Below the pieces are notes generated by a model. The model ran no database searches. It was not told where the DNA came from and worked only from the letters and a program-made list of their open reading frames with translations. From Rhizobacter sp. SG703 (lineage in GTDB: Bacteria; Pseudomonadota; Gammaproteobacteria; Burkholderiales; Burkholderiaceae_C), in contig NZ_JAAZQK010000008.1 of the NCBI RefSeq assembly GCF_012275445.1, positions 248,001 to 312,000 on the forward strand: a stretch of 64,000 nucleotides of DNA. The letters are read 5' to 3'. The translations under genes were made by a program, and so were the position numbers. The first letter of the stretch is position 1, and the number at the start of each line of letters is the position of its first letter. Below are positions 1 through 64,000 of this stretch, piece by piece.

Positions 1-1
1 G

Positions 2-73
2 CAGAGCGTGCCGGTGGGGGTGGGGCAGCCCACCTTGCGCATCGACAAGATGACGGTGGGTGGGACGGCCTGA
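2..73 (+). CDS. C-terminal end of an unidentified protein
   Basis: An open frame enters from the left edge and stops with TGA at 71-73. Only the last 23 residues are visible (ending DKMTVGGTA), so no family can be named. It converges on the coiled-coil gene on the other strand, with 15 bases between the two stops. It could be a chance open frame, but the GC-rich third positions fit a real gene end. Confidence 0.4.
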   Translation, partial: QSVPVGVGQPTLRIDKMTVGGTA

Positions 74-88
74 GCCATGCCTCGTGCG

Positions 89-1873
89 CTACATGTTCGA
101 GGGGCTGTTCATGCCGAACACTTCGCCGGTGGGCTTTTGTGAACCGTCGACTTTCTGACGTGCCACCTCAGCCCTCCATTTCCTGACGGCGGTCTTTTCC
201 TGTGCGGCATACAGTTTGAGCTGGCGGTACTTCGCAGAGTGCTCATCGAGCTTACGCGCTGCATTGCTCGACTGTGCTTCACTCACACCGGCTGTTCTGC
301 CAAGCGGCCGTGCTGCGATCTGTTTCTTGTCGTCGACGTGAGGCTTCTGCCTGCCATGCTCGGGTTCCGACGTGGACGCCAGATCCCCGAGTTGCGCGAG
401 CACGTCGTCCAGAGAAAATGACGCCTGCGTGAAGGTCGTTTCTTCGAACGCCCGTTTCTCGGCCCTTTCCACTGTCCCGTATTCGATCGATTCCGCGTCG
501 GCATCCTGCACCTGACGGCTTGCTCGGCGTGCGAGTTCCGCTTGAAGCGCGGCGATTGTTTCCTGGCTTTTTGGGGCGCGGCCCTCGTTGACTTTCTGAA
601 GAGTGGCCGCCTGGGCCTCCATTTCAGCCGCCTGCCTTTCGAGGCCCTGACTCTTGCTTCTTGCTGCCGCCGCCTTTTCCAGGCACTCCTGGATCGCTGC
701 GTCCAGATTCTGATGACTTCCCTCGATGCGCTGCAGCTTCTCCAGTGCGTCTGCAATCTGCCGATCAGTCGCATCCGCCACCGAGTGCCGAAGATCGGCA
801 ATGGCAGCGCTGACGACTTCCTTGCGAACCACGCCGAGCCGTGGCGTTGCAAGCTGGGTTGACTCCCTTGGGCTTCGAACGGAAGTTTGCCAGCCCTTCT
901 GCCTGGAAGGCCCTCTCGGAGTCCCTCCCCATTCGCCGAACGTTGGCAGCGTGGCTCTCTTCTGCTCAGGAGGCAACGGCGGTACCGGCACGATGTGGGA
1001 GTCGTCCCTTTCCACAGGATTTGCGAACTTCACGGACGACAGATCAATGGTCTGTCGTTGGTCCTTGATCTTTTGGATGTCGCGATGACTCTTCTCTTTT
1101 GCGGGTCGGGCGTTGCTGCGAGGGCTGGTGGCGAAATGAGACTTCTTGGTCGAGTCCACTTTCTTCTCCTGATCGATGAGTCGTTGCAAGCTGTTTTGTT
1201 GATGCGTCACTGCGACCGCCAGACTCATCCCGACTGCCGATGATTCTTGATATCGCATCGCCTGAGTAACATCGCCTCCAACGACGTTCCGTTTCACCAC
1301 GTTTTCGAACGCAGGGGTTTTGGGAAGCGCGTCCAACTCCTTCGCAAGGCTCTCCGCCCGAGCTGCCGAGGCCTCGATGCGAGCCTCCAGCGCCTGCACG
1401 AATTCCTTTGCGGCCTGGAGTTCTTCCGTCAACACACGTGCGGCCTCAAGCTCCTCTTCGATCTTGCTTCGATAGGCCCGCAGCTGTTCCGCTCGTCCCC
1501 ACGATTCGATCCTTGCGCCGTGCTTCGATGCGAGGCTCTGCTGCAACGCCGCGCCTTGCTGCTGCAACTCCTTCAGCTGCAGCAGCAAGCCTTCGGCAGA
1601 GGCATCTTCATTGCGCGTCATCGCACCTTCGATCGCGAGCAACAGCGCTTCCTCGTCACGGCGCTGCCGCGTCAACAGCTCGTCGGATTGAGGTTCGGTC
1701 GTCGGTCGCCGTGGCGATTGCAGACCCAGCGAGACCAATGTGCTCTCCGCCCTCTGCTGCGTCATCCGAGGCGTGGCCTTCGTATCAGGCACCGTGCTTC
1801 TCGCATCGGGGGTGCGGGCACTCTTCAGTGACGCATGAGGCCTGCTGGTCTTGCTTGAGGGCTGGCTCTTCAT
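89..1873 (-). CDS. Orphan coiled-coil protein, function unknown
   Basis: This encodes 594 residues that I cannot assign to a family. The first 65 or so residues are rich in Ser, Thr, Pro and Arg and look disordered. Two long heptad-like helical stretches follow, at roughly residues 65-185 and 375-475, rich in Glu, Gln, Ala and Leu. A basic Pro/Ser-rich linker separates them. There is no signal peptide, membrane segment or Cys-rich motif. The ATG at 1873 was chosen over an upstream GTG at 1942 because it has AAAGGA about 8 bases upstream. The gene is visibly less GC-rich than the rest of the window and uses more A/T-ending codons, which suggests acquisition by transfer. A secreted or structural role is possible but unproven. 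Confidence 0.7.
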   Translation of the reverse strand: MKSQPSSKTSRPHASLKSARTPDARSTVPDTKATPRMTQQRAESTLVSLGLQSPRRPTTEPQSDELLTRQRRDEEALLLAIEGAMTRNEDASAEGLLLQLKELQQQGAALQQSLASKHGARIESWGRAEQLRAYRSKIEEELEAARVLTEELQAAKEFVQALEARIEASAARAESLAKELDALPKTPAFENVVKRNVVGGDVTQAMRYQESSAVGMSLAVAVTHQQNSLQRLIDQEKKVDSTKKSHFATSPRSNARPAKEKSHRDIQKIKDQRQTIDLSSVKFANPVERDDSHIVPVPPLPPEQKRATLPTFGEWGGTPRGPSRQKGWQTSVRSPRESTQLATPRLGVVRKEVVSAAIADLRHSVADATDRQIADALEKLQRIEGSHQNLDAAIQECLEKAAAARSKSQGLERQAAEMEAQAATLQKVNEGRAPKSQETIAALQAELARRASRQVQDADAESIEYGTVERAEKRAFEETTFTQASFSLDDVLAQLGDLASTSEPEHGRQKPHVDDKKQIAARPLGRTAGVSEAQSSNAARKLDEHSAKYRQLKLYAAQEKTAVRKWRAEVARQKVDGSQKPTGEVFGMNSPSNM

Positions 1874-1970
1874 GGTCAGGTTCCTTTCCGGGGTGTCGCT
1901 GCAGCCAGGCGTCGATCCGCCTGCCCGCATTGGTAACGACACCGCCCGCGCGGTTCCCCTGCTGCCCCGC

Positions 1971-2753
1971 TTACACCACCCGCACGCTCAACACCGGCAA
2001 CCCCGCGATCTCCCCCTGCATCACATCCCCCGGCACCACTGGCCCGACGTTCTCCGGCGTGCCGCTGAAGATGATGTCGCCCGGCTTCAGCTCGAAGGCC
2101 TGCGACAGCTTGCTGATCTGCTCGGCCACGCTCCAGATCATCTGCTTCAGGTCGGCGTTCTGCTTCAGCTGGCCGTTCACCTTCAGCGTGATCGAACCCT
2201 GCGTGAAGTGCCCGACCTGCGCGACACGGTGGATCGGTCCGATCGGCGCCGAGCGGTCGAAGCTCTTGCCGATCTCCCACGGCTTCTTCTCGTCGCCCAT
2301 CGCGCGCTGCAGGTCGCGGCGCGTCATGTCGAGGCCGATCGCATAGCCGTAGACCAGCTCCAGCGCCTGCTCCGGCGCCACGTTGCGGCCGCCGCGGTGC
2401 AGCGCCGCGACCAGTTCGATCTCGTAGTGGTAGTTCTTCGTCAGCGGCGGGTACGGGTGCTCGCCGGTGCTGCCGGGTGCGACGAACTGCACCGCATCGC
2501 TCGGTTTCTGGAAGAAGAAAGGCGGCTCGCGGTTCGGGTCGGAGCCCATCTCGCGCGCATGCGCCGCGTAGTTGCGGCCGATGCAGTAGATGCGCCGCAC
2601 CGGGAACAGCTCGGCGCTGCCGGCCACTGGCAGCGTCGGCTGCGGCACGTCGAACGCGGTCTTCGCGGTGCCGGCGCGGGTTTCGGTGGCGCAGCCGGCC
2701 ACGGCGCCCAGCCCCATCGCCGCGCCGGTGGAAATCAGGTGTCGTCGATCCAT
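1971..2753 (-). CDS. Fumarylacetoacetate hydrolase-family protein with an export signal
   Basis: The 260-residue protein carries the FAH-family fold. It has the metal-ligand pair in YHYEIEL, a following Asp in GLDMTRRD, the Lys in GKSFDRSAPIGP, and the C-terminal SGTPENVGPVVPGD signature. Members cleave or decarboxylate acylpyruvate-type substrates, usually in the cytosol. Here the start is MDRRHL, followed by a hydrophobic stretch and a lipobox-like LGAVAGC near residues 15-21, so the product looks like a Tat-type or lipoprotein export substrate. The start at 2753 has AAGGAGA 6 bases upstream, and a longer open frame upstream of it was rejected. The exact substrate cannot be read from the sequence. 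Confidence 0.85.
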   Translation of the reverse strand: MDRRHLISTGAAMGLGAVAGCATETRAGTAKTAFDVPQPTLPVAGSAELFPVRRIYCIGRNYAAHAREMGSDPNREPPFFFQKPSDAVQFVAPGSTGEHPYPPLTKNYHYEIELVAALHRGGRNVAPEQALELVYGYAIGLDMTRRDLQRAMGDEKKPWEIGKSFDRSAPIGPIHRVAQVGHFTQGSITLKVNGQLKQNADLKQMIWSVAEQISKLSQAFELKPGDIIFSGTPENVGPVVPGDVMQGEIAGLPVLSVRVV

Positions 2754-2850
2754 GCGTGTCTCCTTGTGGGTGGTGAACCTGGGATTGACCCGCGCCGGCG
2801 CAGTGCTGTCAATTTGCCGCCGATGGCAAACACCTGTGCGCAAAAGGAGC

Positions 2851-2881
2851 TTGACGGCCTGTCATCGGCCCGTGCTACATT
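2851..2881 (+). promoter_or_regulatory. Candidate sigma-70 promoter of the aroG leader
   Basis: TTGACG at 2851-2856 and TACATT at 2876-2881 are separated by 19 bases, slightly longer than ideal. Transcription would begin near 2888, almost on the ATG of the leader peptide at 2889. No Shine-Dalgarno sequence precedes that ATG, so the leader mRNA may be leaderless. This is inferred from sequence only. Confidence 0.45.
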
Positions 2882-2888
2882 CGCGGCC

Positions 2889-2972
2889 ATGCGTTTCGTT
2901 CCGTCCTACTTCTTTGCCTACTTTTGGTTCTCGCACCGCTCGGCGGAGGAGAGGTCAGCGCGTAGGCAGTAA
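2889..2972 (+). CDS. Aromatic leader peptide of the aroG attenuator
   Basis: A 27-codon frame begins MRFVPSYFFAYFWF. Eight of its residues 3-14 are aromatic (five Phe, two Tyr, one Trp), followed by a Ser/Arg/Glu-rich tail and TAA at 2970-2972. It lies just upstream of a strong intrinsic terminator and then the DAHP synthase gene. That is the classic layout of ribosome-mediated attenuation: when charged Phe, Tyr or Trp tRNA is scarce, the ribosome stalls on the aromatic codons at 2895-2930. The segment CGGCGG at 2941-2946 is then left free to pair with CCGCCG at 2999-3004 and block the terminator. The pairing is my inference; the peptide composition and position are directly visible. Confidence 0.85.
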   Translation: MRFVPSYFFAYFWFSHRSAEERSARRQ

Positions 2973-2995
2973 CAGACAAGCGCAAAGAACTCACC

Positions 2996-3027
2996 AAACC
3001 GCCGGGCTCCCCCGGCGGTTTTTTTTT
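2996..3027 (+). terminator. Intrinsic terminator of the aroG attenuator
   Basis: CCGCCGGG at 2999-3006 pairs perfectly with CCCGGCGG at 3011-3018 around a 4-base loop. Nine T residues follow at 3019-3027, and the AAA at 2996-2998 can extend the stem into the T tract. It sits between the leader peptide stop and the aroG start, so it should control read-through into aroG. Confidence 0.9.
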
Positions 3028-3077
3028 GCCCCCGCCGTCCCGAACCCTTCCCATCGCTCACGCAGGAGATCACCCAC

Positions 3078-4196
3078 ATGAACGCCCAGTCCGCCAGCGC
3101 CACGGAGGGTTGGTATGCGCCCGTCGACAAGACAGGCCAGACCGACGATGAAAGGATCCAGGACGTGACTCCGCTGCCCCCGCCCGAACACCTGGTTCGC
3201 TTCTTCCCGATCCGCGGCACGGCCGCCGAAACGTTGATCGCCGACACCCGCCAGCGCATCAAGAACATCGTCGCCGGCCGCGACGACCGCCTGCTGGTCG
3301 TGATGGGCCCGTGCTCGATCCACGACCCGGTCGCCGCCGTCGACTACGCCCGCAAGCTGCGCGTGCAGCGCGAAAAGTACGCCGGTACGCTCGAGATCGT
3401 GATGCGCGTGTACTTCGAGAAGCCGCGCACCACCGTCGGCTGGAAGGGCCTGATCAACGACCCCTACCTGGACGAGAGCTACCGCATCGATGAAGGCCTG
3501 CGCATCGCGCGCCAGCTGCTGACCGAGATCAACAAGCTGGGCATGCCGGCCGGCAGCGAGTTCCTCGACGTGATCTCGCCGCAGTACATCGGTGACCTGA
3601 TCTCCTGGGGCGCGATCGGTGCGCGCACCACCGAAAGCCAGGTGCACCGCGAACTGGCGTCGGGCCTGTCGGCGCCGATCGGCTTCAAGAACGGCACCGA
3701 CGGCAACATCCGCATCGCGACCGACGCGATCCAGGCCGCGGCCCGCGCGCACCATTTCCTGTCGGTGCACAAGAACGGCCAGGTCGCGATCGTCGAGACG
3801 CGCGGCAACCCCGACTGCCACGTGATCCTGCGCGGCGGCAAGACGCCGAACTACGACGCGGTGCACGTCGAGGCGGCCTGCAAGGACCTCGAAGCCGCGA
3901 AGCTGAACCCGTCGCTGATGGTCGACTGCTCGCATGCCAACAGCAGCAAGCAGCACGAGCGCCAGATCGACGTCGCCCGCGACATCGCCGGCCAGCTCGC
4001 CGGCGGCAGCCGCCGCATCTTCGGCGTGATGGTCGAGAGCCACCTGACGGCGGGCGCGCAGAAGTTCAGCGCCGGCAAGGACGACCCGGCGCGCCTCGCC
4101 TATGGCCAGAGCATCACCGACGCCTGCATCGGCTGGGACGATTCGCTGACGGTGCTCGACGTGCTGCACCAAGCGGTCAAAGCTCGCCGCGGCTGA
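3078..4196 (+). CDS. aroG: 3-deoxy-7-phosphoheptulonate (DAHP) synthase, class I
   Basis: This enzyme condenses phosphoenolpyruvate with erythrose 4-phosphate, the first committed step to Phe, Tyr, Trp and chorismate products. The 372-residue length fits the AroG/AroF/AroH type. Visible signatures are MGPCSIHDP near residue 75, AGSEFLDVISPQYIGDL with the following GARTTESQ, GFKNGTDG, and VDCSHANSSKQ. The ATG at 3078 is preceded by AGGAG. Control by transcription attenuation is strongly suggested by the leader peptide and terminator directly upstream. I cannot tell from the sequence which aromatic amino acid inhibits the enzyme. Confidence 0.95.
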   Translation: MNAQSASATEGWYAPVDKTGQTDDERIQDVTPLPPPEHLVRFFPIRGTAAETLIADTRQRIKNIVAGRDDRLLVVMGPCSIHDPVAAVDYARKLRVQREKYAGTLEIVMRVYFEKPRTTVGWKGLINDPYLDESYRIDEGLRIARQLLTEINKLGMPAGSEFLDVISPQYIGDLISWGAIGARTTESQVHRELASGLSAPIGFKNGTDGNIRIATDAIQAAARAHHFLSVHKNGQVAIVETRGNPDCHVILRGGKTPNYDAVHVEAACKDLEAAKLNPSLMVDCSHANSSKQHERQIDVARDIAGQLAGGSRRIFGVMVESHLTAGAQKFSAGKDDPARLAYGQSITDACIGWDDSLTVLDVLHQAVKARRG

Positions 4197-4222
4197 GTTG
4201 TAAAGGCAGTCACGCAGATGTA

Positions 4223-4304
4223 GCGTGGGTAAGCCGAGGCAAGAAGGCTGGCCTCGGCAGGCCGGATCGGGTGCAATCCCGGTTCGATCCACTCCGGGGC
4301 ACGC
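4223..4304 (+). other. Structured intergenic segment, possible RNA element or tRNA remnant
   Basis: Between aroG and the EF-hand gene there is a perfect 8-base inverted repeat, GCCGAGGC at 4233-4240 with GCCTCGGC at 4251-4258. A second dyad follows, GGATCG at 4264-4269 with CGATCC at 4285-4290. The outer segments GCGTG at 4223-4227 and CACGC at 4300-4304 could close a three-way junction that ends two bases before the next ATG. GTTCGATCC at 4282-4290 resembles a tRNA T-loop, but no full cloverleaf can be drawn. There is no T tract, so it is not a normal intrinsic terminator. Confidence 0.35.
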
Positions 4305-4305
4305 C

Positions 4306-4590
4306 ATGACCACGCCGCACCGCATTCGCAGCAGCCTGCTGGCCGTCACCCTGGGCGGCGCGGCGCTGCTGGCTTCCGCGCCGGCGCCGGCGGCCGAGCC
4401 GTCGGCCAAGGAGAAGACCGCGATGGAGGCGGTGTTCGCCCGCGTCGACGTGAACGGCGACGGCAAGCTGTCGCGCGAGGAGGCCGAGCGCCTGCCGGCC
4501 ATCGCCGCGATGTTCGACAAGCTCGATGTGGACCACGACGGCCAGTTGACGCTGGCCGAGTTCGCGGTCGGCTACAACGCCGCGCCCTGA
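4306..4590 (+). CDS. Small exported EF-hand calcium-binding protein
   Basis: The 94-residue product begins with a signal peptide (hydrophobic core LLAVTLGGAALLASA and an APAAEP cleavage region). Two EF-hand loops follow: DVNGDGKLSREE near residues 45-56 and DVDHDGQLTLAE near 74-85. Both have Asp/Asn at the calcium-coordinating positions and Glu at position 12. It probably binds calcium in the periplasm, but its partner is unknown. The start at 4306 was preferred to an upstream in-frame ATG at 4225 because only this start places the signal peptide at the N-terminus. The Shine-Dalgarno is weak. Confidence 0.8.
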   Translation: MTTPHRIRSSLLAVTLGGAALLASAPAPAAEPSAKEKTAMEAVFARVDVNGDGKLSREEAERLPAIAAMFDKLDVDHDGQLTLAEFAVGYNAAP

Positions 4591-4603
4591 CAGCGAGGGC
4601 TGT

Positions 4604-5179
4604 TCAGTCCACGTCGCGCGCCAGCCGCTCGCTGCGCCAGTACACGTCGTCGCCGCCCAGCCCGTCGAGGTTGGCGCGGTTCAGCACGCGCGCCAGCACG
4701 AACAGCAGGTCGCTCAGCCGGTTCAGGTACTGCCGCGGCTCGGCCCGCACCGTCTCGTGCGCGGCCAGCGCCACCACCGCGCGCTCGGCCCGCCGCGCGA
4801 CGGTGCGCCCCACGTGCGCGATCGCCGCACTGCGCGTGCCGGCCGGCAGGATGAACTCCTTCAGCCGCGGCAGCGCGGCATTGTGGTGCGCCAGCGCCTC
4901 GTCGAGCCGCAGCACCGCGTCGGCCTTCAGCAGCTCGTAGCCGGGAATCGACAACTCGCCGCCGAGGTTGAAGAGCTCGTGCTGGATCACGACCAGCAGC
5001 TCGCGCACGTCGTCGGGCAGCGGCTCGGCGAGCAGCACGCCGAGCGTCGAGTTCAGCTCGTCGACATCGCCCATCGCCTGCACCCGCAGGTGGTCCTTCG
5101 GCACGCGCGTGCCGTCGCCAAGGCCGGTGGTTCCGTCGTCGCCGGTGCGGGTGGCGATCTGGGTGAGCCGGTTGGCCAT
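4604..5179 (-). CDS. PduO-type cob(I)alamin adenosyltransferase
   Basis: The enzyme transfers the 5'-deoxyadenosyl group of ATP to cob(I)alamin, making coenzyme B12. The 191-residue length and the N-terminal ATP-binding stretch TRTGDDGTTGLGDGTRVPK (residues 10-28) are diagnostic of the PduO/MMAB type. The ERAVVALAAHE and YLNRLSDLLFVLAR helices fit as well. The gene follows the DUF805 gene with one base between them, so the two are probably cotranscribed. No cobalamin riboswitch was seen upstream. Confidence 0.92.
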   Translation of the reverse strand: MANRLTQIATRTGDDGTTGLGDGTRVPKDHLRVQAMGDVDELNSTLGVLLAEPLPDDVRELLVVIQHELFNLGGELSIPGYELLKADAVLRLDEALAHHNAALPRLKEFILPAGTRSAAIAHVGRTVARRAERAVVALAAHETVRAEPRQYLNRLSDLLFVLARVLNRANLDGLGGDDVYWRSERLARDVD

Positions 5180-5180
5180 G

Positions 5181-5741
5181 TCAGGGCTGGACCTGGATCT
5201 GCGCCTGCGCGGCCTTGGCCCGCATCACGTAGCTCTGGTACGCCGGCAGCGCGATCGCGGCCAGCATGCCGATCACGAAGAAGGCCGGGAACACCCAGGC
5301 CAGGATCTTGACCGAGCGCGTGTTCGGCGGCGGCGGCGCGCCGTACTCGTTGGTGCCTGGCGTGCCGGCCTTGAACAGCCAGATCAGCGCGACGAGCGGA
5401 ATCAGCGCCAGCAGCACCGCCCAGCCGCTCCAGCCCATGTCGTGCGTGCGCTGGATCATCATCATCACGGCCCAGACCACGTAGACGATGCCGACCACGA
5501 CGTAGATGGCCATCGCGATGAACGGCGAGTTCGTGAACGCCATGATCAGGCCGGTCACGAAGAACACCGGCAGCATCAGCAGGTAGCTCGCGCCGAGGTA
5601 CGCGAGGTAGCGCAGGCGGCCGATGCGGCCGCGCACCGACCACAGGTTGATCGGCTGGACTTCGCCGGACTCGCGGTCGATGTCGGCAACGGCCGCGCGC
5701 GGCGGCTGGTACGGATTGGCAGAGGGATTGGCAGTGGCCAT
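5181..5741 (-). CDS. DUF805 family inner-membrane protein
   Basis: The 186-residue protein has a hydrophilic N-terminus ending in NPYQPPRA, then the DUF805 pattern with four hydrophobic segments between about residues 45 and 175 and the conserved RTHDMGWSGW between helices. Unusually for the family it ends with an extra segment (LPAYQSYVMRAKAAQAQ) resembling the helix of pilin-like proteins. The start at 5741 has AGGAG upstream. Its function is unknown. Confidence 0.8.
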   Translation of the reverse strand: MATANPSANPYQPPRAAVADIDRESGEVQPINLWSVRGRIGRLRYLAYLGASYLLMLPVFFVTGLIMAFTNSPFIAMAIYVVVGIVYVVWAVMMMIQRTHDMGWSGWAVLLALIPLVALIWLFKAGTPGTNEYGAPPPPNTRSVKILAWVFPAFFVIGMLAAIALPAYQSYVMRAKAAQAQIQVQP

Positions 5742-5828
5742 GCGAAGTTCTCCTCGGGATGATGTGGTGTTGTAGGTCCAGCCGGGGGCCGGCGCGGCCA
5801 TCGTAGCGGAGCGGCCATGCCGCGCCTA

Positions 5829-5846
5829 GCACCCCGGCGGGGGTGC
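5829..5846. terminator. GC-rich hairpin after the DUF58 gene
   Basis: GCACCCC at 5829-5835 pairs with GGGGTGC at 5840-5846 around a 4-base loop, just past the stop of the leftward seven-gene cluster. It has no T tract, so it may end transcription weakly or only protect the 3' end. Confidence 0.35.
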
Positions 5847-5864
5847 GGCGCCGACCGACCGGCG

Positions 5865-7223
5865 CTACAGCAGCCGCGAGCGCTTCACCGCGTGGTAGCG
5901 GTTCACCAGCGCCACCGGCAGGTCGCGCGGCTCCACGTCGACCGACAGCGCGTCCTGCCCGGTCACGCGCCGGAAGGCATCGCGCCGCGCCTGCTCGAAC
6001 CAGTGCGCGCCGGCCACCTCGACCGCCTGCTCGGCCATGCCCAGCGGCTGCCCGGCGATCTCGCGCAGCACGCGCTCGCGCAGGCTGGCCACCAGCACCA
6101 GGTGGCGCGTGCGCATCAGCTTCAGCGCCGGCGCCAGCTCGGCCGCGTCTTCATCGCGGAAGTTGGTCAGCATGATGACGAGCGCGCGCTTGCGCTGCAG
6201 CTTCATCACGTCGCGCGCCGCCTCGAGGTAGTCGGAATGGTCGGTGCCGGGCTCGATGTCGTACAGCCGCGCCATCATCGCGTTCAGCGTCACCACGCCC
6301 TTGCGCGGCGCGAAGCGGCGCTGCTGCCCCGGCGCATGGCCGAAGGTCAGCGCGCCGACCTCGTCGCCTTCCTTCAGCGCGACGTGGGTCAGCAGCATCA
6401 GCGCGTTCAGCGCCTGGTCGAAGTGGCCGCCGTCGGCGCTCTGCGCGCCTTCGTCGGCCCGCATGCGCCGCCCGCAATCGAGCAGGAACAGCACGCACTG
6501 GTCGCGCTCGTCCTGGAACTGCCGCACGATCGGCCGGTTGTGGCGCAGCGTCGCCTTCCAGTCGATGTGGCGCACCGGGTCGCCGCTCTGGTAGTCGGCG
6601 AGCTGCTTGAAGTCGGTGCCCTCGCCGCGCTGCGCATAGGTCTTGATGCCGATCTGCGACAGCCGCCGGTCGCCGGCCAGCCACGCATAGCGCGCGACCG
6701 CCGCGAAGTTCGGGTACACGTGCAGCGCCTGCGGCTCGCCCAGCACCTGCAGCCATTCGAAGCTGCCGCCGCGCGAACGCAGCCGCAGCTGCGTGCAGCC
6801 GAAGCGCACCGGGCCGCGCCGGCGCGGCGTCACGCGGTAGCGCAGCTCGATGCGCCGGCGCGCCGGCAGCCTGAACGCGCGGGGCAGGCCGTCGAAATCC
6901 AGCGTGCCGTCGGGTTCGTCGAACACCGTGCCGCGCCAGCCGAGCGTCGCCGGGTTGACGACGTTCAGCACCAGCTCGCGCGGCACGCCGAGCGCCAGCG
7001 CCTGCGGCAGCCGCCGCTCCAGCCGCAGCGGCGCGCGGGCCCAGCTGCGCCGCGTGTGCCACAGGTCGACCAGCGCCCACAGCAGCCCCCCGGCCGCGCA
7101 GGCACCGGCCGCGGCCGAGACCCAGCCCGCCGGCACGCCGGCCAGCAGCGCCACCGCGCTCGCGAGCGCGGCGGCGCCCACCACCGCGACGGCGGCCCGG
7201 CTGGGGATCAGGCGCAGGTGCAT
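5865..7223 (-). CDS. DUF58 domain protein
   Basis: The 452-residue protein has two hydrophobic segments near residues 8-50 and then the DUF58 core. The signature segment YQSGDPVRHIDWKATLRHNR lies near residue 215, followed by a von Willebrand-like LFLLDCGRRM with DQALNALMLL. DUF58 proteins nearly always sit beside a MoxR ATPase, as here with 23 bases between them, and are thought to be its membrane-linked partner. The start at 7223 gives the usual length; a very long open frame extending upstream is not coding. The gene is last in the seven-gene leftward cluster. Confidence 0.88.
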   Translation of the reverse strand: MHLRLIPSRAAVAVVGAAALASAVALLAGVPAGWVSAAAGACAAGGLLWALVDLWHTRRSWARAPLRLERRLPQALALGVPRELVLNVVNPATLGWRGTVFDEPDGTLDFDGLPRAFRLPARRRIELRYRVTPRRRGPVRFGCTQLRLRSRGGSFEWLQVLGEPQALHVYPNFAAVARYAWLAGDRRLSQIGIKTYAQRGEGTDFKQLADYQSGDPVRHIDWKATLRHNRPIVRQFQDERDQCVLFLLDCGRRMRADEGAQSADGGHFDQALNALMLLTHVALKEGDEVGALTFGHAPGQQRRFAPRKGVVTLNAMMARLYDIEPGTDHSDYLEAARDVMKLQRKRALVIMLTNFRDEDAAELAPALKLMRTRHLVLVASLRERVLREIAGQPLGMAEQAVEVAGAHWFEQARRDAFRRVTGQDALSVDVEPRDLPVALVNRYHAVKRSRLL

Positions 7224-7246
7224 CAGCGGCGGCTCACAGAAGCGAC

Positions 7247-8239
<993 letters not shown>

Positions 8240-8248
8240 GGACAGTCC

Positions 8249-9592
8249 TCAGGAAACGGTGTGCGAGGTAGGCGGGGTGCGCCCGGCCGGGGCCTGCCCC
8301 AGCCGGCGGCGTGCGGTTTCCAACAGCTCGAGCACGGGCGGCAGGTCGATGCGGCGGCGCGGGATGCTGCGGTCGAGCGCGAGTCCGAGCGCCGCGGCGT
8401 CCAGCCCGGTCAGCTTCGCGATCGCCGACGCGCGTGTGCCGCGTTCGAGCTCGTCGTAGCGCATCACGTGCCGCCGCGCGGTCTCGTCGAGCGCGCGCAC
8501 CTGCGCCGTGTGCAGCGCGAGCGGGCCGTGGCGCCACAGGAAGCGCGCGGTGCCGGTGACCTGCTCGACCATCGAGCGCCGGCCCGGCGGCGTCGGCACC
8601 GTCAGCGGGCCAAAGCGCGGCGCGGCCCGCCACCAGGCCAGCAGCAGTGCGAGGCCCGACAACAGCAGCGCCGCGGCGCCGGCCTGCCAGAGCCAGCCGG
8701 CCAGCGACGCCCGCGATTCCTCTTCGACGATCCACAGCCGCTGCCCGCGGTGCAGCTGCAGCGCGGCCGCGGCGATCAGCCCGTTGTCGCCGCGTGTCAG
8801 CGCGCGGTTGCCGCGCAGGTCCCAGCCGGCCAGCACGGTGACGCTGCCGCGGCCGTGCGGCACGCGCAGCAGCTCGATGCCGGTGTCGGCGTCGAGCTGC
8901 CAGGTCGCCGGCACCGTGGCCCGCACGCGCGGCCACGGCGGGTGAGCGCAGCTCATGAAGCGGCGCGCGGGCGGATAGGCAGGCGCCACCGACTCCGGCT
9001 CCGCCACCGAGCGGCACGGCGGGCCCTCGCGCAGTTGCTTCAGCAGGCGGTCGACGTCCGGCTTGCCCCCGGCGGCGGGACGCGACGCCTGCGCCACCGG
9101 GGCAGGCGGCGGCTCGGCCGCTTCGTCCTCGTCCGTGTCTTCGTCGCCCTCTTCGTCGTCGTGCGCCTGCGCACCGGAGGCCGCGCGCTTCGGTGCCGGC
9201 GCCACCGGCTTGACGGTGTGCACCGGCAGCCAGCTGCTGAGCTCGGCCTCGTGGAGGTCGGTCGCCTGCAGCACCAGGTGACCGCCATCGGCCACCCACG
9301 CGCGCAAGCGCTCGCCGCGGCCGGGGACGATGCCGCGTTGCCACGCGGCGAAGTAGACGGTGCTGCCGGCCGGCAGCACCTGCGGCAGCTCGGTCGGCCG
9401 CTCGACGCTCGCGCCGAGCCGGCGCGCCAGGTCTTCGAGCGCGAGCAGGTCGTTCTTCGCGGCCTCGGGCGACGGCGGCTTCGGCACGTCGACCTCGACC
9501 CATTCGGTGCACGAGGCCAGCCACAGCAGGCCGCCGACCAGCAGCGCGGCGATGCCGGCGCGCAGCAGGTTGTCGCTGGTCAGCAGCTTCAT
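8249..9592 (-). CDS. DUF4350 domain membrane protein
   Basis: The 447-residue protein has an N-terminal hydrophobic segment ending LLWLASC. A DUF4350-like region follows, in which TVYFAAWQRGIVPGRGERLRAWVADGGHLVLQA resembles the glutamine-amidotransferase-like fold of the family. A long acidic Glu/Asp-rich and Pro-rich insert lies near residues 145-175. A central transmembrane helix (AAALLLSGLALLLAWW) is near residue 305, and a cytoplasmic helical tail follows. It overlaps the DUF4129 gene by four bases, showing tight coupling. Its role in the MoxR cluster is unknown. Confidence 0.75.
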   Translation of the reverse strand: MKLLTSDNLLRAGIAALLVGGLLWLASCTEWVEVDVPKPPSPEAAKNDLLALEDLARRLGASVERPTELPQVLPAGSTVYFAAWQRGIVPGRGERLRAWVADGGHLVLQATDLHEAELSSWLPVHTVKPVAPAPKRAASGAQAHDDEEGDEDTDEDEAAEPPPAPVAQASRPAAGGKPDVDRLLKQLREGPPCRSVAEPESVAPAYPPARRFMSCAHPPWPRVRATVPATWQLDADTGIELLRVPHGRGSVTVLAGWDLRGNRALTRGDNGLIAAAALQLHRGQRLWIVEEESRASLAGWLWQAGAAALLLSGLALLLAWWRAAPRFGPLTVPTPPGRRSMVEQVTGTARFLWRHGPLALHTAQVRALDETARRHVMRYDELERGTRASAIAKLTGLDAAALGLALDRSIPRRRIDLPPVLELLETARRRLGQAPAGRTPPTSHTVS

Positions 9593-10395
9593 GCGGCCTC
9601 CGTCCCGACCGCGGTGGCCGGCGCCTGCAGCCGCGCGTCGAATTCATCGCACAGCGCGAGCACGACCTCGGTCGACGGCAGCCGGGCGCCGTAGACCGCA
9701 AGCTGCCACGCGCCCACCAGCCGCGCCAGGTACTCGGCCGGCTCGGCGCGCAGCCGCGCGCGCGCCAGCGCGACGCACTCGCCCTCGGTGCTGCCCGCGC
9801 GGATCGGCAGCGCATGCGCATGCACCAGCCGCGACAACGCGCCGCGGTACAGCAGCGACAGCGCGGCCCGCTGCTCGCCGCGCTGCCACAGCGCGGCGGC
9901 GGCCGGGCCGATGCGATCGGGCAGGCTCTCGGGGCGGATGTCGAGATCGCGCACATGGCTGGGCAGCGGCGGCGCGCGCTGTGGCAGCGCACCGGCGCGC
10001 TCGCGGATCCAGTAGCGCAGCCCGACCACCAGCACCGCGACCAGCACCGCGCCGATCGCCCACACCACCAGCCGCCCGGCCGCGGTGGCCCAGCCGGCGA
10101 ACTCGCGCAGCCACTTGAACCAAGGCGGGATCTCGCCCGGCTTCTCGGGCTTCTTCGCTTCCGATTCACGCGCCTTGAAGCGCCAGGTCTTCTGCTTCTG
10201 CGTGCCGCCGAAGCGCGGATCGGCGCGCAGCGCCGCGACCTCGGTTTCGATCTGGTCCCGCGACGGGCGGCCCGCGACGGCCTCGGGTGCCGACGCTGCC
10301 GATGCCGCTGAAGCCACCATGTCGGGCGCCTCTTGCGCCCGCGCACCGGCGCCCAGCAGCGCCACCGCCAGCCACCAGGCAGCGCTAGAACGCAC
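9589..10395 (-). CDS. DUF4129 domain membrane protein
   Basis: The 268-residue protein has an N-terminal signal-like helix (AAWWLAVALLGAGARAQ), one transmembrane segment near residues 110-130 (VVWAIGAVLVAVLVVGL), and then a soluble helical domain matching DUF4129. DUF4129 is normally found at the C-terminus of TgpA-type transglutaminases or as a separate protein beside MoxR/DUF58 genes. No transglutaminase domain is present here. It overlaps both neighbours, which implies translational coupling. Confidence 0.75.
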   Translation of the reverse strand: MRSSAAWWLAVALLGAGARAQEAPDMVASAASAASAPEAVAGRPSRDQIETEVAALRADPRFGGTQKQKTWRFKARESEAKKPEKPGEIPPWFKWLREFAGWATAAGRLVVWAIGAVLVAVLVVGLRYWIRERAGALPQRAPPLPSHVRDLDIRPESLPDRIGPAAAALWQRGEQRAALSLLYRGALSRLVHAHALPIRAGSTEGECVALARARLRAEPAEYLARLVGAWQLAVYGARLPSTEVVLALCDEFDARLQAPATAVGTEAA

Positions 10396-11110
10396 GGCGG
10401 AACTCCTGCTCGATGTCCCAGGCCTCGAGCTGCACGCGGCGGTTCAGGTACATCGCGAACCCGGCGCCGACGTAGAACGGCTCCAGCATCAGCACCACCA
10501 GCGCATAGCCGCTGGCGGTCGCGAACGAGGCCGACAGGCTGCCGCCGGTGAACCAGTCCCAGGCCTGGCTGCGCAGCCCCTCGGGCAGCAGCAGCGCGAT
10601 GAACGCCATCAGCCCGATGCCGAGGAAGGCCTCGGCATGCGCAAAGGCCAGGTGCATCAAGCTTGCCGCCCCACGCTGCGTGCGCAGCATCAGTGCGCGC
10701 CGCTGGCGCCGCGCCTTGCCGCGCTGGCCTTCGAGCTGGTAGATCGGCTGCGTGTACGAACGCCACGGCGACAGCCGCCGCCACGTCAGGCTGCCGAACC
10801 ATTGCCCCCACCAGACCTCGCGCTGCGCGCGCCACAGGTCGGCGAAGCGGGTCGACTGGCCGAAGGCCGCGCGCGACAGCACGAACAGCACGCTGCGGTC
10901 CATCCACGGCTTGAACCAGAAGATCAGCACGCTCGGCAGCCAGCTCGCGATCTCGACGCTGGACAGCGCGAGCAGGAACACCACGGCGAACACCGGCGTG
11001 CAGGTCATCCACACCGAGCGCGCATGGGCCTGCACCAGCCGCACGCCCAGGTCGCCGGCCTCGTGCATCGGGCGCGGGCGCAGCTCGACGGCGATCGCAT
11101 CAACCTGCAT
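10385..11110 (-). CDS. Polytopic membrane protein of the MoxR/SpoIIM cluster
   Basis: The 241-residue protein has hydrophobic segments near residues 35-65, 160-180 and 195-220 and a basic, Trp-rich middle. I do not recognise a named domain. Its position between the SpoIIM-like and DUF4129 genes, with overlaps at both ends, shows it is a regular member of this cluster. Such clusters commonly encode an uncharacterised membrane protein at this place. Confidence 0.7.
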   Translation of the reverse strand: MQVDAIAVELRPRPMHEAGDLGVRLVQAHARSVWMTCTPVFAVVFLLALSSVEIASWLPSVLIFWFKPWMDRSVLFVLSRAAFGQSTRFADLWRAQREVWWGQWFGSLTWRRLSPWRSYTQPIYQLEGQRGKARRQRRALMLRTQRGAASLMHLAFAHAEAFLGIGLMAFIALLLPEGLRSQAWDWFTGGSLSASFATASGYALVVLMLEPFYVGAGFAMYLNRRVQLEAWDIEQEFRRAF

Positions 11111-12176
11111 GCGAGTCCTCGTCCGCCATGAGCGCGCGGCGCGGCCGCCCCTGCCAGCCCAGGTAGGCGATCACCAGCGCCCAGCAGGCCGCGCCGACAC
11201 CGTACTTGACCTGCGGCGCGACCCAGCGGGCCGACGACCAGAAGGCCTCGACCGCGGCGGCGATCAGCAGGAACGCGATCACGCCGTACATCACGACGAT
11301 GGCATGCGACGACGCATGGCGCAGCGCCTCGAGCCGGGTGCGCCGGCCCGGTGCGAGCAGCGCATGGCCGAGGCGCAGCCCGGCCGCGCCGGACATCACG
11401 ATGGCCGTCAGCTCGAAGGCCGAGTGGGTGACGATGAACGAATAGAAGCTGGTGCCGTGGCCGCGGGCCGTCAGGTAGCCGCCGACCGCGCCGCCCTGCA
11501 GCCCGTTGAAGACCAGGAAGAAGGCGCTGCCGATGCCGCCGAACAGCCCGGCCGCGAAGCACTGGAAGCCGATGCCGATGTTGTGCTGGATGTAGTAGCC
11601 GAACATCTGCCAGTCGGTCTCGGCGCTGCGCGGCTTGCCGATCGGCTCGGCGCCGGGGCCGTACATCTGGTCGAAGTTGCGCACCTGGTCGGCGCTCATC
11701 AGGTGCAGCACGAAGCCCGGGTCGCGCCAGCAGGCCCAGCCGACCAGCAGCGTCGGCAGCACGAACAGCAGCGTGGCCACGAGCAGGTAGCCGCGGTGCG
11801 CGCGAACGCTCTGCGGGATGTCGACCAGCAGCAGCCGGCGCAGCCGCCCGATGCCGAAGCCGGGTTCGTGGCGGCGGTAGATCAGCTGGTGCGCGCGGTG
11901 CGTCAGCTGTTCGAGGCGCTGCGTCAGGCCGATCGGGTACGCACGGGCCTGCGCCAGCGCGAGGTGCTCGCAGGCGCGGCGGTACAGCACGCTGAGGCGG
12001 GCGCCGTCGACGGCCGCGGGCCGGGCCTTGCTGCGCTCCTGGCGCGCCTTCCTGCCGCCGGACGGGTCGGCCCTGTCGGATTTTTTCCGCGGCCGCGAGC
12101 CCTCCGCCCGCTCCAGCAGCGCCTGCAACTCGTCCCACAGCGGCGCATACGCGGCCTCGAACTGCAGCGGCGTCAT
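11100..12176 (-). CDS. SpoIIM-like (stage II sporulation M/DUF95) membrane protein
   Basis: The 358-residue protein has a soluble helical N-terminal domain with a basic Lys/Arg-rich insert near residues 28-50, then several transmembrane helices. The SpoIIM-type signature NIGIGFQCFAAGLFGGIGSA lies near residue 200, followed by GHGTSFYSFIVTHSAFELTAI. In Bacillus SpoIIM works in engulfment, but in proteobacteria these homologues are partners of RDD and MoxR proteins with unknown function. The start overlaps the RDD stop in an ATGA. Confidence 0.85.
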   Translation of the reverse strand: MTPLQFEAAYAPLWDELQALLERAEGSRPRKKSDRADPSGGRKARQERSKARPAAVDGARLSVLYRRACEHLALAQARAYPIGLTQRLEQLTHRAHQLIYRRHEPGFGIGRLRRLLLVDIPQSVRAHRGYLLVATLLFVLPTLLVGWACWRDPGFVLHLMSADQVRNFDQMYGPGAEPIGKPRSAETDWQMFGYYIQHNIGIGFQCFAAGLFGGIGSAFFLVFNGLQGGAVGGYLTARGHGTSFYSFIVTHSAFELTAIVMSGAAGLRLGHALLAPGRRTRLEALRHASSHAIVVMYGVIAFLLIAAAVEAFWSSARWVAPQVKYGVGAACWALVIAYLGWQGRPRRALMADEDSHAG

Positions 12177-12886
12177 CGGGCGGCATCCCCGCGGTGGCCG
12201 AGCAGCCAGTGCGCGACGCCGAGCAGGCGCTGCGTCGCATCGGCCGGCGTGGCCGCAGCCCCGTCGGCATCGGTCGCCGAGCGGGCGAGGGTGGCCAGCT
12301 CGTCGAAGCGGGCCGGCGTGAGCCGCGCGCCGCGCATCGCCCAGTTGACGATCGCGGCCTGCTCGCGCAGCGCGAGCGGCCGTGCCGGCGCACGCGGCGG
12401 TGCGTCGGGCAGCGCGCCGTGCAGCTCGACGCGGCCGGCATGCACCACCAGCGTGCCGGCGGCCATGTCGCCCAGGCGCTTGAAATCCGGCCGCCACAGC
12501 ATCGCCAGCACGCCGAAGCCGTAGAGCAGCGGCATGAAGTCGGCCGCGCGCAGCAGGTTGCGGATGATCGATGCGGCCGGCGTCACCGGCAGGCCGGAGT
12601 CCATCACCACCCGCAGCCCCAGCATGCGCTTGCCCGGCGTGGCGCCGGCCAGCGCCAGCTCGAACGCCACCGGGTAGAACCATTCGAGCAGGAAATAGAC
12701 CATCAGCTGCAGCCCGGCGCCCAGGCCGCCGCCGAGCGCGAGCAGCGCCGACAGCACCAGGAACAGCACGATGCGGATGCCGAAATCGGCGGCGAACGCC
12801 AGCACGCGCGGCACCAGCCCGGCCGGTCTCAGCGACAGCGCGATGCCTTCCGGTGTCTCGGCGGTGGTCAGCGTATCCAGGGACAC
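12173..12886 (-). CDS. RDD family membrane protein
   Basis: The RDD domain (about residues 20-160) begins with the RPAGLVPRVLAFAADFGIRI helix, contains the second helix LMVYFLLEWFYPVAFELALAGATPGKRMLGLRV, and ends near MLWRPDFKRLGDMAAGTLVV. A cytoplasmic helical tail follows. The likely start is the GTG at 12886. A longer frame to 13105 would run into the divergent FAD oxidase gene, and no start there has a convincing ribosome site, so the first residues are uncertain. It is the first gene of the leftward seven-gene cluster. Confidence 0.75.
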   Translation of the reverse strand: MSLDTLTTAETPEGIALSLRPAGLVPRVLAFAADFGIRIVLFLVLSALLALGGGLGAGLQLMVYFLLEWFYPVAFELALAGATPGKRMLGLRVVMDSGLPVTPAASIIRNLLRAADFMPLLYGFGVLAMLWRPDFKRLGDMAAGTLVVHAGRVELHGALPDAPPRAPARPLALREQAAIVNWAMRGARLTPARFDELATLARSATDADGAAATPADATQRLLGVAHWLLGHRGDAAR

Positions 12887-12993
12887 GGAAGCGTTCGGTG
12901 GTGAGGTCGCAGATTCTAGGGTCAGCGCGCGCGCTGCGGCGCGGGCCCGGCGCGCGGTGCAGAATCGGCAGTCCGTTGCCGGAGGCTCCCGCC

Positions 12994-14415
12994 ATGAATG
13001 CACCCATTCCCGCCCACCTGCTGCCGCAACTCGATCCGCGGCCGGTTCCTGCCGAGATGGTCGAGGCGCTGAAGGCCCGCTTCGGCGAGCGCTGCTCCAC
13101 CGCACTTGCGGTGCGCGAGCAGCACGGCCGCGACGAATCGCCGTTCGACGTGCCGCCGCCCGAGGTGGTGGTGTACTGCGAGAGCACCGACGACGTCGCC
13201 GAGGTCGTGAAGCTGGCCGACCGGCATGCCGTGCCGGTGATCCCGTACGGTGCCGGCTCGTCGCTCGAAGGCCACCTGCTCGCGGTGCAGGGCGGCGTCA
13301 GCATCGACCTGACGCGCATGAACCGCATCCTCTCGGTGCGCCCCGAGGACCTGACCGTCACCGTGCAGGCCGGCGTCACCCGCATGCAGCTGAACACCGA
13401 AGTCCGCCATGCCGGCCTGTTCTTCCCGATCGACCCCGGCGCCGACGCCACGCTCGGCGGCATGAGCGCCACCCGCGCGAGCGGCACCAACGCCGTGCGC
13501 TACGGCACGATGCGCGACAACGTGCTGGCACTCACCGTCGTCACGCCGCAGGGCGAGGTGATCCACACCGGCACGCGGGCGCGCAAGTCGTCGGCCGGCT
13601 ACGACCTGACGCGGCTGATGGTCGGCAGCGAAGGCACGCTCGGCGTGATGACCGAGATCACGCTGAAGCTGTACCCGCTGCCCGAGGCGATCTCGGCCGC
13701 GACCTGCAGCTTCCCCGGCATCGATGCCGCGGTGCGCACCACCATCCAGCTGATCCAGATGGGCGTGCCGATCGCCCGCTGCGAGCTGCTCGATGCCAAC
13801 GCGGTGCGCGCGGTGAACCGGCACGACAAGCTGACGCTGCCCGAATCGCCGCTGCTGCTGATGGAATTCCACGGCAGCGAGGCGAGCGTGGCCGAGCAGG
13901 CCGCGACGGTGCAGGAGATCGCCAGCGAATTCGGCGGCGAAGGCTTCCAGTGGGCGACCACGCCGGAAGAGCGCACGAAGCTGTGGACCGCGCGCCACCG
14001 CGCGTACTTTGCCGGGCTGCAGATGAAGCCCGGCAGCCGCACCGTGACCACCGACACCTGCGTGCCGATCTCGCGGCTGGCCGAGTGCATCAACGACAGC
14101 GTCGCCGAGGTCGAGGCCTCGGGGCTGATGTACTACATCGTCGGCCACGTCGGCGACGGCAACTTCCACCTCGCGTACCTGATCGACCCCGACAAGCCGG
14201 AAGAGCGCGAGACCGCCGAGCGGCTGAACCTGCAGCTGGTGCAGCGCGCGCTGCGGCTCGACGGCACCTGCACCGGCGAGCACGGCATCGGGCTGCACAA
14301 GATGGGCTTCCTGGTCAGCGAGGCCGGTGCCGGCGCGGTCGACATGATGCGCAGCGTCAAGCGCGCGCTCGACCCGAAGAACATCATGAACCCCGGCAAG
14401 ATTTTTTCGCTGTGA
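12994..14415 (+). CDS. FAD-binding oxidase of the D-lactate dehydrogenase (cytochrome) type
   Basis: The 473-residue flavoprotein has a PCMH-type FAD-binding domain at residues 50-230, with PYGAGSSLEGHLLA and IDPGADATLGGMSATRASGTNAVRYG. The C-terminal substrate domain carries HVGDGNFHLAYLID and GEHGIGLHKMGFL, followed by the end motif ALDPKNIMNPGKIF. Length and motifs fit D-lactate dehydrogenases of the LDHD/Dld type, which pass electrons to a carrier; glycolate oxidase subunit D is the near alternative. GGAGG precedes the start. The ABC permease gene starts 16 bases downstream, so they may share a transcript. Confidence 0.85.
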   Translation: MNAPIPAHLLPQLDPRPVPAEMVEALKARFGERCSTALAVREQHGRDESPFDVPPPEVVVYCESTDDVAEVVKLADRHAVPVIPYGAGSSLEGHLLAVQGGVSIDLTRMNRILSVRPEDLTVTVQAGVTRMQLNTEVRHAGLFFPIDPGADATLGGMSATRASGTNAVRYGTMRDNVLALTVVTPQGEVIHTGTRARKSSAGYDLTRLMVGSEGTLGVMTEITLKLYPLPEAISAATCSFPGIDAAVRTTIQLIQMGVPIARCELLDANAVRAVNRHDKLTLPESPLLLMEFHGSEASVAEQAATVQEIASEFGGEGFQWATTPEERTKLWTARHRAYFAGLQMKPGSRTVTTDTCVPISRLAECINDSVAEVEASGLMYYIVGHVGDGNFHLAYLIDPDKPEERETAERLNLQLVQRALRLDGTCTGEHGIGLHKMGFLVSEAGAGAVDMMRSVKRALDPKNIMNPGKIFSL

Positions 14416-14431
14416 GGCCGCGGCCATCGGC

Positions 14432-15376
14432 GTGTTCCTGATCCGACGCGGCGCCGCGTTCGTCGCCACGCTGCTGGCGGCCTCGGCGTTGATCTTCGCG
14501 GTGCTCGCACTGCTGCCGGGCAGCGCGGTCGACGTGCGGCTGGAGACCGGCGCGACGCCGGAGGCCGCAGCGGCGCTCGCGCAGCAGCTCGGGCTCGACC
14601 AGCCGCCCCTGGTGCGCTACGGCCGCTGGCTGCGCGGCCTCGCGAGCGGCGACCTGGGTCGCAGCGTCGCCTACGACGCGCCGATCGCCGAGCTGCTGGC
14701 CGAGCGGCTGCTCGTCACCGTGCCGCTCGCGCTGATCGCGATGGCCCTCACGGTGGTGTTCGCACTCGCGCTCGGCGTGTTCGCCGCGTCGCGGCACCGC
14801 CGGCTGGGCGATGCCGGCGTGATGGCCCTCAGCCAGCTCGGCATGGCGGTGCCCAACTTCTGGCTCGCGATCCTGCTGATCGGGGTGTTCGCGGTGGGGC
14901 TGCAGTGGTTCCCGGCTGGCGGCTTCGACGGCTGGCAGGACGACCCGGCCGCCGCGCTGCGCTCGCTGCTGCTGCCGGCCATTGCGCTGGCCGCGGTGCA
15001 GGTGGCGATCCTCGCGCGCGTGACGCGCAGCGCGGTGCTCGAGGTGATGCGCGAGGACTTCGTGCGCAGCGCCCGCGCGCAAGGCCTGGGCCGGCGCGCG
15101 GTGCTGTGGCGCCATGTGCTGCGCAACGCGCTGGTGCCGGTGCTGACGGTGATGGGGCTGCAGTTCGCCAACCTGCTGACCGGCGCGATCGTCGTCGAGA
15201 AGGTGTTCGCGCTGCCGGGCCTCGGGCTGCTGGTGTTCCAGGCGATCGCGAACCGCGACCTCGCGGTGGTGCAGAACGTCGTGATGCTGTTCGCCGGCGC
15301 GGTGATCGCGATCAACTTCGCGGTCGACCTGCTGCTGGTCGCCGTCGACCCGCGGCTGAAGGCGGTGCACCGGTGA
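14432..15376 (+). CDS. Peptide/nickel-type ABC transporter permease, DppB type
   Basis: The 314-residue protein begins with a GTG and has six hydrophobic segments. The DppB/OppB N-terminal signature LLPGSAVDVRLETG is present, with the EAA-loop region RVTRSAVLEVMREDFVRSARAQGLG near residue 200 and the C-terminal GAIVVEKVFALPGLG. It forms the channel together with the next gene. The substrate cannot be deduced because no binding protein is encoded here. Confidence 0.88.
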   Translation: MFLIRRGAAFVATLLAASALIFAVLALLPGSAVDVRLETGATPEAAAALAQQLGLDQPPLVRYGRWLRGLASGDLGRSVAYDAPIAELLAERLLVTVPLALIAMALTVVFALALGVFAASRHRRLGDAGVMALSQLGMAVPNFWLAILLIGVFAVGLQWFPAGGFDGWQDDPAAALRSLLLPAIALAAVQVAILARVTRSAVLEVMREDFVRSARAQGLGRRAVLWRHVLRNALVPVLTVMGLQFANLLTGAIVVEKVFALPGLGLLVFQAIANRDLAVVQNVVMLFAGAVIAINFAVDLLLVAVDPRLKAVHR

Positions 15377-16224
15377 GCGAGGCGATGGGCTCGGCGATGA
15401 CGACGGCGATGCGCCGCCACCCGAGCTTCGTCGCCGGCTGCGGGCTGGTCGGGCTGTGGCTCGCCGCGGTGCTGCTGTCGCTCGCGTGGACACCGTACCC
15501 GCCGACCGAGATCGACGTGCCGAACCGGCTGCTGCTGCCGTCGGCCGCGCACTGGCTGGGCACCGACAGCCTGGGGCGCGACATCGCGTCGCTGCTGATC
15601 GTCGGCGCGCGCACCTCGCTGCTGGTGGGCGTCGCGGCGGTCGGGCTGGGCGCGCTGCTCGGCACCGCGATCGGCGTGCTCGGCGCGGCACGCCGCGGCT
15701 GGCTCGACGCGCTGCTGATGCGCGTCGCCGATTTCGGCTTCGCGTTCCCGGCGCTGCTGAGCGCGCTGATGCTGGCCGCGCTGGCCGGGCCGGGGGCCGC
15801 CACCGCGGTGGCGGCGATCGCGGTCTTCAACACCGCGGTGTTCGCGCGCATCAGCCGCTCGGCGGCCGGTGCGGTCTGGTCGCGCGATTTCGTGCTGGCC
15901 GCGCGCGCCTGCGGCCGCGGCCGCTGGCAGGTCACCGTCGACCATGTGCTGCCGAACATCGCGGCGCCGCTGATCGTGCAGGCGACGATCCAGTTCGCGG
16001 TCGCGATCCTTGCCGAGGCGGCGCTGAGCTACCTCGGCCTCGGCGTGCGGCCGCCGCAGCCGAGCTGGGGCCGCATGCTGAACGAGGCGCAGGAGATGAT
16101 GTTCCAGGCGCCGCAGCTCGCGCTGTACCCGGGCGTCGCGATCGCGCTCGCGGTGCTCGGGCTCAACCTGGTGGGCGACGGGCTGCGCGACCTGCTCGAC
16201 CCGCGGCTGGTGCGGGAGCGCTGA
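15373..16224 (+). CDS. Peptide/nickel-type ABC transporter permease, DppC type
   Basis: The 283-residue protein starts at a GTG that overlaps the previous stop (GTGA). It carries the DppC signature HWLGTDSLGRDIASLLIVGAR near residue 58 and the EAA-loop segment RDFVLAARACGRGR. The family C-terminal segment EAALSYLGLGVRPPQPSWG follows. It pairs with the upstream DppB-type permease in the inner membrane. Confidence 0.88.
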   Translation: MSEAMGSAMTTAMRRHPSFVAGCGLVGLWLAAVLLSLAWTPYPPTEIDVPNRLLLPSAAHWLGTDSLGRDIASLLIVGARTSLLVGVAAVGLGALLGTAIGVLGAARRGWLDALLMRVADFGFAFPALLSALMLAALAGPGAATAVAAIAVFNTAVFARISRSAAGAVWSRDFVLAARACGRGRWQVTVDHVLPNIAAPLIVQATIQFAVAILAEAALSYLGLGVRPPQPSWGRMLNEAQEMMFQAPQLALYPGVAIALAVLGLNLVGDGLRDLLDPRLVRER

Positions 16225-17213
16225 TGGCCGGACCGCTGCTCCAGGTGCGCGGCCTGCGCGTCAGCCTGCCGTCGGCGCGCGGGCCGGTGGACGCGGTGCG
16301 CGGCATCGACCTCGACCTGGCACGCGGCCGCACGCTCGGGCTGATCGGCGAGAGCGGCTGCGGCAAGTCGATGACCGCGCTGGCGCTGATGGGCCTGCTG
16401 CCCGATGCGGCGCGTGCGAGCGGCAGCATCCGCTTCGACGGGCAGGAGCTGGTCGGCCTGGACGACGCGGCGATGTGCCGCCTGCGCGGCCGGCGCATCG
16501 CGATGGTGTTCCAGGAGCCGATGACGGCGCTCGATCCGCTGCAGCCGCTGTGGCGCACGGTGTCGCAGCCGCTGCGGATCCACCGCGGGCTCGATGCGCG
16601 CAGCGCCCGCGCCGAAGCGCTGCGCCTGCTCGACCGCGTGCAGCTGCCGCAAGCCGCGCAGCGTCTCGATGCGCGCCCGCACCAGCTGTCGGGCGGGCAA
16701 CGGCAGCGCGTGATGATCGCGGCGGCGCTGGCCTGCGGGCCGGAGCTGCTGATCGCCGACGAGCCGACGACCGCGCTCGACGCGACGCTGCAGCGCGAGA
16801 TCCTCGCGTTGATCGGCACGCTGGTGACCGACAGCGGCATGGCGCTGCTGCTGATCTCGCACGACCTCGACCTGATGGCGCGCAGCGTCGAGCGGGTGAT
16901 GGTGATGTACGGCGGCACGGTGGTCGAGGAGGGCCCCGGCGCGCAGGTGCTGGCCGCGCCGGCGCATCCGTACACCCGCGGGCTGGTCGGCGCACGGCCG
17001 CGGCTCGGTGCCACGCGCGGCGCGCGGCTGGCGACCATCCCGGGCCGCGTGCCGGCGCTCGGCGACTGGCCGGCGGGCTGCCCGTTCGCCGACCGCTGCG
17101 GATGGGTGGTCGATGCCTGCCGGGCCGGCATGCCGGCGCCGGTCGGCGTCGGCGCGGATCGAGCGGCGCGGTGCATCCGGCTGACATCTGCTCACACGCC
17201 GGACAGCCGGTAA
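16224..17213 (+). CDS. Peptide/nickel-type ABC transporter ATPase, DppD type
   Basis: The 329-residue ATPase has Walker A GESGCGKS near residue 45, the Q-loop FQEPMTALDP, signature motif LSGGQRQR, Walker B LLIADEPTTALD and switch His in LISHDLDLM. The C-terminal Cys-rich segment CPFADRCGWVVDAC is typical of DppD/OppD. It overlaps the permease stop by one base. A second ATPase (DppF type) and a substrate-binding protein are absent nearby, so the ATPase either acts as a homodimer or has partners encoded elsewhere. Confidence 0.88.
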   Translation: MAGPLLQVRGLRVSLPSARGPVDAVRGIDLDLARGRTLGLIGESGCGKSMTALALMGLLPDAARASGSIRFDGQELVGLDDAAMCRLRGRRIAMVFQEPMTALDPLQPLWRTVSQPLRIHRGLDARSARAEALRLLDRVQLPQAAQRLDARPHQLSGGQRQRVMIAAALACGPELLIADEPTTALDATLQREILALIGTLVTDSGMALLLISHDLDLMARSVERVMVMYGGTVVEEGPGAQVLAAPAHPYTRGLVGARPRLGATRGARLATIPGRVPALGDWPAGCPFADRCGWVVDACRAGMPAPVGVGADRAARCIRLTSAHTPDSR

Positions 17214-17257
17214 CCACGCTTGCATCTCGTGCACAGCCCGCAACCCGACAATCCCGC

Positions 17258-17674
17258 ATGTCCCAAATCCTGATCCTCGCGGGGGCCGCGATCTACGGCG
17301 TGCTCGGCGTGCTGCACCTGGCGTACACCTTCTTCGGCACGAACTTCGATCCGCGCGATGCCACTGTCGCCCGCGCGATGCGCTCGAGCTCGCCGCGCCT
17401 GACGCGCGACACGACGATGTGGAAGGCCTGGATCGGCTTCAACGCCAGCCACAGCCTCGGCGCGATGCTGTTCTCGCTGGTCTACCTGATGCTCGCTGCG
17501 CGGCACATGGACGTGCTGCGTCAGTCGCCGACCTTCGTGTGGCTGGCCGGCATCGCGAGCGCTGCTTACGTCGTGCTCGCGCTGCGCTACTGGTTCAGGA
17601 TCCCGCTGGCCGCGACGGCGATCGCGACGAGCTGCTTCGTCGCCGGCGCCCTCACGATGTCATTGGGGTACTAG
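17258..17674 (+). CDS. Small four-helix membrane protein, function unknown
   Basis: The 138-residue protein has four hydrophobic segments: residues 4-25, 65-85, 92-112 and 117-136. A conserved-looking FFGTNFDPRD and a TMWKAWIGFNASHSLGAM segment lie in between. Such proteins are annotated only as conserved membrane proteins, and I cannot assign a role. Its last 15 bases overlap the end of the convergent protease gene. Confidence 0.7.
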   Translation: MSQILILAGAAIYGVLGVLHLAYTFFGTNFDPRDATVARAMRSSSPRLTRDTTMWKAWIGFNASHSLGAMLFSLVYLMLAARHMDVLRQSPTFVWLAGIASAAYVVLALRYWFRIPLAATAIATSCFVAGALTMSLGY

Positions 17675-19271
17675 CCGCAGCCCGCTGCCGGACGCCAGCG
17701 AAGACTGCAGCGCCGTCTCCAGCGCCGGTGCCAGCGGCTCGGTGGTGTAGGCGCTCCAGACGCCGCGCAGCACCTGCGGCTGCAGCACCCTCTGCAGCAG
17801 GCCCTGGCTCCAGGCCACCACGTCATCCTCGTCCATCCCCCCGGCCTGCAAGCTCGACGGGTCGACGCGCAGCAACAACAGCACCGCATCGTGCGTGCAT
17901 GCGTCGACCTGATGGCCGCTGCGGCCCACCACCCACGCTTGCGCGACGATGCCGCCTTCTGCGAGAGCCGCGGCCAGGATGCTGCGCGACGTGGCGTCCA
18001 GTGGCGCCTCGTCGACCCGGCCCGACCTGAACTCCTGCAGCAGGGCCTGCACCGTGGCGCGGCGCCGTGTCATCGCCCGGTCCAGCAGCACGGCATTCCG
18101 CTCCCGTTCCCGGGGCTCGATGCCGGAGTCCGGCATCGCGGCGAGTGCCGCGCGGCACGGCGCGATCCACGCCTTGTCGGCGCGCAGGCAGGCCTCGAGA
18201 TCGGCACGGCCCCCGGCGTCGCCGAGCGACAGCCGTGCGACGCCCCGCACATGCAGCGCCAGCGCCGAGCCCGGTGTGGTGTCCAGGACTGCCTGCGCCG
18301 TCGCCCGCGCTTCGGCCGCAGTGCCCACCCGCCATGCGAGCCAGGCGCGCTCTTCGCTGACCTCGTCTGCGTCTTGCAGCGCCTGCAACCGACGCCCTTG
18401 CGCATGCAGCCGCAGGTGCTCGTCGCGCCACTCGCGCCGATGGGTCGCGACGAATGCGTCATCGTGCTGCCGCACGATGGCAGCCCATCCCAGCAACCAG
18501 CTCTCGCCTGCCGGCGGACCGCCCCAGGTCGCGGCGGTGGCCAAGGCGGCTGCCGGCGTGACGTGCAAGGCCGCGATCCGCCGCCCCGATGGCGGATGCG
18601 TGTCGCTCGCGTCGGCCTCATCGCGGGTCTCGCGCTGCGGCAACGTGGCCAGCGCCAGGTCGAGCGCCTGCTGCTCCCTCATGATGCGCGCCAGGATGTC
18701 GGCGGGCGGTTCGGCCAACCGTGCCCGCAAGGCGTCGACCCCTTCCGCCATGAAACGTCGATGGACCAGGCCGCGGGCTTCCACCGCGGCCAGCGCTGCG
18801 GCCATGACCTCGCTTGTGACGACGCCGGCGGCGAATGCATCGGCCTCGTACTCGCAGGCCCGCGCGTAGGCAAAGCTCCTGTGTGCCATCCACGGGCCGA
18901 ACCAGGCTGCGAAGCGCGCGGCCGCCCGGTCCAGGATCGAATCGTCCAGGCGGGCCTGCCCGGCGAACCACAGCCACCCGTTGCGCGCCCGGTACAGCCA
19001 ATGGCCCAGGCGGCCGTGGCGGTGGGAGAAGTGGCCGAGTTCATGGGCGATGACGGCCTGTGCCGCCGGTGGCGGCAGGCACGCGAGCAGCGGGATGCCC
19101 AGCACCAGCACCTGCTTCGTGCGCGCCGAGCCCGAGGGCGAGCATCCACGGCAGCATCAGTGCCAGTTCGAAGCCGACCACGCCGGCCAGGGCGAGCATC
19201 GTCAGTACCGCCCGCTGCGACCGGTCGACCCGCTCGATGCCCGCGACTTCCAACGCGCCCGACGATTCCAT
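17660..19271 (-). pseudogene. M48-type metallopeptidase, broken by a frameshift and an internal loss
   Basis: The catalytic part reads from about 19140 to 17660. It holds the zinc-binding HELGH in VIAHELGHFSHRHGR and the third-ligand segment EYEADAF, followed by a long helical C-terminal region. The N-terminal membrane part (76 codons from ATG 19271, with helices AVLTMLALAGVVG and ALMLPWMLAL) lies in another frame and runs into a stop at 19041. Intact relatives have well over 100 residues between the membrane part and the RTKQVLVLG segment. Here the two are almost adjacent, so both a deletion and a frameshift around 19115-19150 are likely. A truncated protein could still start at GTG 19111. 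The gene follows the oxidoreductase gene by three bases. Confidence 0.65.
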
Positions 19272-19274
19272 GCC

Positions 19275-20906
19275 TCAGCCCCCCAACGTGAAGCGCGCGG
19301 CAACCCGCCGCGCCGCCTCGTTCCCGCGAAAGAACGCCTCTTCGAACACCGAGTAGCCCGACAGGTCGGCATGCGCGAACTGCACGCGGCCGCGGCCCGA
19401 GGCCAGTGCCGCCAGCGCGGCGCTGCCGCGAACCCCCGGCAGCGGGATGCTCATCGCATGCCCGTAGCGCATCAGGTCGATGCGCGCCAGCTTGTCGGGC
19501 AGGTCGGGGTGCGCGTCGACCAGTGTCTGCACCACTGCCTGCGACCAGGCCTGCCACGGCTGGTCGAGCAGCCGTCTGCGCTGCGCGAGCAGCTGCGCCT
19601 CGTTGTCGCCGCCCAGCGCCCAGTAGGCCGTCAGCACCGTCGGGCCGGGGTAGGGCCGCGTCGCCTGGTGCATCGCGTCGACGTAGCCGAGCGTGGGACT
19701 GCCGTACAGCACGTTGTCCCATGACGGCGGGGCGCCGGGCCGGTCGTCCAGCGCGTCCGACAGCTGCAGGTTCGCGACCAGCCATGGCGCGTACCGCATC
19801 GCGGCCACCGCCGGCTGCAGGGCCGCCGGCGGCGTGCGCAACACGCGGGTCGAGATGAACAGCGGCGTCGCGAGCACCGCCTGCGCCGCGATCCAGCGCT
19901 CGGCGCGCTGCGTCTTCGCGTTCCACAGGTCCAGCGTCACCTCGTGCCGGCCTTCGTCGAGCGCCAGCGCGACACGGCCGTCGTGCAGGCGACCGGTCAG
20001 CGGCGCCGCCAGCCGCTGCGACAGCCAGGCGTTGCCCTCGGGCCAGGTCAGCACGCCGTCGTCGCGTGGCGCGTCGTCGCCCGGCGCATGGAAGCCGTGC
20101 CGGCTCGCGAAATAGTGCAGCCCGGCCCAGGCCGACACCTGCGCGGCGCCGGCGCCGTAGTCGTCGCGGCAGCAGTAGTCGAGGTACCAGCGCAACGGCG
20201 GCGCGGTGATGCCCTGGTCGTCCAGCCACCGCGCGAACGTGATGCCATCGAGCGCCTGCAGCGCCGGCGTCCAGGCGGCGCGCGCGGTCGGCAGCGCGAA
20301 GCTGCCGGCCGGTCCGGCCGTCGACACCAGTCGGGCGAAGCGGCGGTATTGCGCGAGCGTCGCGTCGCGCTGCGACGCAGGCAAGGCCGCCAGCGGCGGC
20401 AGCAGGCCGTCGTGCCAGTGGCCGTCGATGAAGAGCCGCTCCTGCGGGCTGTGGCACAGGTGGCGCTCGTCCCACACCGTGCGGCCGCCCTCGGTGCGGC
20501 GCAAGCCCAGCGAATCGAGCAGGCCCACCAGCTCGACCGCGTCGTCGCCCGGCACCGGCAGGTAGTGCGCACCGAGCGGGCAGGCCATGCCGCCCATGCG
20601 GTGCGCGCGGCTGTTGCCGCCGGCGGCATCTTCCAGGTCGAACACCTGCACGTCGTCGATGCCGGCCTGGGCCAGCTTGCGCGCGCACGACAGCCCGGCG
20701 ATGCCGGCGCCGACGATGATCACCGCCGCGCGCTTGTGCACCGTCGGCTCGCCGAGCGTGCGGCCGCCGTCGCGCAGCCGGTGGCCGCGCTCGTGCTGCG
20801 CGCCGATCCATTCGCCGCCGTAGGCCGCCGGGCGCGCCGGCCCGCAGCCGCCGAGGCCGACGATCGGCAGCGCCGAAGCTCCGGCCAGCACGCTGCGCCG
20901 TTTCAT
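19275..20906 (-). CDS. Exported FAD-dependent amine-oxidase-like oxidoreductase
   Basis: The 543-residue protein starts MKRRSVLAGASALPIVG and has a lipobox-like GLGGC near residue 21, so it is probably exported, perhaps by Tat with bound FAD. The dinucleotide-binding motif VIIVGAGIAGLSCARKLAQAG is near residue 62, and the C-terminal FAD contact region is GRVQFAHADLSGYSVFEEAF. Its start overlaps the stop of the membrane spermidine-synthase-like gene (ATGA), suggesting linked function, possibly oxidation of a polyamine or related amine. That substrate is a guess from context. Confidence 0.8.
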   Translation of the reverse strand: MKRRSVLAGASALPIVGLGGCGPARPAAYGGEWIGAQHERGHRLRDGGRTLGEPTVHKRAAVIIVGAGIAGLSCARKLAQAGIDDVQVFDLEDAAGGNSRAHRMGGMACPLGAHYLPVPGDDAVELVGLLDSLGLRRTEGGRTVWDERHLCHSPQERLFIDGHWHDGLLPPLAALPASQRDATLAQYRRFARLVSTAGPAGSFALPTARAAWTPALQALDGITFARWLDDQGITAPPLRWYLDYCCRDDYGAGAAQVSAWAGLHYFASRHGFHAPGDDAPRDDGVLTWPEGNAWLSQRLAAPLTGRLHDGRVALALDEGRHEVTLDLWNAKTQRAERWIAAQAVLATPLFISTRVLRTPPAALQPAVAAMRYAPWLVANLQLSDALDDRPGAPPSWDNVLYGSPTLGYVDAMHQATRPYPGPTVLTAYWALGGDNEAQLLAQRRRLLDQPWQAWSQAVVQTLVDAHPDLPDKLARIDLMRYGHAMSIPLPGVRGSAALAALASGRGRVQFAHADLSGYSVFEEAFFRGNEAARRVAARFTLGG

Positions 20907-22432
20907 TGGTGCACCTTGCCCCATTCGTCTTCGAAGGTCTGCACCAGCACCTGGTTCGACAACCGGTTCACCTCGGTCGGCACGCGCGCCATGTCGATCG
21001 GGAAATCGAACAGCGCCGGCAGCCCGCCGAGGCTGATGAAGCGCAGCCCGTCGGGCAGCTGCGTCGGCATCCGGTACGGCCGGCGGCTCGCAAGGATGAA
21101 GCCCCATTCGCCGAAGCTCGGCACGTGCGCGTGGTACGGCGTCACCTGCAGCCCGGCGGCTTCCAGCGTGGTCGCCACCGTCCAGAAGCTCTTGCGCGCG
21201 ATCAGCGGCGAGGTGGTCTGCACCACCGCATAGCCGCTCGCGTTCAGGTGCTGCTCGACCAGCCGGTAGAAGCCGCTGGTGTAGAGCTTGCCGATCGAGA
21301 AATTGGTCGGGTCGGGGAAGTCGATGACGATCACGTCGAACGACCCCGGGTTCTGTTCGAGCCACGCAAATGCATCGGCGTTGACGATGCGCAGCTTCGG
21401 CGACTGCAGCGAATCGGCGTTCAGCGCGCGAAGCAGCGGCGACTGCGCGAACAGCGTCGTCATGTGCGGGTCGAGCTCGACCAGCGTGACCTGCTCGACG
21501 CCGGGGTATTTCAGGATCTCGCGCACCGCCATGCCGTCGCCGCCGCCCAGCACCAGCACCTGGCGCGGCGCGCCGTGGCCGGCCATCGCCGGGTGCACCA
21601 GCGCCTCGTGGTAGCGGTACTCGTCGCGCGAATGGAACTGCAGGTTGCCGTTCAGGAACAGCCGCACGCCGACGCTGCTGGCGGTGACGACGATGCGCTG
21701 GTAGGCGCTGCTCGCGCTGTAGACGATGCGGTCGGCGTAGAAACGGTCCTCGGCCCAGCTGCTGACGCGCTCGGCGCCGGCAAAGGCCGCGAGCAGCGCC
21801 GCGACGACGCCGCCGCAGGCGAGGGCATGCAGGCCCCAGCGCCGCAGCTCGCCCTTGAACAGCCACAGCGCCCACACCGCGACCGCGGCGTTCAGCAGCC
21901 CGAAGAACGCGCCGGTGCGGATCAGCCCGAGCTGCGGCACGAACAGCAGCGGGAACGCGATCGCGACGACCAGCGCGCCGAGGTAGTCGAAGGTCAGCAC
22001 CTGCGACACCAGGTCCTTCAGCGCGTACCGTTCGCGGAAGTGCCGCTTCAGGATGCGCATCACCAGTGGGATCTCCAATCCCACCAGCGTGCCCACCAGC
22101 AGCACCAGCGCGTACAGCGCGAAGCGGAACGACGGCGCGGCCAGCGTCTGCAGCGCGAACAGCGCGAGCGGCATCAGCCCGCCGACCAGCCCGACCAGCA
22201 GCTCGATGCGCAGGAAGTGCGCGATGATCTGCCGCTCGAAGAAGCGCGACAGGTACGAGCCGATGCCCATCGCGAACAGGTAGCTGCCGATGATGGTCGA
22301 GAACTGCAGGATCGAATCGCCCAGCAGGTAGCTCGCCAGCGTGCCGGCCGCGAGCTCGTAGACCAGCCCGCAGGCGGCGACGACGAAGACGGACGCGAGC
22401 AGCGCCACCTCGGCCGGGCGGATGCCTGACAC
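20903..22432 (-). CDS. Membrane-bound spermidine-synthase-like protein
   Basis: The N-terminal 220 or so residues contain about seven hydrophobic helices. The C-terminal half is a spermidine synthase-type aminopropyltransferase fold with VLGGGDGMAVREILKYPG, VELDPHM and the DFPDPTNFSIGKLYT segment. It probably transfers an aminopropyl group or methylates at the membrane. The GTG at 22432 is proposed as the start. A longer frame to an ATG at 22543 would translate an intergenic repeat (36 Gly/Pro/Ser-rich residues) and is less likely. It is coupled to the downstream oxidoreductase and follows DUF350. Confidence 0.8.
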   Translation of the reverse strand: MSGIRPAEVALLASVFVVAACGLVYELAAGTLASYLLGDSILQFSTIIGSYLFAMGIGSYLSRFFERQIIAHFLRIELLVGLVGGLMPLALFALQTLAAPSFRFALYALVLLVGTLVGLEIPLVMRILKRHFRERYALKDLVSQVLTFDYLGALVVAIAFPLLFVPQLGLIRTGAFFGLLNAAVAVWALWLFKGELRRWGLHALACGGVVAALLAAFAGAERVSSWAEDRFYADRIVYSASSAYQRIVVTASSVGVRLFLNGNLQFHSRDEYRYHEALVHPAMAGHGAPRQVLVLGGGDGMAVREILKYPGVEQVTLVELDPHMTTLFAQSPLLRALNADSLQSPKLRIVNADAFAWLEQNPGSFDVIVIDFPDPTNFSIGKLYTSGFYRLVEQHLNASGYAVVQTTSPLIARKSFWTVATTLEAAGLQVTPYHAHVPSFGEWGFILASRRPYRMPTQLPDGLRFISLGGLPALFDFPIDMARVPTEVNRLSNQVLVQTFEDEWGKVHQ

Positions 22433-22454
22433 GATGCCTGTTGGACGCTCCGGG

Positions 22455-22560
22455 CCGAGCGCCGGGCCGCCATGGGCTACGGAGGAGCCCCTTCGTGGCC
22501 CGGCCGGCCCGGATCCCCCCGGGGGATCGGACGATGTACTCATCGGACGAGGGGTTGTCG
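22455..22560 (+). repeat. Intergenic repeat, copy A (with an insertion)
   Basis: This copy begins CCGAGCGCCGGGCCGC and ends GACGAGGGGTTGTC. It contains a GC palindrome (GGATCCCCCC / GGGGGATC at about 22511-22529) and an extra stretch of about 25 bases compared with the copies at 45680 and 51649. It lies between the DUF350 and spermidine-synthase-like genes, antisense to both, and its complement can be misread as the N-terminus of the latter. Confidence 0.8.
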
Positions 22561-22564
22561 GTCT

Positions 22565-22789
22565 CTAGCCGTGGATCGCGGCCGACACGATCATCCCGAT
22601 TGCGATGCACATCGCGCCGACCACGATGGCCAGCGCGACGTTCTTCTTCTCGACGATCTCGGCCCACAGGTCATAGGGCGTGATCTTGTCGACGATCACG
22701 AAGCTGATCCAGAACACCAGCACGCCGATCAGTGCAAACAGGATGGAGCCGACGAAGATGCCGGGCTTCATCCATTCGATTCCCATCAT
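22565..22789 (-). CDS. DUF350 family membrane protein
   Basis: The 74-residue protein has two transmembrane helices (residues 9-32 and 50-72) and the family's polar linker DKITPYDLWAEIVEKKNVALA. It is preceded by AGGAGG. DUF350 proteins (YjfL-like) recur in clusters with spermidine-synthase-like, DUF4178 and SPFH proteins, as here, and are linked to envelope stress. The precise function is unknown. Confidence 0.85.
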   Translation of the reverse strand: MMGIEWMKPGIFVGSILFALIGVLVFWISFVIVDKITPYDLWAEIVEKKNVALAIVVGAMCIAIGMIVSAAIHG

Positions 22790-22835
22790 GAGAGCCTCCT
22801 GTGTGTCGATGTGAAAGGGTCCCGCATGCCGGGAC

Positions 22836-24416
22836 TCACTTGTGGCCGCCGCCGCTCGAGAAGCCGCCGAACGAGCCGCCGCCGGTGCGGAAACCGCTGC
22901 CGCTGCGGTTGCTGTTCAGGCAGCTGACGTATTCCTGCGAATTCTCGCCGTAGGTCGTGCGCAGCCCGTCGCAGTTCGACGAACTGCTGCTGCCGCCGCA
23001 GCGGAACAGCATCAGCAGCACGGCGATCACGAACATCGCGAGGAAGATCTTCGCCAGCAGCCCACCCGAACCGGACGACGGCAGCGCATCGCGCTGCAGC
23101 GCCGCGCGCCGGTCGTCGCCGAGCCGGAAGGCCTTCAGGATGTCGGCGGCGCTCATCGCGTCGCCGGCCGACCAGACGATCTCGTCGCCGGTCTGCTCGC
23201 GGTTCAGCCGCTTGCTGCCGGACTGGTAGTCGGTGTTGAGCGTGCGCTGCTCGCGCGCGAGCTGCCAGTAGAACTCGCCGAGCACGTAGGTGACCTGCCC
23301 GGTGTAGGTGTAGAGCTTGCGGTAGGTCGCGCCCTGGTAGACCGCGCTGTCGCCGCGCAGCTGCGGCACGCCGGTGATCGGCGCGGTCCAGCTCCAGCCG
23401 TCTTCCGCGTCGACCAGGAACGCGAAGCCCTCGCTGCGGTGGTACAGCAGGTACTCGCGCCAGAAGGTCTGCTCGCCATCGGAGTCCTCCGAGCCGTCCG
23501 CAAGCTCGCAGCGCTCGACGTAGCCGACCACCTGCCACGGCAGCGGCGCCTTGCCGAGCGCCAGCGTGCCGACGCTGCCGAGCGGGATCTGCGGCTCGCT
23601 GCCGTTCTGCTGCGCGTAATGCGCCAGGTCGCCGCCGACGCCCTGCGACACGTCGACCACCGAATGGCACTGGTGGCAGACGATGGATTGCGTCGTCGCG
23701 AGCTTCACCTCGAGCGAGGTGCCGCAGTTCGGGCATTCGATGCTGCGGGCCTTCAGCGTCTTTTCCGCCGGCTCGGCCAGGCCGGTCATCGCGAGTTCGC
23801 TGATCGCGACCGAGCGGCCGACCGACCACTTCGGCGCCGCCGGGTCGGCGTAGGCCAGCGTGCCGACCTCGTCGCGCGTGCTGCGCAGGTCGCTGACGAC
23901 GAAGCCGCGTTCGGTGTTGGGCTTGACCGGCAACTCGCCCTGCGCCGCGATCAGCTTCGCGGCCGAGACCGACGCCACCGACCACGGCTGGCCGTTGACG
24001 ATCTGCTGCTGGCCCGGCCGCAGGCTGGTCGGATCGGGCGCCGGGGCCTGCAGCGGCTGGTCGAAGGCCAGCACGTAGCGGCCGTTGTCTTCCGACAGCC
24101 AGCCGCTGCGGCCGTTGTCGAACAGCGCATGCCACTCGTTCCAGGTGCCCTCGGCATAGCGGTACTGCAGCCGGCCGACCAGCGTGAAGGCGGCGCCCTG
24201 CATGCGCCCGCTGGCACCGAGCTGCAGCGGCGAATGGTCGTCGAACAGCTCGGCGCTCTCGCCGATCTTGCGCAGCGCATCGCCGTCGCGCACGATGGTG
24301 CTGCGGCAGAAGCTGCAGACCGCGAAGGCCGACGCGGCCGAGCGGAACTCGACCTCGGCCCCGCAATTCGGGCAGGCCGCGCGGTAGACGCGCTGGGGGC
24401 TGGGTTCGGTCGCCAA
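22836..24416 (-). CDS. DUF4178 protein with two zinc ribbons and a C-terminal membrane anchor
   Basis: The 526-residue protein has a first zinc ribbon (CPNC near residue 15 and CSFC near 34), a first DUF4178 module at about 60-150, and a second zinc ribbon (CPNC and CHQC near 228-250). A second DUF4178 module at about 280-400 follows. A single transmembrane helix (IFLAMFVIAVLLMLF) is near residue 465, and a Ser/Gly-rich tail ends the protein. It is likely anchored with the zinc-ribbon part in the cytoplasm. It sits between the SPFH and DUF350 genes on one strand. Confidence 0.85.
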   Translation of the reverse strand: MATEPSPQRVYRAACPNCGAEVEFRSAASAFAVCSFCRSTIVRDGDALRKIGESAELFDDHSPLQLGASGRMQGAAFTLVGRLQYRYAEGTWNEWHALFDNGRSGWLSEDNGRYVLAFDQPLQAPAPDPTSLRPGQQQIVNGQPWSVASVSAAKLIAAQGELPVKPNTERGFVVSDLRSTRDEVGTLAYADPAAPKWSVGRSVAISELAMTGLAEPAEKTLKARSIECPNCGTSLEVKLATTQSIVCHQCHSVVDVSQGVGGDLAHYAQQNGSEPQIPLGSVGTLALGKAPLPWQVVGYVERCELADGSEDSDGEQTFWREYLLYHRSEGFAFLVDAEDGWSWTAPITGVPQLRGDSAVYQGATYRKLYTYTGQVTYVLGEFYWQLAREQRTLNTDYQSGSKRLNREQTGDEIVWSAGDAMSAADILKAFRLGDDRRAALQRDALPSSGSGGLLAKIFLAMFVIAVLLMLFRCGGSSSSSNCDGLRTTYGENSQEYVSCLNSNRSGSGFRTGGGSFGGFSSGGGHK

Positions 24417-24422
24417 GAAGTG

Positions 24423-24502
24423 GTCAGCCGGCGCCGAGCCGCCTCAACGCGGCTGACGGCCCCCACGACGGGGGGCAGGGGCGCAGCGACGTGGGGGCCG
24501 TC
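24423..24502. repeat. Double hairpin between the SPFH and DUF4178 genes
   Basis: GTCAGCCG at 24423-24430 pairs with CGGCTGAC at 24450-24457. GACGGCCCCCACG at 24455-24467 pairs perfectly with CGTGGGGGCCGTC at 24490-24502. The two arms share bases, so they are alternative folds. No T tract follows on the minus strand, where it separates two co-oriented genes. It may reduce read-through or be a dispersed GC-rich palindromic element. Confidence 0.5.
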
Positions 24503-24507
24503 ATCTT

Positions 24508-25545
24508 CTAGACCAGCTTCTTCAGCAGCTCGGCCTTCTTCGCGTCGAACTCGTCCTGCGTCAGGATGCCCTTGGCCTTCAGGTCGCCCAGTTTCTCGAG
24601 CGTGGCCATCACCTCGTCGGGGCGGATCGCCGCGGCCGCGGCGGCCGCGACCGGCGCCGCGGCCGGCTGCTGCAGACCCTGGCCGAGCTGCTGCGCCAGC
24701 ACCTGGCCGAGCGCGACCCCGGCGCCCAGGCCCATCGCATCGCCGGCGATGCCGCCGCCACCGCCGCCGCCTTCGGCGAACTTCGGCAGCGACTGCGCGG
24801 TCTGGTACTGCATGAACTTGCCCATGTCGTTGCCGACCATGCCCATGCCGATCTTCTGGTCGAGGATCTTCTGCAGCTCCTCGGGCAGCGAGATGTTCTG
24901 CAGCGTGACGCTTTCGAGCAGCAGCCCGAGCTTGTTGAACGACGGCTGCGTCGCTTCCTGCAGCGCCTTCGCGAACTCGACCTGGTTGGCCGCGAGGTCG
25001 AGGAACGCGATGCCGCTGGACGCGACCGCGTCGGAGATGTGCTGCAGCATCAGCGCGCGCAGCTGGCCGTCGAGCTCGGCGGTGGTGTAGCTGGCGCGGG
25101 TGCCGGAGACCTCGGTGTGGAACAGCTTCGGGTCGGCGATGCGGTAGCTGTAGTTGCCGAAGCCGCGCAGGCGCACCGCGCCGAAGTCCTTGTCGCGGAT
25201 CGTGACCGGCTGGGTCGTGCCCCAGCGCTGGTCGATCTGCTGGCGGGTGCTGAAGAAGTAGACGTCGCTCTTGAACGGGCTCTGGAACAGCTTGTCCCAG
25301 TTCTTCAGGTAGGTCAGCACCGGCAGCGTCTGCGTCGTCAGCTTGTAGGTGCCGGGGCCGAACACGTCGGCGACCTTGCCCTCGTTGACGAACACCGCCA
25401 TCTGCGATTCGCGCACGGTCAGCGAGCCGCCATACTGGATCTCGTTGTCGGCCATCGGGTAGCGCCAGGCCAGCATGCCATCGCCGGACTCGGTCCACTC
25501 GAGGATGTCGATGAACTGTTTCTTGATGAAATCCATCAGGCCCAT
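24508..25545 (-). CDS. SPFH/virion-core-like protein with C-terminal SHOCT domain
   Basis: The 345-residue protein has an N-terminal SPFH/Band 7-like region at about residues 20-240, of the type found in YdjI-like 'virion core' proteins. A glycine run (seven Gly near residue 248) and an Ala/Gln/Pro-rich linker follow. It ends in a SHOCT helix pair (LEKLGDLKAKGILTQDEF). No transmembrane helix is seen, so it is probably peripheral on the membrane and oligomeric. The start at 25545 follows an AGGAG. It is the promoter-proximal gene of the stress-like cluster and diverges from the acyltransferase gene. Confidence 0.85.
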   Translation of the reverse strand: MGLMDFIKKQFIDILEWTESGDGMLAWRYPMADNEIQYGGSLTVRESQMAVFVNEGKVADVFGPGTYKLTTQTLPVLTYLKNWDKLFQSPFKSDVYFFSTRQQIDQRWGTTQPVTIRDKDFGAVRLRGFGNYSYRIADPKLFHTEVSGTRASYTTAELDGQLRALMLQHISDAVASSGIAFLDLAANQVEFAKALQEATQPSFNKLGLLLESVTLQNISLPEELQKILDQKIGMGMVGNDMGKFMQYQTAQSLPKFAEGGGGGGGIAGDAMGLGAGVALGQVLAQQLGQGLQQPAAAPVAAAAAAAIRPDEVMATLEKLGDLKAKGILTQDEFDAKKAELLKKLV

Positions 25546-25648
25546 GGCGCGAAGCTCCTGGAAAACGACACGCTCCGGAAGCGGAGTGCGGCGAATAATA
25601 CGCCGACGGGACATCCCGTCACTCCCCCTTTCCGGTGAGCCGCCGCGC

Positions 25649-26755
25649 ATGTCCGTCCTCTCGAACGACTCTTCCCGCGACGACATTCCCCAGGACGCCG
25701 TCGCCGAACCCGCGCGCTTCCTCGGCGACATCCACCGGCTGCGCGGCGTTGCGATCCTGCTGATCGTCGCGACGCACTGCGTCTATTTTTTCCAATGGAG
25801 CGCCCACCCGCAGCTGCAGGGCGCACTCGCCGACCTGCTCGACAACTCGACGGTGCTGTTCGTGTTCATTTCCGGCTACCTGTTCATGCACGGCAGCGGC
25901 CGGTTCTCGTACCCGCGCTACCTGCTCGGCAAGCTGCGCCATGTGATCCTGCCGTTCCTGGTGGCGTCGATCCCGGCGGTTGCGCTCGAACTGCGCCACG
26001 GCAGCCTGGCCTTCGCCGCGCCGGGGCTGCACGAGCTCTCGGTGCCGGCGAAGATCCTGTACCTCTTGCTCTACCCCGGCGCGCACGTCAACTACGCGCT
26101 GTGGTTCATCCCGGTCGTCACGGTCTACTACCTGGTGTCGCCGCTGATGCTGTGGGTGGCGCGCCAGCCGCTGCGCTATGCGCTGCTGTGCCTGCTGGTG
26201 CCGGTGTCGATCCTGATGCACCGGCCGAGCTATGCGCACGACCACGACCTGGCGCTCGCGCTGTACTTCCTGCCGGTCTACCTGCTGGGCATGTGGTGCA
26301 GGCAGTACCGCCAGGCGACGCTGGCGGTGATCGAGCGGCACTTCACCTGGTTCGCGGCAGCATTCGGCGCGGTGTTCGTCGGGCACCTGATGCTGTCGGG
26401 GCACCACGGCAAGTACACCTTCACGCAGCCGTTCGAGTTCCACGGCCAGGGGGCGATCGACTGGAGCTTCGTGCAGAAGCTGCTGCTGTTGCCGCTGCTG
26501 TGCGGCCTGGCCTGGCGCTGGCGCCACCTGCGGCTGACGGTGCTCGACTACCTGGCCGACGTCAGCTTCACCATCTACTTCCTGCACCTGTACGTGATCT
26601 TCTTCGCCAGCTGGCTGTGGCACTGGCGCACGCCGGAGGTCAGCGTCGCCGGGCTGGCCGCGCTGTTCGCGGCCGCGGTGCTGCTGCCGTGCGCGGTGGC
26701 GACGAGTTCGCGGCGCCTGGTGCCGCAGTGGAGCCGTTCGCTGGTCGGCAGTTGA
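25649..26755 (+). CDS. Acyltransferase-3 family membrane protein
   Basis: The 368-residue protein has about ten hydrophobic helices and the family N-terminal motif FLGDIHRLRGVAILLIVATHC, with the catalytic His region at its end. These enzymes O-acylate cell-surface glycans or lipids in the inner membrane. The start at 25649 puts the catalytic motif near residue 26, as usual, while the longer upstream frame overlaps the divergent SPFH gene. The acceptor molecule is unknown. The EpsD-like gene nearby hints at polysaccharide work, but that is weak evidence. Confidence 0.85.
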   Translation: MSVLSNDSSRDDIPQDAVAEPARFLGDIHRLRGVAILLIVATHCVYFFQWSAHPQLQGALADLLDNSTVLFVFISGYLFMHGSGRFSYPRYLLGKLRHVILPFLVASIPAVALELRHGSLAFAAPGLHELSVPAKILYLLLYPGAHVNYALWFIPVVTVYYLVSPLMLWVARQPLRYALLCLLVPVSILMHRPSYAHDHDLALALYFLPVYLLGMWCRQYRQATLAVIERHFTWFAAAFGAVFVGHLMLSGHHGKYTFTQPFEFHGQGAIDWSFVQKLLLLPLLCGLAWRWRHLRLTVLDYLADVSFTIYFLHLYVIFFASWLWHWRTPEVSVAGLAALFAAAVLLPCAVATSSRRLVPQWSRSLVGS

Positions 26756-26761
26756 ACCGCG

Positions 26762-27649
26762 TCAGCGTTGCACCGGGGCCGACGCCGCGGCGGCGCTCCA
26801 CTGCATCGAGCGGCCGATGTACTCGACCCGGGCCTGCTGCTGCAATGCCGCGAGTCCGCGCTCGATTGCCTTGCGGCGCCGCTCGCCGCGGATCACCGCC
26901 GCGATCTGCTTGACCGCCGCTGCGCGCGACACCGCGGCCGACTGCGCCTGCAGCACCGTCAGCACGCGCACGCCGCCTTCTTGCGGCAGCACCAGCGACT
27001 GGCCGACGCGCAGCGGCGCCAGGCCGTCCAGCAGCGCCTGCGGGGTCTCTTCGGGCTGCAACGCGAACTGGCGCGCATTCAGCGGCACGCCTTCGACGCG
27101 CAGCGCGTCCATCGTCTTGTCGGGCGTGGTGGCGGCCTGCAGCCGGGCCTTCAGCGCATCGATGCGCGCGGCCGGCAACGGCAACACCGCCTCCTGCAAC
27201 CACACCAGCCGGCGCTGCGCGAACCAGGCGGGGTGGGCCTCGTAGAACTGGTCGATCTCGTCGCTGGACGGCTCGACCGCGGTGCCGGCAAGTCGTTCTT
27301 CATAAGCATGGGCCAGCACCTCGCGTTGAGCGGCCTCGATCATCTGCACGGTGCGCGGGTCGCGGTCCAGCCCGGCCTGGCGCGCGGCCTGCGCCGCGAG
27401 CGATGCCTGCACCAGCCCGGCCACCGCGTCGCGGTTCGCGGCCTGCGACTGCGCATCGCTGTCGCCGATCGCCGCGCGCGGCAGCACCAGTTCGAGCTGG
27501 TGCTCGCTGACCGGCTCGCCATTGACCTTGAAGGCGGCCTGTTCGGTGGAGGCGCCGGCCTGCGGGCTGCAGGCGCCGACAAGCATCGTGCCTGCGACGA
27601 CGAAGGCAGGGACCAGGAGGCGGCGCGCGGGGACTGCGAAGGCGGGCAT
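26762..27649 (-). CDS. EpsD-like peptidyl-prolyl isomerase lipoprotein
   Basis: The 295-residue protein begins with a signal sequence and lipobox (MLVGAC near residue 27). A SurA/PpiC-like chaperone domain follows, with AFKVNGEPVSEHQLELVL, then the PPIase-like segment around EVLAHAYEERL and SDEIDQFYEAHPAWFAQRR. The architecture and length resemble the EpsD family found with exopolysaccharide genes. It probably acts as a foldase in the periplasm. A second in-frame Met just before the lipobox is a possible alternative start. The gene is convergent with the acyltransferase. Confidence 0.75.
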   Translation of the reverse strand: MPAFAVPARRLLVPAFVVAGTMLVGACSPQAGASTEQAAFKVNGEPVSEHQLELVLPRAAIGDSDAQSQAANRDAVAGLVQASLAAQAARQAGLDRDPRTVQMIEAAQREVLAHAYEERLAGTAVEPSSDEIDQFYEAHPAWFAQRRLVWLQEAVLPLPAARIDALKARLQAATTPDKTMDALRVEGVPLNARQFALQPEETPQALLDGLAPLRVGQSLVLPQEGGVRVLTVLQAQSAAVSRAAAVKQIAAVIRGERRRKAIERGLAALQQQARVEYIGRSMQWSAAAASAPVQR

Positions 27650-27855
27650 GGGGGGTACGGCAAGAGGTACGACAAGGGACAGCAGCCGGCACCGTACCGC
27701 CGCGTGCGTCCGGGGGACATGCCCTGAGTCGGGGGTGGGACGGTGGTGGGGCCGTCATCCGGGCGATATCGGTGCGAAATGTCACGGCGGGACCGGTCCC
27801 GGTGCCACCGCGCGGCAGCGCGACAATGCCGTTTTTCCGCCACACGAGGTGCCCG

Positions 27856-29103
27856 ATGAACGCTCCCCGCCCCACCTCATCCCCGTCCGTCCGGCCGGTG
27901 ACGTCGCGATTGACGCTGGCCGTGGTCGGCGCCGGGCCGGTCGGGCTGGCGCTGGCGCTGCTGGCCGCGCAGTCGCTGCCGCAGGCCCAGGTCAGCGTGT
28001 TCGATGCCCGCCCGCTCGACAAGGACGTGTCCGGCGACCCGCGCACGCTCGCGCTGTCGCTCGGCAGCGTGCAATTGCTGCAGCGGCTCGAGGCCTGGCA
28101 GGCCGATGCGGCGCAGCCGATCGTCGAGGTGCATGTCTCGCAGCAGCCGCCGTCGCTCGGCGCGGCGCTGGCGGCCTGGGTCGGCGAGCCGACGGTGCGC
28201 ATCAGCGCGCTCGAAGAGGCGGTGCCGATGCTGGGCGCGGTGCTGGCCTATGGCGGCATCGTCGCGCCGCTGCAGCGCGCCTGGCTCGCCGCCTGCGAGC
28301 GCGAGCCGCAGCGGCTGCTGAGCCGCTTCGGCCAGCCGGTGCAGGGGCTGAAGCCGCTGGCCGACGGCGTCGAGGTCGATGCCGGCATCGCCGAGCGCTT
28401 CGACCTGGTGGTGGTGGCCGAGGGCGGCGTGTTCAGCCAGCTCCCGCGCGAACGGCTGGGCAGCGGGCGCGAGCCGCTGCACCACGACTACCGGCAGACG
28501 GCGTGGGTCGGCACCGTGACGCTCGCGAACGCGCGGCCGGGCGTCGCCTACGAGCGCTTCACGCGCCACGGGCCGGCGGCGCTGCTGCCGCTGAAGAACG
28601 GCCAGGCCTCGCTGGTGTGGTGCGTGCCGGGCCACGACGACCCGGTCGAGCCGCTCAGCGACGCGCAGCGGCTCGCGGTGCTGAACACGATGTTCGATGC
28701 CGAGGTCGGTGCGATCACCGCGGTATCGCCGCTGAAGCGCTTCGCGCTCGGGCTGAGCGCCGAGCGCACGCTGACCGACGGCCGCATCGTGCGCATCGGC
28801 AACGCGGCGCAGACGCTGCACCCGGTGGCGGGGCAGGGCCTGAACCTGGGCTTGCGCGATGCGTTCGAGCTGGTGCAGGCCTTGTCGCGCAACACGGACG
28901 TCGCGCAGGTGCTGCGGCGGCTCGAATGGCAGCGCGGGCCCGACCGCTGGGCAATGATCGCCGCGACCGATTTCCTGGCGCGCAGCTTCACGTGGAAGCT
29001 GCCGGGGGCGGGGGCGGCGCGCGGGCTGGGGATGGCGGCGTTGCAGGCGTTGAAGCCGGTGAAGTCGGCCTTGGCGCGGCAGATGATGTTCGGGTCGCGA
29101 TGA
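27856..29103 (+). CDS. ubiH: UbiH/UbiF-type FAD-dependent hydroxylase of ubiquinone synthesis
   Basis: The 415-residue flavin monooxygenase has the N-terminal FAD motif VVGAGPVGLALALLAAQ near residue 20. The second FAD signature GNAAQTLHPVAGQGLNLGLRDA is near residue 315, characteristic of the UbiH/COQ6 family. These enzymes hydroxylate the polyprenyl-benzene ring during ubiquinone synthesis. Whether this copy is UbiH, UbiF or a broader-specificity UbiM/UbiL cannot be settled here. The start has GAGGTG upstream; a 28-codon longer frame lacks support. Confidence 0.82.
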   Translation: MNAPRPTSSPSVRPVTSRLTLAVVGAGPVGLALALLAAQSLPQAQVSVFDARPLDKDVSGDPRTLALSLGSVQLLQRLEAWQADAAQPIVEVHVSQQPPSLGAALAAWVGEPTVRISALEEAVPMLGAVLAYGGIVAPLQRAWLAACEREPQRLLSRFGQPVQGLKPLADGVEVDAGIAERFDLVVVAEGGVFSQLPRERLGSGREPLHHDYRQTAWVGTVTLANARPGVAYERFTRHGPAALLPLKNGQASLVWCVPGHDDPVEPLSDAQRLAVLNTMFDAEVGAITAVSPLKRFALGLSAERTLTDGRIVRIGNAAQTLHPVAGQGLNLGLRDAFELVQALSRNTDVAQVLRRLEWQRGPDRWAMIAATDFLARSFTWKLPGAGAARGLGMAALQALKPVKSALARQMMFGSR

Positions 29104-29112
29104 CCACCTGCC

Positions 29113-29148
29113 CGTTCGCCCTGAGCAGGGCCTGAGCCTGTCGAAGCC
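29113..29148 (+). repeat. Dispersed repeat with CCTGAGC and GTCGAAG cores
   Basis: This region contains GTTCGCCCTGAGCAGGG followed by CCTGAGCCTGTCGAAG between convergent genes. The same cores recur at 46965-47019 and 58798-58858. Such CCCTGAGC...GTCGAAG elements are widespread between proteobacterial genes and can form terminator-like hairpins. This copy is a single, incomplete arm. Confidence 0.7.
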
Positions 29149-29159
29149 GCGCACGGAGA

Positions 29160-30371
29160 TCAAGGTTCCAGCTTCAAAAACAGATCCCGGTCCGGCGCGA
29201 AGTTCGCATACAGCGGCAGCAGCGCCCCGCCCATCGCCCGCGCATCCGAACCGATCGTGCCCGGCAGCACCTCCGGCCGCGCGACGCCTTCCCAGCTGTA
29301 GCCGTCCAGCGCCACCGTCAGCTCGCGCAGCAGCGCGGCCAGCAGCCCGCGGCCGAACGAGCCGTCGATGATCACGCCTTCCAGGTCGAGCAGGCAGGCC
29401 GCCGTGTGCACCGCCAGCGCGATGCCGGGGCAGGCGTCGCGCAGCCAGGCCTCGGTGATCGGCAGCCACGGCGCGCTCAGCGCGCGCTCGTCCAGCCAGG
29501 CGTCCTCGGCCAGTCCGGCGGCACGCCAGCGCGCCTCCAGGTCGAACAGCGAGGCCAGGCTCAGCAGTTGCCGCGGCAGGCCGCTGCCGTCGTTCGCGCC
29601 CAGTGCCAGCGAGCCGACTGCGCCGGCATTGCCGCTGACGCCGCCGCGCAGGTGGCTGTCCAGCACCAGCCCGCCGCCGATGAAGGTGTCGACGAAGACG
29701 TACAGGTAGCTGCGCATGCTGCGCCCGCGGCCAGCCACCAGCTCGGCCACGCAGGCGGCCGCGGTGTCCTTCACGAACACCACCGGCAGCTCGGTCAGCG
29801 CGGCCACGCGGGCGCGGATGTCGATCAGCGCCCAGGCCCGGGCCGCGTCGGCCGACAGCCCGAGCAGCGACTCCCAGCCGCCGAGCGACAGCGGCGCCGC
29901 GACCCCCACGCCGTGCAGCACGCGCGCCCGTTCGGGGCCGAGCCGGCCGCGCAGCTCGGCGAGGCCGTCGGCGATCTCGTCGAACAGCGTGCGCGGGTCG
30001 GGAAAGGCATGGGCCCGCACCAGCCGCTCGCGCACCTGGCCGGTGAAGTCGACCAGCAGCATGTCCATGCCGCGCCGGCCGATCTTGATGCCGATCGAGA
30101 ACGCGCCGTCGGGGTTCAGTGCCATCGGCACCGACGGCTGGCCGACCTTGCCGCGCACCGGCGCCTGCTTGACGACCAGCCCGTCGCCTTCGAGCCGGCC
30201 GATGATCAGCTGCACCGTCTGCGGCGTCAGGTGCGTCAGCCGTGCGATCTCGGCCTTCGGCAGCGCGCCGTGCAGCCGGATCGCCTGCAGCACCACGCGC
30301 TCGTTGAACTGCCGCATGCCGACATGGTTGGAGCCGCGCGGCCGCAGCCGGCTGGACTGGAGCTCGGTCAT
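29160..30371 (-). CDS. frcR: ROK-family transcriptional regulator of the fructose-type operon
   Basis: The 403-residue protein has an N-terminal winged helix (KAEIARLTHLTPQTVQLIIGRLEGDGLV, near residues 39-67) and a C-terminal ROK sugar-binding/kinase-like fold (SIGIKIGRRGMDMLLVDFTG, VKDTAAACVAEL, FIGGGLVLD). The usual ROK zinc cluster Cys-x-Cys-Gly-x-x-Gly-Cys is missing and replaced by a Cys-free segment near residue 250. It lies last in the frcB-frcC-frcA-mutarotase-ROK unit, matching the rhizobial frcRBCAK gene set, and probably represses it through the dyad at 33655. Confidence 0.82.
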   Translation of the reverse strand: MTELQSSRLRPRGSNHVGMRQFNERVVLQAIRLHGALPKAEIARLTHLTPQTVQLIIGRLEGDGLVVKQAPVRGKVGQPSVPMALNPDGAFSIGIKIGRRGMDMLLVDFTGQVRERLVRAHAFPDPRTLFDEIADGLAELRGRLGPERARVLHGVGVAAPLSLGGWESLLGLSADAARAWALIDIRARVAALTELPVVFVKDTAAACVAELVAGRGRSMRSYLYVFVDTFIGGGLVLDSHLRGGVSGNAGAVGSLALGANDGSGLPRQLLSLASLFDLEARWRAAGLAEDAWLDERALSAPWLPITEAWLRDACPGIALAVHTAACLLDLEGVIIDGSFGRGLLAALLRELTVALDGYSWEGVARPEVLPGTIGSDARAMGGALLPLYANFAPDRDLFLKLEP

Positions 30372-30802
30372 GGCCGAAGAGCGTCGGCGATGACGCCCTT
30401 CTTGAAGAGGATGTTGGCGAACGGTTGCATCTCGCCAGTCTGCACGATCGCGAAGGCGCCGCGCACCCGCGCGTAGAACGCGAAGCGCTCGACGGCCTCG
30501 CATTGCGCGTCCAGCGGGTCGAGGATCTCGCGCTGCAGCGCCGAGCGGTAGCCGTCGGCGCTGCCGCTCACCTGCATGTAGGCGACCGGCCGCGGCACCG
30601 CCGCGTCGAGCGGGAACACCGACAGCACGGCCGCGCAGGCGCGCGCCATGCCGATGCCGGGCAGGCGCAGCACCGGCTTGCCGCCGGCCAGCGATTCGGC
30701 GGTGAAGTTGGCGTCGGCCAGCACCACCTCGTCGCCGTGACCCATCTCGCACAGCAGCTTCAGAAGGGCCGGCGTCAGCACCGGGTCGATGTTCTTCAGC
30801 AT
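30368..30802 (-). CDS. RbsD/FucU-family sugar mutarotase
   Basis: The 144-residue protein matches FucU/RbsD: the N-terminal MLKNIDPVLTPALLKLL, the catalytic region MGHGDEVVLADANFTAES with the conserved His and Asp, and the C-terminal FANILFKKGVI. It interconverts sugar anomers after uptake. Sequence features are closer to FucU than RbsD. In this operon it would act on the pyranose or furanose forms of the imported sugar. It overlaps the ROK gene by four bases. Confidence 0.85.
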   Translation of the reverse strand: MLKNIDPVLTPALLKLLCEMGHGDEVVLADANFTAESLAGGKPVLRLPGIGMARACAAVLSVFPLDAAVPRPVAYMQVSGSADGYRSALQREILDPLDAQCEAVERFAFYARVRGAFAIVQTGEMQPFANILFKKGVIADALRP

Positions 30803-30818
30803 GGGATCGGCACCGGGT

Positions 30819-31615
30819 TCAGGCCAGGCAATCGGCCGGCAGTTCGTCGACCCGCTTCGCGCCGGTCATCACCGCCACCGTGTCGCTCATGCTGATCTTC
30901 TTCGGATCGACCACCGCCGCGCGCTTGCCGAGCCGCGCGATGTGGATGCGGTCGGCGATCTCGAACACGTGCGGCATGTTGTGGCTGATCAGGATCACCG
31001 GCAGGCCCTTGTCGCGCACGCGGCGGATCAGCTCCAGCACCATGTTGCCTTCCTTGACGCCGAGCGCCGCGGTCGGCTCGTCCATGATGACCACGTGCTG
31101 CGCGAACGCCGCCGCACGGCCCACCGCGACGCACTGGCGCTGCCCGCCCGACAGCGTCTCGACCGCCTGCGTCATCGATCGGATGCCGACCTTCAGCTCG
31201 TTCATCCGCGTGATGCTTTCCTCCAGCATCTTCTTCTTGTCGAGCATGCGCAGCACGCTGCCGAGGAAGCCGGGGCGGCGCAGCTCGCGGCCGAGGAACA
31301 GGTTCTCGGCGATGCTCATCGCCGGCGCCACCGCCAGGTCTTGATACACCGTCTCGATGCCGGCGCGGCGCGCGTCGATCGGGCTCTTGAAGTGGATGGT
31401 CTTGCCGTCGAGCTTGATCTCGCCTTCGTCGGGGATGGTCGCGCCCGACAAGGCCTTGATCAGCGACGACTTGCCGGCGCCGTTGTCGCCGATCACCGCG
31501 AGGATCTCGCCGGCACGCAGCTCGAAATCGGCACCGTCCAGCGCGACGACCTGGCCGTAGCGTTTCACGAGGCCGCGCGCCTCCATCACGATCGGCGCGT
31601 TTGCAGTGGTGCTCA

Positions 31616-31616
<1 letters not shown>
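30819..31616 (-). CDS. frcA: Sugar ABC transporter ATPase (FrcA type, single domain)
   Basis: The 265-residue ATPase has Walker A GDNGAGKSS near residue 43, the Q-loop VYQDLAVAPAMS, signature LSGGQRQ, Walker B VVIMDEPTAAL and the switch His in LISHNM. Unlike most CUT2 sugar ATPases (RbsA, RhaT) it has one nucleotide-binding domain, which is the hallmark of FrcA. It powers uptake through FrcC, and its start overlaps the FrcC stop by one base. Confidence 0.9.
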
Positions 31617-32568
<952 letters not shown>

Positions 32569-32569
<1 letters not shown>

Positions 32570-33585
32570 CACTTCTTGCCCCAGCACAGCTCGGTGCCGG
32601 TCTTCACGTCCTTGCTGTCGACGCCGGCCACCGGCTTCGCGGCGATCAGCGTGACGCCGGTGTCGGTGTAGCCGCTCGGCTTCTTGCCGGTCTTCGCGTA
32701 TGCGATGCCGGCCTCGACGCCCATCGCCGCCATCTTCAGCGGGTACTGCTGCGAGGTCGCCGCGATGACGCCGGCGCCGACGTCCTTGATGCCCTGGCAG
32801 CCGCCGTCGACCGACACGATCGTCACGCCCTTCTCCTTGCCGGCCGACTTCAGCGCCTTGTACGCACCGGCGGCCGCGGGCTCGTTGATCGTGTAGACGA
32901 GGGTCACCTCGGGGCTCTTCTGCAGGCAGTTCTCCATCGCGGTCTGGGCCTTGGCCTGGTCGCCGAAGCTGTCGGCCATGCAGACCACCTCGGCGGCCTT
33001 GCCGAGCTCGTTGCTCTTCGCGTCGGGCGCGGCCAGGCCGAAGCCCTTGAGGAAGCCGTTGTGGCGCTGCGCGCCGACCGGGTGGCCGGGGAACAGGTCG
33101 AGCGTGACGATCTTCACCGGCTTGCCCGCCATCGCGACCTTGGCGTACTGGCCGATCAGCACGCCGGCCTGGTAGTTGTCGGTCGCGAACAGCGCGTCGG
33201 TGCCGTCGGTCGGGTCGGTCGGGCTGTCGAGCGCGATCACCAGCACGCCCTTGTCGCGCGCCTTCTTGATGGCCGGCACGATGGCCTTCGAATCGCTCGG
33301 CGTGATCAGGATCGTCTTGGCCCCGGCGGCGATCATGTTCTCCATCGCGGTCACCTGGCCGGCGTTGTCGCCGTCTGCCTTGCCGGCACCGGTCAGCAGC
33401 TTCGCGCCCTTGGACTTGGCCGCCTCGTTCGCGCCTTCCTTCATCTTCACGAAGAAGGGGTTGGTCTCGGTCTTCGTGATCAGGCCGATGATCGGCTGGT
33501 CGGCGGCCTGCGCCGCGGGTCCGGCCACCAGCAGGGCGGCAGCGGCGGTGATCGACGAGAGGATCGGCAGGGTCTTCAGGCGCAT
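32569..33585 (-). CDS. frcB: Periplasmic sugar-binding protein (FrcB type)
   Basis: The 338-residue protein has a signal peptide (AAAALLVAGPAAQAA, cleaved near residue 28) and the peripheral-binding-protein type I fold: GLITKTETNPFFVKMKEGA, LITPSDSKAIVPAIKKA, DNYQAGVLIGQYA and VSVDGGCQGIK. It matches the FrcB group that binds fructose, mannose or ribose in rhizobia. It is the first gene of the frc operon, next to the operator-like dyad. Confidence 0.9.
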
Positions 33586-33654
33586 GGCTTGTCTCCGTTG
33601 TGGTGTGGTGAGGTGGCGTATCGGGAACGCGCCGCAAAGTATGGACAGCGGCGT

Positions 33655-33679
33655 TTAATAAATCAAGTTGATTGATTAA
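33655..33679. promoter_or_regulatory. AT-rich dyad operator between frcB and the sugar kinase
   Basis: TAATAAATCAA at 33656-33666 and TTGATTGATTA at 33668-33678 are inverted repeats matching at 10 of 11 positions around a central G, with one further T/A pair outside. It is the only strongly AT-rich stretch in this 161-base divergent region. It lies where a ROK regulator such as FrcR would control both directions, and similar AT-rich dyads bind NagC/Mlc-type ROK proteins. Confidence 0.7.
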
Positions 33680-33746
33680 TGGAAAACCCTGTAGCCTCCG
33701 CGTCCCGCTGGCGGGCAAGCTGGCGTCTTACCTCCTGGAGCGTTCG

Positions 33747-34670
33747 ATGTTCGTGGTGTGTGGCGAAGCCTTGATGGATGTGTTCTCGACCGGCTCGACG
33801 CCGACCGGCATCAGCCTGGATGCGCGCATCGGCGGCTCGCCGTTCAACGTCGCGGTCGGGCTGGCGCGGCTGGCGCAGCCGGTGGCGTTCTTCGGCGGCG
33901 TGTCGAGCGGCTTCCTCGGCGAGCGGCTGGTGGCGGCGATGCAGGCGGAGCGCGTCGACACGCGGGCGCTGCACGTCAGCAGCGCGCCGACGACGCTGGG
34001 CCTGGTCGGGCTCGATGCGGCCGGCGTGCCGTCGTATGCGTTCTACGGGCATGGCGCGGCCGACCGCGAAGTGCCGGTCGAGGCGCTGCAGCGCGTGCCA
34101 ACCGATGCGACGGTGATCCACGTCGGCTCGTTCAACACCGTCGTCGAGCCGGTGGCCGGCACATTGCGCACGCTGGTCGAGCGCGAACATCGCCGCTGCC
34201 TGATCTCGTACGACCCGAACATCCGGCTGAACGTCGAACCCGATGTCGGGCGCTGGCGCGAGCAGTTGCAGTGGATGCTGCCGCGCACGCACCTGCTGAA
34301 AGTCAGCGACGAGGACCTGGCGCTGCTGTATCCGGGGGTCGAGCACGAGGCATTGGCGAGGCAGTGGCTGGCGGCCGGCGTCGCGCTGGTGGTGGTGACG
34401 CGCGGGGCCCAGGGGGCGATCGGCTGGACCGCGTCGGCGCAGGCCGAGGCAAAGCCGGTGGTGGTGACGGTGATCGACACCGTCGGTGCCGGCGACACCT
34501 TCCAGGCGGCGTTGCTGACCTGGCTGGCCGAGCGCGACGCGCTGAACGGCGCGGCGATTGCGGCGCTGGCGTCGGCGCAGCTGGGGCAGGCGCTGGACTT
34601 CGCGGCGAAGGCCGCGGCGATCACCTGCTCGCGGCGTGGGGCGGACCTGCCCCGGCGGGATGAACTCTAG
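33747..34670 (+). CDS. frcK: PfkB-family sugar kinase, probably fructokinase (FrcK)
   Basis: The 307-residue kinase has the ribokinase fold: FVVCGEALMDVFS at the start, GGSPFNVAVGLARL near residue 32, and the C-terminal ATP/catalytic motif DTVGAGDTFQAALLTWL with the catalytic Asp near residue 250. It phosphorylates the imported sugar, most likely fructose, to feed central metabolism. The ATG at 33747 has GGAG upstream. It diverges from the frcB operon, so uptake and phosphorylation are probably regulated together. Confidence 0.87.
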   Translation: MFVVCGEALMDVFSTGSTPTGISLDARIGGSPFNVAVGLARLAQPVAFFGGVSSGFLGERLVAAMQAERVDTRALHVSSAPTTLGLVGLDAAGVPSYAFYGHGAADREVPVEALQRVPTDATVIHVGSFNTVVEPVAGTLRTLVEREHRRCLISYDPNIRLNVEPDVGRWREQLQWMLPRTHLLKVSDEDLALLYPGVEHEALARQWLAAGVALVVVTRGAQGAIGWTASAQAEAKPVVVTVIDTVGAGDTFQAALLTWLAERDALNGAAIAALASAQLGQALDFAAKAAAITCSRRGADLPRRDEL

Positions 34671-34679
34671 AAGCTGAAT

Positions 34680-34706
34680 CCCGGAAGCCGCTGCGCTGCT
34701 TCCGGG
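34680..34706. terminator. Hairpin between the convergent kinase and DSD1 genes
   Basis: CCCGGAAGC at 34680-34688 pairs perfectly with GCTTCCGGG at 34698-34706. It lies between two convergent stops and could end transcription from both sides, although no T tract is present. Confidence 0.5.
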
Positions 34707-34715
34707 CCACGGGCA

Positions 34716-35822
34716 TCACACCACGCATCCCCGCGCATCGACCGGCCACACGCCTTCGACGACGCCCTCCGCCAGGCCACCCCTCACCGCGACATAGCGG
34801 TCATGCAGGTTGACCGTCGGATCGCAATGTCCCGGCACCAGCCACACGGTGTCGCCCAGCGCCGGCAGCGCATCGCGCCCCGGGTGCAGGATGCCGTGCT
34901 CGTCGCCGCCGTTCGCGAACACCAGCTCGCGCTGCCAGGTGCGAGGCAGCCCGCTGTCGATGGCATGCGACTTGTGGCCGGCGTCGACCACCGCATGCGA
35001 CGCGCCGCGGCTGACCACCTGGCTCTTGACGAACAGCGCGTGCTCGAACACCGGCGCGCCCGGCGTCGGCTGGTTGTCGGCGTAGTCGCGGTCCATGAAC
35101 AGGTAGCTGCCGGCCTGCAGCTCGCCGCAGACGCCATTGGCCGCCTCGAACGCGAAGCTGCCGGTGCCGGCACCGGTCACCAGCGGGCAGGCGATGCCGG
35201 CTGCCGTCACCGACGCCTGCGCGGCCCGCGTCAGCGCGACCGCATGGCGGATCGCCGCCGCGCGCTCGTCGGCGTTGCGCAGGTGCTGGGCCTTGCCGTG
35301 GTACGCCTGCAGCCCGGCGAAGCGCAGCCCGTGCGACACCACCTGGTGCGCGAGCGCGCCGGCCGCGGTCGGCGCGACGCCGCAGCGGCCCTGGCCAACG
35401 TCGATCTCGACGAACACGTCGAGCGCGCTGCCGGCCGCCTTCAACGCGAGCGCGAGGCGGTCGATGCCGAGCGGCGAATCGACCGCGATCGCGAGCCGGA
35501 TCCGCCCGGCCAGCGCGGCCACCCGCGCCAGCTTGGCCGCATCGACGATCTCGTTGCTGATGTAGATGTCGCCGACACCGCCGGCCGCGAGCGCCTCGGC
35601 CTCCGACAGCTTCTGCACGCAGACGCCGACCGCGCCGGCGGCGATCTGCAGCGCGGCGATGTGAGCGCTCTTGTGCATCTTCGCGTGCGGGCGCAGCTTC
35701 AGCCGGTGCTCGCGCGCGAACGTGGCCATGCGCGCCAGGTTGCGCTCCATCGCGTCGAGGTCGATCACCAGCGCCGGCGTCGCAACCGCCGTGACCGGGT
35801 CGCCGACCCGTACCCCCGTCAT
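34716..35822 (-). CDS. DSD1-family PLP enzyme (D-threonine aldolase/D-serine dehydratase-like)
   Basis: The 368-residue enzyme has the alanine-racemase-type barrel. TPALVIDLDAMERNLARM starts the domain, the PLP Lys lies in LRPHAKMHKS near residue 48, and GLQAYHGKAQH and TGAGTGSF are PLP phosphate-binding segments. Metal ligands His and Cys lie in GDEHGILHP and WLVPGHCDPTVNLHD near the end, as in D-threonine aldolase and D-serine dehydratase. It acts on a D-hydroxy amino acid. The start overlaps the phosphatase stop (ATGA). Confidence 0.85.
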   Translation of the reverse strand: MTGVRVGDPVTAVATPALVIDLDAMERNLARMATFAREHRLKLRPHAKMHKSAHIAALQIAAGAVGVCVQKLSEAEALAAGGVGDIYISNEIVDAAKLARVAALAGRIRLAIAVDSPLGIDRLALALKAAGSALDVFVEIDVGQGRCGVAPTAAGALAHQVVSHGLRFAGLQAYHGKAQHLRNADERAAAIRHAVALTRAAQASVTAAGIACPLVTGAGTGSFAFEAANGVCGELQAGSYLFMDRDYADNQPTPGAPVFEHALFVKSQVVSRGASHAVVDAGHKSHAIDSGLPRTWQRELVFANGGDEHGILHPGRDALPALGDTVWLVPGHCDPTVNLHDRYVAVRGGLAEGVVEGVWPVDARGCVV

Positions 35823-36508
35823 GCCGCGTGGCCCACGCGGTCGGGGATCGCCTGGCCGGTCGCGTTGCCGGGGTCGTCCAGCGCCGGCGCCTCGACGCCG
35901 TCGAAATGGTGCGTGTCGTTCCAGCCGACCAGCGTGAAGCCCTCGGGCGTGTAGAGAAGCCGGTTGATGCTCGCATTGCCGAGCTGCCACGAGCGCGGTG
36001 CCTGCAGGTCGATGCGGGCGGCGGCGCGGTACAGGCAGTCCATCACGCCGCCGTGCGCGACGATCGCGATGCTGCGGCCGAGGTGCGCCTCGGCCAGCCG
36101 CGTCACGGCGCCGACGCAGCGCGCCGACAGCTGCCGCAGGTTCTCGCCGCCTTCGGGGCCGTACTCGGGGTCGCGCTGGCGCCAGCGCAGGCTCTGCTCG
36201 GGCCAGCGCGCCTCGATCTCGGCGAAGGTCCAGCCTTCGAAGAGGCCGAAGCTGCGCTCGCGCAGGCCGGCGTCGGCCTGCACCGGCAGCCCGTGCGGCC
36301 GCGCGACCGCCTGCGCGGTCTCGAGGGCGCGCTGCAGGTCGCTCGCGAACACCAGGTCGATCTGCTCGTGCGCCAGCGCGGCGCCGAGGCGCCCGGCCTG
36401 CCAGCGGCCCTTGTCGTTCAGCGGAATGTCGGTGTGGCCCTGGATGCGGCCATCGACATTCCACGCAGTCTCGCCGTGGCGGATCGCGAGGATGCGGGTC
36501 AGTTGCAT
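35819..36508 (-). CDS. Histidine phosphatase family protein
   Basis: The 229-residue protein has the catalytic RHGETAWN motif at residues 10-17 and the second His in AIVAHGGVMD near residue 150. The conserved FASDLQRALETAQ and GLRERSFGLFEGWTFAEIE segments are also present. It belongs to the phosphoglycerate mutase-like superfamily and is probably a small-molecule phosphatase (GpmB, CobC or PspA type). The substrate is not evident. Confidence 0.88.
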   Translation of the reverse strand: MQLTRILAIRHGETAWNVDGRIQGHTDIPLNDKGRWQAGRLGAALAHEQIDLVFASDLQRALETAQAVARPHGLPVQADAGLRERSFGLFEGWTFAEIEARWPEQSLRWRQRDPEYGPEGGENLRQLSARCVGAVTRLAEAHLGRSIAIVAHGGVMDCLYRAAARIDLQAPRSWQLGNASINRLLYTPEGFTLVGWNDTHHFDGVEAPALDDPGNATGQAIPDRVGHAA

Positions 36509-36527
36509 GGGATCGGTGGCAGGGGCA

Positions 36528-37154
36528 TCAGGCCAGGCGCCGGTTCAGCGTGTAGGTGCCGGACAGCGTGGCCTCGGCCAGCACATGGCGGGCGATCGCG
36601 TCGCGCACCTGCGCGCCGGTGAACACGTCGTCGACCGGCGCGCGGTCGATGTCCAGCGCATACAGCGTGAACACGTAGTGGTGCACCAGCGAATCGTTGA
36701 ACGGCGGGAACGGGCCGTCGTAGCCGAAATACCGGCCGGCCCGCTCGGCGTCGCCGGCGAACCAGCCGGTGTAGTCGTTCAGGCCGTGCCGCGCGCCGTG
36801 CAGCGTCTGCGGGCCCGGCTTGCCGCGCGGGGTGAAGCCGCGGCTGAACTCGCCTTCGGCGATGGCCGACAGGCTGGCCGGCAGGTCGACCATCACCCAG
36901 TGGAAGAAGTCGACCCGCGGCAGGTCGCTCGGCACCTCGCGGTCGGGCTGGTTCACGTCGTCGCCGCGGCTGGGCACGTCGAAGTCGTGGCAGATCAGCG
37001 CCAGCGACTGCGTGCCGGCCGGAACCTCGCTCCAGGCCAGGTGCGGGTTCAGGTTGTCGGAGAAGCCGACACCGGCGCTGCCGTCCAGCCGCCCGGCGGC
37101 ATGGCGGGCCGGGATGCGGTCCCCGTTGATCCAGCTGTCACTCCACAGTTTCAT
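36528..37154 (-). CDS. YbhB/YbcL-type PEBP family protein
   Basis: The 208-residue protein carries the PEBP fold: NLNPHLAWSEVPAGTQSLALICHDFDVPSR near residue 35, HWVMVDLP near 90, and YDGPFPPFNDSLVHHYVFTLYALD near 145. PEBP proteins bind anionic or phospholipid-like ligands, and bacterial members have no firm function. There is no signal peptide, so it is cytosolic. It lies between DUF1840 and the phosphatase in a leftward run of genes. Confidence 0.87.
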   Translation of the reverse strand: MKLWSDSWINGDRIPARHAAGRLDGSAGVGFSDNLNPHLAWSEVPAGTQSLALICHDFDVPSRGDDVNQPDREVPSDLPRVDFFHWVMVDLPASLSAIAEGEFSRGFTPRGKPGPQTLHGARHGLNDYTGWFAGDAERAGRYFGYDGPFPPFNDSLVHHYVFTLYALDIDRAPVDDVFTGAQVRDAIARHVLAEATLSGTYTLNRRLA

Positions 37155-37177
37155 CGCTGTTCCCTTTCGAACCGCAC

Positions 37178-37501
37178 TCAGACACCCCAGGTGATCTCGG
37201 CGTCGGCCGATTGCGAGCGCTTCATCATCTCGACCAGCGGCCAGGCGCGCTGGCGCAGGTTCACGCCGTCGGCCGGCGGCAGCTTCTTGCCGGCGGCCGC
37301 GGCCTCCTGCTCGGCCGCCTTGCGCGCCGCCTCGTCCTGCGCGATGGCAGCTTCCAGCGCGCCGATCGCGCCTGGCATCTGCGCCGGCTCGATGATGCCG
37401 GTCGCGCCCGGCGTCTTGCCGATCAGGCGCAGCACCTGGTCACCGTTCGGGCCCATCATGATCACGTCGCCGGCCGCCTTCGATTTGAACTTGTAGATCA
37501 T
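37178..37501 (-). CDS. DUF1840 family protein
   Basis: The 107-residue protein starts MIYKFKSKAAGDVIMM and contains GDQVLRLIGKTPGATGII, an Ala/Glu-rich helix, and the C-terminal LRQRAWPLVEMMKRS. This family is typical of Burkholderiales and has no known function. Its start overlaps the cfa stop (ATGA), so the two are translationally coupled. Confidence 0.85.
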   Translation of the reverse strand: MIYKFKSKAAGDVIMMGPNGDQVLRLIGKTPGATGIIEPAQMPGAIGALEAAIAQDEAARKAAEQEAAAAGKKLPPADGVNLRQRAWPLVEMMKRSQSADAEITWGV

Positions 37502-38751
37502 CGGTACATGTACTCGCGGTTGAACGGGAACCCGGATTGTGCGCCGCGCATCGGGCCGCTGGCCGGATCGCCGTCCGGCCGCGCGGCCAGCATCTGGAAC
37601 AGCGAGATCCAGCCCTGCTCGAAGCACATCGCGCTGCCGGCGAGGTAGAGCCGGTAGGCGCGCACCACCGATTCGCCGGTCAGCTCGCGCGCCTTGTCGA
37701 GCTGCTTCTCGAGCGCGGCGCTCCAGGCCCACAGCGTGCGCGCGTAGTGCGGGCGCAGGTTCTCGGCATCGAGCGGCTCGAGCTGCGATTCGCTCATCAC
37801 CTTCAGCACGTGCGACATGTGCAGCAGCTCGCCGCCGGGGAAGATGTAGCGCTCGATGAAGTCGCCCATGCCGGCGCCGAGCTGGTCGTTGCGCGTGCTG
37901 CCGGCGGTGATGCCGTGGTTCATCAGCAGCCCGCCCGGCTTCAGCAGCCGGCGGATCTTGTCGAAGTAGGCCGGCAGCTGCACATGGCCGACGTGCTCGA
38001 ACATGCCGACCGACGCGATCTTGTCGAAGGGCTCGTCTTCGGGCAGCTCGCGGTAGTCACGCAGCTCCATCGTGACGCGCCCGCGCAGCCCGCAGCGCTC
38101 GATCAGCTGGGTCACGTGGGCATGCTGGTTCTTCGACAGCGTGATGCCGTGCGCCCGCACGCCGTAGTGCTGCGCGGCCCACATCAGCAGCCCGCCCCAG
38201 CCGGCGCCGATGTCGAGGAAGCGCTCGCCGTCGCGCAGCATCAGCTTGCGGCAGATGTGGTCGAGCTTGGCCTCCTGCGCCTTCGCGAGCGACAGGCTGC
38301 CCTCGCGGAAATACGCGCAGGAGTAGACCTTGCGCGGGTCCAGCCACAGCGCGTAGAAATCGTCCGAGACGTCGTAGTGGAACTGGACCTGCTGGGCGTC
38401 GGATTCGGTGCTGTGGCGCGCCCGCGATCGCGCGGCCCGCGTGATGGTGCGCCACCAGGCGAGCGGTGCGCCGCTGGCCTCCGACTTGGTCGGGTCGTCG
38501 TCGATCAGCTGGGCGGCGATGGCCATCAGGTCGCGCACCGTGCCGTCGAAATCGAGCCGGCCCTCGACATAGTCCTGCGCAACCCGGCCGACCTGGCCGC
38601 CGGCGATGTGCACCAGCGGCGACAGCTCGTTGAGCCGTATCGTCACCGTCGGCTGCGCATGGCCGAGCCGTTGTCCGCCGGGCAGCACCACCGCCATCGG
38701 CACACCCAGCGCTTCGACGCGCTGCTCCAGCGTTCGTTCAAGAGGGCTCAT
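37498..38751 (-). CDS. cfa: Cyclopropane-fatty-acyl-phospholipid synthase
   Basis: The 417-residue enzyme transfers a methylene group from S-adenosylmethionine to double bonds of membrane phospholipid acyl chains. It shows the lipid-binding N-terminal region, then HYDVSDDFYALWLD near residue 145 and the SAM motif FLDIGAGWGGLLMWA near 200. FEHVGHVQLPAYFDK follows near 275, with a C-terminal SAMCFEQGWISLFQ. The start at 38751 follows GGAGG; an open frame 25 codons longer lacks support. It is first in the cfa-DUF1840 unit. Confidence 0.93.
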   Translation of the reverse strand: MSPLERTLEQRVEALGVPMAVVLPGGQRLGHAQPTVTIRLNELSPLVHIAGGQVGRVAQDYVEGRLDFDGTVRDLMAIAAQLIDDDPTKSEASGAPLAWWRTITRAARSRARHSTESDAQQVQFHYDVSDDFYALWLDPRKVYSCAYFREGSLSLAKAQEAKLDHICRKLMLRDGERFLDIGAGWGGLLMWAAQHYGVRAHGITLSKNQHAHVTQLIERCGLRGRVTMELRDYRELPEDEPFDKIASVGMFEHVGHVQLPAYFDKIRRLLKPGGLLMNHGITAGSTRNDQLGAGMGDFIERYIFPGGELLHMSHVLKVMSESQLEPLDAENLRPHYARTLWAWSAALEKQLDKARELTGESVVRAYRLYLAGSAMCFEQGWISLFQMLAARPDGDPASGPMRGAQSGFPFNREYMYR

Positions 38752-38854
38752 CGGGATCCTCCGGGATCCCCAAAATGTAGGGAAAAAACAAACGCCTCGC
38801 AGCGTGCGGACTTTTCTGTCCGGCACAACATCCGTCGAAGCGTGTCAGTTCATG

Positions 38855-40927
38855 TCACGCGGGGTGGACCAGCCGCACGCTGCGGGGCACCGGCGAGCCG
38901 TGGCCGATGCGGCCTTCGAAGCTGCCGTGGTCGAGCGCCGGCGCGAACAGGAAGCCCTGGAATTCGTCGCAACCGGCGTCGTGCAGGAACTGCCGCTGCG
39001 CCTCCGTCTCGACGCCCTCGGCGATCACGCGCAGGTTCAGCGCCCGGCCGAGCTGGATGATCGCGTTGACGATCGCGACATCGCTGGTGTCGTCGGGCAG
39101 GTTCTTGATGAAGCTGCGGTCGATCTTCAGCCGCGCGATCGGGAAGCGCTTCAGGTAGCCCAGGCTCGAATAGCCGGTGCCGAAGTCGTCGATCGCCATC
39201 TGCACGCCGAGCTGCTCCAGCGCCTGCAGCCGCTGCAGGGCGCCGGCCGCGTCGTGGATCAGGATCGATTCGGTGAGCTCCAGCTCGAGCAGCCGGGCCG
39301 GCAGGCTCGCGCCCTTCAACGCGTCGGCCACGCGGTCGATGAAGTCGGGCTGCTGGAACTGCAGCGCCGAGACGTTGATCGACACCGGCATCTCCAGCCC
39401 GTTGGCGCGCCACGCGGCGGCCTGCCGCACTGCCTGCGCCAGCACCCAGTCGCCGATCGGGATGATGAAGCCGCTCTCCTCGGCCACCGGGATGAACTCG
39501 CCCGGCGAAACCTCGCCGAGCACCGGGTCGCGCCAGCGGATCAGCGCTTCGGCGCCGATCACCTGGCCGCTCTTCAGGTCGATCTGCGGCTGGTAGTGCA
39601 GGCGGAACTGGCCGCTCGCCAGCGCCTGGCGCATCGCATGGTCGATCTGCATCGGCGAGTTGTCGGAGCGCTCGCCGGCATCGCCGCGCGGCTGGTGGAA
39701 GCGGAAGCTCGCCCGTCCCGCCTCCTTCATGCGGTGCATCGCGGCGTCGGCGCGGCGCATCAGGTCGTCGGCGCTGTCGCCGTCGGCCGGGCACAGCGCG
39801 ATGCCGATGCTGCAGGTGACGGTGAAGCTGACGCTGTCGAGCGTGAACGGCCGCGCCATCGCGTCGATCACGCGACGCGCGGTGGCTTCGGCGGTCGCGG
39901 CATCGGCCTGGTGCACCAGCAGCACGAACTCGTCGCCGCCCAGCCGCGCAACCGTGTCGACGTTGCGCAGGCTGGCCTTGATGCGGTCGGTGACCTCCAG
40001 CAGCACGCGGTCGCCGAAGCCCAGCCCGAGCGTGTCGTTGATCTGCTTGAAGCGGTCGATGTTCAGCACCATCAGCGCGAACGGGTTGCCGCCGCGCTGC
40101 GCCATCGCGAGCGCGAACTCGATGCGGTCGGCCAGCAGCCGCCGGTTCGGCAGGCCGGTCAGCGCATCGGTGTGCGACAGCTCCTCGATGCGCGCACTGG
40201 CGGCGAGCTTCTCGGTGATGTCGCGGAACGAGAACACGCGGCCGATCGGGTGGCCGCGGGTGCACTGCGGCAGCGTCAGCCGCTCCAGCACGCGGCCGGA
40301 ATGCAGCGTGAAGACGTCGCTGGTCTGCAGCATCGTCGCTTCCTGGATGGCGGCCAGGCGGCGCTCGTAGTCGGCGCCGTCGACGACACTGCGGCGCATC
40401 CAGTCGCGCACCGCTTCGTCGTCGCGCCGGGCCAGCACGTCCTCGGGCAGCGCCCACAGCCCGGCGAAGCGGTGGTTGAAGCTGCGGATGTGGCCCGACA
40501 GGTCGGTCACCAGGATGCCGTCGGCGGTCGATTCGAGCGTCGCGCGCAGTTCGGCCAGGCGGGTTTCGAGTTCTTCCTCGGCGGCGCGCTGCGCGCTGCG
40601 ATCGCGGCAGGTCACCAGGAACAGGCCGTCGCCGATGCGGCTGACGCGGCGCGTCACCGGCAGCAGCCGGCCGCCGGCATCGCGCACCAGCGTGTCGGAG
40701 ACGATCTGGTCGACCAGCCCGGCCGACGCCTCGCTCCAGAACACCAGGTCTTCAGGTGTCGCGCACAGCTCGGTGGCGCCGCGTCCGCACAGCGACGCGG
40801 CGTCGACGCCGAACAGGGTGCCGGCCGCGGCATTCGCCGCGCGGATCCGCAGGCTGCCGGCATCGACCAGCCACACCGCCTCGAGCAGGCCATCGATCAG
40901 GTCCTGCATCGGGCCGGCGACCGTCAT
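38855..40927 (-). CDS. PAS-GGDEF-EAL cyclic di-GMP signalling protein
   Basis: The 690-residue protein has two PAS-like sensor modules (about residues 5-115 and 120-245). A GGDEF domain follows, with RLGGDEFVLL near residue 325, which is intact and potentially a cyclase. The EAL domain (GAEALIRW near 460, and DDFGTGYSSLGYLKRFP near 590) has the residues of an active phosphodiesterase. It should tune cyclic di-GMP in response to a ligand or redox state. The ATG overlaps the HD-GYP stop, so the two are translated as a pair. Confidence 0.92.
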   Translation of the reverse strand: MTVAGPMQDLIDGLLEAVWLVDAGSLRIRAANAAAGTLFGVDAASLCGRGATELCATPEDLVFWSEASAGLVDQIVSDTLVRDAGGRLLPVTRRVSRIGDGLFLVTCRDRSAQRAAEEELETRLAELRATLESTADGILVTDLSGHIRSFNHRFAGLWALPEDVLARRDDEAVRDWMRRSVVDGADYERRLAAIQEATMLQTSDVFTLHSGRVLERLTLPQCTRGHPIGRVFSFRDITEKLAASARIEELSHTDALTGLPNRRLLADRIEFALAMAQRGGNPFALMVLNIDRFKQINDTLGLGFGDRVLLEVTDRIKASLRNVDTVARLGGDEFVLLVHQADAATAEATARRVIDAMARPFTLDSVSFTVTCSIGIALCPADGDSADDLMRRADAAMHRMKEAGRASFRFHQPRGDAGERSDNSPMQIDHAMRQALASGQFRLHYQPQIDLKSGQVIGAEALIRWRDPVLGEVSPGEFIPVAEESGFIIPIGDWVLAQAVRQAAAWRANGLEMPVSINVSALQFQQPDFIDRVADALKGASLPARLLELELTESILIHDAAGALQRLQALEQLGVQMAIDDFGTGYSSLGYLKRFPIARLKIDRSFIKNLPDDTSDVAIVNAIIQLGRALNLRVIAEGVETEAQRQFLHDAGCDEFQGFLFAPALDHGSFEGRIGHGSPVPRSVRLVHPA

Positions 40928-42225
40928 GCAACGGCCTCGGCGTCCGCGGTGTCCGGCACCTGCTCCGGTTCGAAGAAATAGGCCACGCGGGCACGCGGCG
41001 ACAGGTAGATCAGCGAGGCCGTCGGCAGCTGCTGCGGCTTCAGGCTGCGGCGGATGCCCAGGCGCGGGGTCTGCTCCAGGTCGAGCATCAGCGCTTCGTC
41101 GCGCGGCACCTTCGGGTCGTGCACCAGCACGCGCGGCTTCAGCGGCCGGGTCGAGTTGACCGACACCACCATCGCATAGCGGTCGTCGGTCAGCTGCACC
41201 GTCGAGCCGGGCGGGTAGACGCCCATCATGCGGATGAAGGCGCCGAGGATCGCGGTGTCGAACTTGGCCTTGCTCTGCGCGAACAGCGTCGACAGCGCCT
41301 CGTGCGGTGTCAGTGCGCGCGACGGCACGTGCGGGTTGCACAGGTTGTCGTAGCGGTTCACCAGCGAGACGATGCGGGCCGCCGTCGTCATGCGGTCGCT
41401 GTTGAGCTTGAGCGGAAAGCCGCTGCCGTCGGCATGCTCGTGGTGCTGCGCGATCACCAGCGTCGCGCCCGGTTGCAGGTCCATCTTGCGGGCCAGCGTC
41501 ACGCCGTGCGTCACGTGCTCCTGGTAAAACTGCGTCTCGGCGCTGGTGAAATGTTCTTCGCGGTGGCGAACGCGGTCCGGGATCTCGATCTTGCCGACGT
41601 CGTGCAGCAGCGCGCCGACACCCAGGTCCATCATCTCGGCCTGAGACAGGCCGAAGGTCTTGCCCATCAGCAGCGAGATCACCGCGACGTTGACCGAATG
41701 CATCGACGCCTTGTCGCCGATGCCGTCGCTCAGCAGGCGGATGCACAGGTCCTGTGCCGCCAGCATCTTGTCGACGAAGGCCCGGCTCAGCGCCTCGGTG
41801 TTCTCGCGCGCCTGCTGCGGCTTCGACGTCACCAGGTCGAGCGACTGCTTGCAGGCCTTGGTGGCTTCGGCGAACTGGCGCTCGCAGACCGCGAGCGAGG
41901 CGCGCTCGGCCGCCAGCGCTTCGCGCAGGCGGCGGCGTTCGCCGGCTTCAGGCGATTCGGCGGGAGCGGTCGGTGCAGCAGGCGGGACCGGCGCGGCGGC
42001 CGCATCGGCGGCGGCCGCGGGCATCGGCGGCGGGTCGCTCTTGTCCGGGCTCCAGCGCACACGCGGCAGCCCGAGGCTGCGGATCGTCGCGATCTGGTCG
42101 GCTGTCGTCAGCTTGAAGCTGCTGAGCGGAAAGGGGTGTGCCATCCAACCGACGTCGAGATGGACGAACATCCCGATGCGCAGTTCCTGGACCTCGATGA
42201 CCAAAGGGGAGATGGCTTCTTTCAT
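40924..42225 (-). CDS. HD-GYP domain phosphodiesterase
   Basis: The 433-residue protein has an N-terminal DUF3391-like region (IEVQELRIGMFVHLD), an Ala/Pro-rich linker near residues 70-110, and an HD-GYP domain. The domain carries LLHDVGKIEIP near residue 215 and HHEHADGSGFP near 275, in which the usual Tyr of GYP is Phe. It probably hydrolyses cyclic di-GMP. The start at 42225 was chosen because the DUF3391 region begins there. It is cotranscribed with the GGDEF-EAL protein downstream. Confidence 0.9.
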   Translation of the reverse strand: MKEAISPLVIEVQELRIGMFVHLDVGWMAHPFPLSSFKLTTADQIATIRSLGLPRVRWSPDKSDPPPMPAAAADAAAAPVPPAAPTAPAESPEAGERRRLREALAAERASLAVCERQFAEATKACKQSLDLVTSKPQQARENTEALSRAFVDKMLAAQDLCIRLLSDGIGDKASMHSVNVAVISLLMGKTFGLSQAEMMDLGVGALLHDVGKIEIPDRVRHREEHFTSAETQFYQEHVTHGVTLARKMDLQPGATLVIAQHHEHADGSGFPLKLNSDRMTTAARIVSLVNRYDNLCNPHVPSRALTPHEALSTLFAQSKAKFDTAILGAFIRMMGVYPPGSTVQLTDDRYAMVVSVNSTRPLKPRVLVHDPKVPRDEALMLDLEQTPRLGIRRSLKPQQLPTASLIYLSPRARVAYFFEPEQVPDTADAEAVA

Positions 42226-42393
42226 GCGGATGGCGGGCAGCCTCGGACAAGGGTTGCGCGCCGGGTGGCGGGCTTGCGAGGTTTTTCGGCGGCCGGGTGC
42301 CTTGACTTGAAGTTCATTATCCCGAGGGACACATGTCCTCACACCTGCTAACTCTGACAGGAAATGGGGGCCGCGGATCGTCTTCCGTGACTT

Positions 42394-42834
42394 TTACCGC
42401 TCTATTCGCGTCGACAGCACGATGGCGGAGGTGGTTCGCTCGACCCCTTCGAGCGCGCCGATGCGGTCGATCAACGCGTCGAGTTCGCCGATCGACTGCG
42501 CCGCGACGATCGCGATCAGGTCGAACGGCCCGCTGACCGAATGCAGCACCCGCACCTCGGCGATCTTGCGCAGCGCCGCCTCGATCGCGGCGCTCTGCCG
42601 CGGCGCCACGGTGATCAGCACGTGGGCGCGCACCAGCGCGGCTTCGAGTTCGTCGGGCACGACGATCGTGTAGCCGGCGACGACCCGCTGTCGCTCCAGC
42701 CGCTCCAGCCGGCTTTGCACCGTGGTGCGCGACAGCGCGAGGCGCCGCGCCAGCTCGGCGGTGGAGGCGCGGGCGTTCTCGCGCAGCAGCGCGAGCAGCG
42801 CATGGTCGGTCTTGTCGAGGATGTGTTTGGGCAT
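42394..42834 (-). CDS. Lrp/AsnC family transcriptional regulator
   Basis: The 146-residue protein has an N-terminal HTH (LDKTDHALLALLRENARASTAELARRLALSRTTVQSRLERLE) and a C-terminal ligand-binding ACT-like RAM domain (VRVLHSVSGPFDLIAIV). It diverges from the saccharopine-dehydrogenase-like gene, so it probably controls that gene in response to lysine or a related amino acid. The candidate site TTGAAATTCAA lies between them. Confidence 0.9.
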   Translation of the reverse strand: MPKHILDKTDHALLALLRENARASTAELARRLALSRTTVQSRLERLERQRVVAGYTIVVPDELEAALVRAHVLITVAPRQSAAIEAALRKIAEVRVLHSVSGPFDLIAIVAAQSIGELDALIDRIGALEGVERTTSAIVLSTRIER

Positions 42835-42881
42835 TTCGTCGGCAGTTGTCGGCGATATGCCGGAATGTGCACTGCGTTTCG

Positions 42882-42892
42882 TTGAAATTCAA
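42882..42892. promoter_or_regulatory. Perfect 11-base palindrome in the Lrp/dehydrogenase divergent region
   Basis: TTGAAATTCAA is a perfect dyad between the Lrp-type regulator and the saccharopine-dehydrogenase-like gene. Size, AT-rich centre and position fit an Lrp/AsnC binding site, but no other evidence exists. Confidence 0.45.
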
Positions 42893-42954
42893 GCTGCCTT
42901 TTGATCTCAGTCTCTCGACAATCGCCGTCACTCTCCACAGCACGCGAGGCGGCA

Positions 42955-44088
42955 ATGAAAGACATCCTGGTGATCGGCGGCGGCAAGATCGGCTCCGTCG
43001 TGGGGGCCTTGCTGGCCTCGCCTTCTCTTGACAAGTCCGGCGGCGGCGAGCGCTACACGGTGACGGTGGCGGACCGGTCGGCGCCGCAGCTGGCGGACAT
43101 CGCCACCGAGATGGCCAACATGCCCGGCCTGTCGACGCTGGTGCTCGACGTCAACGATGCCGAGCAATTGCGCCGAGCGCTGCGCGGCCGCTTCGCGGTG
43201 CTGAGCGCAGCGCCCTACCACCTGACGGCCAAGGTGGCGCAGGCCGCGCGCGATATCGGCGTGCACTACCTCGACCTCACCGAGGACGTGGCCAGCACCC
43301 GGCGCATCCGCGAGCTGGCGGTCGGCGCCGGCACCGCCTTCATCCCGCAGTGCGGGCTGGCACCGGGCTTCATCTCGATCGTCGCGGCCGACCTGGCGCG
43401 CGGCTTCGACTCCCTCGACAGCGTGCGCATGCGCGTCGGCGCGCTGCCGGCCTACCCGAGCAACGCGCTGAACTACAACCTGACCTGGAGCACCGAGGGC
43501 GTCATCAACGAATACTGCGAGCCCTGCGAGGCGATCGTCGACGGCGTGCAGCGCGAGGTGCCGGCCCTCGAGGAACGCGAGGAGTTCTCGCTCGACGGCG
43601 TGCTGTACGAGGCCTTCAACACCTCCGGCGGCCTCGGCACGCTGTGCGAGACGCTGGCCGGCAAGGTGCGCACGCTGAACTACCGCACCATCCGCTACCC
43701 GGGCCACGCCGCGATCATGAAGGCGCTGCTGCACGACCTGCGGCTGAAGGACCGGCGCGACGTGCTGAAGGACATCCTGGAGCAGGCGGTGCCGACGACG
43801 ATGCAGGACGTGGTGATCGTGTTCGTCACCGTCTCCGGCATGAAGGATGGCCGGCTGGTGCAGAACACCTACGCGCGCAAGACCTATGCGCATGTGCTGG
43901 CCGGGCGGATGCGCAGCGCGATCCAGATCACCACCGCCAGCAGCCTGTGCGCGATCCTCGACATGCTGGCGAGCGGCCAGCTGCCGCAGCAGGGCTTCGT
44001 GCGCCAGGAAGACGTGAAGCTGGCCGATTTCCTGGCCAATCGCTTCGGCCGCGTCTACGCGATGGACGAGATGGCCAAGGCAGCCTGA
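42955..44088 (+). CDS. Saccharopine dehydrogenase-like NAD(P)-binding protein
   Basis: The 377-residue protein has a Rossmann fold at its start (ILVIGGGKIGSVVGALLA) and then LDVNDAEQLRRALRGRFAVLSAAPYHLTAKVAQAA, AFIPQCGLAPGFISI near residue 135 and SNALNYNLTW. Relatives are saccharopine reductase/dehydrogenase (LYS9 type), used in lysine breakdown through saccharopine, or carboxynorspermidine dehydrogenase. The divergent Lrp-type gene supports an amino-acid role. No lysine-ketoglutarate reductase gene is visible in the window. Confidence 0.82.
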   Translation: MKDILVIGGGKIGSVVGALLASPSLDKSGGGERYTVTVADRSAPQLADIATEMANMPGLSTLVLDVNDAEQLRRALRGRFAVLSAAPYHLTAKVAQAARDIGVHYLDLTEDVASTRRIRELAVGAGTAFIPQCGLAPGFISIVAADLARGFDSLDSVRMRVGALPAYPSNALNYNLTWSTEGVINEYCEPCEAIVDGVQREVPALEEREEFSLDGVLYEAFNTSGGLGTLCETLAGKVRTLNYRTIRYPGHAAIMKALLHDLRLKDRRDVLKDILEQAVPTTMQDVVIVFVTVSGMKDGRLVQNTYARKTYAHVLAGRMRSAIQITTASSLCAILDMLASGQLPQQGFVRQEDVKLADFLANRFGRVYAMDEMAKAA

Positions 44089-44099
44089 TCGCCCGCCCC

Positions 44100-44155
44100 G
44101 AGGCGCTGCGCGCCTCCCCCTCGAGGGGGCGCCGCCAGAGGTCCGGCAAAGCCGG
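44100..44155. repeat. Run of GC-rich palindromes after the saccharopine dehydrogenase-like gene
   Basis: GAGGCGC at 44100-44106 pairs with GCGCCTC at 44110-44116, and CCCCC at 44116-44120 with GGGGG at 44125-44129 around TCGA. A CCGGC/GCCGG hairpin follows near 44144-44155. This could end the upstream transcript and looks like a dispersed GC-rich intergenic element, but no second full copy was found here. Confidence 0.5.
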
Positions 44156-44188
44156 CCCCCACGGCCGCCGCTTGAAGGTGCCCGGGCG

Positions 44189-44217
44189 TTGCCGGGCTTT
44201 GGGCTGAGCTTTACAAT
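44189..44217 (+). promoter_or_regulatory. Candidate sigma-70 promoter of pcaIJF
   Basis: TTGCCG at 44189-44194 and TACAAT at 44212-44217 are spaced by exactly 17 bases. They place a start near 44224, just upstream of the dyad at 44237-44259 and 60 bases before pcaI. It is the best promoter match in this intergenic region. Confidence 0.6.
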
Positions 44218-44236
44218 GTTCCAATAAAGAACCACC

Positions 44237-44259
44237 GTTCGTTAAAAGAACTTTTAACG
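44237..44259. promoter_or_regulatory. Candidate operator of pcaIJF
   Basis: CGTTAAAAG at 44240-44248 and CTTTTAACG at 44251-44259 form a perfect 9-base inverted repeat with a 2-base spacer. Overlapping it, the 15 bases at 44237-44251 read GTTCGTTAAAAGAAC, close in form to the 15-base sites of IclR-type regulators of pca genes. It lies just downstream of the predicted promoter, where a repressor would act. No regulator gene adjoins. Confidence 0.6.
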
Positions 44260-44283
44260 TCGTTGGCCTTCATGAGGAACGCA

Positions 44284-44985
44284 ATGATCAACAAGCTCTG
44301 CGATTCGGTGCAGGACGCGCTGGCCGGCGTGGCCGACGGCGCGACGGTGATGATCGGCGGCTTCGGCGGCGCCGGTCAGCCGGGCGAGTTGATCGACGCG
44401 CTGATCGCGCAGGGCGCGCGCGACCTGACCATCGTCAACAACAACGCCGGCAACGGCGAGACGGGGCTGGCGGCGCTGCTCGCGACCGGGCGGGTGCGCA
44501 AGATCATCTGCAGCTTTCCGCGCCAGGCCGATTCGCAGGTGTTCGACGGCCTGTACCGCAGCGGCCGCATCGAGCTCGAGCTGGTGCCGCAGGGCAACCT
44601 GGCCGAGCGCATCCGCGCGGCCGGTGCCGGCATCGGCGGCTTCTTCACGCCGACCGGCTATGGCACCGAGCTTGCTCGCGGCAAGGAAACGCGCGAGATC
44701 GACGGCCGCATGCACGTGCTCGAATCGCCGATCCATGCCGACGTGGCGCTGATCAAGGCCGAGCGCGGCGACCGCTGGGGCAATCTGGTCTACCGCAAGA
44801 CCGCGCGCAACTTCGGGCCGATCATGGCGATGGCGGCGAAGCTCAGCATCGCGTCGGTGCACGAGGTGGTGGCGCTCGGCGAGCTCGACCCGGAGCACAT
44901 CGTGACGCCGGGGATCTTCGTGCAGCGGGTCGTGCAGGTGCCGCGCAGCAGCACCGGTCCGGCCGGCTTCAAGCAGGCGGCGTGA
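44284..44985 (+). CDS. pcaI: 3-oxoadipate CoA-transferase subunit A
   Basis: The 233-residue subunit begins with the CoA-transferase A-chain segment MINKLCDSVQDALAGVADGATVMIGGFGGAGQPGELIDAL and shows GAGIGGFFTPTGYGTELARGKE near residue 120. With PcaJ it moves CoA from succinyl-CoA to 3-oxoadipate in aromatic ring breakdown. Acetoacetate (ScoA-type) transferases are similar; the following thiolase favours 3-oxoadipate. The ATG at 44284 has GAGGAA upstream. Confidence 0.88.
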   Translation: MINKLCDSVQDALAGVADGATVMIGGFGGAGQPGELIDALIAQGARDLTIVNNNAGNGETGLAALLATGRVRKIICSFPRQADSQVFDGLYRSGRIELELVPQGNLAERIRAAGAGIGGFFTPTGYGTELARGKETREIDGRMHVLESPIHADVALIKAERGDRWGNLVYRKTARNFGPIMAMAAKLSIASVHEVVALGELDPEHIVTPGIFVQRVVQVPRSSTGPAGFKQAA

Positions 44986-45002
44986 CAGGCAAAGTGACGG
45001 CG

Positions 45003-45638
45003 ATGCAAAAGCTGAATCGAGACCAGATGGCCGCCCGCGTCGCGCGCGACATCCCCGAGGGTGCGTACGTGAACCTCGGCATCGGCCTGCCGACGCTGGT
45101 GGCCAACCACCTGCCGCGCGAGCGCGAGGTCTTCCTGCACAGTGAGAACGGCCTGCTCGGCATGGGCCCGGCGCCGGCCGCCGGCGACGAAGATTTCGAC
45201 CTGATCAATGCCGGCAAGCAGCCGGTGACGCTGCTGGCCGGCGGCGCGTTCTTCCACCATGCCGACAGCTTCGCGATGATGCGCGGCGGCCACCTCGACA
45301 TCTGCGTGCTCGGTGCGTTCCAGGTGTCGGTGCGCGGCGACCTGGCCAACTGGCACACCGGCGCGCCCGATGCGATCCCCGCGGTCGGCGGCGCGATGGA
45401 CCTGGCGATCGGCGCGAAGCGCACCTTCGTGATGATGGAGCACCTCACCAAGGCCGGCGAGAGCAAGATCGTCGCCGACTGCAGCTACCCGCTGACCGGC
45501 GTGGCCTGCGTCAGCCGCATCTACACCGACCTGGCCGTCATCGACGTGACAGCCGCCGGGCTGAAGGTGGTGGAGACTTTCCACGGCCTGCCCTTCGATG
45601 AACTGCAGCGGTTGAGCGGCGTGCCGCTGATCGCCTGA
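45003..45638 (+). CDS. pcaJ: 3-oxoadipate CoA-transferase subunit B
   Basis: The 211-residue subunit shows AYVNLGIGLPTLVANHL near residue 20 and the catalytic Glu in SENGLLGMGPAP near 46, followed by GGAFFHHADSFAMMRGGHLDICVLGAFQVS. It forms the active heteromer with PcaI. The start at 45003 (MQKLNRDQMAARVA) matches the family N-terminus. A GTG at 44982 overlapping the pcaI stop is the alternative. Confidence 0.88.
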   Translation: MQKLNRDQMAARVARDIPEGAYVNLGIGLPTLVANHLPREREVFLHSENGLLGMGPAPAAGDEDFDLINAGKQPVTLLAGGAFFHHADSFAMMRGGHLDICVLGAFQVSVRGDLANWHTGAPDAIPAVGGAMDLAIGAKRTFVMMEHLTKAGESKIVADCSYPLTGVACVSRIYTDLAVIDVTAAGLKVVETFHGLPFDELQRLSGVPLIA

Positions 45639-45679
45639 AAGACTCGCAATGCGCCCTGAATCGTTTGACGCGGAGACGG

Positions 45680-45758
45680 CCGAGCGCCGGGCCGCTCCCA
45701 AGCCGGCCGGCATCCCCTCGGGGGATCGGCCGATGTACTCATCAGGCGAGGGGCTGTC
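45680..45758 (+). repeat. Intergenic repeat, copy B, supplying the pcaF ribosome-binding site
   Basis: This 79-base copy begins CCGAGCGCCGGGCCGC and contains the hairpin ATCCCC/GGGGAT near 45712-45727. It ends GCGAGGGGCTGTC directly before the pcaF ATG at 45759. GAGGGG five bases before the ATG is the only Shine-Dalgarno-like sequence for pcaF. The same end precedes rhaQ in copy C at 51649-51727. Confidence 0.85.
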
Positions 45759-46961
<1,203 letters not shown>

Positions 46962-46964
46962 TGT

Positions 46965-47023
46965 CCGTTCGCGCTGAGCAGGGACTGAGCTTGTCGAACG
47001 ACAAGCTCAGTCCGAACGGTTTT
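46965..47023. terminator. Bidirectional terminator made of the CCTGAGC/GTCGAAG repeat
   Basis: GGACTGAGCTTGTCG at 46982-46996 pairs perfectly with CGACAAGCTCAGTCC at 46999-47013, and CCGTTCG at 46965-46971 can pair with CGAACGG at 47013-47019. TTTT follows on the plus strand. The hairpin lies between the convergent pcaF and EamA genes, and the stop of the EamA gene (47007-47009) is inside it. Confidence 0.8.
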
Positions 47024-47918
47024 CTTGCCTGGACCGCCAGCGCGGCCACAGCAGGTTCAACGCCAGCCCCGCCATCACCAGTCCCGCGGCGACCAGCTTC
47101 CACGCCGGCAGCGATTCCCCGAGCCACCAGGACGAGGCGCCCATGCCGAACACCGGCACCAGCAGCGCCATCGGCGTGATGGTCGCGGCCGGGTGGCGCG
47201 CGAGCAGCCAGCCCCACGCCGCATAGCCGAACAGCGTGTTGCCGACCGATTGCCACAGCACCGAGGCCCAGGTCACCGCATCGGCCTGGCGCAGGCCGGC
47301 CTCGATCGCCGCGCCGCCTTCGAACCACCACGACAGCAGGAACAGCGGCGGCACCGCGGCGGCGCTGCTCCACACCACGTAGGCGAGCATGTTCACGCGG
47401 CCGGCGGCGCGGCTGACGATGTTGCCGCCGGCCCACGACAGTGCGGCGAACAGCACCATCAGCACGCCGGCCACCGTGGTGTCGCCGCCGGTGTGCGAAC
47501 CGCCGGCGTGTGAACCGATGACGACGATGCCGGCCGCCGCCAGCCCCAGCGCGGCCCACTGGAACGGCCGCACCACCTCGCCGCTGCCGCGCATCGCGAG
47601 GCCGATCGTGAAGAACACCTGCGTCTGCACGACCAGCGACGCGAGCCCCGGCGTGATGTGCCCGCGCATCGCGAGGTACAGCACGCCGAACTGGCCGACG
47701 CCGATCAGCAGCCCGTAGGCCGCGAGGTTGCGCCACGGCACCGCCGGGCGCGGCAGGAAGAACACCGCCGGCAGCAGCGCGAACGCGAAGCGCAGCGCGG
47801 CGAACAGCAGCGGCGGCAGGTGTGCGAGCCCGAGCTTGATGACGACGAAGTTGGTGCCCCAGACCGCGACCACCAGCAGCGCCAGAAAGAAGTGCCGCGC
47901 CGGCAGCGGCGCACTCAT
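47007..47918 (-). CDS. EamA/DMT-family transporter
   Basis: The 303-residue protein has ten predicted helices in two EamA repeats. The first starts FLALLVVAVWGTNFVVIKLGL and contains FAALRFAFALLPAVFFLPRP. The second starts GVLMVLFAALSWAGGNIVSR, with PMALLVPVFGMGASSWWLGESLPAWKLVAAGLVMAGLAL. It is a drug/metabolite exporter of the RhaT/YdcZ superfamily with unknown substrate. Its last codons lie in the dispersed hairpin repeat. Confidence 0.88.
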   Translation of the reverse strand: MSAPLPARHFFLALLVVAVWGTNFVVIKLGLAHLPPLLFAALRFAFALLPAVFFLPRPAVPWRNLAAYGLLIGVGQFGVLYLAMRGHITPGLASLVVQTQVFFTIGLAMRGSGEVVRPFQWAALGLAAAGIVVIGSHAGGSHTGGDTTVAGVLMVLFAALSWAGGNIVSRAAGRVNMLAYVVWSSAAAVPPLFLLSWWFEGGAAIEAGLRQADAVTWASVLWQSVGNTLFGYAAWGWLLARHPAATITPMALLVPVFGMGASSWWLGESLPAWKLVAAGLVMAGLALNLLWPRWRSRQENRSD

Positions 47919-49021
47919 GCCAGCACCACGCGATTGCGCCCGGCGCCCTTCGCGGCGCGCAGCGCCTGGTCGGCCCGCGCGATGGTGTCGGCCACCGACT
48001 CGCCGGCCCGGTGCTCGGTGACGCCGGCCGAGAAGCTGACGTGGATCGGCGGCCCCTGCGCGTCGATCTGCATCGCGAAGATGCGCTCGCGCAGCCGCTC
48101 GAGCCCGAGCCGCGCGAGCGAAGCGCGGGTGTCCGACAGCAGCAGCAGGAACTGCTCACCCTGCCAGCGCCCGAGCAGGTCGGAGATGCGGATCACGTTC
48201 AGCGCCTCGCGGGCGAAGCGTTTCAGCAGCCGGTCGCCGAACTCGTGGCCCTGCAGGTCGTTGATCTTGCGGAAGCCGTCGAGGTCGATCATCGCGAGGC
48301 AGAAGGTGTAGCCGGAGCGCACGCCGCGCTGGCGTTCCTGCTCCATCAGTTCCTGCATGTGGCGGCGGTTGATCAGGCCGGTCATCTCGTCGCGGGTGGC
48401 CAGGTCCTGGATGCGCGCGAGCGCGGTCGACAGCTCCTTCTTCTGCCGCCGCATCCGTTCGCGCAGCCGGCTGAGCTGCCCGGCCAGCACCGCGATCGCC
48501 GGCACCATGATCGCGATCATGATGAAGTGCCCCCACTCGACGGCCGGCTCGTAGGTGGCCGGGTCGTGCCAGGCCATCGCGGCCATCGTCGCGCCGAACA
48601 GCGCCACCGCGAACAGCGCGATGCGCATCACCTGCGACGGCGGCAGCGCGTACATGCTGAACATGAAGATCACCATCAGGATGGGGAAGGCCCCACCGCG
48701 GCCTGCGCCGGCCAGCGCGTAGCCGGCGGCGCCGCAGACGATCGCGAACACCATCTGCGGCCGCGTCAGCGCCGGGTCGGGCAGCTTCAGGTTGACCCCG
48801 CTGCGGATCACGCCGAAGAAGATCGCGAAACCGCCGACGAGCACCACGCTCCACAACGCCACCGGCCACGCCGGCGCGAGGCTGGCGAACACCAGGTACT
48901 GCATGTTGAAAACGCTGCCAAGCACCAGCAGCATCGCGACGCCGCATTGCACGAGCCGCAAGCGCTGCTTGGGTTCGGTGCCGAACACGCGGTCGGCGAG
49001 GGAAACGAGGACGGTCCGCAC
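47915..49021 (-). CDS. Membrane GGDEF-domain protein with a degenerate active-site motif
   Basis: The 368-residue protein has about six hydrophobic segments (residues 25-175), a coiled-coil linker (LSRLRERMRRQKKELSTALARIQDL) and a GGDEF domain with RDEMTGLINRRHM near residue 210. The signature position reads RWQGEQFLLLL near 290 instead of R-x-GG(D/E)EF. The first Gly is Gln and the Glu that follows the metal ligand is Gln, so activity is doubtful and a sensor or GTP-binding role is possible. The gene overlaps the EamA gene by four bases. Confidence 0.85.
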   Translation of the reverse strand: MRTVLVSLADRVFGTEPKQRLRLVQCGVAMLLVLGSVFNMQYLVFASLAPAWPVALWSVVLVGGFAIFFGVIRSGVNLKLPDPALTRPQMVFAIVCGAAGYALAGAGRGGAFPILMVIFMFSMYALPPSQVMRIALFAVALFGATMAAMAWHDPATYEPAVEWGHFIMIAIMVPAIAVLAGQLSRLRERMRRQKKELSTALARIQDLATRDEMTGLINRRHMQELMEQERQRGVRSGYTFCLAMIDLDGFRKINDLQGHEFGDRLLKRFAREALNVIRISDLLGRWQGEQFLLLLSDTRASLARLGLERLRERIFAMQIDAQGPPIHVSFSAGVTEHRAGESVADTIARADQALRAAKGAGRNRVVLA

Positions 49022-49070
49022 GGGGCGAGAGGTTAGCAGCCTCGCGGCTGCCGGCCTGCCGGCCGCGCGA

Positions 49071-50357
49071 TCAGGCGTTCCAGCGGGTCAGTGCCAGCGC
49101 GCCGAGCATGGTGCCGTCGATGGCCGCGTCGCCGACCTGGCAGCGGTGCGCGGGCAGGCACTGCGCCAGCAGCGCGAGGTACGTCGCATTGCGTGCGAGC
49201 GGCCCTTCGACGACCACCGGCGACGGCCCGGACAAGGCCTGCACGCGTTCGGCCGTCATCGCGGCGCAGTACCGCGCGGCCAGCGTGGCGCGCTGCACCG
49301 GCGCGAGCCGCTGCGGCGCGTGCGAGGTGATGTCGTCGTCGCCGCAGACGACGCGCGGCCCGCTGCCATCGGCCGACGGCCGCGCCTCGATGCCCGCATC
49401 GGCCAGCGCCGGCAGGCACGCCAGGTCCGCTGCGTCCGGATCGGCGCCGGCACACAGGGCCGCGTGGTCGCGCCCGCCCATGAACCGCGCAGTCGGCACC
49501 GGGTCCTGCGCGACCGACACATTGGCCAGCATGTCGGCCGACAGGTCGAGGCGATCGACCTGGCCGCCGCAGGCCATCACCACGGTCCAGGTGCCCGAGG
49601 TCACCAGCGTCATCGCCGGCGAGCGCCGCAGGTGGCGTGCGAGGCAGGCGTTGCTGTCGTGCACGCCGGCATGCACGAGGCAGTCGGTCGGCAGCCCGAG
49701 GCGCTGCGCCAGTTCCGGTCGCACCGGGCCCAGCACCTCCCAGGCCGAGCGCAGCGGCGCAAAGCGCCGGTCCCAGCCTTCGGCGCGCGCGAGGCGCGAC
49801 CAGTGGCGCGTCACCGGGGCCCACAGATGCGTGTGGCATCCCAGCGAACTCGATTCGCTCGCCGCGACGCCGCTCAGGCGCCAGGCCCAGTACTGCGGGT
49901 ACGGCAGCAAGGTGCTTGCCCGTGCAAATTCGCGCGGGCATTCGCGCGCCAGCCAGTACCAGGGCCGGGCCGCGTTGAGCCCCATCGGCAGATGCGGCGA
50001 CAGCGTTTCGCGCAGGTCGCCCACGGCGTCGGCGTAGGCATCCCGTTGACTCGCATAGGCATCGAACTCGTAGTCGACGATCGGCAGCACCAGCCCGTTC
50101 GCATCGATGGCCGCGAAGGCGGCGCCGTGCGTGCTGGTGATGAGGCGATCGACACGGAACTCCACCGCCAGCGACGCGAGGCTGTTCCACAGCCACGCCT
50201 CGATGCCGTCGGTGTCCAGTGCGGCATAGCCGATGGGGCTTTGGACGCTGGCGTTGTCGCGGGTCCGGACGGCGAGGACCTTGTCGCTCGCATCGAGGGC
50301 ACACAGCTTGACGTGGGTCTTGCCGATGTCGAGCACGACGGCGACGGACGGTTTCAT
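49071..50357 (-). CDS. rhaK: L-rhamnulose kinase of the FGGY family
   Basis: The 428-residue kinase has the FGGY fold: VVLDIGKTHVKLCALD at the N-terminus, TSTHGAAFAAI near residue 80, and HAGVHDSNACLARHL with SGTWTVVM near 235. It phosphorylates L-rhamnulose for cleavage by RhaD. It belongs to the rhizobial RhaK type rather than enteric RhaB. It is the last gene of the leftward rhamnose cluster. The start at 50357 has GAGGAC upstream, and a 33-codon longer frame was rejected. Confidence 0.88.
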   Translation of the reverse strand: MKPSVAVVLDIGKTHVKLCALDASDKVLAVRTRDNASVQSPIGYAALDTDGIEAWLWNSLASLAVEFRVDRLITSTHGAAFAAIDANGLVLPIVDYEFDAYASQRDAYADAVGDLRETLSPHLPMGLNAARPWYWLARECPREFARASTLLPYPQYWAWRLSGVAASESSSLGCHTHLWAPVTRHWSRLARAEGWDRRFAPLRSAWEVLGPVRPELAQRLGLPTDCLVHAGVHDSNACLARHLRRSPAMTLVTSGTWTVVMACGGQVDRLDLSADMLANVSVAQDPVPTARFMGGRDHAALCAGADPDAADLACLPALADAGIEARPSADGSGPRVVCGDDDITSHAPQRLAPVQRATLAARYCAAMTAERVQALSGPSPVVVEGPLARNATYLALLAQCLPAHRCQVGDAAIDGTMLGALALTRWNA

Positions 50358-50368
50358 CTCGACCGTCC

Positions 50369-50683
50369 TCACCCCAGGTGAAACATGGGTGCCAACGCCA
50401 CGACCCGAGGCGCCAGCGACGGCTCGACCTCCATCAGCTCGGCCATGTGGGCCCACCAGCGCTTCATGACCGGATGCGACGGCAGCTCATCCATCCGGTG
50501 ATCCACGGGACGGCGCAACACCGCGAACAGCGCCAGGCTCTCCTCGTCGAGAAAGATGCTGTAGTCGCGCACGCCGGCCTCATGCAGCAGCGCGGCCAGC
50601 TCCGGCCACAGCGCATCGTGCCGCCGCTTGTACTCCGCCGCGCACCCCGGCTTCAGCGTCATCCGGAACGCGACCTGCTCCAT
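50369..50683 (-). CDS. rhaM: L-rhamnose mutarotase
   Basis: The 104-residue length and motifs are diagnostic: MTLKPGCAAEYKRRHDALWPELAALLHEAGVRDYSIFLD at the N-terminus and VMKRWWAHMAELMEVEPS near residue 75. The conserved His in RRHDALW and the WW pair line the active site in the family. It interconverts alpha and beta L-rhamnose. It overlaps the rhaQ stop by one base, and rhaK follows 11 bases later. Confidence 0.93.
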   Translation of the reverse strand: MEQVAFRMTLKPGCAAEYKRRHDALWPELAALLHEAGVRDYSIFLDEESLALFAVLRRPVDHRMDELPSHPVMKRWWAHMAELMEVEPSLAPRVVALAPMFHLG

Positions 50684-51648
50684 CACAGCAGCACCCGCGG
50701 GCCGCGCAGCAGCCGCGGCATCACCATCGAGACGATCAACAGGATGCCGACGATCATCGCCATCACGATGCCCGAGACGTTCGCCATGCCGAGCGCGAAG
50801 GTGAACAAGCCCAGCAGCAACACCGCCAGCAGCACGCCGACGATGCTGCCGCGGCCGCCTTCGATCGCGACGCCGCCGAGGATCACCATCGTCACCGCGT
50901 CCAGCTCCCAGCCGAGCGCGATGTTCGGCCGCGTGCTGCCGATGCGGCCAGTCAGCAGCACCGCCGCCAGCGCCGCCATCAGGCCGGCGAACACGAACAG
51001 CGCGAAGCGGTGGCGGTCGACCTCGATGCCAGAGAAGCGCGAGGCCACCGGGTTCGCGCCGATCGCCACCAGGCGGCGACCGGTCACGGTGCGGTGCAGC
51101 AGCACCGCGACGCCCGCCGCCATCAGCAGCAGGATCGCGAACTCGATCGGCACGATCAGCCACGGCAGGCCGACCAGGTCGCCCAGGTAGCCGTTGCCCA
51201 GCACCGACAGCGCGTCGGGGTAGCCAGTGATCGCCTGGTCGCCGAGCACCACCAGCGCGATCCCGCGGTACAGCGACAGGCTGCCGATGGTGACGACGAT
51301 CGACGGCAGGCGCCAGGCAGTGACGAGCCAGCCGTTCAACGCGCCGGCCGCCGCCCCGGTGCCGAACGCGGCCAGCAGCATCAGCGGCAGGCCGGCGCCG
51401 GCCTTCATCGCCAAGCCCATCGCCAGCGAGCACAGCGACAGCGTCGCGGCGATCGACAGGTCGATCTCGCCGGCCATGATCAACAGCGCCATCGCGAGGG
51501 CCAGCAAGCCCTTCTCGCTGAAGTTGAAGCTGCTGTCGGCCAGCGCGTACGGCGTCATGAAGCCGTCGATGCCGAGGCCGAAGCCGGCCAGCAGCAACAC
51601 CAGCAGCGCGAGCAGCAGCCGCTCCCACGTTCCGAATGCATGGGTCAT
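50683..51648 (-). CDS. rhaQ: L-rhamnose ABC transporter permease
   Basis: The 321-residue CUT2-type permease has about nine helices, with LIMAGEIDLSIAATLSLCSLA near residue 58 and LPSIVVTIGSLSLYRGIALV near 112. The loop GRRLVAIGANPVASRFSGIE lies near 190. It pairs with RhaP in the membrane and with the ATPase RhaT. Its ATG at 51648 directly follows the end of an intergenic repeat that supplies its ribosome site. Confidence 0.9.
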   Translation of the reverse strand: MTHAFGTWERLLLALLVLLLAGFGLGIDGFMTPYALADSSFNFSEKGLLALAMALLIMAGEIDLSIAATLSLCSLAMGLAMKAGAGLPLMLLAAFGTGAAAGALNGWLVTAWRLPSIVVTIGSLSLYRGIALVVLGDQAITGYPDALSVLGNGYLGDLVGLPWLIVPIEFAILLLMAAGVAVLLHRTVTGRRLVAIGANPVASRFSGIEVDRHRFALFVFAGLMAALAAVLLTGRIGSTRPNIALGWELDAVTMVILGGVAIEGGRGSIVGVLLAVLLLGLFTFALGMANVSGIVMAMIVGILLIVSMVMPRLLRGPRVLL

Positions 51649-51727
51649 GACAGCCCCTCGTCCGATGAAATACCTCGGCCGGTCCCCCGAGGGGACCCGG
51701 TCCGGCTTGGGGCGGCCCGGCGCTCGG
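51649..51727 (-). repeat. Intergenic repeat, copy C, supplying the rhaQ ribosome-binding site
   Basis: Read on the minus strand, this copy begins CCGAGCGCCGGGCCGCCC, has the hairpin GGTCCCC/GGGGACC, and ends GACGAGGGGCTGTC directly before the rhaQ ATG. Compared with copies A and B, an A-T pair of the hairpin is replaced by G-C, keeping the stem intact. It splits rhaP from rhaQ inside the rhamnose operon. Confidence 0.85.
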
Positions 51728-51733
51728 ACCGGA

Positions 51734-52717
51734 TCATGCGGGCACCTCGCGTCGCTCCAGGATCTGCCGGCCGCTGCGCCGCTGCGCACCGGCGTTCACC
51801 GCGACCGACACCAGGATCACCACGCCGGCAATCGCCTGCTGCCAGAACGGCGAGACCTGGATCACCGGCAACGCGCCATTGACGACGCCGATGAACAGCA
51901 CGCCGAGCACCGCGCCGGCGACGCTGCCGACCCCGCCACCGATGCTGACGCCGCCGATCACGCAGGCGGCGATCACCGTCAGCTCGTAGCCGGCCGCCAG
52001 TTCGGTGAACGCGATCGCATAGCGGCCGACCCACAGCAGCCCGGCCAGGCCGGCCAGCGCGCCCGACATCGCATACACCAGCAGCAGGCGCCGCCGCAGC
52101 GGGATGCCGACATACGCCGCCGCGGTCGGGTTGCCGCCCAGCGCGTAAAGCTCGCGTCCCTCGCGGCGCCAGCGCAGGAACACGGCCATCGCGAGCACCA
52201 CCGCCGCGGCGATCCACACCAGCGCCGGCAGGCCGGCCCATTGCTCGCGCGGCAGGCCCTTGATGACCGGGTGGATCTGGTGGTCGGAGATCCACGCGCC
52301 GTGGCTCGCGACGAAGATCGCGCCGCGGTAGGCCGACAAGGTGCCGAGCGTCACGACGATCGGCGGCAGCTCGAAGAACGTGATCAGCCAGCCGTTGACG
52401 AGGCCGAGCAGCGTGCCGATCGCGACCGCCAGCAGCAGCAGCGGCACGACGCCCAGCTGCGGCAGCGCCCGCCCGGCCAGCGCGCACAGCATGCCGGTCA
52501 GCGCCAGGTTCGATGCGGCCGACAGGTCGACGCCGCGCGTCAGCAGCACCAGCATCTGGCCCATCACCAGGATCGCGAGGATCGCCGAATCGTTCGCGAT
52601 GTCGAGCGCGTTGTGCCAGGTCAGGAACACCGGCGCGCGCGCGCCGACCGCCAGCGCGATCGCGGCGATGATGACCAGCAGCGCGAGCTCGCGCGGTCGA
52701 TCCTTCAGCAGCCTCAT
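51734..52717 (-). CDS. rhaP: L-rhamnose ABC transporter permease
   Basis: The 327-residue CUT2-type permease has about nine helices, with GQMLVLLTRGVDLSAASNLALTG near residue 55 and LPPIVVTLGTLSAYRGAIFV near 115. The loop GRELYALGGNPTAAAYVGIP is near 190. With RhaQ it forms the rhamnose channel. The start overlaps the rhaT stop in an ATGA. Confidence 0.9.
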   Translation of the reverse strand: MRLLKDRPRELALLVIIAAIALAVGARAPVFLTWHNALDIANDSAILAILVMGQMLVLLTRGVDLSAASNLALTGMLCALAGRALPQLGVVPLLLLAVAIGTLLGLVNGWLITFFELPPIVVTLGTLSAYRGAIFVASHGAWISDHQIHPVIKGLPREQWAGLPALVWIAAAVVLAMAVFLRWRREGRELYALGGNPTAAAYVGIPLRRRLLLVYAMSGALAGLAGLLWVGRYAIAFTELAAGYELTVIAACVIGGVSIGGGVGSVAGAVLGVLFIGVVNGALPVIQVSPFWQQAIAGVVILVSVAVNAGAQRRSGRQILERREVPA

Positions 52718-54249
52718 GCGGCCAGCTCGCGCAGCTCGAGCGGCGCGTGCGGCCGCGGCGGTGCGGACAGGCCCGACGCCGCGGCCACGACGGCCTCCGC
52801 CTCGGCTCCGTCGCGCGCGAACTCGGCCACCTGCCGGCCACGCCGCATCACGATCACGCGGTGCGCCAGGTTCATCACCTCCGGCAGCTCCGACGACACC
52901 AGGATCACCGCCAGCCCCTGCGCCACCATCTCGCCGATCAGCTGGTACACCGCCTGCTTCGCACCGACGTCGATGCCCTTGGTCGGCTCGTCGAGGATCA
53001 CGATGCGCGGGTCCAGCCCCAGCCACTTCGCGATCACCACCTTCTGCTGGTTGCCGCCCGACAGCCCCGCCATCGGCGTGTGCGGCGAACCGGTCTTGAT
53101 CTGCAGCCGCTCGATCATTCGCCCGCACAACGCCGATTCGCGCAGCGCCGACAGCCACGGCCCGCGCGCGAAACGCGACAGCCCGGCCAGGCTGATGTTG
53201 TGCTGCACCGAGAAGCTCAGGATGCCGCCCTGGCGCTGCCGCTCCTCCGGCACGTAGGCGATGCCGGCCGCGATCGCGTCGCCGGCGCGGCCGGGCTTGA
53301 AGCGCCGGCCGTCGATCTCGAACTCGCCGCGCGCGTCGGCGTTCAGCCCCATCAACGCGAGCATCGCCTCGCTGCGGCCCGAACCGACCAGCCCGTAGAA
53401 GCCGAGGATCTCGCCGCGCCGCAGCTCGAACGACAGGCCGTCGAATTCGCTTGGGTGCGACAGCCCGCGCACCCGCAGCACCACCTCGCCCGGCGGCGCG
53501 GCCGGGGCCGGGTAGACCTGCTCGATCGCGCGGCCGGCCATCAGCTTCACCAGCTCGCGCTCGTCGGCCTGCGCGATCGCGCCGCAGCCCACCGACGCAC
53601 CGTCGCGCAGCACGAGCCAGCGGTCGGCCACCGCGAAGATCTCGTCGAACTTGTGGGTGATGAAGATCACGCCGACGCCCTGCTCGCGCAAGGTGCGCAC
53701 GAGCCCGTAGAAGTCGCGGATCTCCTGCTGCGACAGCGCGGCCGTCGGCTCGTCGAGGATGACGACCGAGGCCTGTTGCGACAACGCGCGCGCGATCTCC
53801 ACCAGATGCCGCTCGGCCAGGCTCAGGTCCTTGACGAGCGCCGCCGGCGCGAAGCGCGCGCCGATCTTCGCGAGCACCTGCGCCGCCTGGGCGTGCATCG
53901 CCGGCCAGTCGACGAACGGGCCGCGCTGCAGGTGCCGGCCGATGAAGATGTTCTCGGCCACCGACAGCTCGTCGAACATCACCGTTTCCTGGTGGACCGC
54001 GACGATGCCGGCGGCCTGCGAGGCCTGCGCATGCGCGAAGCGCCGCACCTGTCCGTCGAGCTCGATCGTGCCCTCGTCCGGCTGCACCACGCCGGTCAGG
54101 ATCTTCACCAGCGTCGACTTGCCGGCGCCGTTCTCGCCGACCAGCGCGAGCACCTCGCCGCGCTGCAGCTCGAGGTCGACGCCGCGCAATGCGTGCGTCG
54201 CCCCGTAGCGCTTGTGGAGGCCGCGCAGGCGCAGCAGCGGGGAGGTCAT
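52714..54249 (-). CDS. rhaT: L-rhamnose ABC transporter ATPase, two-domain
   Basis: The 511-residue protein has two nucleotide-binding domains. The first has Walker A GENGAGKST near residue 38, the LSLAERHLVEIARAL signature region and Walker B VVILDEPTAAL. The second, from about residue 260, has the degenerate P-loop GLVGSGRSE, signature LSGGNQQK and IVILDEPTKGIDVGAKQ. This is the standard CUT2 layout. It energises rhamnose uptake with RhaP, RhaQ and RhaS. The gene name follows rhizobial usage and is unrelated to the enteric RhaT symporter. Confidence 0.92.
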   Translation of the reverse strand: MTSPLLRLRGLHKRYGATHALRGVDLELQRGEVLALVGENGAGKSTLVKILTGVVQPDEGTIELDGQVRRFAHAQASQAAGIVAVHQETVMFDELSVAENIFIGRHLQRGPFVDWPAMHAQAAQVLAKIGARFAPAALVKDLSLAERHLVEIARALSQQASVVILDEPTAALSQQEIRDFYGLVRTLREQGVGVIFITHKFDEIFAVADRWLVLRDGASVGCGAIAQADERELVKLMAGRAIEQVYPAPAAPPGEVVLRVRGLSHPSEFDGLSFELRRGEILGFYGLVGSGRSEAMLALMGLNADARGEFEIDGRRFKPGRAGDAIAAGIAYVPEERQRQGGILSFSVQHNISLAGLSRFARGPWLSALRESALCGRMIERLQIKTGSPHTPMAGLSGGNQQKVVIAKWLGLDPRIVILDEPTKGIDVGAKQAVYQLIGEMVAQGLAVILVSSELPEVMNLAHRVIVMRRGRQVAEFARDGAEAEAVVAAASGLSAPPRPHAPLELRELAA

Positions 54250-54257
54250 CGGACGGT

Positions 54258-55250
54258 TCAGAAGAATTTCGCAAACTTCTCGACGTTGCCGGCGTCGTAG
54301 GTGAACGGTTCGGCCATCGCCGCCTCGTTGTTCGCGTCCAGCGCCACCGTGCCGACCCGGCCCAGCGACACCTTCTCGCCGGCCGTGCCCTTGGCCTTGC
54401 CGTGCACGAACTGGTGCGCCGCATACACCGCCGAGTAGCCGAGGTCGATCGGGTTCCAGATCGCGAACGACTTCACCGCGCCGCTCTTCACATGGCCGGC
54501 CATCTCCGACGGCAGCCCGAGGCCGGTGACGAACAGCGCGCCGACCTTCTTCTCGTCCTGCACTGCCTTCGCCGCGGCCGCGACGCCGACGGTGGTCGGC
54601 GCGACGATCGCCTTCAGGTTCGGGTAGCTCTTGAACAGGCCCTGCGCCTCGCGGTAGCTCTTGTCGGTCTGGTCGTCGCCGTAGACGACGCTGACCAGCT
54701 TCAGCCCGGTGTACGGCGGCTTCGCGAGCACCTTCTTCATCTCGTCGATCCAGATGTTCTGGTTGGTCGCCTGCGCAGTCGCCGACAGCACCGCGATCTC
54801 GCCGTTCGCGCCGATCGCGTCCTGCGTCATCTTGACGAGCTTCTCGCCGATCAGCGCGTTCGACGACGGGTTCAGGTGCATCAGCCGGCCGTCCTTGCGC
54901 ACGCCGGAATCGAACGACACCACCTTGATGCCGCGCGCCATCGCCTTCTTCAGCGCCGGCACCAATGCGTCCGGATCGTTCGCCGAGATCACGATCGCCT
55001 TCACGTTCTGCGCGATCAGCGAGTTGATGATCTCGATCTGCCCTTCGGCGGTCGCCTTGGCCGGGCCGGTGTAGATGATCTCGACGTCCTTCAGCTCCTT
55101 GGCCGCTTCCTGCGCGCCCTGGTTGGCGGCGTCGAAGAAGCCGTTGCCCAGGCTCTTGACGACCAGCGCGATCTTGTCGGCGGCCATCGCGCCGGGGGCG
55201 AAGGCCGCGCACACCAGCGCGGCCAGCAGGACTTGCAGAGGTTTCTTCAC
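54258..55250 (-). CDS. rhaS: Periplasmic L-rhamnose-binding protein
   Basis: The 330-residue protein has a signal peptide (VLLAALVCAAFAPGAMA, cleaved near residue 23) and the type I periplasmic-binding fold: IALVVKSLGNGFFDAANQGA, VISANDPDALVPALKKAM, SFDSGVRKDGRLMHLNPSSN and FVTGLGLPSEM. The match to RhaS of rhizobial rhamnose systems is supported by the flanking rhaT and rhaI. It delivers L-rhamnose to the permeases. Confidence 0.9.
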   Translation of the reverse strand: MKKPLQVLLAALVCAAFAPGAMAADKIALVVKSLGNGFFDAANQGAQEAAKELKDVEIIYTGPAKATAEGQIEIINSLIAQNVKAIVISANDPDALVPALKKAMARGIKVVSFDSGVRKDGRLMHLNPSSNALIGEKLVKMTQDAIGANGEIAVLSATAQATNQNIWIDEMKKVLAKPPYTGLKLVSVVYGDDQTDKSYREAQGLFKSYPNLKAIVAPTTVGVAAAAKAVQDEKKVGALFVTGLGLPSEMAGHVKSGAVKSFAIWNPIDLGYSAVYAAHQFVHGKAKGTAGEKVSLGRVGTVALDANNEAAMAEPFTYDAGNVEKFAKFF

Positions 55251-55296
55251 GGGGTTGTCTCCTGATTGGTTTTTGGACTGACGGGGGAACGTGAAA

Positions 55297-56589
55297 TCAA
55301 ACGATGCCGCTGCTCGGGCCCGAGGCTGGCCGCGCCTCGGCGACCCGCGCGCGGTAGCCGCTCGCGCGGTACGCCGCCACCGGCTCGATCGCGCCGCCGG
55401 CCTCCAGCCGCACGCGCTGCAGGATCGGCGTCACATCGGTCTGGAAGGCCTGCTTCAGCGATTGCGCGGCCATCAGCGCGTCGTTGCCGTCCTGGTACGC
55501 CGACAAGGCCTGGCGGTCGACGATCAGCGCCTGCGCATAGCAGCGCTGCACGCTGGCGGCGCTGGTCATCAGGCTTTCGATCGGGTCGGTGACGTTGTGC
55601 GACTGGTCCAGCATGTAGGCCGGCGCGACATCGGGAGTGAACGACTCTGCGGCGTCGACCAGCTCGTTGAACACGAGGAACAGCTGGAACGGGTTGATGC
55701 TGCCGCTGTCGAGGTCGTCGTCGCCGTACTTGCTGTCGTTGAAGTGGAAGCCGGCCAGCTTGCGGGCATGCACCAGCCGCGCGACGATCATCTCGATGTT
55801 GACGTTCGGTGCGTGGTGGCCCAGGTCGACCAGGCAGCGCGCCTGGTCGCCCAGCGCCTGCGCGGCCAGCAGGCTCGAACCCCAGTCCTGGATCACCGTC
55901 GCGTAGAACGCCGGCTCGAACATCTTGTGCTCGAGGAACATGTGCCAGTCGGCCGGCAGCGCGGCGTAGATGCGCCGCGTGCTGTCGAGGTAGCGCTCGA
56001 AACTGCGCCGGAAATGCTGCTGGCCGGGGAAGTTCGCGCCGTCGCCGATCCACACGGTGATCGCGCGGCTGCCGAGCTGGCGGCCGATCTCGATCACCTC
56101 CAGGTTGTGCGCGACCGCCTGCGCCCGCACCGCCGCATCGCTGTGCGTCAGGCTGCCGAACTTGTAGCTCAGCGGCTGGCCCTTCTGGTCGGAGAAGGTG
56201 TTGGAGTTGACCGCATCGAAGGCCAGCCCGCGCATCGCGGCATGCTCGCGCAGCTCGCCGTAGTCGCTGCACTTGTCCCACGGGAAATGCGGCGACACCG
56301 TCGGCGTGCAGCGCGCCAGCTGCTGGATCACGCTGCAGTCCTCGATCTTGTCGAACACGTCGCGCGGCTCGCCGGCCCCGGGGAAGCGCGCGAAGCGGGT
56401 GCCGCCGGTGCCGACGCCCCACGACGGCACCGCCACCGCGAAGGCCGCAACCTGCCGGCGCACGGCCTCGATGTCGATGTCGCGCCGCGCGAGCTGCTCG
56501 CCGAGCGTGTCGTAGTCGTCGCGCACGCGCTTGGCCAGCGGTGCGTTCTGGGCGTCGATCAGGGTCGTGGCAATCAGCGGCGTGGCCAT
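55297..56589 (-). CDS. rhaI: L-rhamnose isomerase (catabolic, RhaI type)
   Basis: The 430-residue enzyme converts L-rhamnose to L-rhamnulose. Metal-binding residues of the xylose-isomerase-like barrel are seen in FLEHKMFEPAFY near residue 215, DLGHHAPNVNIE near 260, and FHFNDSKYGDDDLDSGSINP near 285. The N-terminal SWGVGTGGTRFARFPG and WDKCSDYGELREHA fit the RhaI type found in Pseudomonas and rhizobia, not enteric RhaA. GAGGAG precedes the start. It lies between rhaD and rhaS. Confidence 0.92.
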   Translation of the reverse strand: MATPLIATTLIDAQNAPLAKRVRDDYDTLGEQLARRDIDIEAVRRQVAAFAVAVPSWGVGTGGTRFARFPGAGEPRDVFDKIEDCSVIQQLARCTPTVSPHFPWDKCSDYGELREHAAMRGLAFDAVNSNTFSDQKGQPLSYKFGSLTHSDAAVRAQAVAHNLEVIEIGRQLGSRAITVWIGDGANFPGQQHFRRSFERYLDSTRRIYAALPADWHMFLEHKMFEPAFYATVIQDWGSSLLAAQALGDQARCLVDLGHHAPNVNIEMIVARLVHARKLAGFHFNDSKYGDDDLDSGSINPFQLFLVFNELVDAAESFTPDVAPAYMLDQSHNVTDPIESLMTSAASVQRCYAQALIVDRQALSAYQDGNDALMAAQSLKQAFQTDVTPILQRVRLEAGGAIEPVAAYRASGYRARVAEARPASGPSSGIV

Positions 56590-56606
56590 GTCGTTCTCCT
56601 CGGGAT

Positions 56607-58706
56607 TCAACGCGGAAAGGCCGCGAGGTTGCCGGCGTCCACGTTGAGGATGTTGCCGGTCGATTTGGCCGACAAGTCGGAGGCGAAGAAATAGGTGGCT
56701 TCCGCGATGTCCTGCGGCAGCACGCTGCGCTTGAGCATCGAGCGGTCGCGGTAGAAGGCCTCCAGTTCTTCTTCGTTGATCTTGTTGGCGGCGGCGCGCT
56801 CCTGGCTCCAGCGGCCCGTCCAGATCTTGCTGCCGCGGATCACCGCGTCCGGGTTCACCACGTTGGCGCGGATGCCCAGCGGCGCGCCTTCGAGCGCAAA
56901 GCAGCGCGCCAGCTGGATCTCGCTCGCCTTGGCCGCGCAATAGGCCGAGGCCTGGTTGCTCGCGACCATGCCGTTCTTGCTGGCGATGAACACGATGGCG
57001 CCGCCGACGCCCTGCGCCTTCATCACGCGGAAGGCCTCGCGGCCGACCAGGAAGTAGCCGGTCGACAGGATCGACTGGTTGCGCATCCACAGCTCGAGCG
57101 TGGTGTCCTCGATCGGCGCGGCCGACGCGATGCCGGCGTTCGAGACCAGGATGTCGACCCCGCCGTACTCGATCACCGCCTCGGCGTAGGCGCGCAGCAC
57201 ACCGGCCTCGTCGGTCACGTCGCAGCGCAGCGTGCGCACCACGTCGCGGCCGAAGCGCTTCTGTAGTTCACCGCCGACCTGCTCCAGCGCTTCGCCGTCG
57301 ATGTCGAGCAGCACCGCGCAGGCGCCTTCGCCGAGCAGGCGTTCGACGATCGCGCGGCCGATGCCGCCGGCCCCGCCGGTCACCAGCGCCACCTGGCCGA
57401 CCAGCGGCTTCGCCTTCGGCATGCGCTGCAGCTTGGCTTCTTCGAGCAGCCAGTACTCGATGTCGAAGGCCTCCTGCTCCGGCAGCCCGACGTAGCGGTC
57501 CAGCGCATCGGCTTCGCGCATCACGTTGATCGCGTTGACGTAGAACTCGCCGGCGATGCGCGCGGTGGCCTTGTCCTTCGCAAGCGAGACCATGCCGACG
57601 CCGGGCAGCAGCACGATCACCGGGTTCGGGTCGCGCAGCGCCGGGCTGTCGGGCCGCTTGCAGCGCTCGTAGTAGGCGCTGTAGTCGGCGCGGTAGGCGG
57701 CCAGCCGCTCGTCGATCGCGGCGGCGAGCGCCGGGCCGTCGAGTTCGTACAGCGAGTCCGGCAGGATCAGCGGGCGGATCTTGGTGCGCAGGAAATGGTC
57801 GGGGCACGAGGTGCCGAGCGCGGCCAGCCGTTCCAGGTCGCGGCTGTCGACGAACTCCTGCACGACGGCCGAGCGGTCGACATGCGCCAGCTTGTGGCCG
57901 CTGCGCGAGACCGCGCCGCGCAGCACCGGCAGCAGCCGGGCCAGCAGCGCTTGCTGTTCGTCGCCGGGCAGCGGCTCGCGGGCCGGGCCGCCGAAGCTGA
58001 CGAGCTTGCGCTCGCGCCGTTCGGCCTGCAGCCACGCCTGGGCTTGGCGGATCACGCCGACGGTGTTCTCGTAGCAGCTGCGGGCGTCGTCGCCCCAGGT
58101 GAACAGGCCGTGGCCGGCGAGCACCAGGCCGCGCAGCCCGGGGTGCTCGGCCACGTGGCGTTGCAACTGCAGGCCGAGCTCGAAGCCCGGCCGGCGCCAC
58201 GGCAGCCAGCCGACGCTGCCGCCGAAGATCGTGTTCGTCAGCGTGCGGCTGTTCTGCATTGCCGCGATCGCGATCACCGCGTCGGGGTGCATGTGGTCGA
58301 CATGCCGGAACGGCAGGTAGGCATGCAGGGGGGTGTCGATGCTGGCGGCGCGGCCGTTCAGGTTGAAGGTGCAGTGCGGCAGGTAGCCGACCATCTCGTC
58401 CTCGTGCTCGGGGCCGCGGTAGATCGCCTGCAGCGCGTTCAGCTTGTCGAGGTAGAGGGTCGAGAAGCCGTCGAGCTTCATCGAGCCGAGGTCGCCGCCG
58501 GAGCCCTTGACCCACAGCACCTCCACCGGCTGCTGCGTCAGCGGGTCGCGCTGCAGCAGCTTGGCCGAGGTGTTGCCGCCGCCGTAGTTGGTGATGCGCA
58601 GGTCGGAGCCCAGCAGGTTCGAGCGGTACAGCAGGCGGCCGGGTTCGTCCAGGCGCTCGGCGTGGGCGGCGTCCCAGGTCGGGAAGGGGTGGGTCGGTTC
58701 GGTCAT
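56607..58706 (-). CDS. rhaD: Bifunctional rhamnulose-1-phosphate aldolase/lactaldehyde dehydrogenase
   Basis: The 699-residue fusion has a class II aldolase domain (residues 20-400) with NYGGGNTSAKLLQ and the zinc His residues in PLHAYLPFRHVDHMHPDAV and LAGHGLFTWG. A short-chain dehydrogenase domain follows (from about 430), with LVTGGAGGIGRAIVERL, LVSNAGIA and the catalytic YCAAK. It splits rhamnulose 1-phosphate into dihydroxyacetone phosphate and lactaldehyde and oxidises the latter to lactate. It is the first gene of the rhamnose operon. Confidence 0.93.
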   Translation of the reverse strand: MTEPTHPFPTWDAAHAERLDEPGRLLYRSNLLGSDLRITNYGGGNTSAKLLQRDPLTQQPVEVLWVKGSGGDLGSMKLDGFSTLYLDKLNALQAIYRGPEHEDEMVGYLPHCTFNLNGRAASIDTPLHAYLPFRHVDHMHPDAVIAIAAMQNSRTLTNTIFGGSVGWLPWRRPGFELGLQLQRHVAEHPGLRGLVLAGHGLFTWGDDARSCYENTVGVIRQAQAWLQAERRERKLVSFGGPAREPLPGDEQQALLARLLPVLRGAVSRSGHKLAHVDRSAVVQEFVDSRDLERLAALGTSCPDHFLRTKIRPLILPDSLYELDGPALAAAIDERLAAYRADYSAYYERCKRPDSPALRDPNPVIVLLPGVGMVSLAKDKATARIAGEFYVNAINVMREADALDRYVGLPEQEAFDIEYWLLEEAKLQRMPKAKPLVGQVALVTGGAGGIGRAIVERLLGEGACAVLLDIDGEALEQVGGELQKRFGRDVVRTLRCDVTDEAGVLRAYAEAVIEYGGVDILVSNAGIASAAPIEDTTLELWMRNQSILSTGYFLVGREAFRVMKAQGVGGAIVFIASKNGMVASNQASAYCAAKASEIQLARCFALEGAPLGIRANVVNPDAVIRGSKIWTGRWSQERAAANKINEEELEAFYRDRSMLKRSVLPQDIAEATYFFASDLSAKSTGNILNVDAGNLAAFPR

Positions 58707-58760
58707 GGAGACGGAATCTAGGAGCCTCCAGGCATAAGGACAAGCAATGGTTTTTTATTC

Positions 58761-58787
58761 GGAGGCATTGAATTTCCTGATGCCTCC
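58761..58787. promoter_or_regulatory. Candidate operator upstream of the rhamnose operon
   Basis: GGAGGCAT at 58761-58768 and ATGCCTCC at 58780-58787 form a perfect 8-base inverted repeat with an 11-base spacer, 54 bases upstream of the rhaD start. A related CCTCCAGGCAT motif lies closer to the gene at about 58724. No regulator gene is encoded next to it. Confidence 0.5.
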
Positions 58788-58797
58788 CAATTCCGCT

Positions 58798-58858
58798 CGC
58801 CCTGAGCCTGTCGAAGCCCCGGTGCAATGCGAGCAGGCTCTTCGACAGGCCCAGGGCG
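58798..58858. repeat. Paired copies of the CCTGAGC/GTCGAAG repeat forming a long hairpin
   Basis: CGCCCTG and GCCTGTCGAAG (58798-58816) pair with CTTCGACAGGC and CAGGGCG (58840-58858), with one mismatch and a 23-base loop. It lies between the LysR gene and the rhaD promoter region, so it probably ends the LysR transcript. Confidence 0.75.
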
Positions 58859-58957
58859 AACGGGAGCGGATGCGGGAAAACGCCGACGCTCGCCACAAGA
58901 CGGCGGCCCCGCATGCCTCCTCCGGCACCGGGCAGACCCGCGCCATGCCCACATCCC

Positions 58958-59887
58958 CTAGCCCCGCTTCAACTCGCAATGCGCCAGCCGCGCCCCCTGC
59001 TCCAGCACGAACTCCCGGAACGCCGCGTTGACCCCCGCCAGCGTCCCGTCGCGCCGGTGCAGCAGGCACCAGTCGAGCAGCTTGGGCATGCCGACCAGGT
59101 CGAGCACCGCCATCCGCCCCGCCGCCAGTTCGATCTGGAAGGCATGCGCCGACATGAAGCTGATGCCCATGCCGGCCATCACCGCCTGCTTGATGGTTTC
59201 ATTGCCCGACAGCTCCATCGTCACGTTGACCTGCAGCGCCTGCGACTGCAGCAGGTGCTCCAGGAACTGCCGTGTCGCCGACCCCGGCTCGCGGAAGATG
59301 AACGGCTCGCCCTTCAGTTCGCTCCACGCGATGCGCCGCTTGCCGGCCAGCGGATGGCCGGGCGCCGCGACGATGCAGTGCGGATGGCGCGCGAACGCCT
59401 CGGCCTCGACGTCGGCCTCGGACGGGGGGTAGCCGGCGATCGCGACGTCGATCTGGTGCTCGTTCAGCAGTGCGAGGATGGTGTCGCGCCGGTCCACCGA
59501 CAGCTTCAGCTTGACCTCGGGGAAGCGCTCGCGGAACGCCATCATCAGCAGCGGCGCGAAGTAGTTGGCCGTCGGCACCACGCCCAGGTGCAGCTGCCCG
59601 CGCGTGCTGCCCTCTCCCGAGCTCATCGAGGTCAGCGCGTCCTCGGCCTGGCGGATCGCGCCGAGGATGCCGCGTGCATGGCGCAGCAGTTCGTCGCCGG
59701 CATCGGTGAGCTGCAGCCCGCGGCCCTGCTTGCGGAACAGCGGCAGCCCGAGTTCGTCTTCGAGCAGCCGGATCTGCATCGACACCGCCGGCTGCGTCAG
59801 GTGCAGCTGCTCGGCGGCCCGCGAATGGCTCAGCGTGGTCGCGGCGGCCTCGAAGGCGCGCAGCTGGCGCAGCGTCAGGTTCTTCAT
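58958..59887 (-). CDS. LysR-family transcriptional regulator (CbbR-like)
   Basis: The 309-residue regulator has the LysR HTH ([46 protein letters not shown]) and a C-terminal effector domain with [23 protein letters not shown] and [18 protein letters not shown]. These residues are closest to CbbR/CysB-like members, but no Calvin-cycle genes are nearby. It overlaps the Lrp-type gene (ATGA), so the two regulators are made from one transcript, divergent from the indolepyruvate oxidoreductase gene. Confidence 0.88.
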
Positions 59888-60453
59888 GCCGCGCCGGTCC
59901 GCAGGTGGCCGAGCGGCAGCGCGCCGCTCGCCTTCACCTCGCCGAGCGAGAAGCTGGTGTGGATGTCCTTCACGTTCGGCAGGTTCAAGAGCGTCTCGAT
60001 CGAGAAGCGCGAGAACGCATCGAGGTCGGTCGCCATCACCTGCAGCTCGAAGGTGCCGGCGCCCGAGATGTAGTGGCAGGCGATCACCTCGGGCAGCTGC
60101 CGGATCGCGTCTTCGAGCTGGCGGGTCTCGCTGCCGGTGTTGCGGTTCGCGTCGACCCGCACGAAGGCCAGCACGCCGAGGCCGACCTTTCGCCGGTCGA
60201 GCTCGGCCCGGTAGCCGGTGATATAGCCCTGCTCCTCCAGCCACTTGACGCGCCGCCACGTCGGCGCGGCCGACAGGCCGATGCGCGCCGCCAGCTCGGT
60301 GTTGGACAACCGCGCGTCCTGCTGCAGCTCGCGCAGGATCAGCACGTCGTAGCGGTCGAGGGTGGCGCCATGCGGCTCGGGGGCGTGAACAGGCGAGGGC
60401 GAGGTCGCGGTCGGCCTGCTGGTTTTCCCTGATATGGCCTTTTTGAGCGTCAT
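59884..60453 (-). CDS. Lrp/AsnC family transcriptional regulator
   Basis: The 189-residue protein has a Ser/Pro/Thr-rich N-terminal extension of about 30 residues. The Lrp HTH follows ([43 protein letters not shown]), and then the RAM domain ([22 protein letters not shown]). It is divergent from the indolepyruvate ferredoxin oxidoreductase gene, a common Burkholderiales arrangement, and probably regulates it in response to aromatic or branched amino acids. Confidence 0.88.
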
Positions 60454-60477
60454 TCACGTCCCCAGGTACGAATGTCA

Positions 60478-60490
60478 GCAAGATTATTGC
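60478..60490. promoter_or_regulatory. Candidate Lrp-type site ahead of the indolepyruvate oxidoreductase gene
   Basis: GCAA and TTGC flank an AT-rich GATTA centre, forming a 13-base dyad in the divergent region 25 bases upstream of the Lrp-type gene. The pattern fits Lrp/AsnC sites in general, but the match is short. Confidence 0.35.
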
Positions 60491-60646
60491 GCCGACCCCG
60501 CCGGAGCGGGCAAACAAAGAAAGGACTTGCGAAGGCCGAATCCCTACACTGGCCGCTTCCCGCCGACCCGCGCAGCCCGGTGCCGACGCCGCCACGAGCG
60601 GCCGACGCGCCTCACCGAAGCACCCCTCCCCCAAGGAGCCCGGACG

Positions 60647-63600
60647 ATGAACGCCCCGCTACCCGAATCCATCCGCAAGGCGCTCGAGAGCGTCTCCCTC
60701 GACGACAAGTACAGCCTGGCGACCGGCCGCGCGTTCATGAGCGGCGTGCAGGCGCTGGTGCGGCTGCCGATGCTGCAGCGCACGCGCGATGCGATGGTCG
60801 GCCTGAACACCGGCGGCTTCATCAGCGGATACCGCGGCTCGCCGCTCGGCGGCTACGACCAGGCGCTGTGGCAGGCCAAGAAGCACCTGCAGGCGCAGAA
60901 CATCGTGTTCCAGCCGGGCGTCAACGAAGAGCTCGGCGCGACCGCGGTGTGGGGCACGCAGCAGCTCGACCTGTACCCGCAGACCAAGAAGTTCGACGGC
61001 GTGTTCGGCATCTGGTACGGCAAGGGCCCGGGGGTGGACCGCTGCTCCGACGTGTTCAAGCACGCCAACATGGCCGGCACCGCGAAGCACGGCGGCGTGA
61101 TCGCGCTGGCCGGCGACGACCACATCGCGAAGAGCAGCACCGCGGCGCACCAGAGCGATCACATCTTCAAGGCCTGCGGGTTGCCGGTGTTCTTTCCGTC
61201 GAGCGTGCAGGACATCCTCGACATGGGCCTGCATGCGTTCGCGATGAGCCGCTTCGCCGGCGTCTGGTCGGGCATGAAGACGATCCAGGAGATCGTCGAA
61301 TCGTCGGCCAGCATCAGCGTCGACCCCGACCGCGTGAACATCGTGCTGCCGGAAGACTTCGTGATGCCGGCCGGCGGCCTGCACATCCGCTGGCCCGATG
61401 CGCCGCTCGAGCAGGAGGCGCGGCTGATGGACCACAAGTGGTACGCCGCCCTCGCGTACATCCGCGCCAACAAGCTGAACCACAACGTGATCGAGGGCCC
61501 GAACGACCGCTTCGGCCTGATCGCCAGCGGCAAGGCCTACAACGACACCCGCCAGGCGCTGCACGACCTGGGGCTGGACGACGACGCCTGCCGGCAACTG
61601 GGCATCCGGCTGCACAAGGTCAACGTGGTGTGGCCGCTCGAAGCGACCATCACGCGCGAATTCGCGAAGGGCCTGCAGGAGATCCTGGTCGTCGAGGAGA
61701 AGCGCCAGGTCATCGAGTACCAGCTGAAGGAAGAGCTCTACAACTGGCGCCCCGACGTGCGGCCGACCGTGCTCGGCAAGTTCGACGAGGTGGCCGGCGA
61801 CCAGAGCGGCGGAGAGTGGTCGCAGCCGAACCCGGGCAGCAACTGGCTGCTGCGCGCGCAGGCCGACCTGACGCCGGCGATCATCGCGAAGGCGATCGGC
61901 AAGCGGCTGAAGAAGCTTGGCGTCGATGCCGACACCGCGGCGCGCATCGATGCGCGGCTCGCGCTGATCGAGGCCAAGGAGCGCAGCCTCGTCGAGGTGA
62001 AGAGCGACGGCGGCGACCGCCTGCCGTTCTTCTGCAGCGGCTGCCCGCACAACACCAGCACCAAGGTGCCCGAAGGCTCGCGCGCGGTGGCCGGCATCGG
62101 CTGCCACTACATGGTGGTGTGGATGGACCGCAGCACCAGCACCTTCACGCAGATGGGCGGCGAAGGCGTGCCCTGGGTCGGCCAGGCGCCGTTCACGACC
62201 GACGAGCACATCTTCGCGAACCTGGGCGACGGCACCTACTTCCACAGCGGCAGCCTGGCGATCCGCCAGAGCATCGCGGCCGGCGTCAACATCACCTACA
62301 AGCTGCTCTACAACGACGCGGTCGCGATGACCGGCGGGCAGCGCGTCGGCGAACGGCCCGAGGGCCATTCGGTGCTGCAGATCATGAACAGCCTGAAGGC
62401 CGAAGGCGTGGCCGCGCTGTGCATCGTGACCGACGAGCCCGGGAAGTACGACGGCGCCGCACTGGCGGACGGTGTGCAGGTGTTCCACCGCGACGAGCTC
62501 GACCGCATCCAGCGCGAGTACCGCGAACTGAAGGGCACCACCGCGATCATCTACGACCAGACCTGCGCGACCGAGAAGCGCCGCCGCCGCAAGCGCGGCA
62601 CGATGGTCGAGCCGGCCAAGCGGGTGGTGATCAACGAGCTGGTGTGCGAAGGCTGCGGCGACTGCTCGGTGCAGAGCAACTGCCTGAGCGTCGAGCCGGT
62701 CGAGACCGAGTTCGGCCGCAAGCGCCGCATCAACCAGAACACCTGCAACAAGGACTACTCTTGCGTGAAGGGCTTCTGCCCGAGCTTCATCACCGTCGAA
62801 GGCGGGCAGCTGAAGAGCGCGAAGAGGGCGTTGCAGGAGCGGCCCGAGCCGTCGCGCATCGCGGTGCCGGAGCCGGTGCTGCCGGTGGCCGAGACCGCCT
62901 GGGGCATCGTCGTCGCCGGTGTCGGCGGCACCGGCGTGATCACGATCGGCCAGCTGCTGGGCATGGCCGCGCACCTGGAGGGCAAGGGCATCGTCACGCA
63001 GGACTCGGCCGGCCTTGCGCAAAAGGGCGGCAGCACCTGGAGCCACATCCAGATCGCCAACCGCATGGAGGCGATCCACACCACCAAGGTCGGCACCGCC
63101 GAGGCCGACCTGGTGATCGCCTGCGACCCGATCGTCGGCGCCAACAAGGCGACGCTCGCGACGCTGCGCGAAGGCCGCAGCTTCGTCGCGCTGAACACGC
63201 ACGGCTCGCCGACCGCGGCCTTCGTGACCAACCCGGACTGGCAGTTCCCCGGCGCGAACTGCGAGAGCGCGATCGTCGCGGCAGCCGGCGCGGCGCAGGT
63301 CGGCATGCTCGATGCCGAAGAACTGGCGGTGCAGCTGGTCGGCGATTCGCTGTACACCAACCCGCTGATGCTGGGCTACGCGTGGCAGAAAGGCCGCGTG
63401 CCGCTCGGCCATGCGGCGCTGATGCGCGCGATCGAGCTGAACGGCGTGCAGGTCGACAACAACAAGGCGGCCTTCGAATGGGGCCGGCGCGCGGCGCACG
63501 ACCTGGCGGCGGTGAAGGCGCTGTTCAAGGCGGCACAGGTGATCGAGTTCGTGCGCAAGAGCGTGAACATCGACGACCTGGTCGCGAAGCGGGTGGAGTT

Positions 63601-64000
63601 CCTGACCGGCTACCAGGATGCGGCATACGCGGCGCAGTACAAGGCCTTCGTCGAGAAGGTGCGGGCCGCCGAGGCGCCGCTGGGCGGGCACAAGCTGACC
63701 GAGAACGTCGCGCGCTACCTGTTCAAGCTGATGGCCTACAAGGACGAATACGAGGTCGCGCGGCTGCACACCGACAAGGGCTTCCTCGACAAGGTGGCGG
63801 CGCAGTTCGAAGGCGACTACACGCTGAACTACCACCTGGCGCCGCCGGCCATCGCGAAGAAGAACGAGAAGGGCGAGCTGGTCAAGCAGCGCTTCGGCCC
63901 ATGGATGCAGACGGCGTTCCGCGTGCTCGCGAAGTTCAAGGGGCTGCGCGGCACCGCGTTCGACCCGTTCGGCCGCACCGACGAGCGCAAGACCGAGCGC
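60647..64000 (+). CDS. Indolepyruvate ferredoxin oxidoreductase, fused alpha-beta, 3' end outside the window
   Basis: The frame is open from ATG 60647 (AAGGAG upstream) to the last base, giving 1118 residues without a stop. The N-terminal pyrimidine domain has [19 protein letters not shown]. The thiamine-diphosphate part has [16 protein letters not shown] near residue 464 and [17 protein letters not shown] cysteine cluster ([13 protein letters not shown], later [12 protein letters not shown]) near residues 668-710 would hold an iron-sulfur centre. The gamma-type domain has [17 protein letters not shown] and [11 protein letters not shown]. It oxidatively decarboxylates arylpyruvates from aromatic amino acid breakdown. 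Confidence 0.92.

Follow-up and report, generated by a model that had tools for sequence, protein, structure and literature searches.

The window, a 64,000-nucleotide stretch of the Rhizobacter sp. SG703 genome, contains an aroG gene for 3-deoxy-7-phosphoheptulonate (DAHP) synthase (3078..4196, plus strand), which scores 530 bits against NCBIfam TIGR00034 (aroFGH; cut-off 173). The genome is close to that of Rhizobacter sp. Root1238, whose AroG is 99% identical, and the divergent upstream neighbour resembles fumarylacetoacetate hydrolase family proteins, at a score below the model cut-off. A short open reading frame precedes aroG on the same strand (2889..2972, with ATG at 2889 and TAA at 2970-2972). 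Read directly from the sequence, it has 27 codons and encodes MRFVPSYFFAYFWFSHRSAEERSARRQ. Eight of the residues are aromatic (F3, Y7, F8, F9, Y11, F12, W13 and F14), exactly as in a preliminary description of this DNA, which had reported a 27-codon frame with eight aromatics at positions 3-14.

The aromatic richness of this reading frame is not a matter of chance. None of 20000 random strings of 26 codons, drawn with the composition of the window, reached eight aromatic residues; among 20000 mononucleotide shuffles of the leader ORF itself, 0.07% did. Among the 1170 start-to-stop readings of 15-60 amino acids on both strands of the window, only three contain a 12-residue stretch with at least seven aromatics, and each of them is the leader ORF itself read from a nested start.

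Terminator, competing stem and putative promoter

An intrinsic terminator lies between the leader and the structural gene, as is typical of the attenuator class. Its perfect 8-bp G/C stem is formed by CCGCCGGG (2999-3006) and CCCGGCGG (3011-3018), which enclose the loop CTCC (3007-3010). With three A-T pairs, the terminator totals 11 bp (2996-3021), and it ends in a run of nine T (3019-3027). The perfect 8-base-pair hairpin with nine T residues before aroG had been described correctly, as had the hexamers CGGCGG at 2941-2946 and CCGCCG at 2999-3004, which were proposed to pair and so to prevent termination.

In the resulting scheme, CCCGGCGG is strand 4, the right arm of the terminator, assigned by covariation and folding, and CCGCCGGG is the core of strand 3, common to antiterminator and terminator. 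The core of strand 2, GCTCGGCGG (2938..2946), is located inside the leader ORF and has strand 3 as its partner. The distal half of strand 2, AGGAGAGGTCAGCG (2947..2960), pairs in the antiterminator with 2980-2995, in the upstream half of strand 3 (2980..2998), which is the outer antiterminator part; folding and the swap test described below support both assignments. The hexamer pairing is thus present, but the competing stem is larger than had been claimed, and spans 2938-3007. Its energy is -29.7 kcal/mol (z = -4.75), and none of 200 shuffles was as low. In the free RNA, the terminator (-32.3 kcal/mol) is favoured over the antiterminator (-25.5 kcal/mol), and therefore the switch would depend on timing. 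By pairing and spacing, the antiterminator excludes the terminator and could be exposed by a ribosome stalled at the control codons.

An extended -10 element, TGCTACATT (2873..2881), ends 7 nt before the leader ATG. A possible -35 element, TTGACG (2851..2856), is found 19 nt before the -10 element, a longer distance than usual, and a consensus sigma-70 scan allowing 16-18 nt spacers identified no promoter in front of the leader. Because the -10 element ends 7 nt before the ATG, transcription is expected to start at or beside its A. The position of the -10 element suggests that the leader mRNA is probably leaderless in the window.

Distribution of the leader and its linkage to aroG

An aromatic leader ORF is present in 63 of the 80 named loci encoding AroG relatives, which are the best 80 of a longer list, and was not detected by the scan in the other 17. 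Of these, L035 has only 7 nt upstream before the contig end, and L015 has a weaker leader. Two Cupriavidus and three Polynucleobacter aroG loci (L038, L048, L039, L040 and L043) are without a leader by the scan. In Cupriavidus lacunae (L083) the leader is present, before a less similar aroG.

For a wider survey, a covariance model (R1) was built from the window and 48 loci, which match by construction. At E<=1e-5, R1 matches 289 of the 299 genomes searched in the family, with 261 of 267 when the count is limited to good assemblies; 137 of 141 genera are represented. Order-wide, 143 of 399 genomes match at E<=1e-3, a good part of them with the terminator end only. In the class, the number is 8 of 369 genomes; one of these matches covers the terminator alone, and four are full-length and come from outside the order. 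The phylum search matched 47 of 398 genomes, 12 from the window's own family, nine from elsewhere in the order, six from class family f63, and 20 from outside the class; our guess is that these 20 are Alphaproteobacteria. The Rhizobacter genome itself has one strong match; the runner-up (E 0.04) covers a short segment of the opposite strand. When 2861-3077 was compared with plasmid records in a distant DNA search, nothing matched.

The other class was searched with a second model, R2, built from 17 sequences; of 289 genomes, 32 matched at E<=1e-5, mostly with terminator ends. Nine matches are full-length, and seven of them (including the one in G1197) have aroG downstream. In the remaining two aroG was not seen: the contig of L266 ends too early, and L271 is followed by a different gene. 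No aromatic ORF was found at L270, which has aroG. The L271 locus (G1585:C1:1459354-1459484, minus strand) has the leader MIHAANYYYWFISSHTGGAQGFV and a GC-rich hairpin without a T run, and the gene behind it, which is not aroG, begins MTTETTILADLPQVSLQ.

The leader is closely tied to aroG. Among the matches listed for the order (to near E 6e-4), 105 of the 110 full-length ones precede a same-strand aroG; the exceptions (L238-L242) are the five weakest of these 110. The same arrangement holds for the four full-length class matches from outside the order, for 29 more loci of the family, and for all 20 loci examined after the phylum search, of which 18 belong to the 20 genomes outside the class and two to f63. 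At L150, the contig ends 45 residues into aroG. The Rhizobacter genome has a second aroFGH gene (L123, G000:C3:71741-72781, minus strand), with no match to the leader model; its 500 upstream bases hold no aromatic leader either, and therefore one paralogue would escape leader control.

Leader and aroG also occur together outside the order, at L129, L131, L132, L260 and L261 (f63) and at L130 (f68). In a quick tree of 167 rows, the AroG proteins of L129-L132 (f63 and f68) group with order family f4 with a support of 95, which suggests that the leader-aroG unit was transferred. The label 'none' in this tree mixes duplicates (L012, L071) with terminator-pattern misses (L049, L066), and gain and loss counts were set aside.

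Conservation of codons, spacing and pairing

For the comparison of leaders, a strict scan was applied to the loci with an aroG match (231 of 242), after exclusion of duplicates of the window's own locus and of the paralogue in its genome. It failed at 25 loci: in 21 the terminator pattern was missing, in three the ORF, and one locus was too short. Seven of the 25 are full-length model matches that the scan missed (L199, L214, L227, L231, L234, L235 and L236). After merging of identical leaders, the aromatic leader ORF was present in 194 distinct relatives; sub-analyses used 186 or 187 of them.

All 194 leaders contain Phe, 185 contain Tyr, and 129 contain Trp, with 125 holding all three. The mean content per leader is about 4.5 Phe, 1.6-2.0 Tyr and 0.5-1.0 Trp. 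By codon count, Phe is probably the dominant signal of the aroG leader. The proposal that one leader senses the overall aromatic supply has to be qualified, because Phe dominates and the full set is confined to the 125 leaders; sensing of the three need not be equal. In the aromatic run, differences between sequences fall on codon positions 1, 2 and 3 in 773, 1556 and 2904 cases, and amino acid changes touching an aromatic replace it by another aromatic in 758 cases and not in 585; both sets of numbers come from pairs of related sequences and do not represent independent events. A short ORF rich in codons for the end products is what an attenuator would have, and the codon-position pattern points to its translation.

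The distance between the aromatic codons and the switch is narrowly kept. Counted from the first base of the last aromatic codon, GGYGG begins after 10-20 nt in 183 of 186 leaders (14 nt in the window). This count is not free of choice, since the scan accepts GGYGG only at a distance of more than 20 nt from the leader start and of 6 nt or more from a preceding aromatic codon. The reading frame of the core, on the other hand, is variable: of 187 leaders, 65 read it as Gly-Gly, 113 in frame 2 (x-Ala-x in nearly all), and nine in frame 1. In five leaders the ORF stops directly after the core, and GAGAGG is still kept. Since the core occurs in three frames and is kept past a stop, it is the RNA, not the peptide tail, that is conserved there.

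Both alternative stems covary across relatives, a check that the preliminary description had proposed. In 49 leaders, 96.6% of terminator cells are paired, and the covariation score is 0.133 versus 0.057 in shuffled data, with none of 500 shuffles as high either on score or on cells changed on both sides; further pair types do not exceed the shuffles (458 of 500). For the pairing of strands 2 and 3 in the same 49 leaders, 93.3% of cells are paired, and the score is 0.132 versus 0.077 shuffled, again unmatched in 500 shuffles, with both-side changes (360 of 500) and further pair types (44 of 500) not beyond the shuffles. The five-pair core GGCGG/CCGCC/GGCGG gives no covariation of its own because its sequence hardly varies, and consensus folding of the strand 2-to-3 segment yielded no covarying pair. 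In minimum-energy folds of this segment, GGYGG is paired with CCGCC in 186 of 187 leaders. The base adjoining the core pairs with strand 3 in 147 of 187 leaders, versus a mean of 136.5 and a maximum of 145 in 2000 shuffles made within two groups. In the swap test on 186 leaders, the outer arm of the 2:3 stem beats all 2000 partner permutations, overall and within both groups, whereas the control pairings (strand 1 with strand 3, and the 5' flank with strand 2) have no partner effect.

The pattern extends beyond the class. When 17 leaders, some of them from the other class, are aligned, strand 2 reads CTGGCGG in 14 rows and strand 3 reads GCCGCCAG in 13. GGAT follows strand 2 in 12 of the 17 rows, with ATCC opposite in six and GTCC in six; L257 and L259 are without the GGCGG core. 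The preliminary description had staked its case on the small frame and the competing stems being conserved in relatives, and this is what the comparison found.

The putative promoter motif is conserved over a shorter range. At an AroG identity of at least 71%, 77 of 87 leaders have a TGnTRNNDT motif that ends 6-8 nt before the leader ATG, and among the remaining 107 leaders 25 have a motif of this type within 10 nt of the ATG. In several loci of the other class, TATATG is found shortly before the ATG. A leaderless start is therefore likely in the window's group and in several other-class loci, and is not general.

The proposed attenuation mechanism and its alternatives

Taken as a whole, the sequence data make it very probable that the leader is a ribosome-mediated transcription attenuator of aroG; conservation, covariation and spacing all favour the attenuation by an aromatic leader and terminator that had been predicted for the locus. 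According to this model, transcription would start at the leader ATG, and the peptide would be read from a leaderless RNA. When charged Phe, Tyr and Trp tRNAs are plentiful, the ribosome would pass the aromatic codons and cover GGCGG in strand 2. Strand 3 would then pair with strand 4, and RNA polymerase would stop at 3019-3027. When charging of the aromatic tRNAs is low, the ribosome would stall within the run of aromatic codons. If F14 occupies the A site, the front of the ribosome, as judged from its footprint, would be at about 2940, just short of GGCGG. Strand 2 would remain free, and the long imperfect 2:3 stem (2938-3007) could form before strand 4 is synthesized, block the terminator, and allow the polymerase to read into aroG. 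The stop codon of the window's leader is 24 nt past GGCGG. A ribosome resting there would leave the core uncovered behind it, and therefore the shielding must come from the passing ribosome.

A protective hairpin between strands 1 and 2, as in the classic trp type of attenuator, was considered because TTCTC can pair with GAGAG in the window and because TTC is preferred at the last Phe codon. At an AroG identity of at least 71%, the last Phe codon is TTC in 73 of 74 leaders, versus 92 of 304 for the other Phe codons. In the window's group the other Phe codons are mostly TTT; the corresponding region of the window is 2925-2954. The hairpin is not supported: 1:2 pairs from the same leader are no better than exchanged ones, which equalled or surpassed them in 1986, 1999 and 1999 of 2000 permutations in three groupings, and the candidate in the window has z = +0.24. 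At the clade level, UCUC goes with GAGA in 81 leaders and UUCC with GGAA or GGAG in 38, and 10 are mixed. UUCUC/GAGAG complementarity may still be the cause of TTC at the last Phe codon, despite the negative 1:2 swap test.

Other readings of the locus can be envisaged. The probable leaderless start is shared with rnTrpL of Sinorhizobium meliloti (as presented in the accessible portion of PMC7298713), and the terminator would yield an RNA of about 139 nt carrying an ORF. By analogy to rnTrpL/peTrpL, the short attenuated RNA or its peptide might be the main product and act in trans, with control of aroG secondary. We consider this improbable: past the aromatic run the peptide changes frame between groups while spacing and terminator pairing are kept, and the unit stays with aroG. 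A plain terminator before aroG next to a chance ORF, with another promoter downstream serving the gene, would fit the strength of the terminator and the failure of the consensus scan to find a promoter site in front of the leader. It is very hard to reconcile with the conservation of the aromatic ORF, of its spacing and of the strand 2:3 covariation. Just as little can be said for a different sensor (a riboswitch, a T-box or an RNA-binding protein) acting on the aroG terminator. An intrinsic terminator with an alternative stem suits any sensor, but neither the window nor 13 loci yielded an Rfam match at the cut-off of the family, and conservation falls on aromatic codons and on their tight spacing to the switch.

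Returning to attenuation by the translating ribosome, there would be a consequence for regulation if there is no protector hairpin: absence of leader translation should favour aroG read-through. In the trp attenuator, by contrast, absent translation does not favour read-through. More speculatively, and with considerable doubt on our part, the leader might be seen as integrating all three aromatics at the gateway of the pathway, by a leaderless two-state switch without a protector hairpin in which loss of translation favours expression, a design kept across two classes, partly by transfer with aroG.

Relation to known leaders and biological meaning

The contrast with classic leaders dominated by one amino acid, drawn in the preliminary description, has to be softened, because leaders for several amino acids are already known (thr, ilv and aroR). 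The thr and ilv leaders are not limited to a single amino acid. In Corynebacterium glutamicum, the aroR leader, reportedly the subject of work by Neshat in 2014, has a leaderless transcript.

In the accessible text of PMC11802643 and PMC3890552, the C. glutamicum aroR leader is located upstream of aroF, contains a Phe-Tyr-Phe motif and acts by attenuation; it reads Phe and Tyr (PMC11802643, same portion). Like the aroG leader, it is an aromatic peptide before a DAHP synthase gene under attenuation control, but it is without Trp and comes from another phylum, and the likeness is drawn from its description (PMC11802643, as far as accessible). The same holds for the uORFC-13-1 motif before aroF in Acholeplasma, with 24 examples in the available part of PMC8632094, which also combines a small upstream ORF with a terminator stem at a DAHP synthase gene, but comes from another phylum, has an additional paired element, and is again likened by description. 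The trpL/rnTrpL leader of S. meliloti shares the leaderless ORF and the ribosome-dependent attenuator, but senses Trp, targets trpE, and has known functions in trans (PMC7298713 and PMC10117765, accessible sections). In E. coli, pheL stands before pheA and not before aroG (PMC11802643), and the DAHP synthase genes are under TyrR and TrpR (PMC11802643, PMC5343134), according to the portions available.

Among the weak Rfam matches, the best is Phe_leader (RF01859), the pheA leader type, which likewise has a Phe leader ORF followed by a terminator, with 20.8 bits against a gathering score of 55. The Burkholderia sRNA ncS54 (RF02871) was also considered for 2917-3026 of the window and dismissed, with 18 bits against a cut-off of 43; it does not reach the cut-off in any of 13 loci, eight of which are from Burkholderia, Caballeronia or Paraburkholderia.

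A literature search confined to openly available main texts found no description of an aroG leader in these bacteria. No description was present in the accessible parts of PMC11802643, PMC8632094, PMC5688073, PMC2965389, PMC1173090, PMC5343134, PMC3890552, PMC7298713, PMC4117421, PMC10117765 and PMC1273637. A table in PMC1173090, in its available part, associates predicted attenuators with tyrA. For Burkholderia cenocepacia, the accessible text of PMC5688073 reports 82 short 5'UTRs, and the aroG leader may be among those in its supplement. The aroG attenuator is of a known kind, newly recognized as far as the literature was searched, widespread, and clear in its anatomy.

As the first enzyme of aromatic amino acid synthesis, DAHP synthase determines the flow into the whole group, and an RNA switch of about 140 nt precedes a gene for it in nearly every sampled genome of the family and in distant relatives. 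How one leader weighs three end products is a question that is thereby made directly testable.
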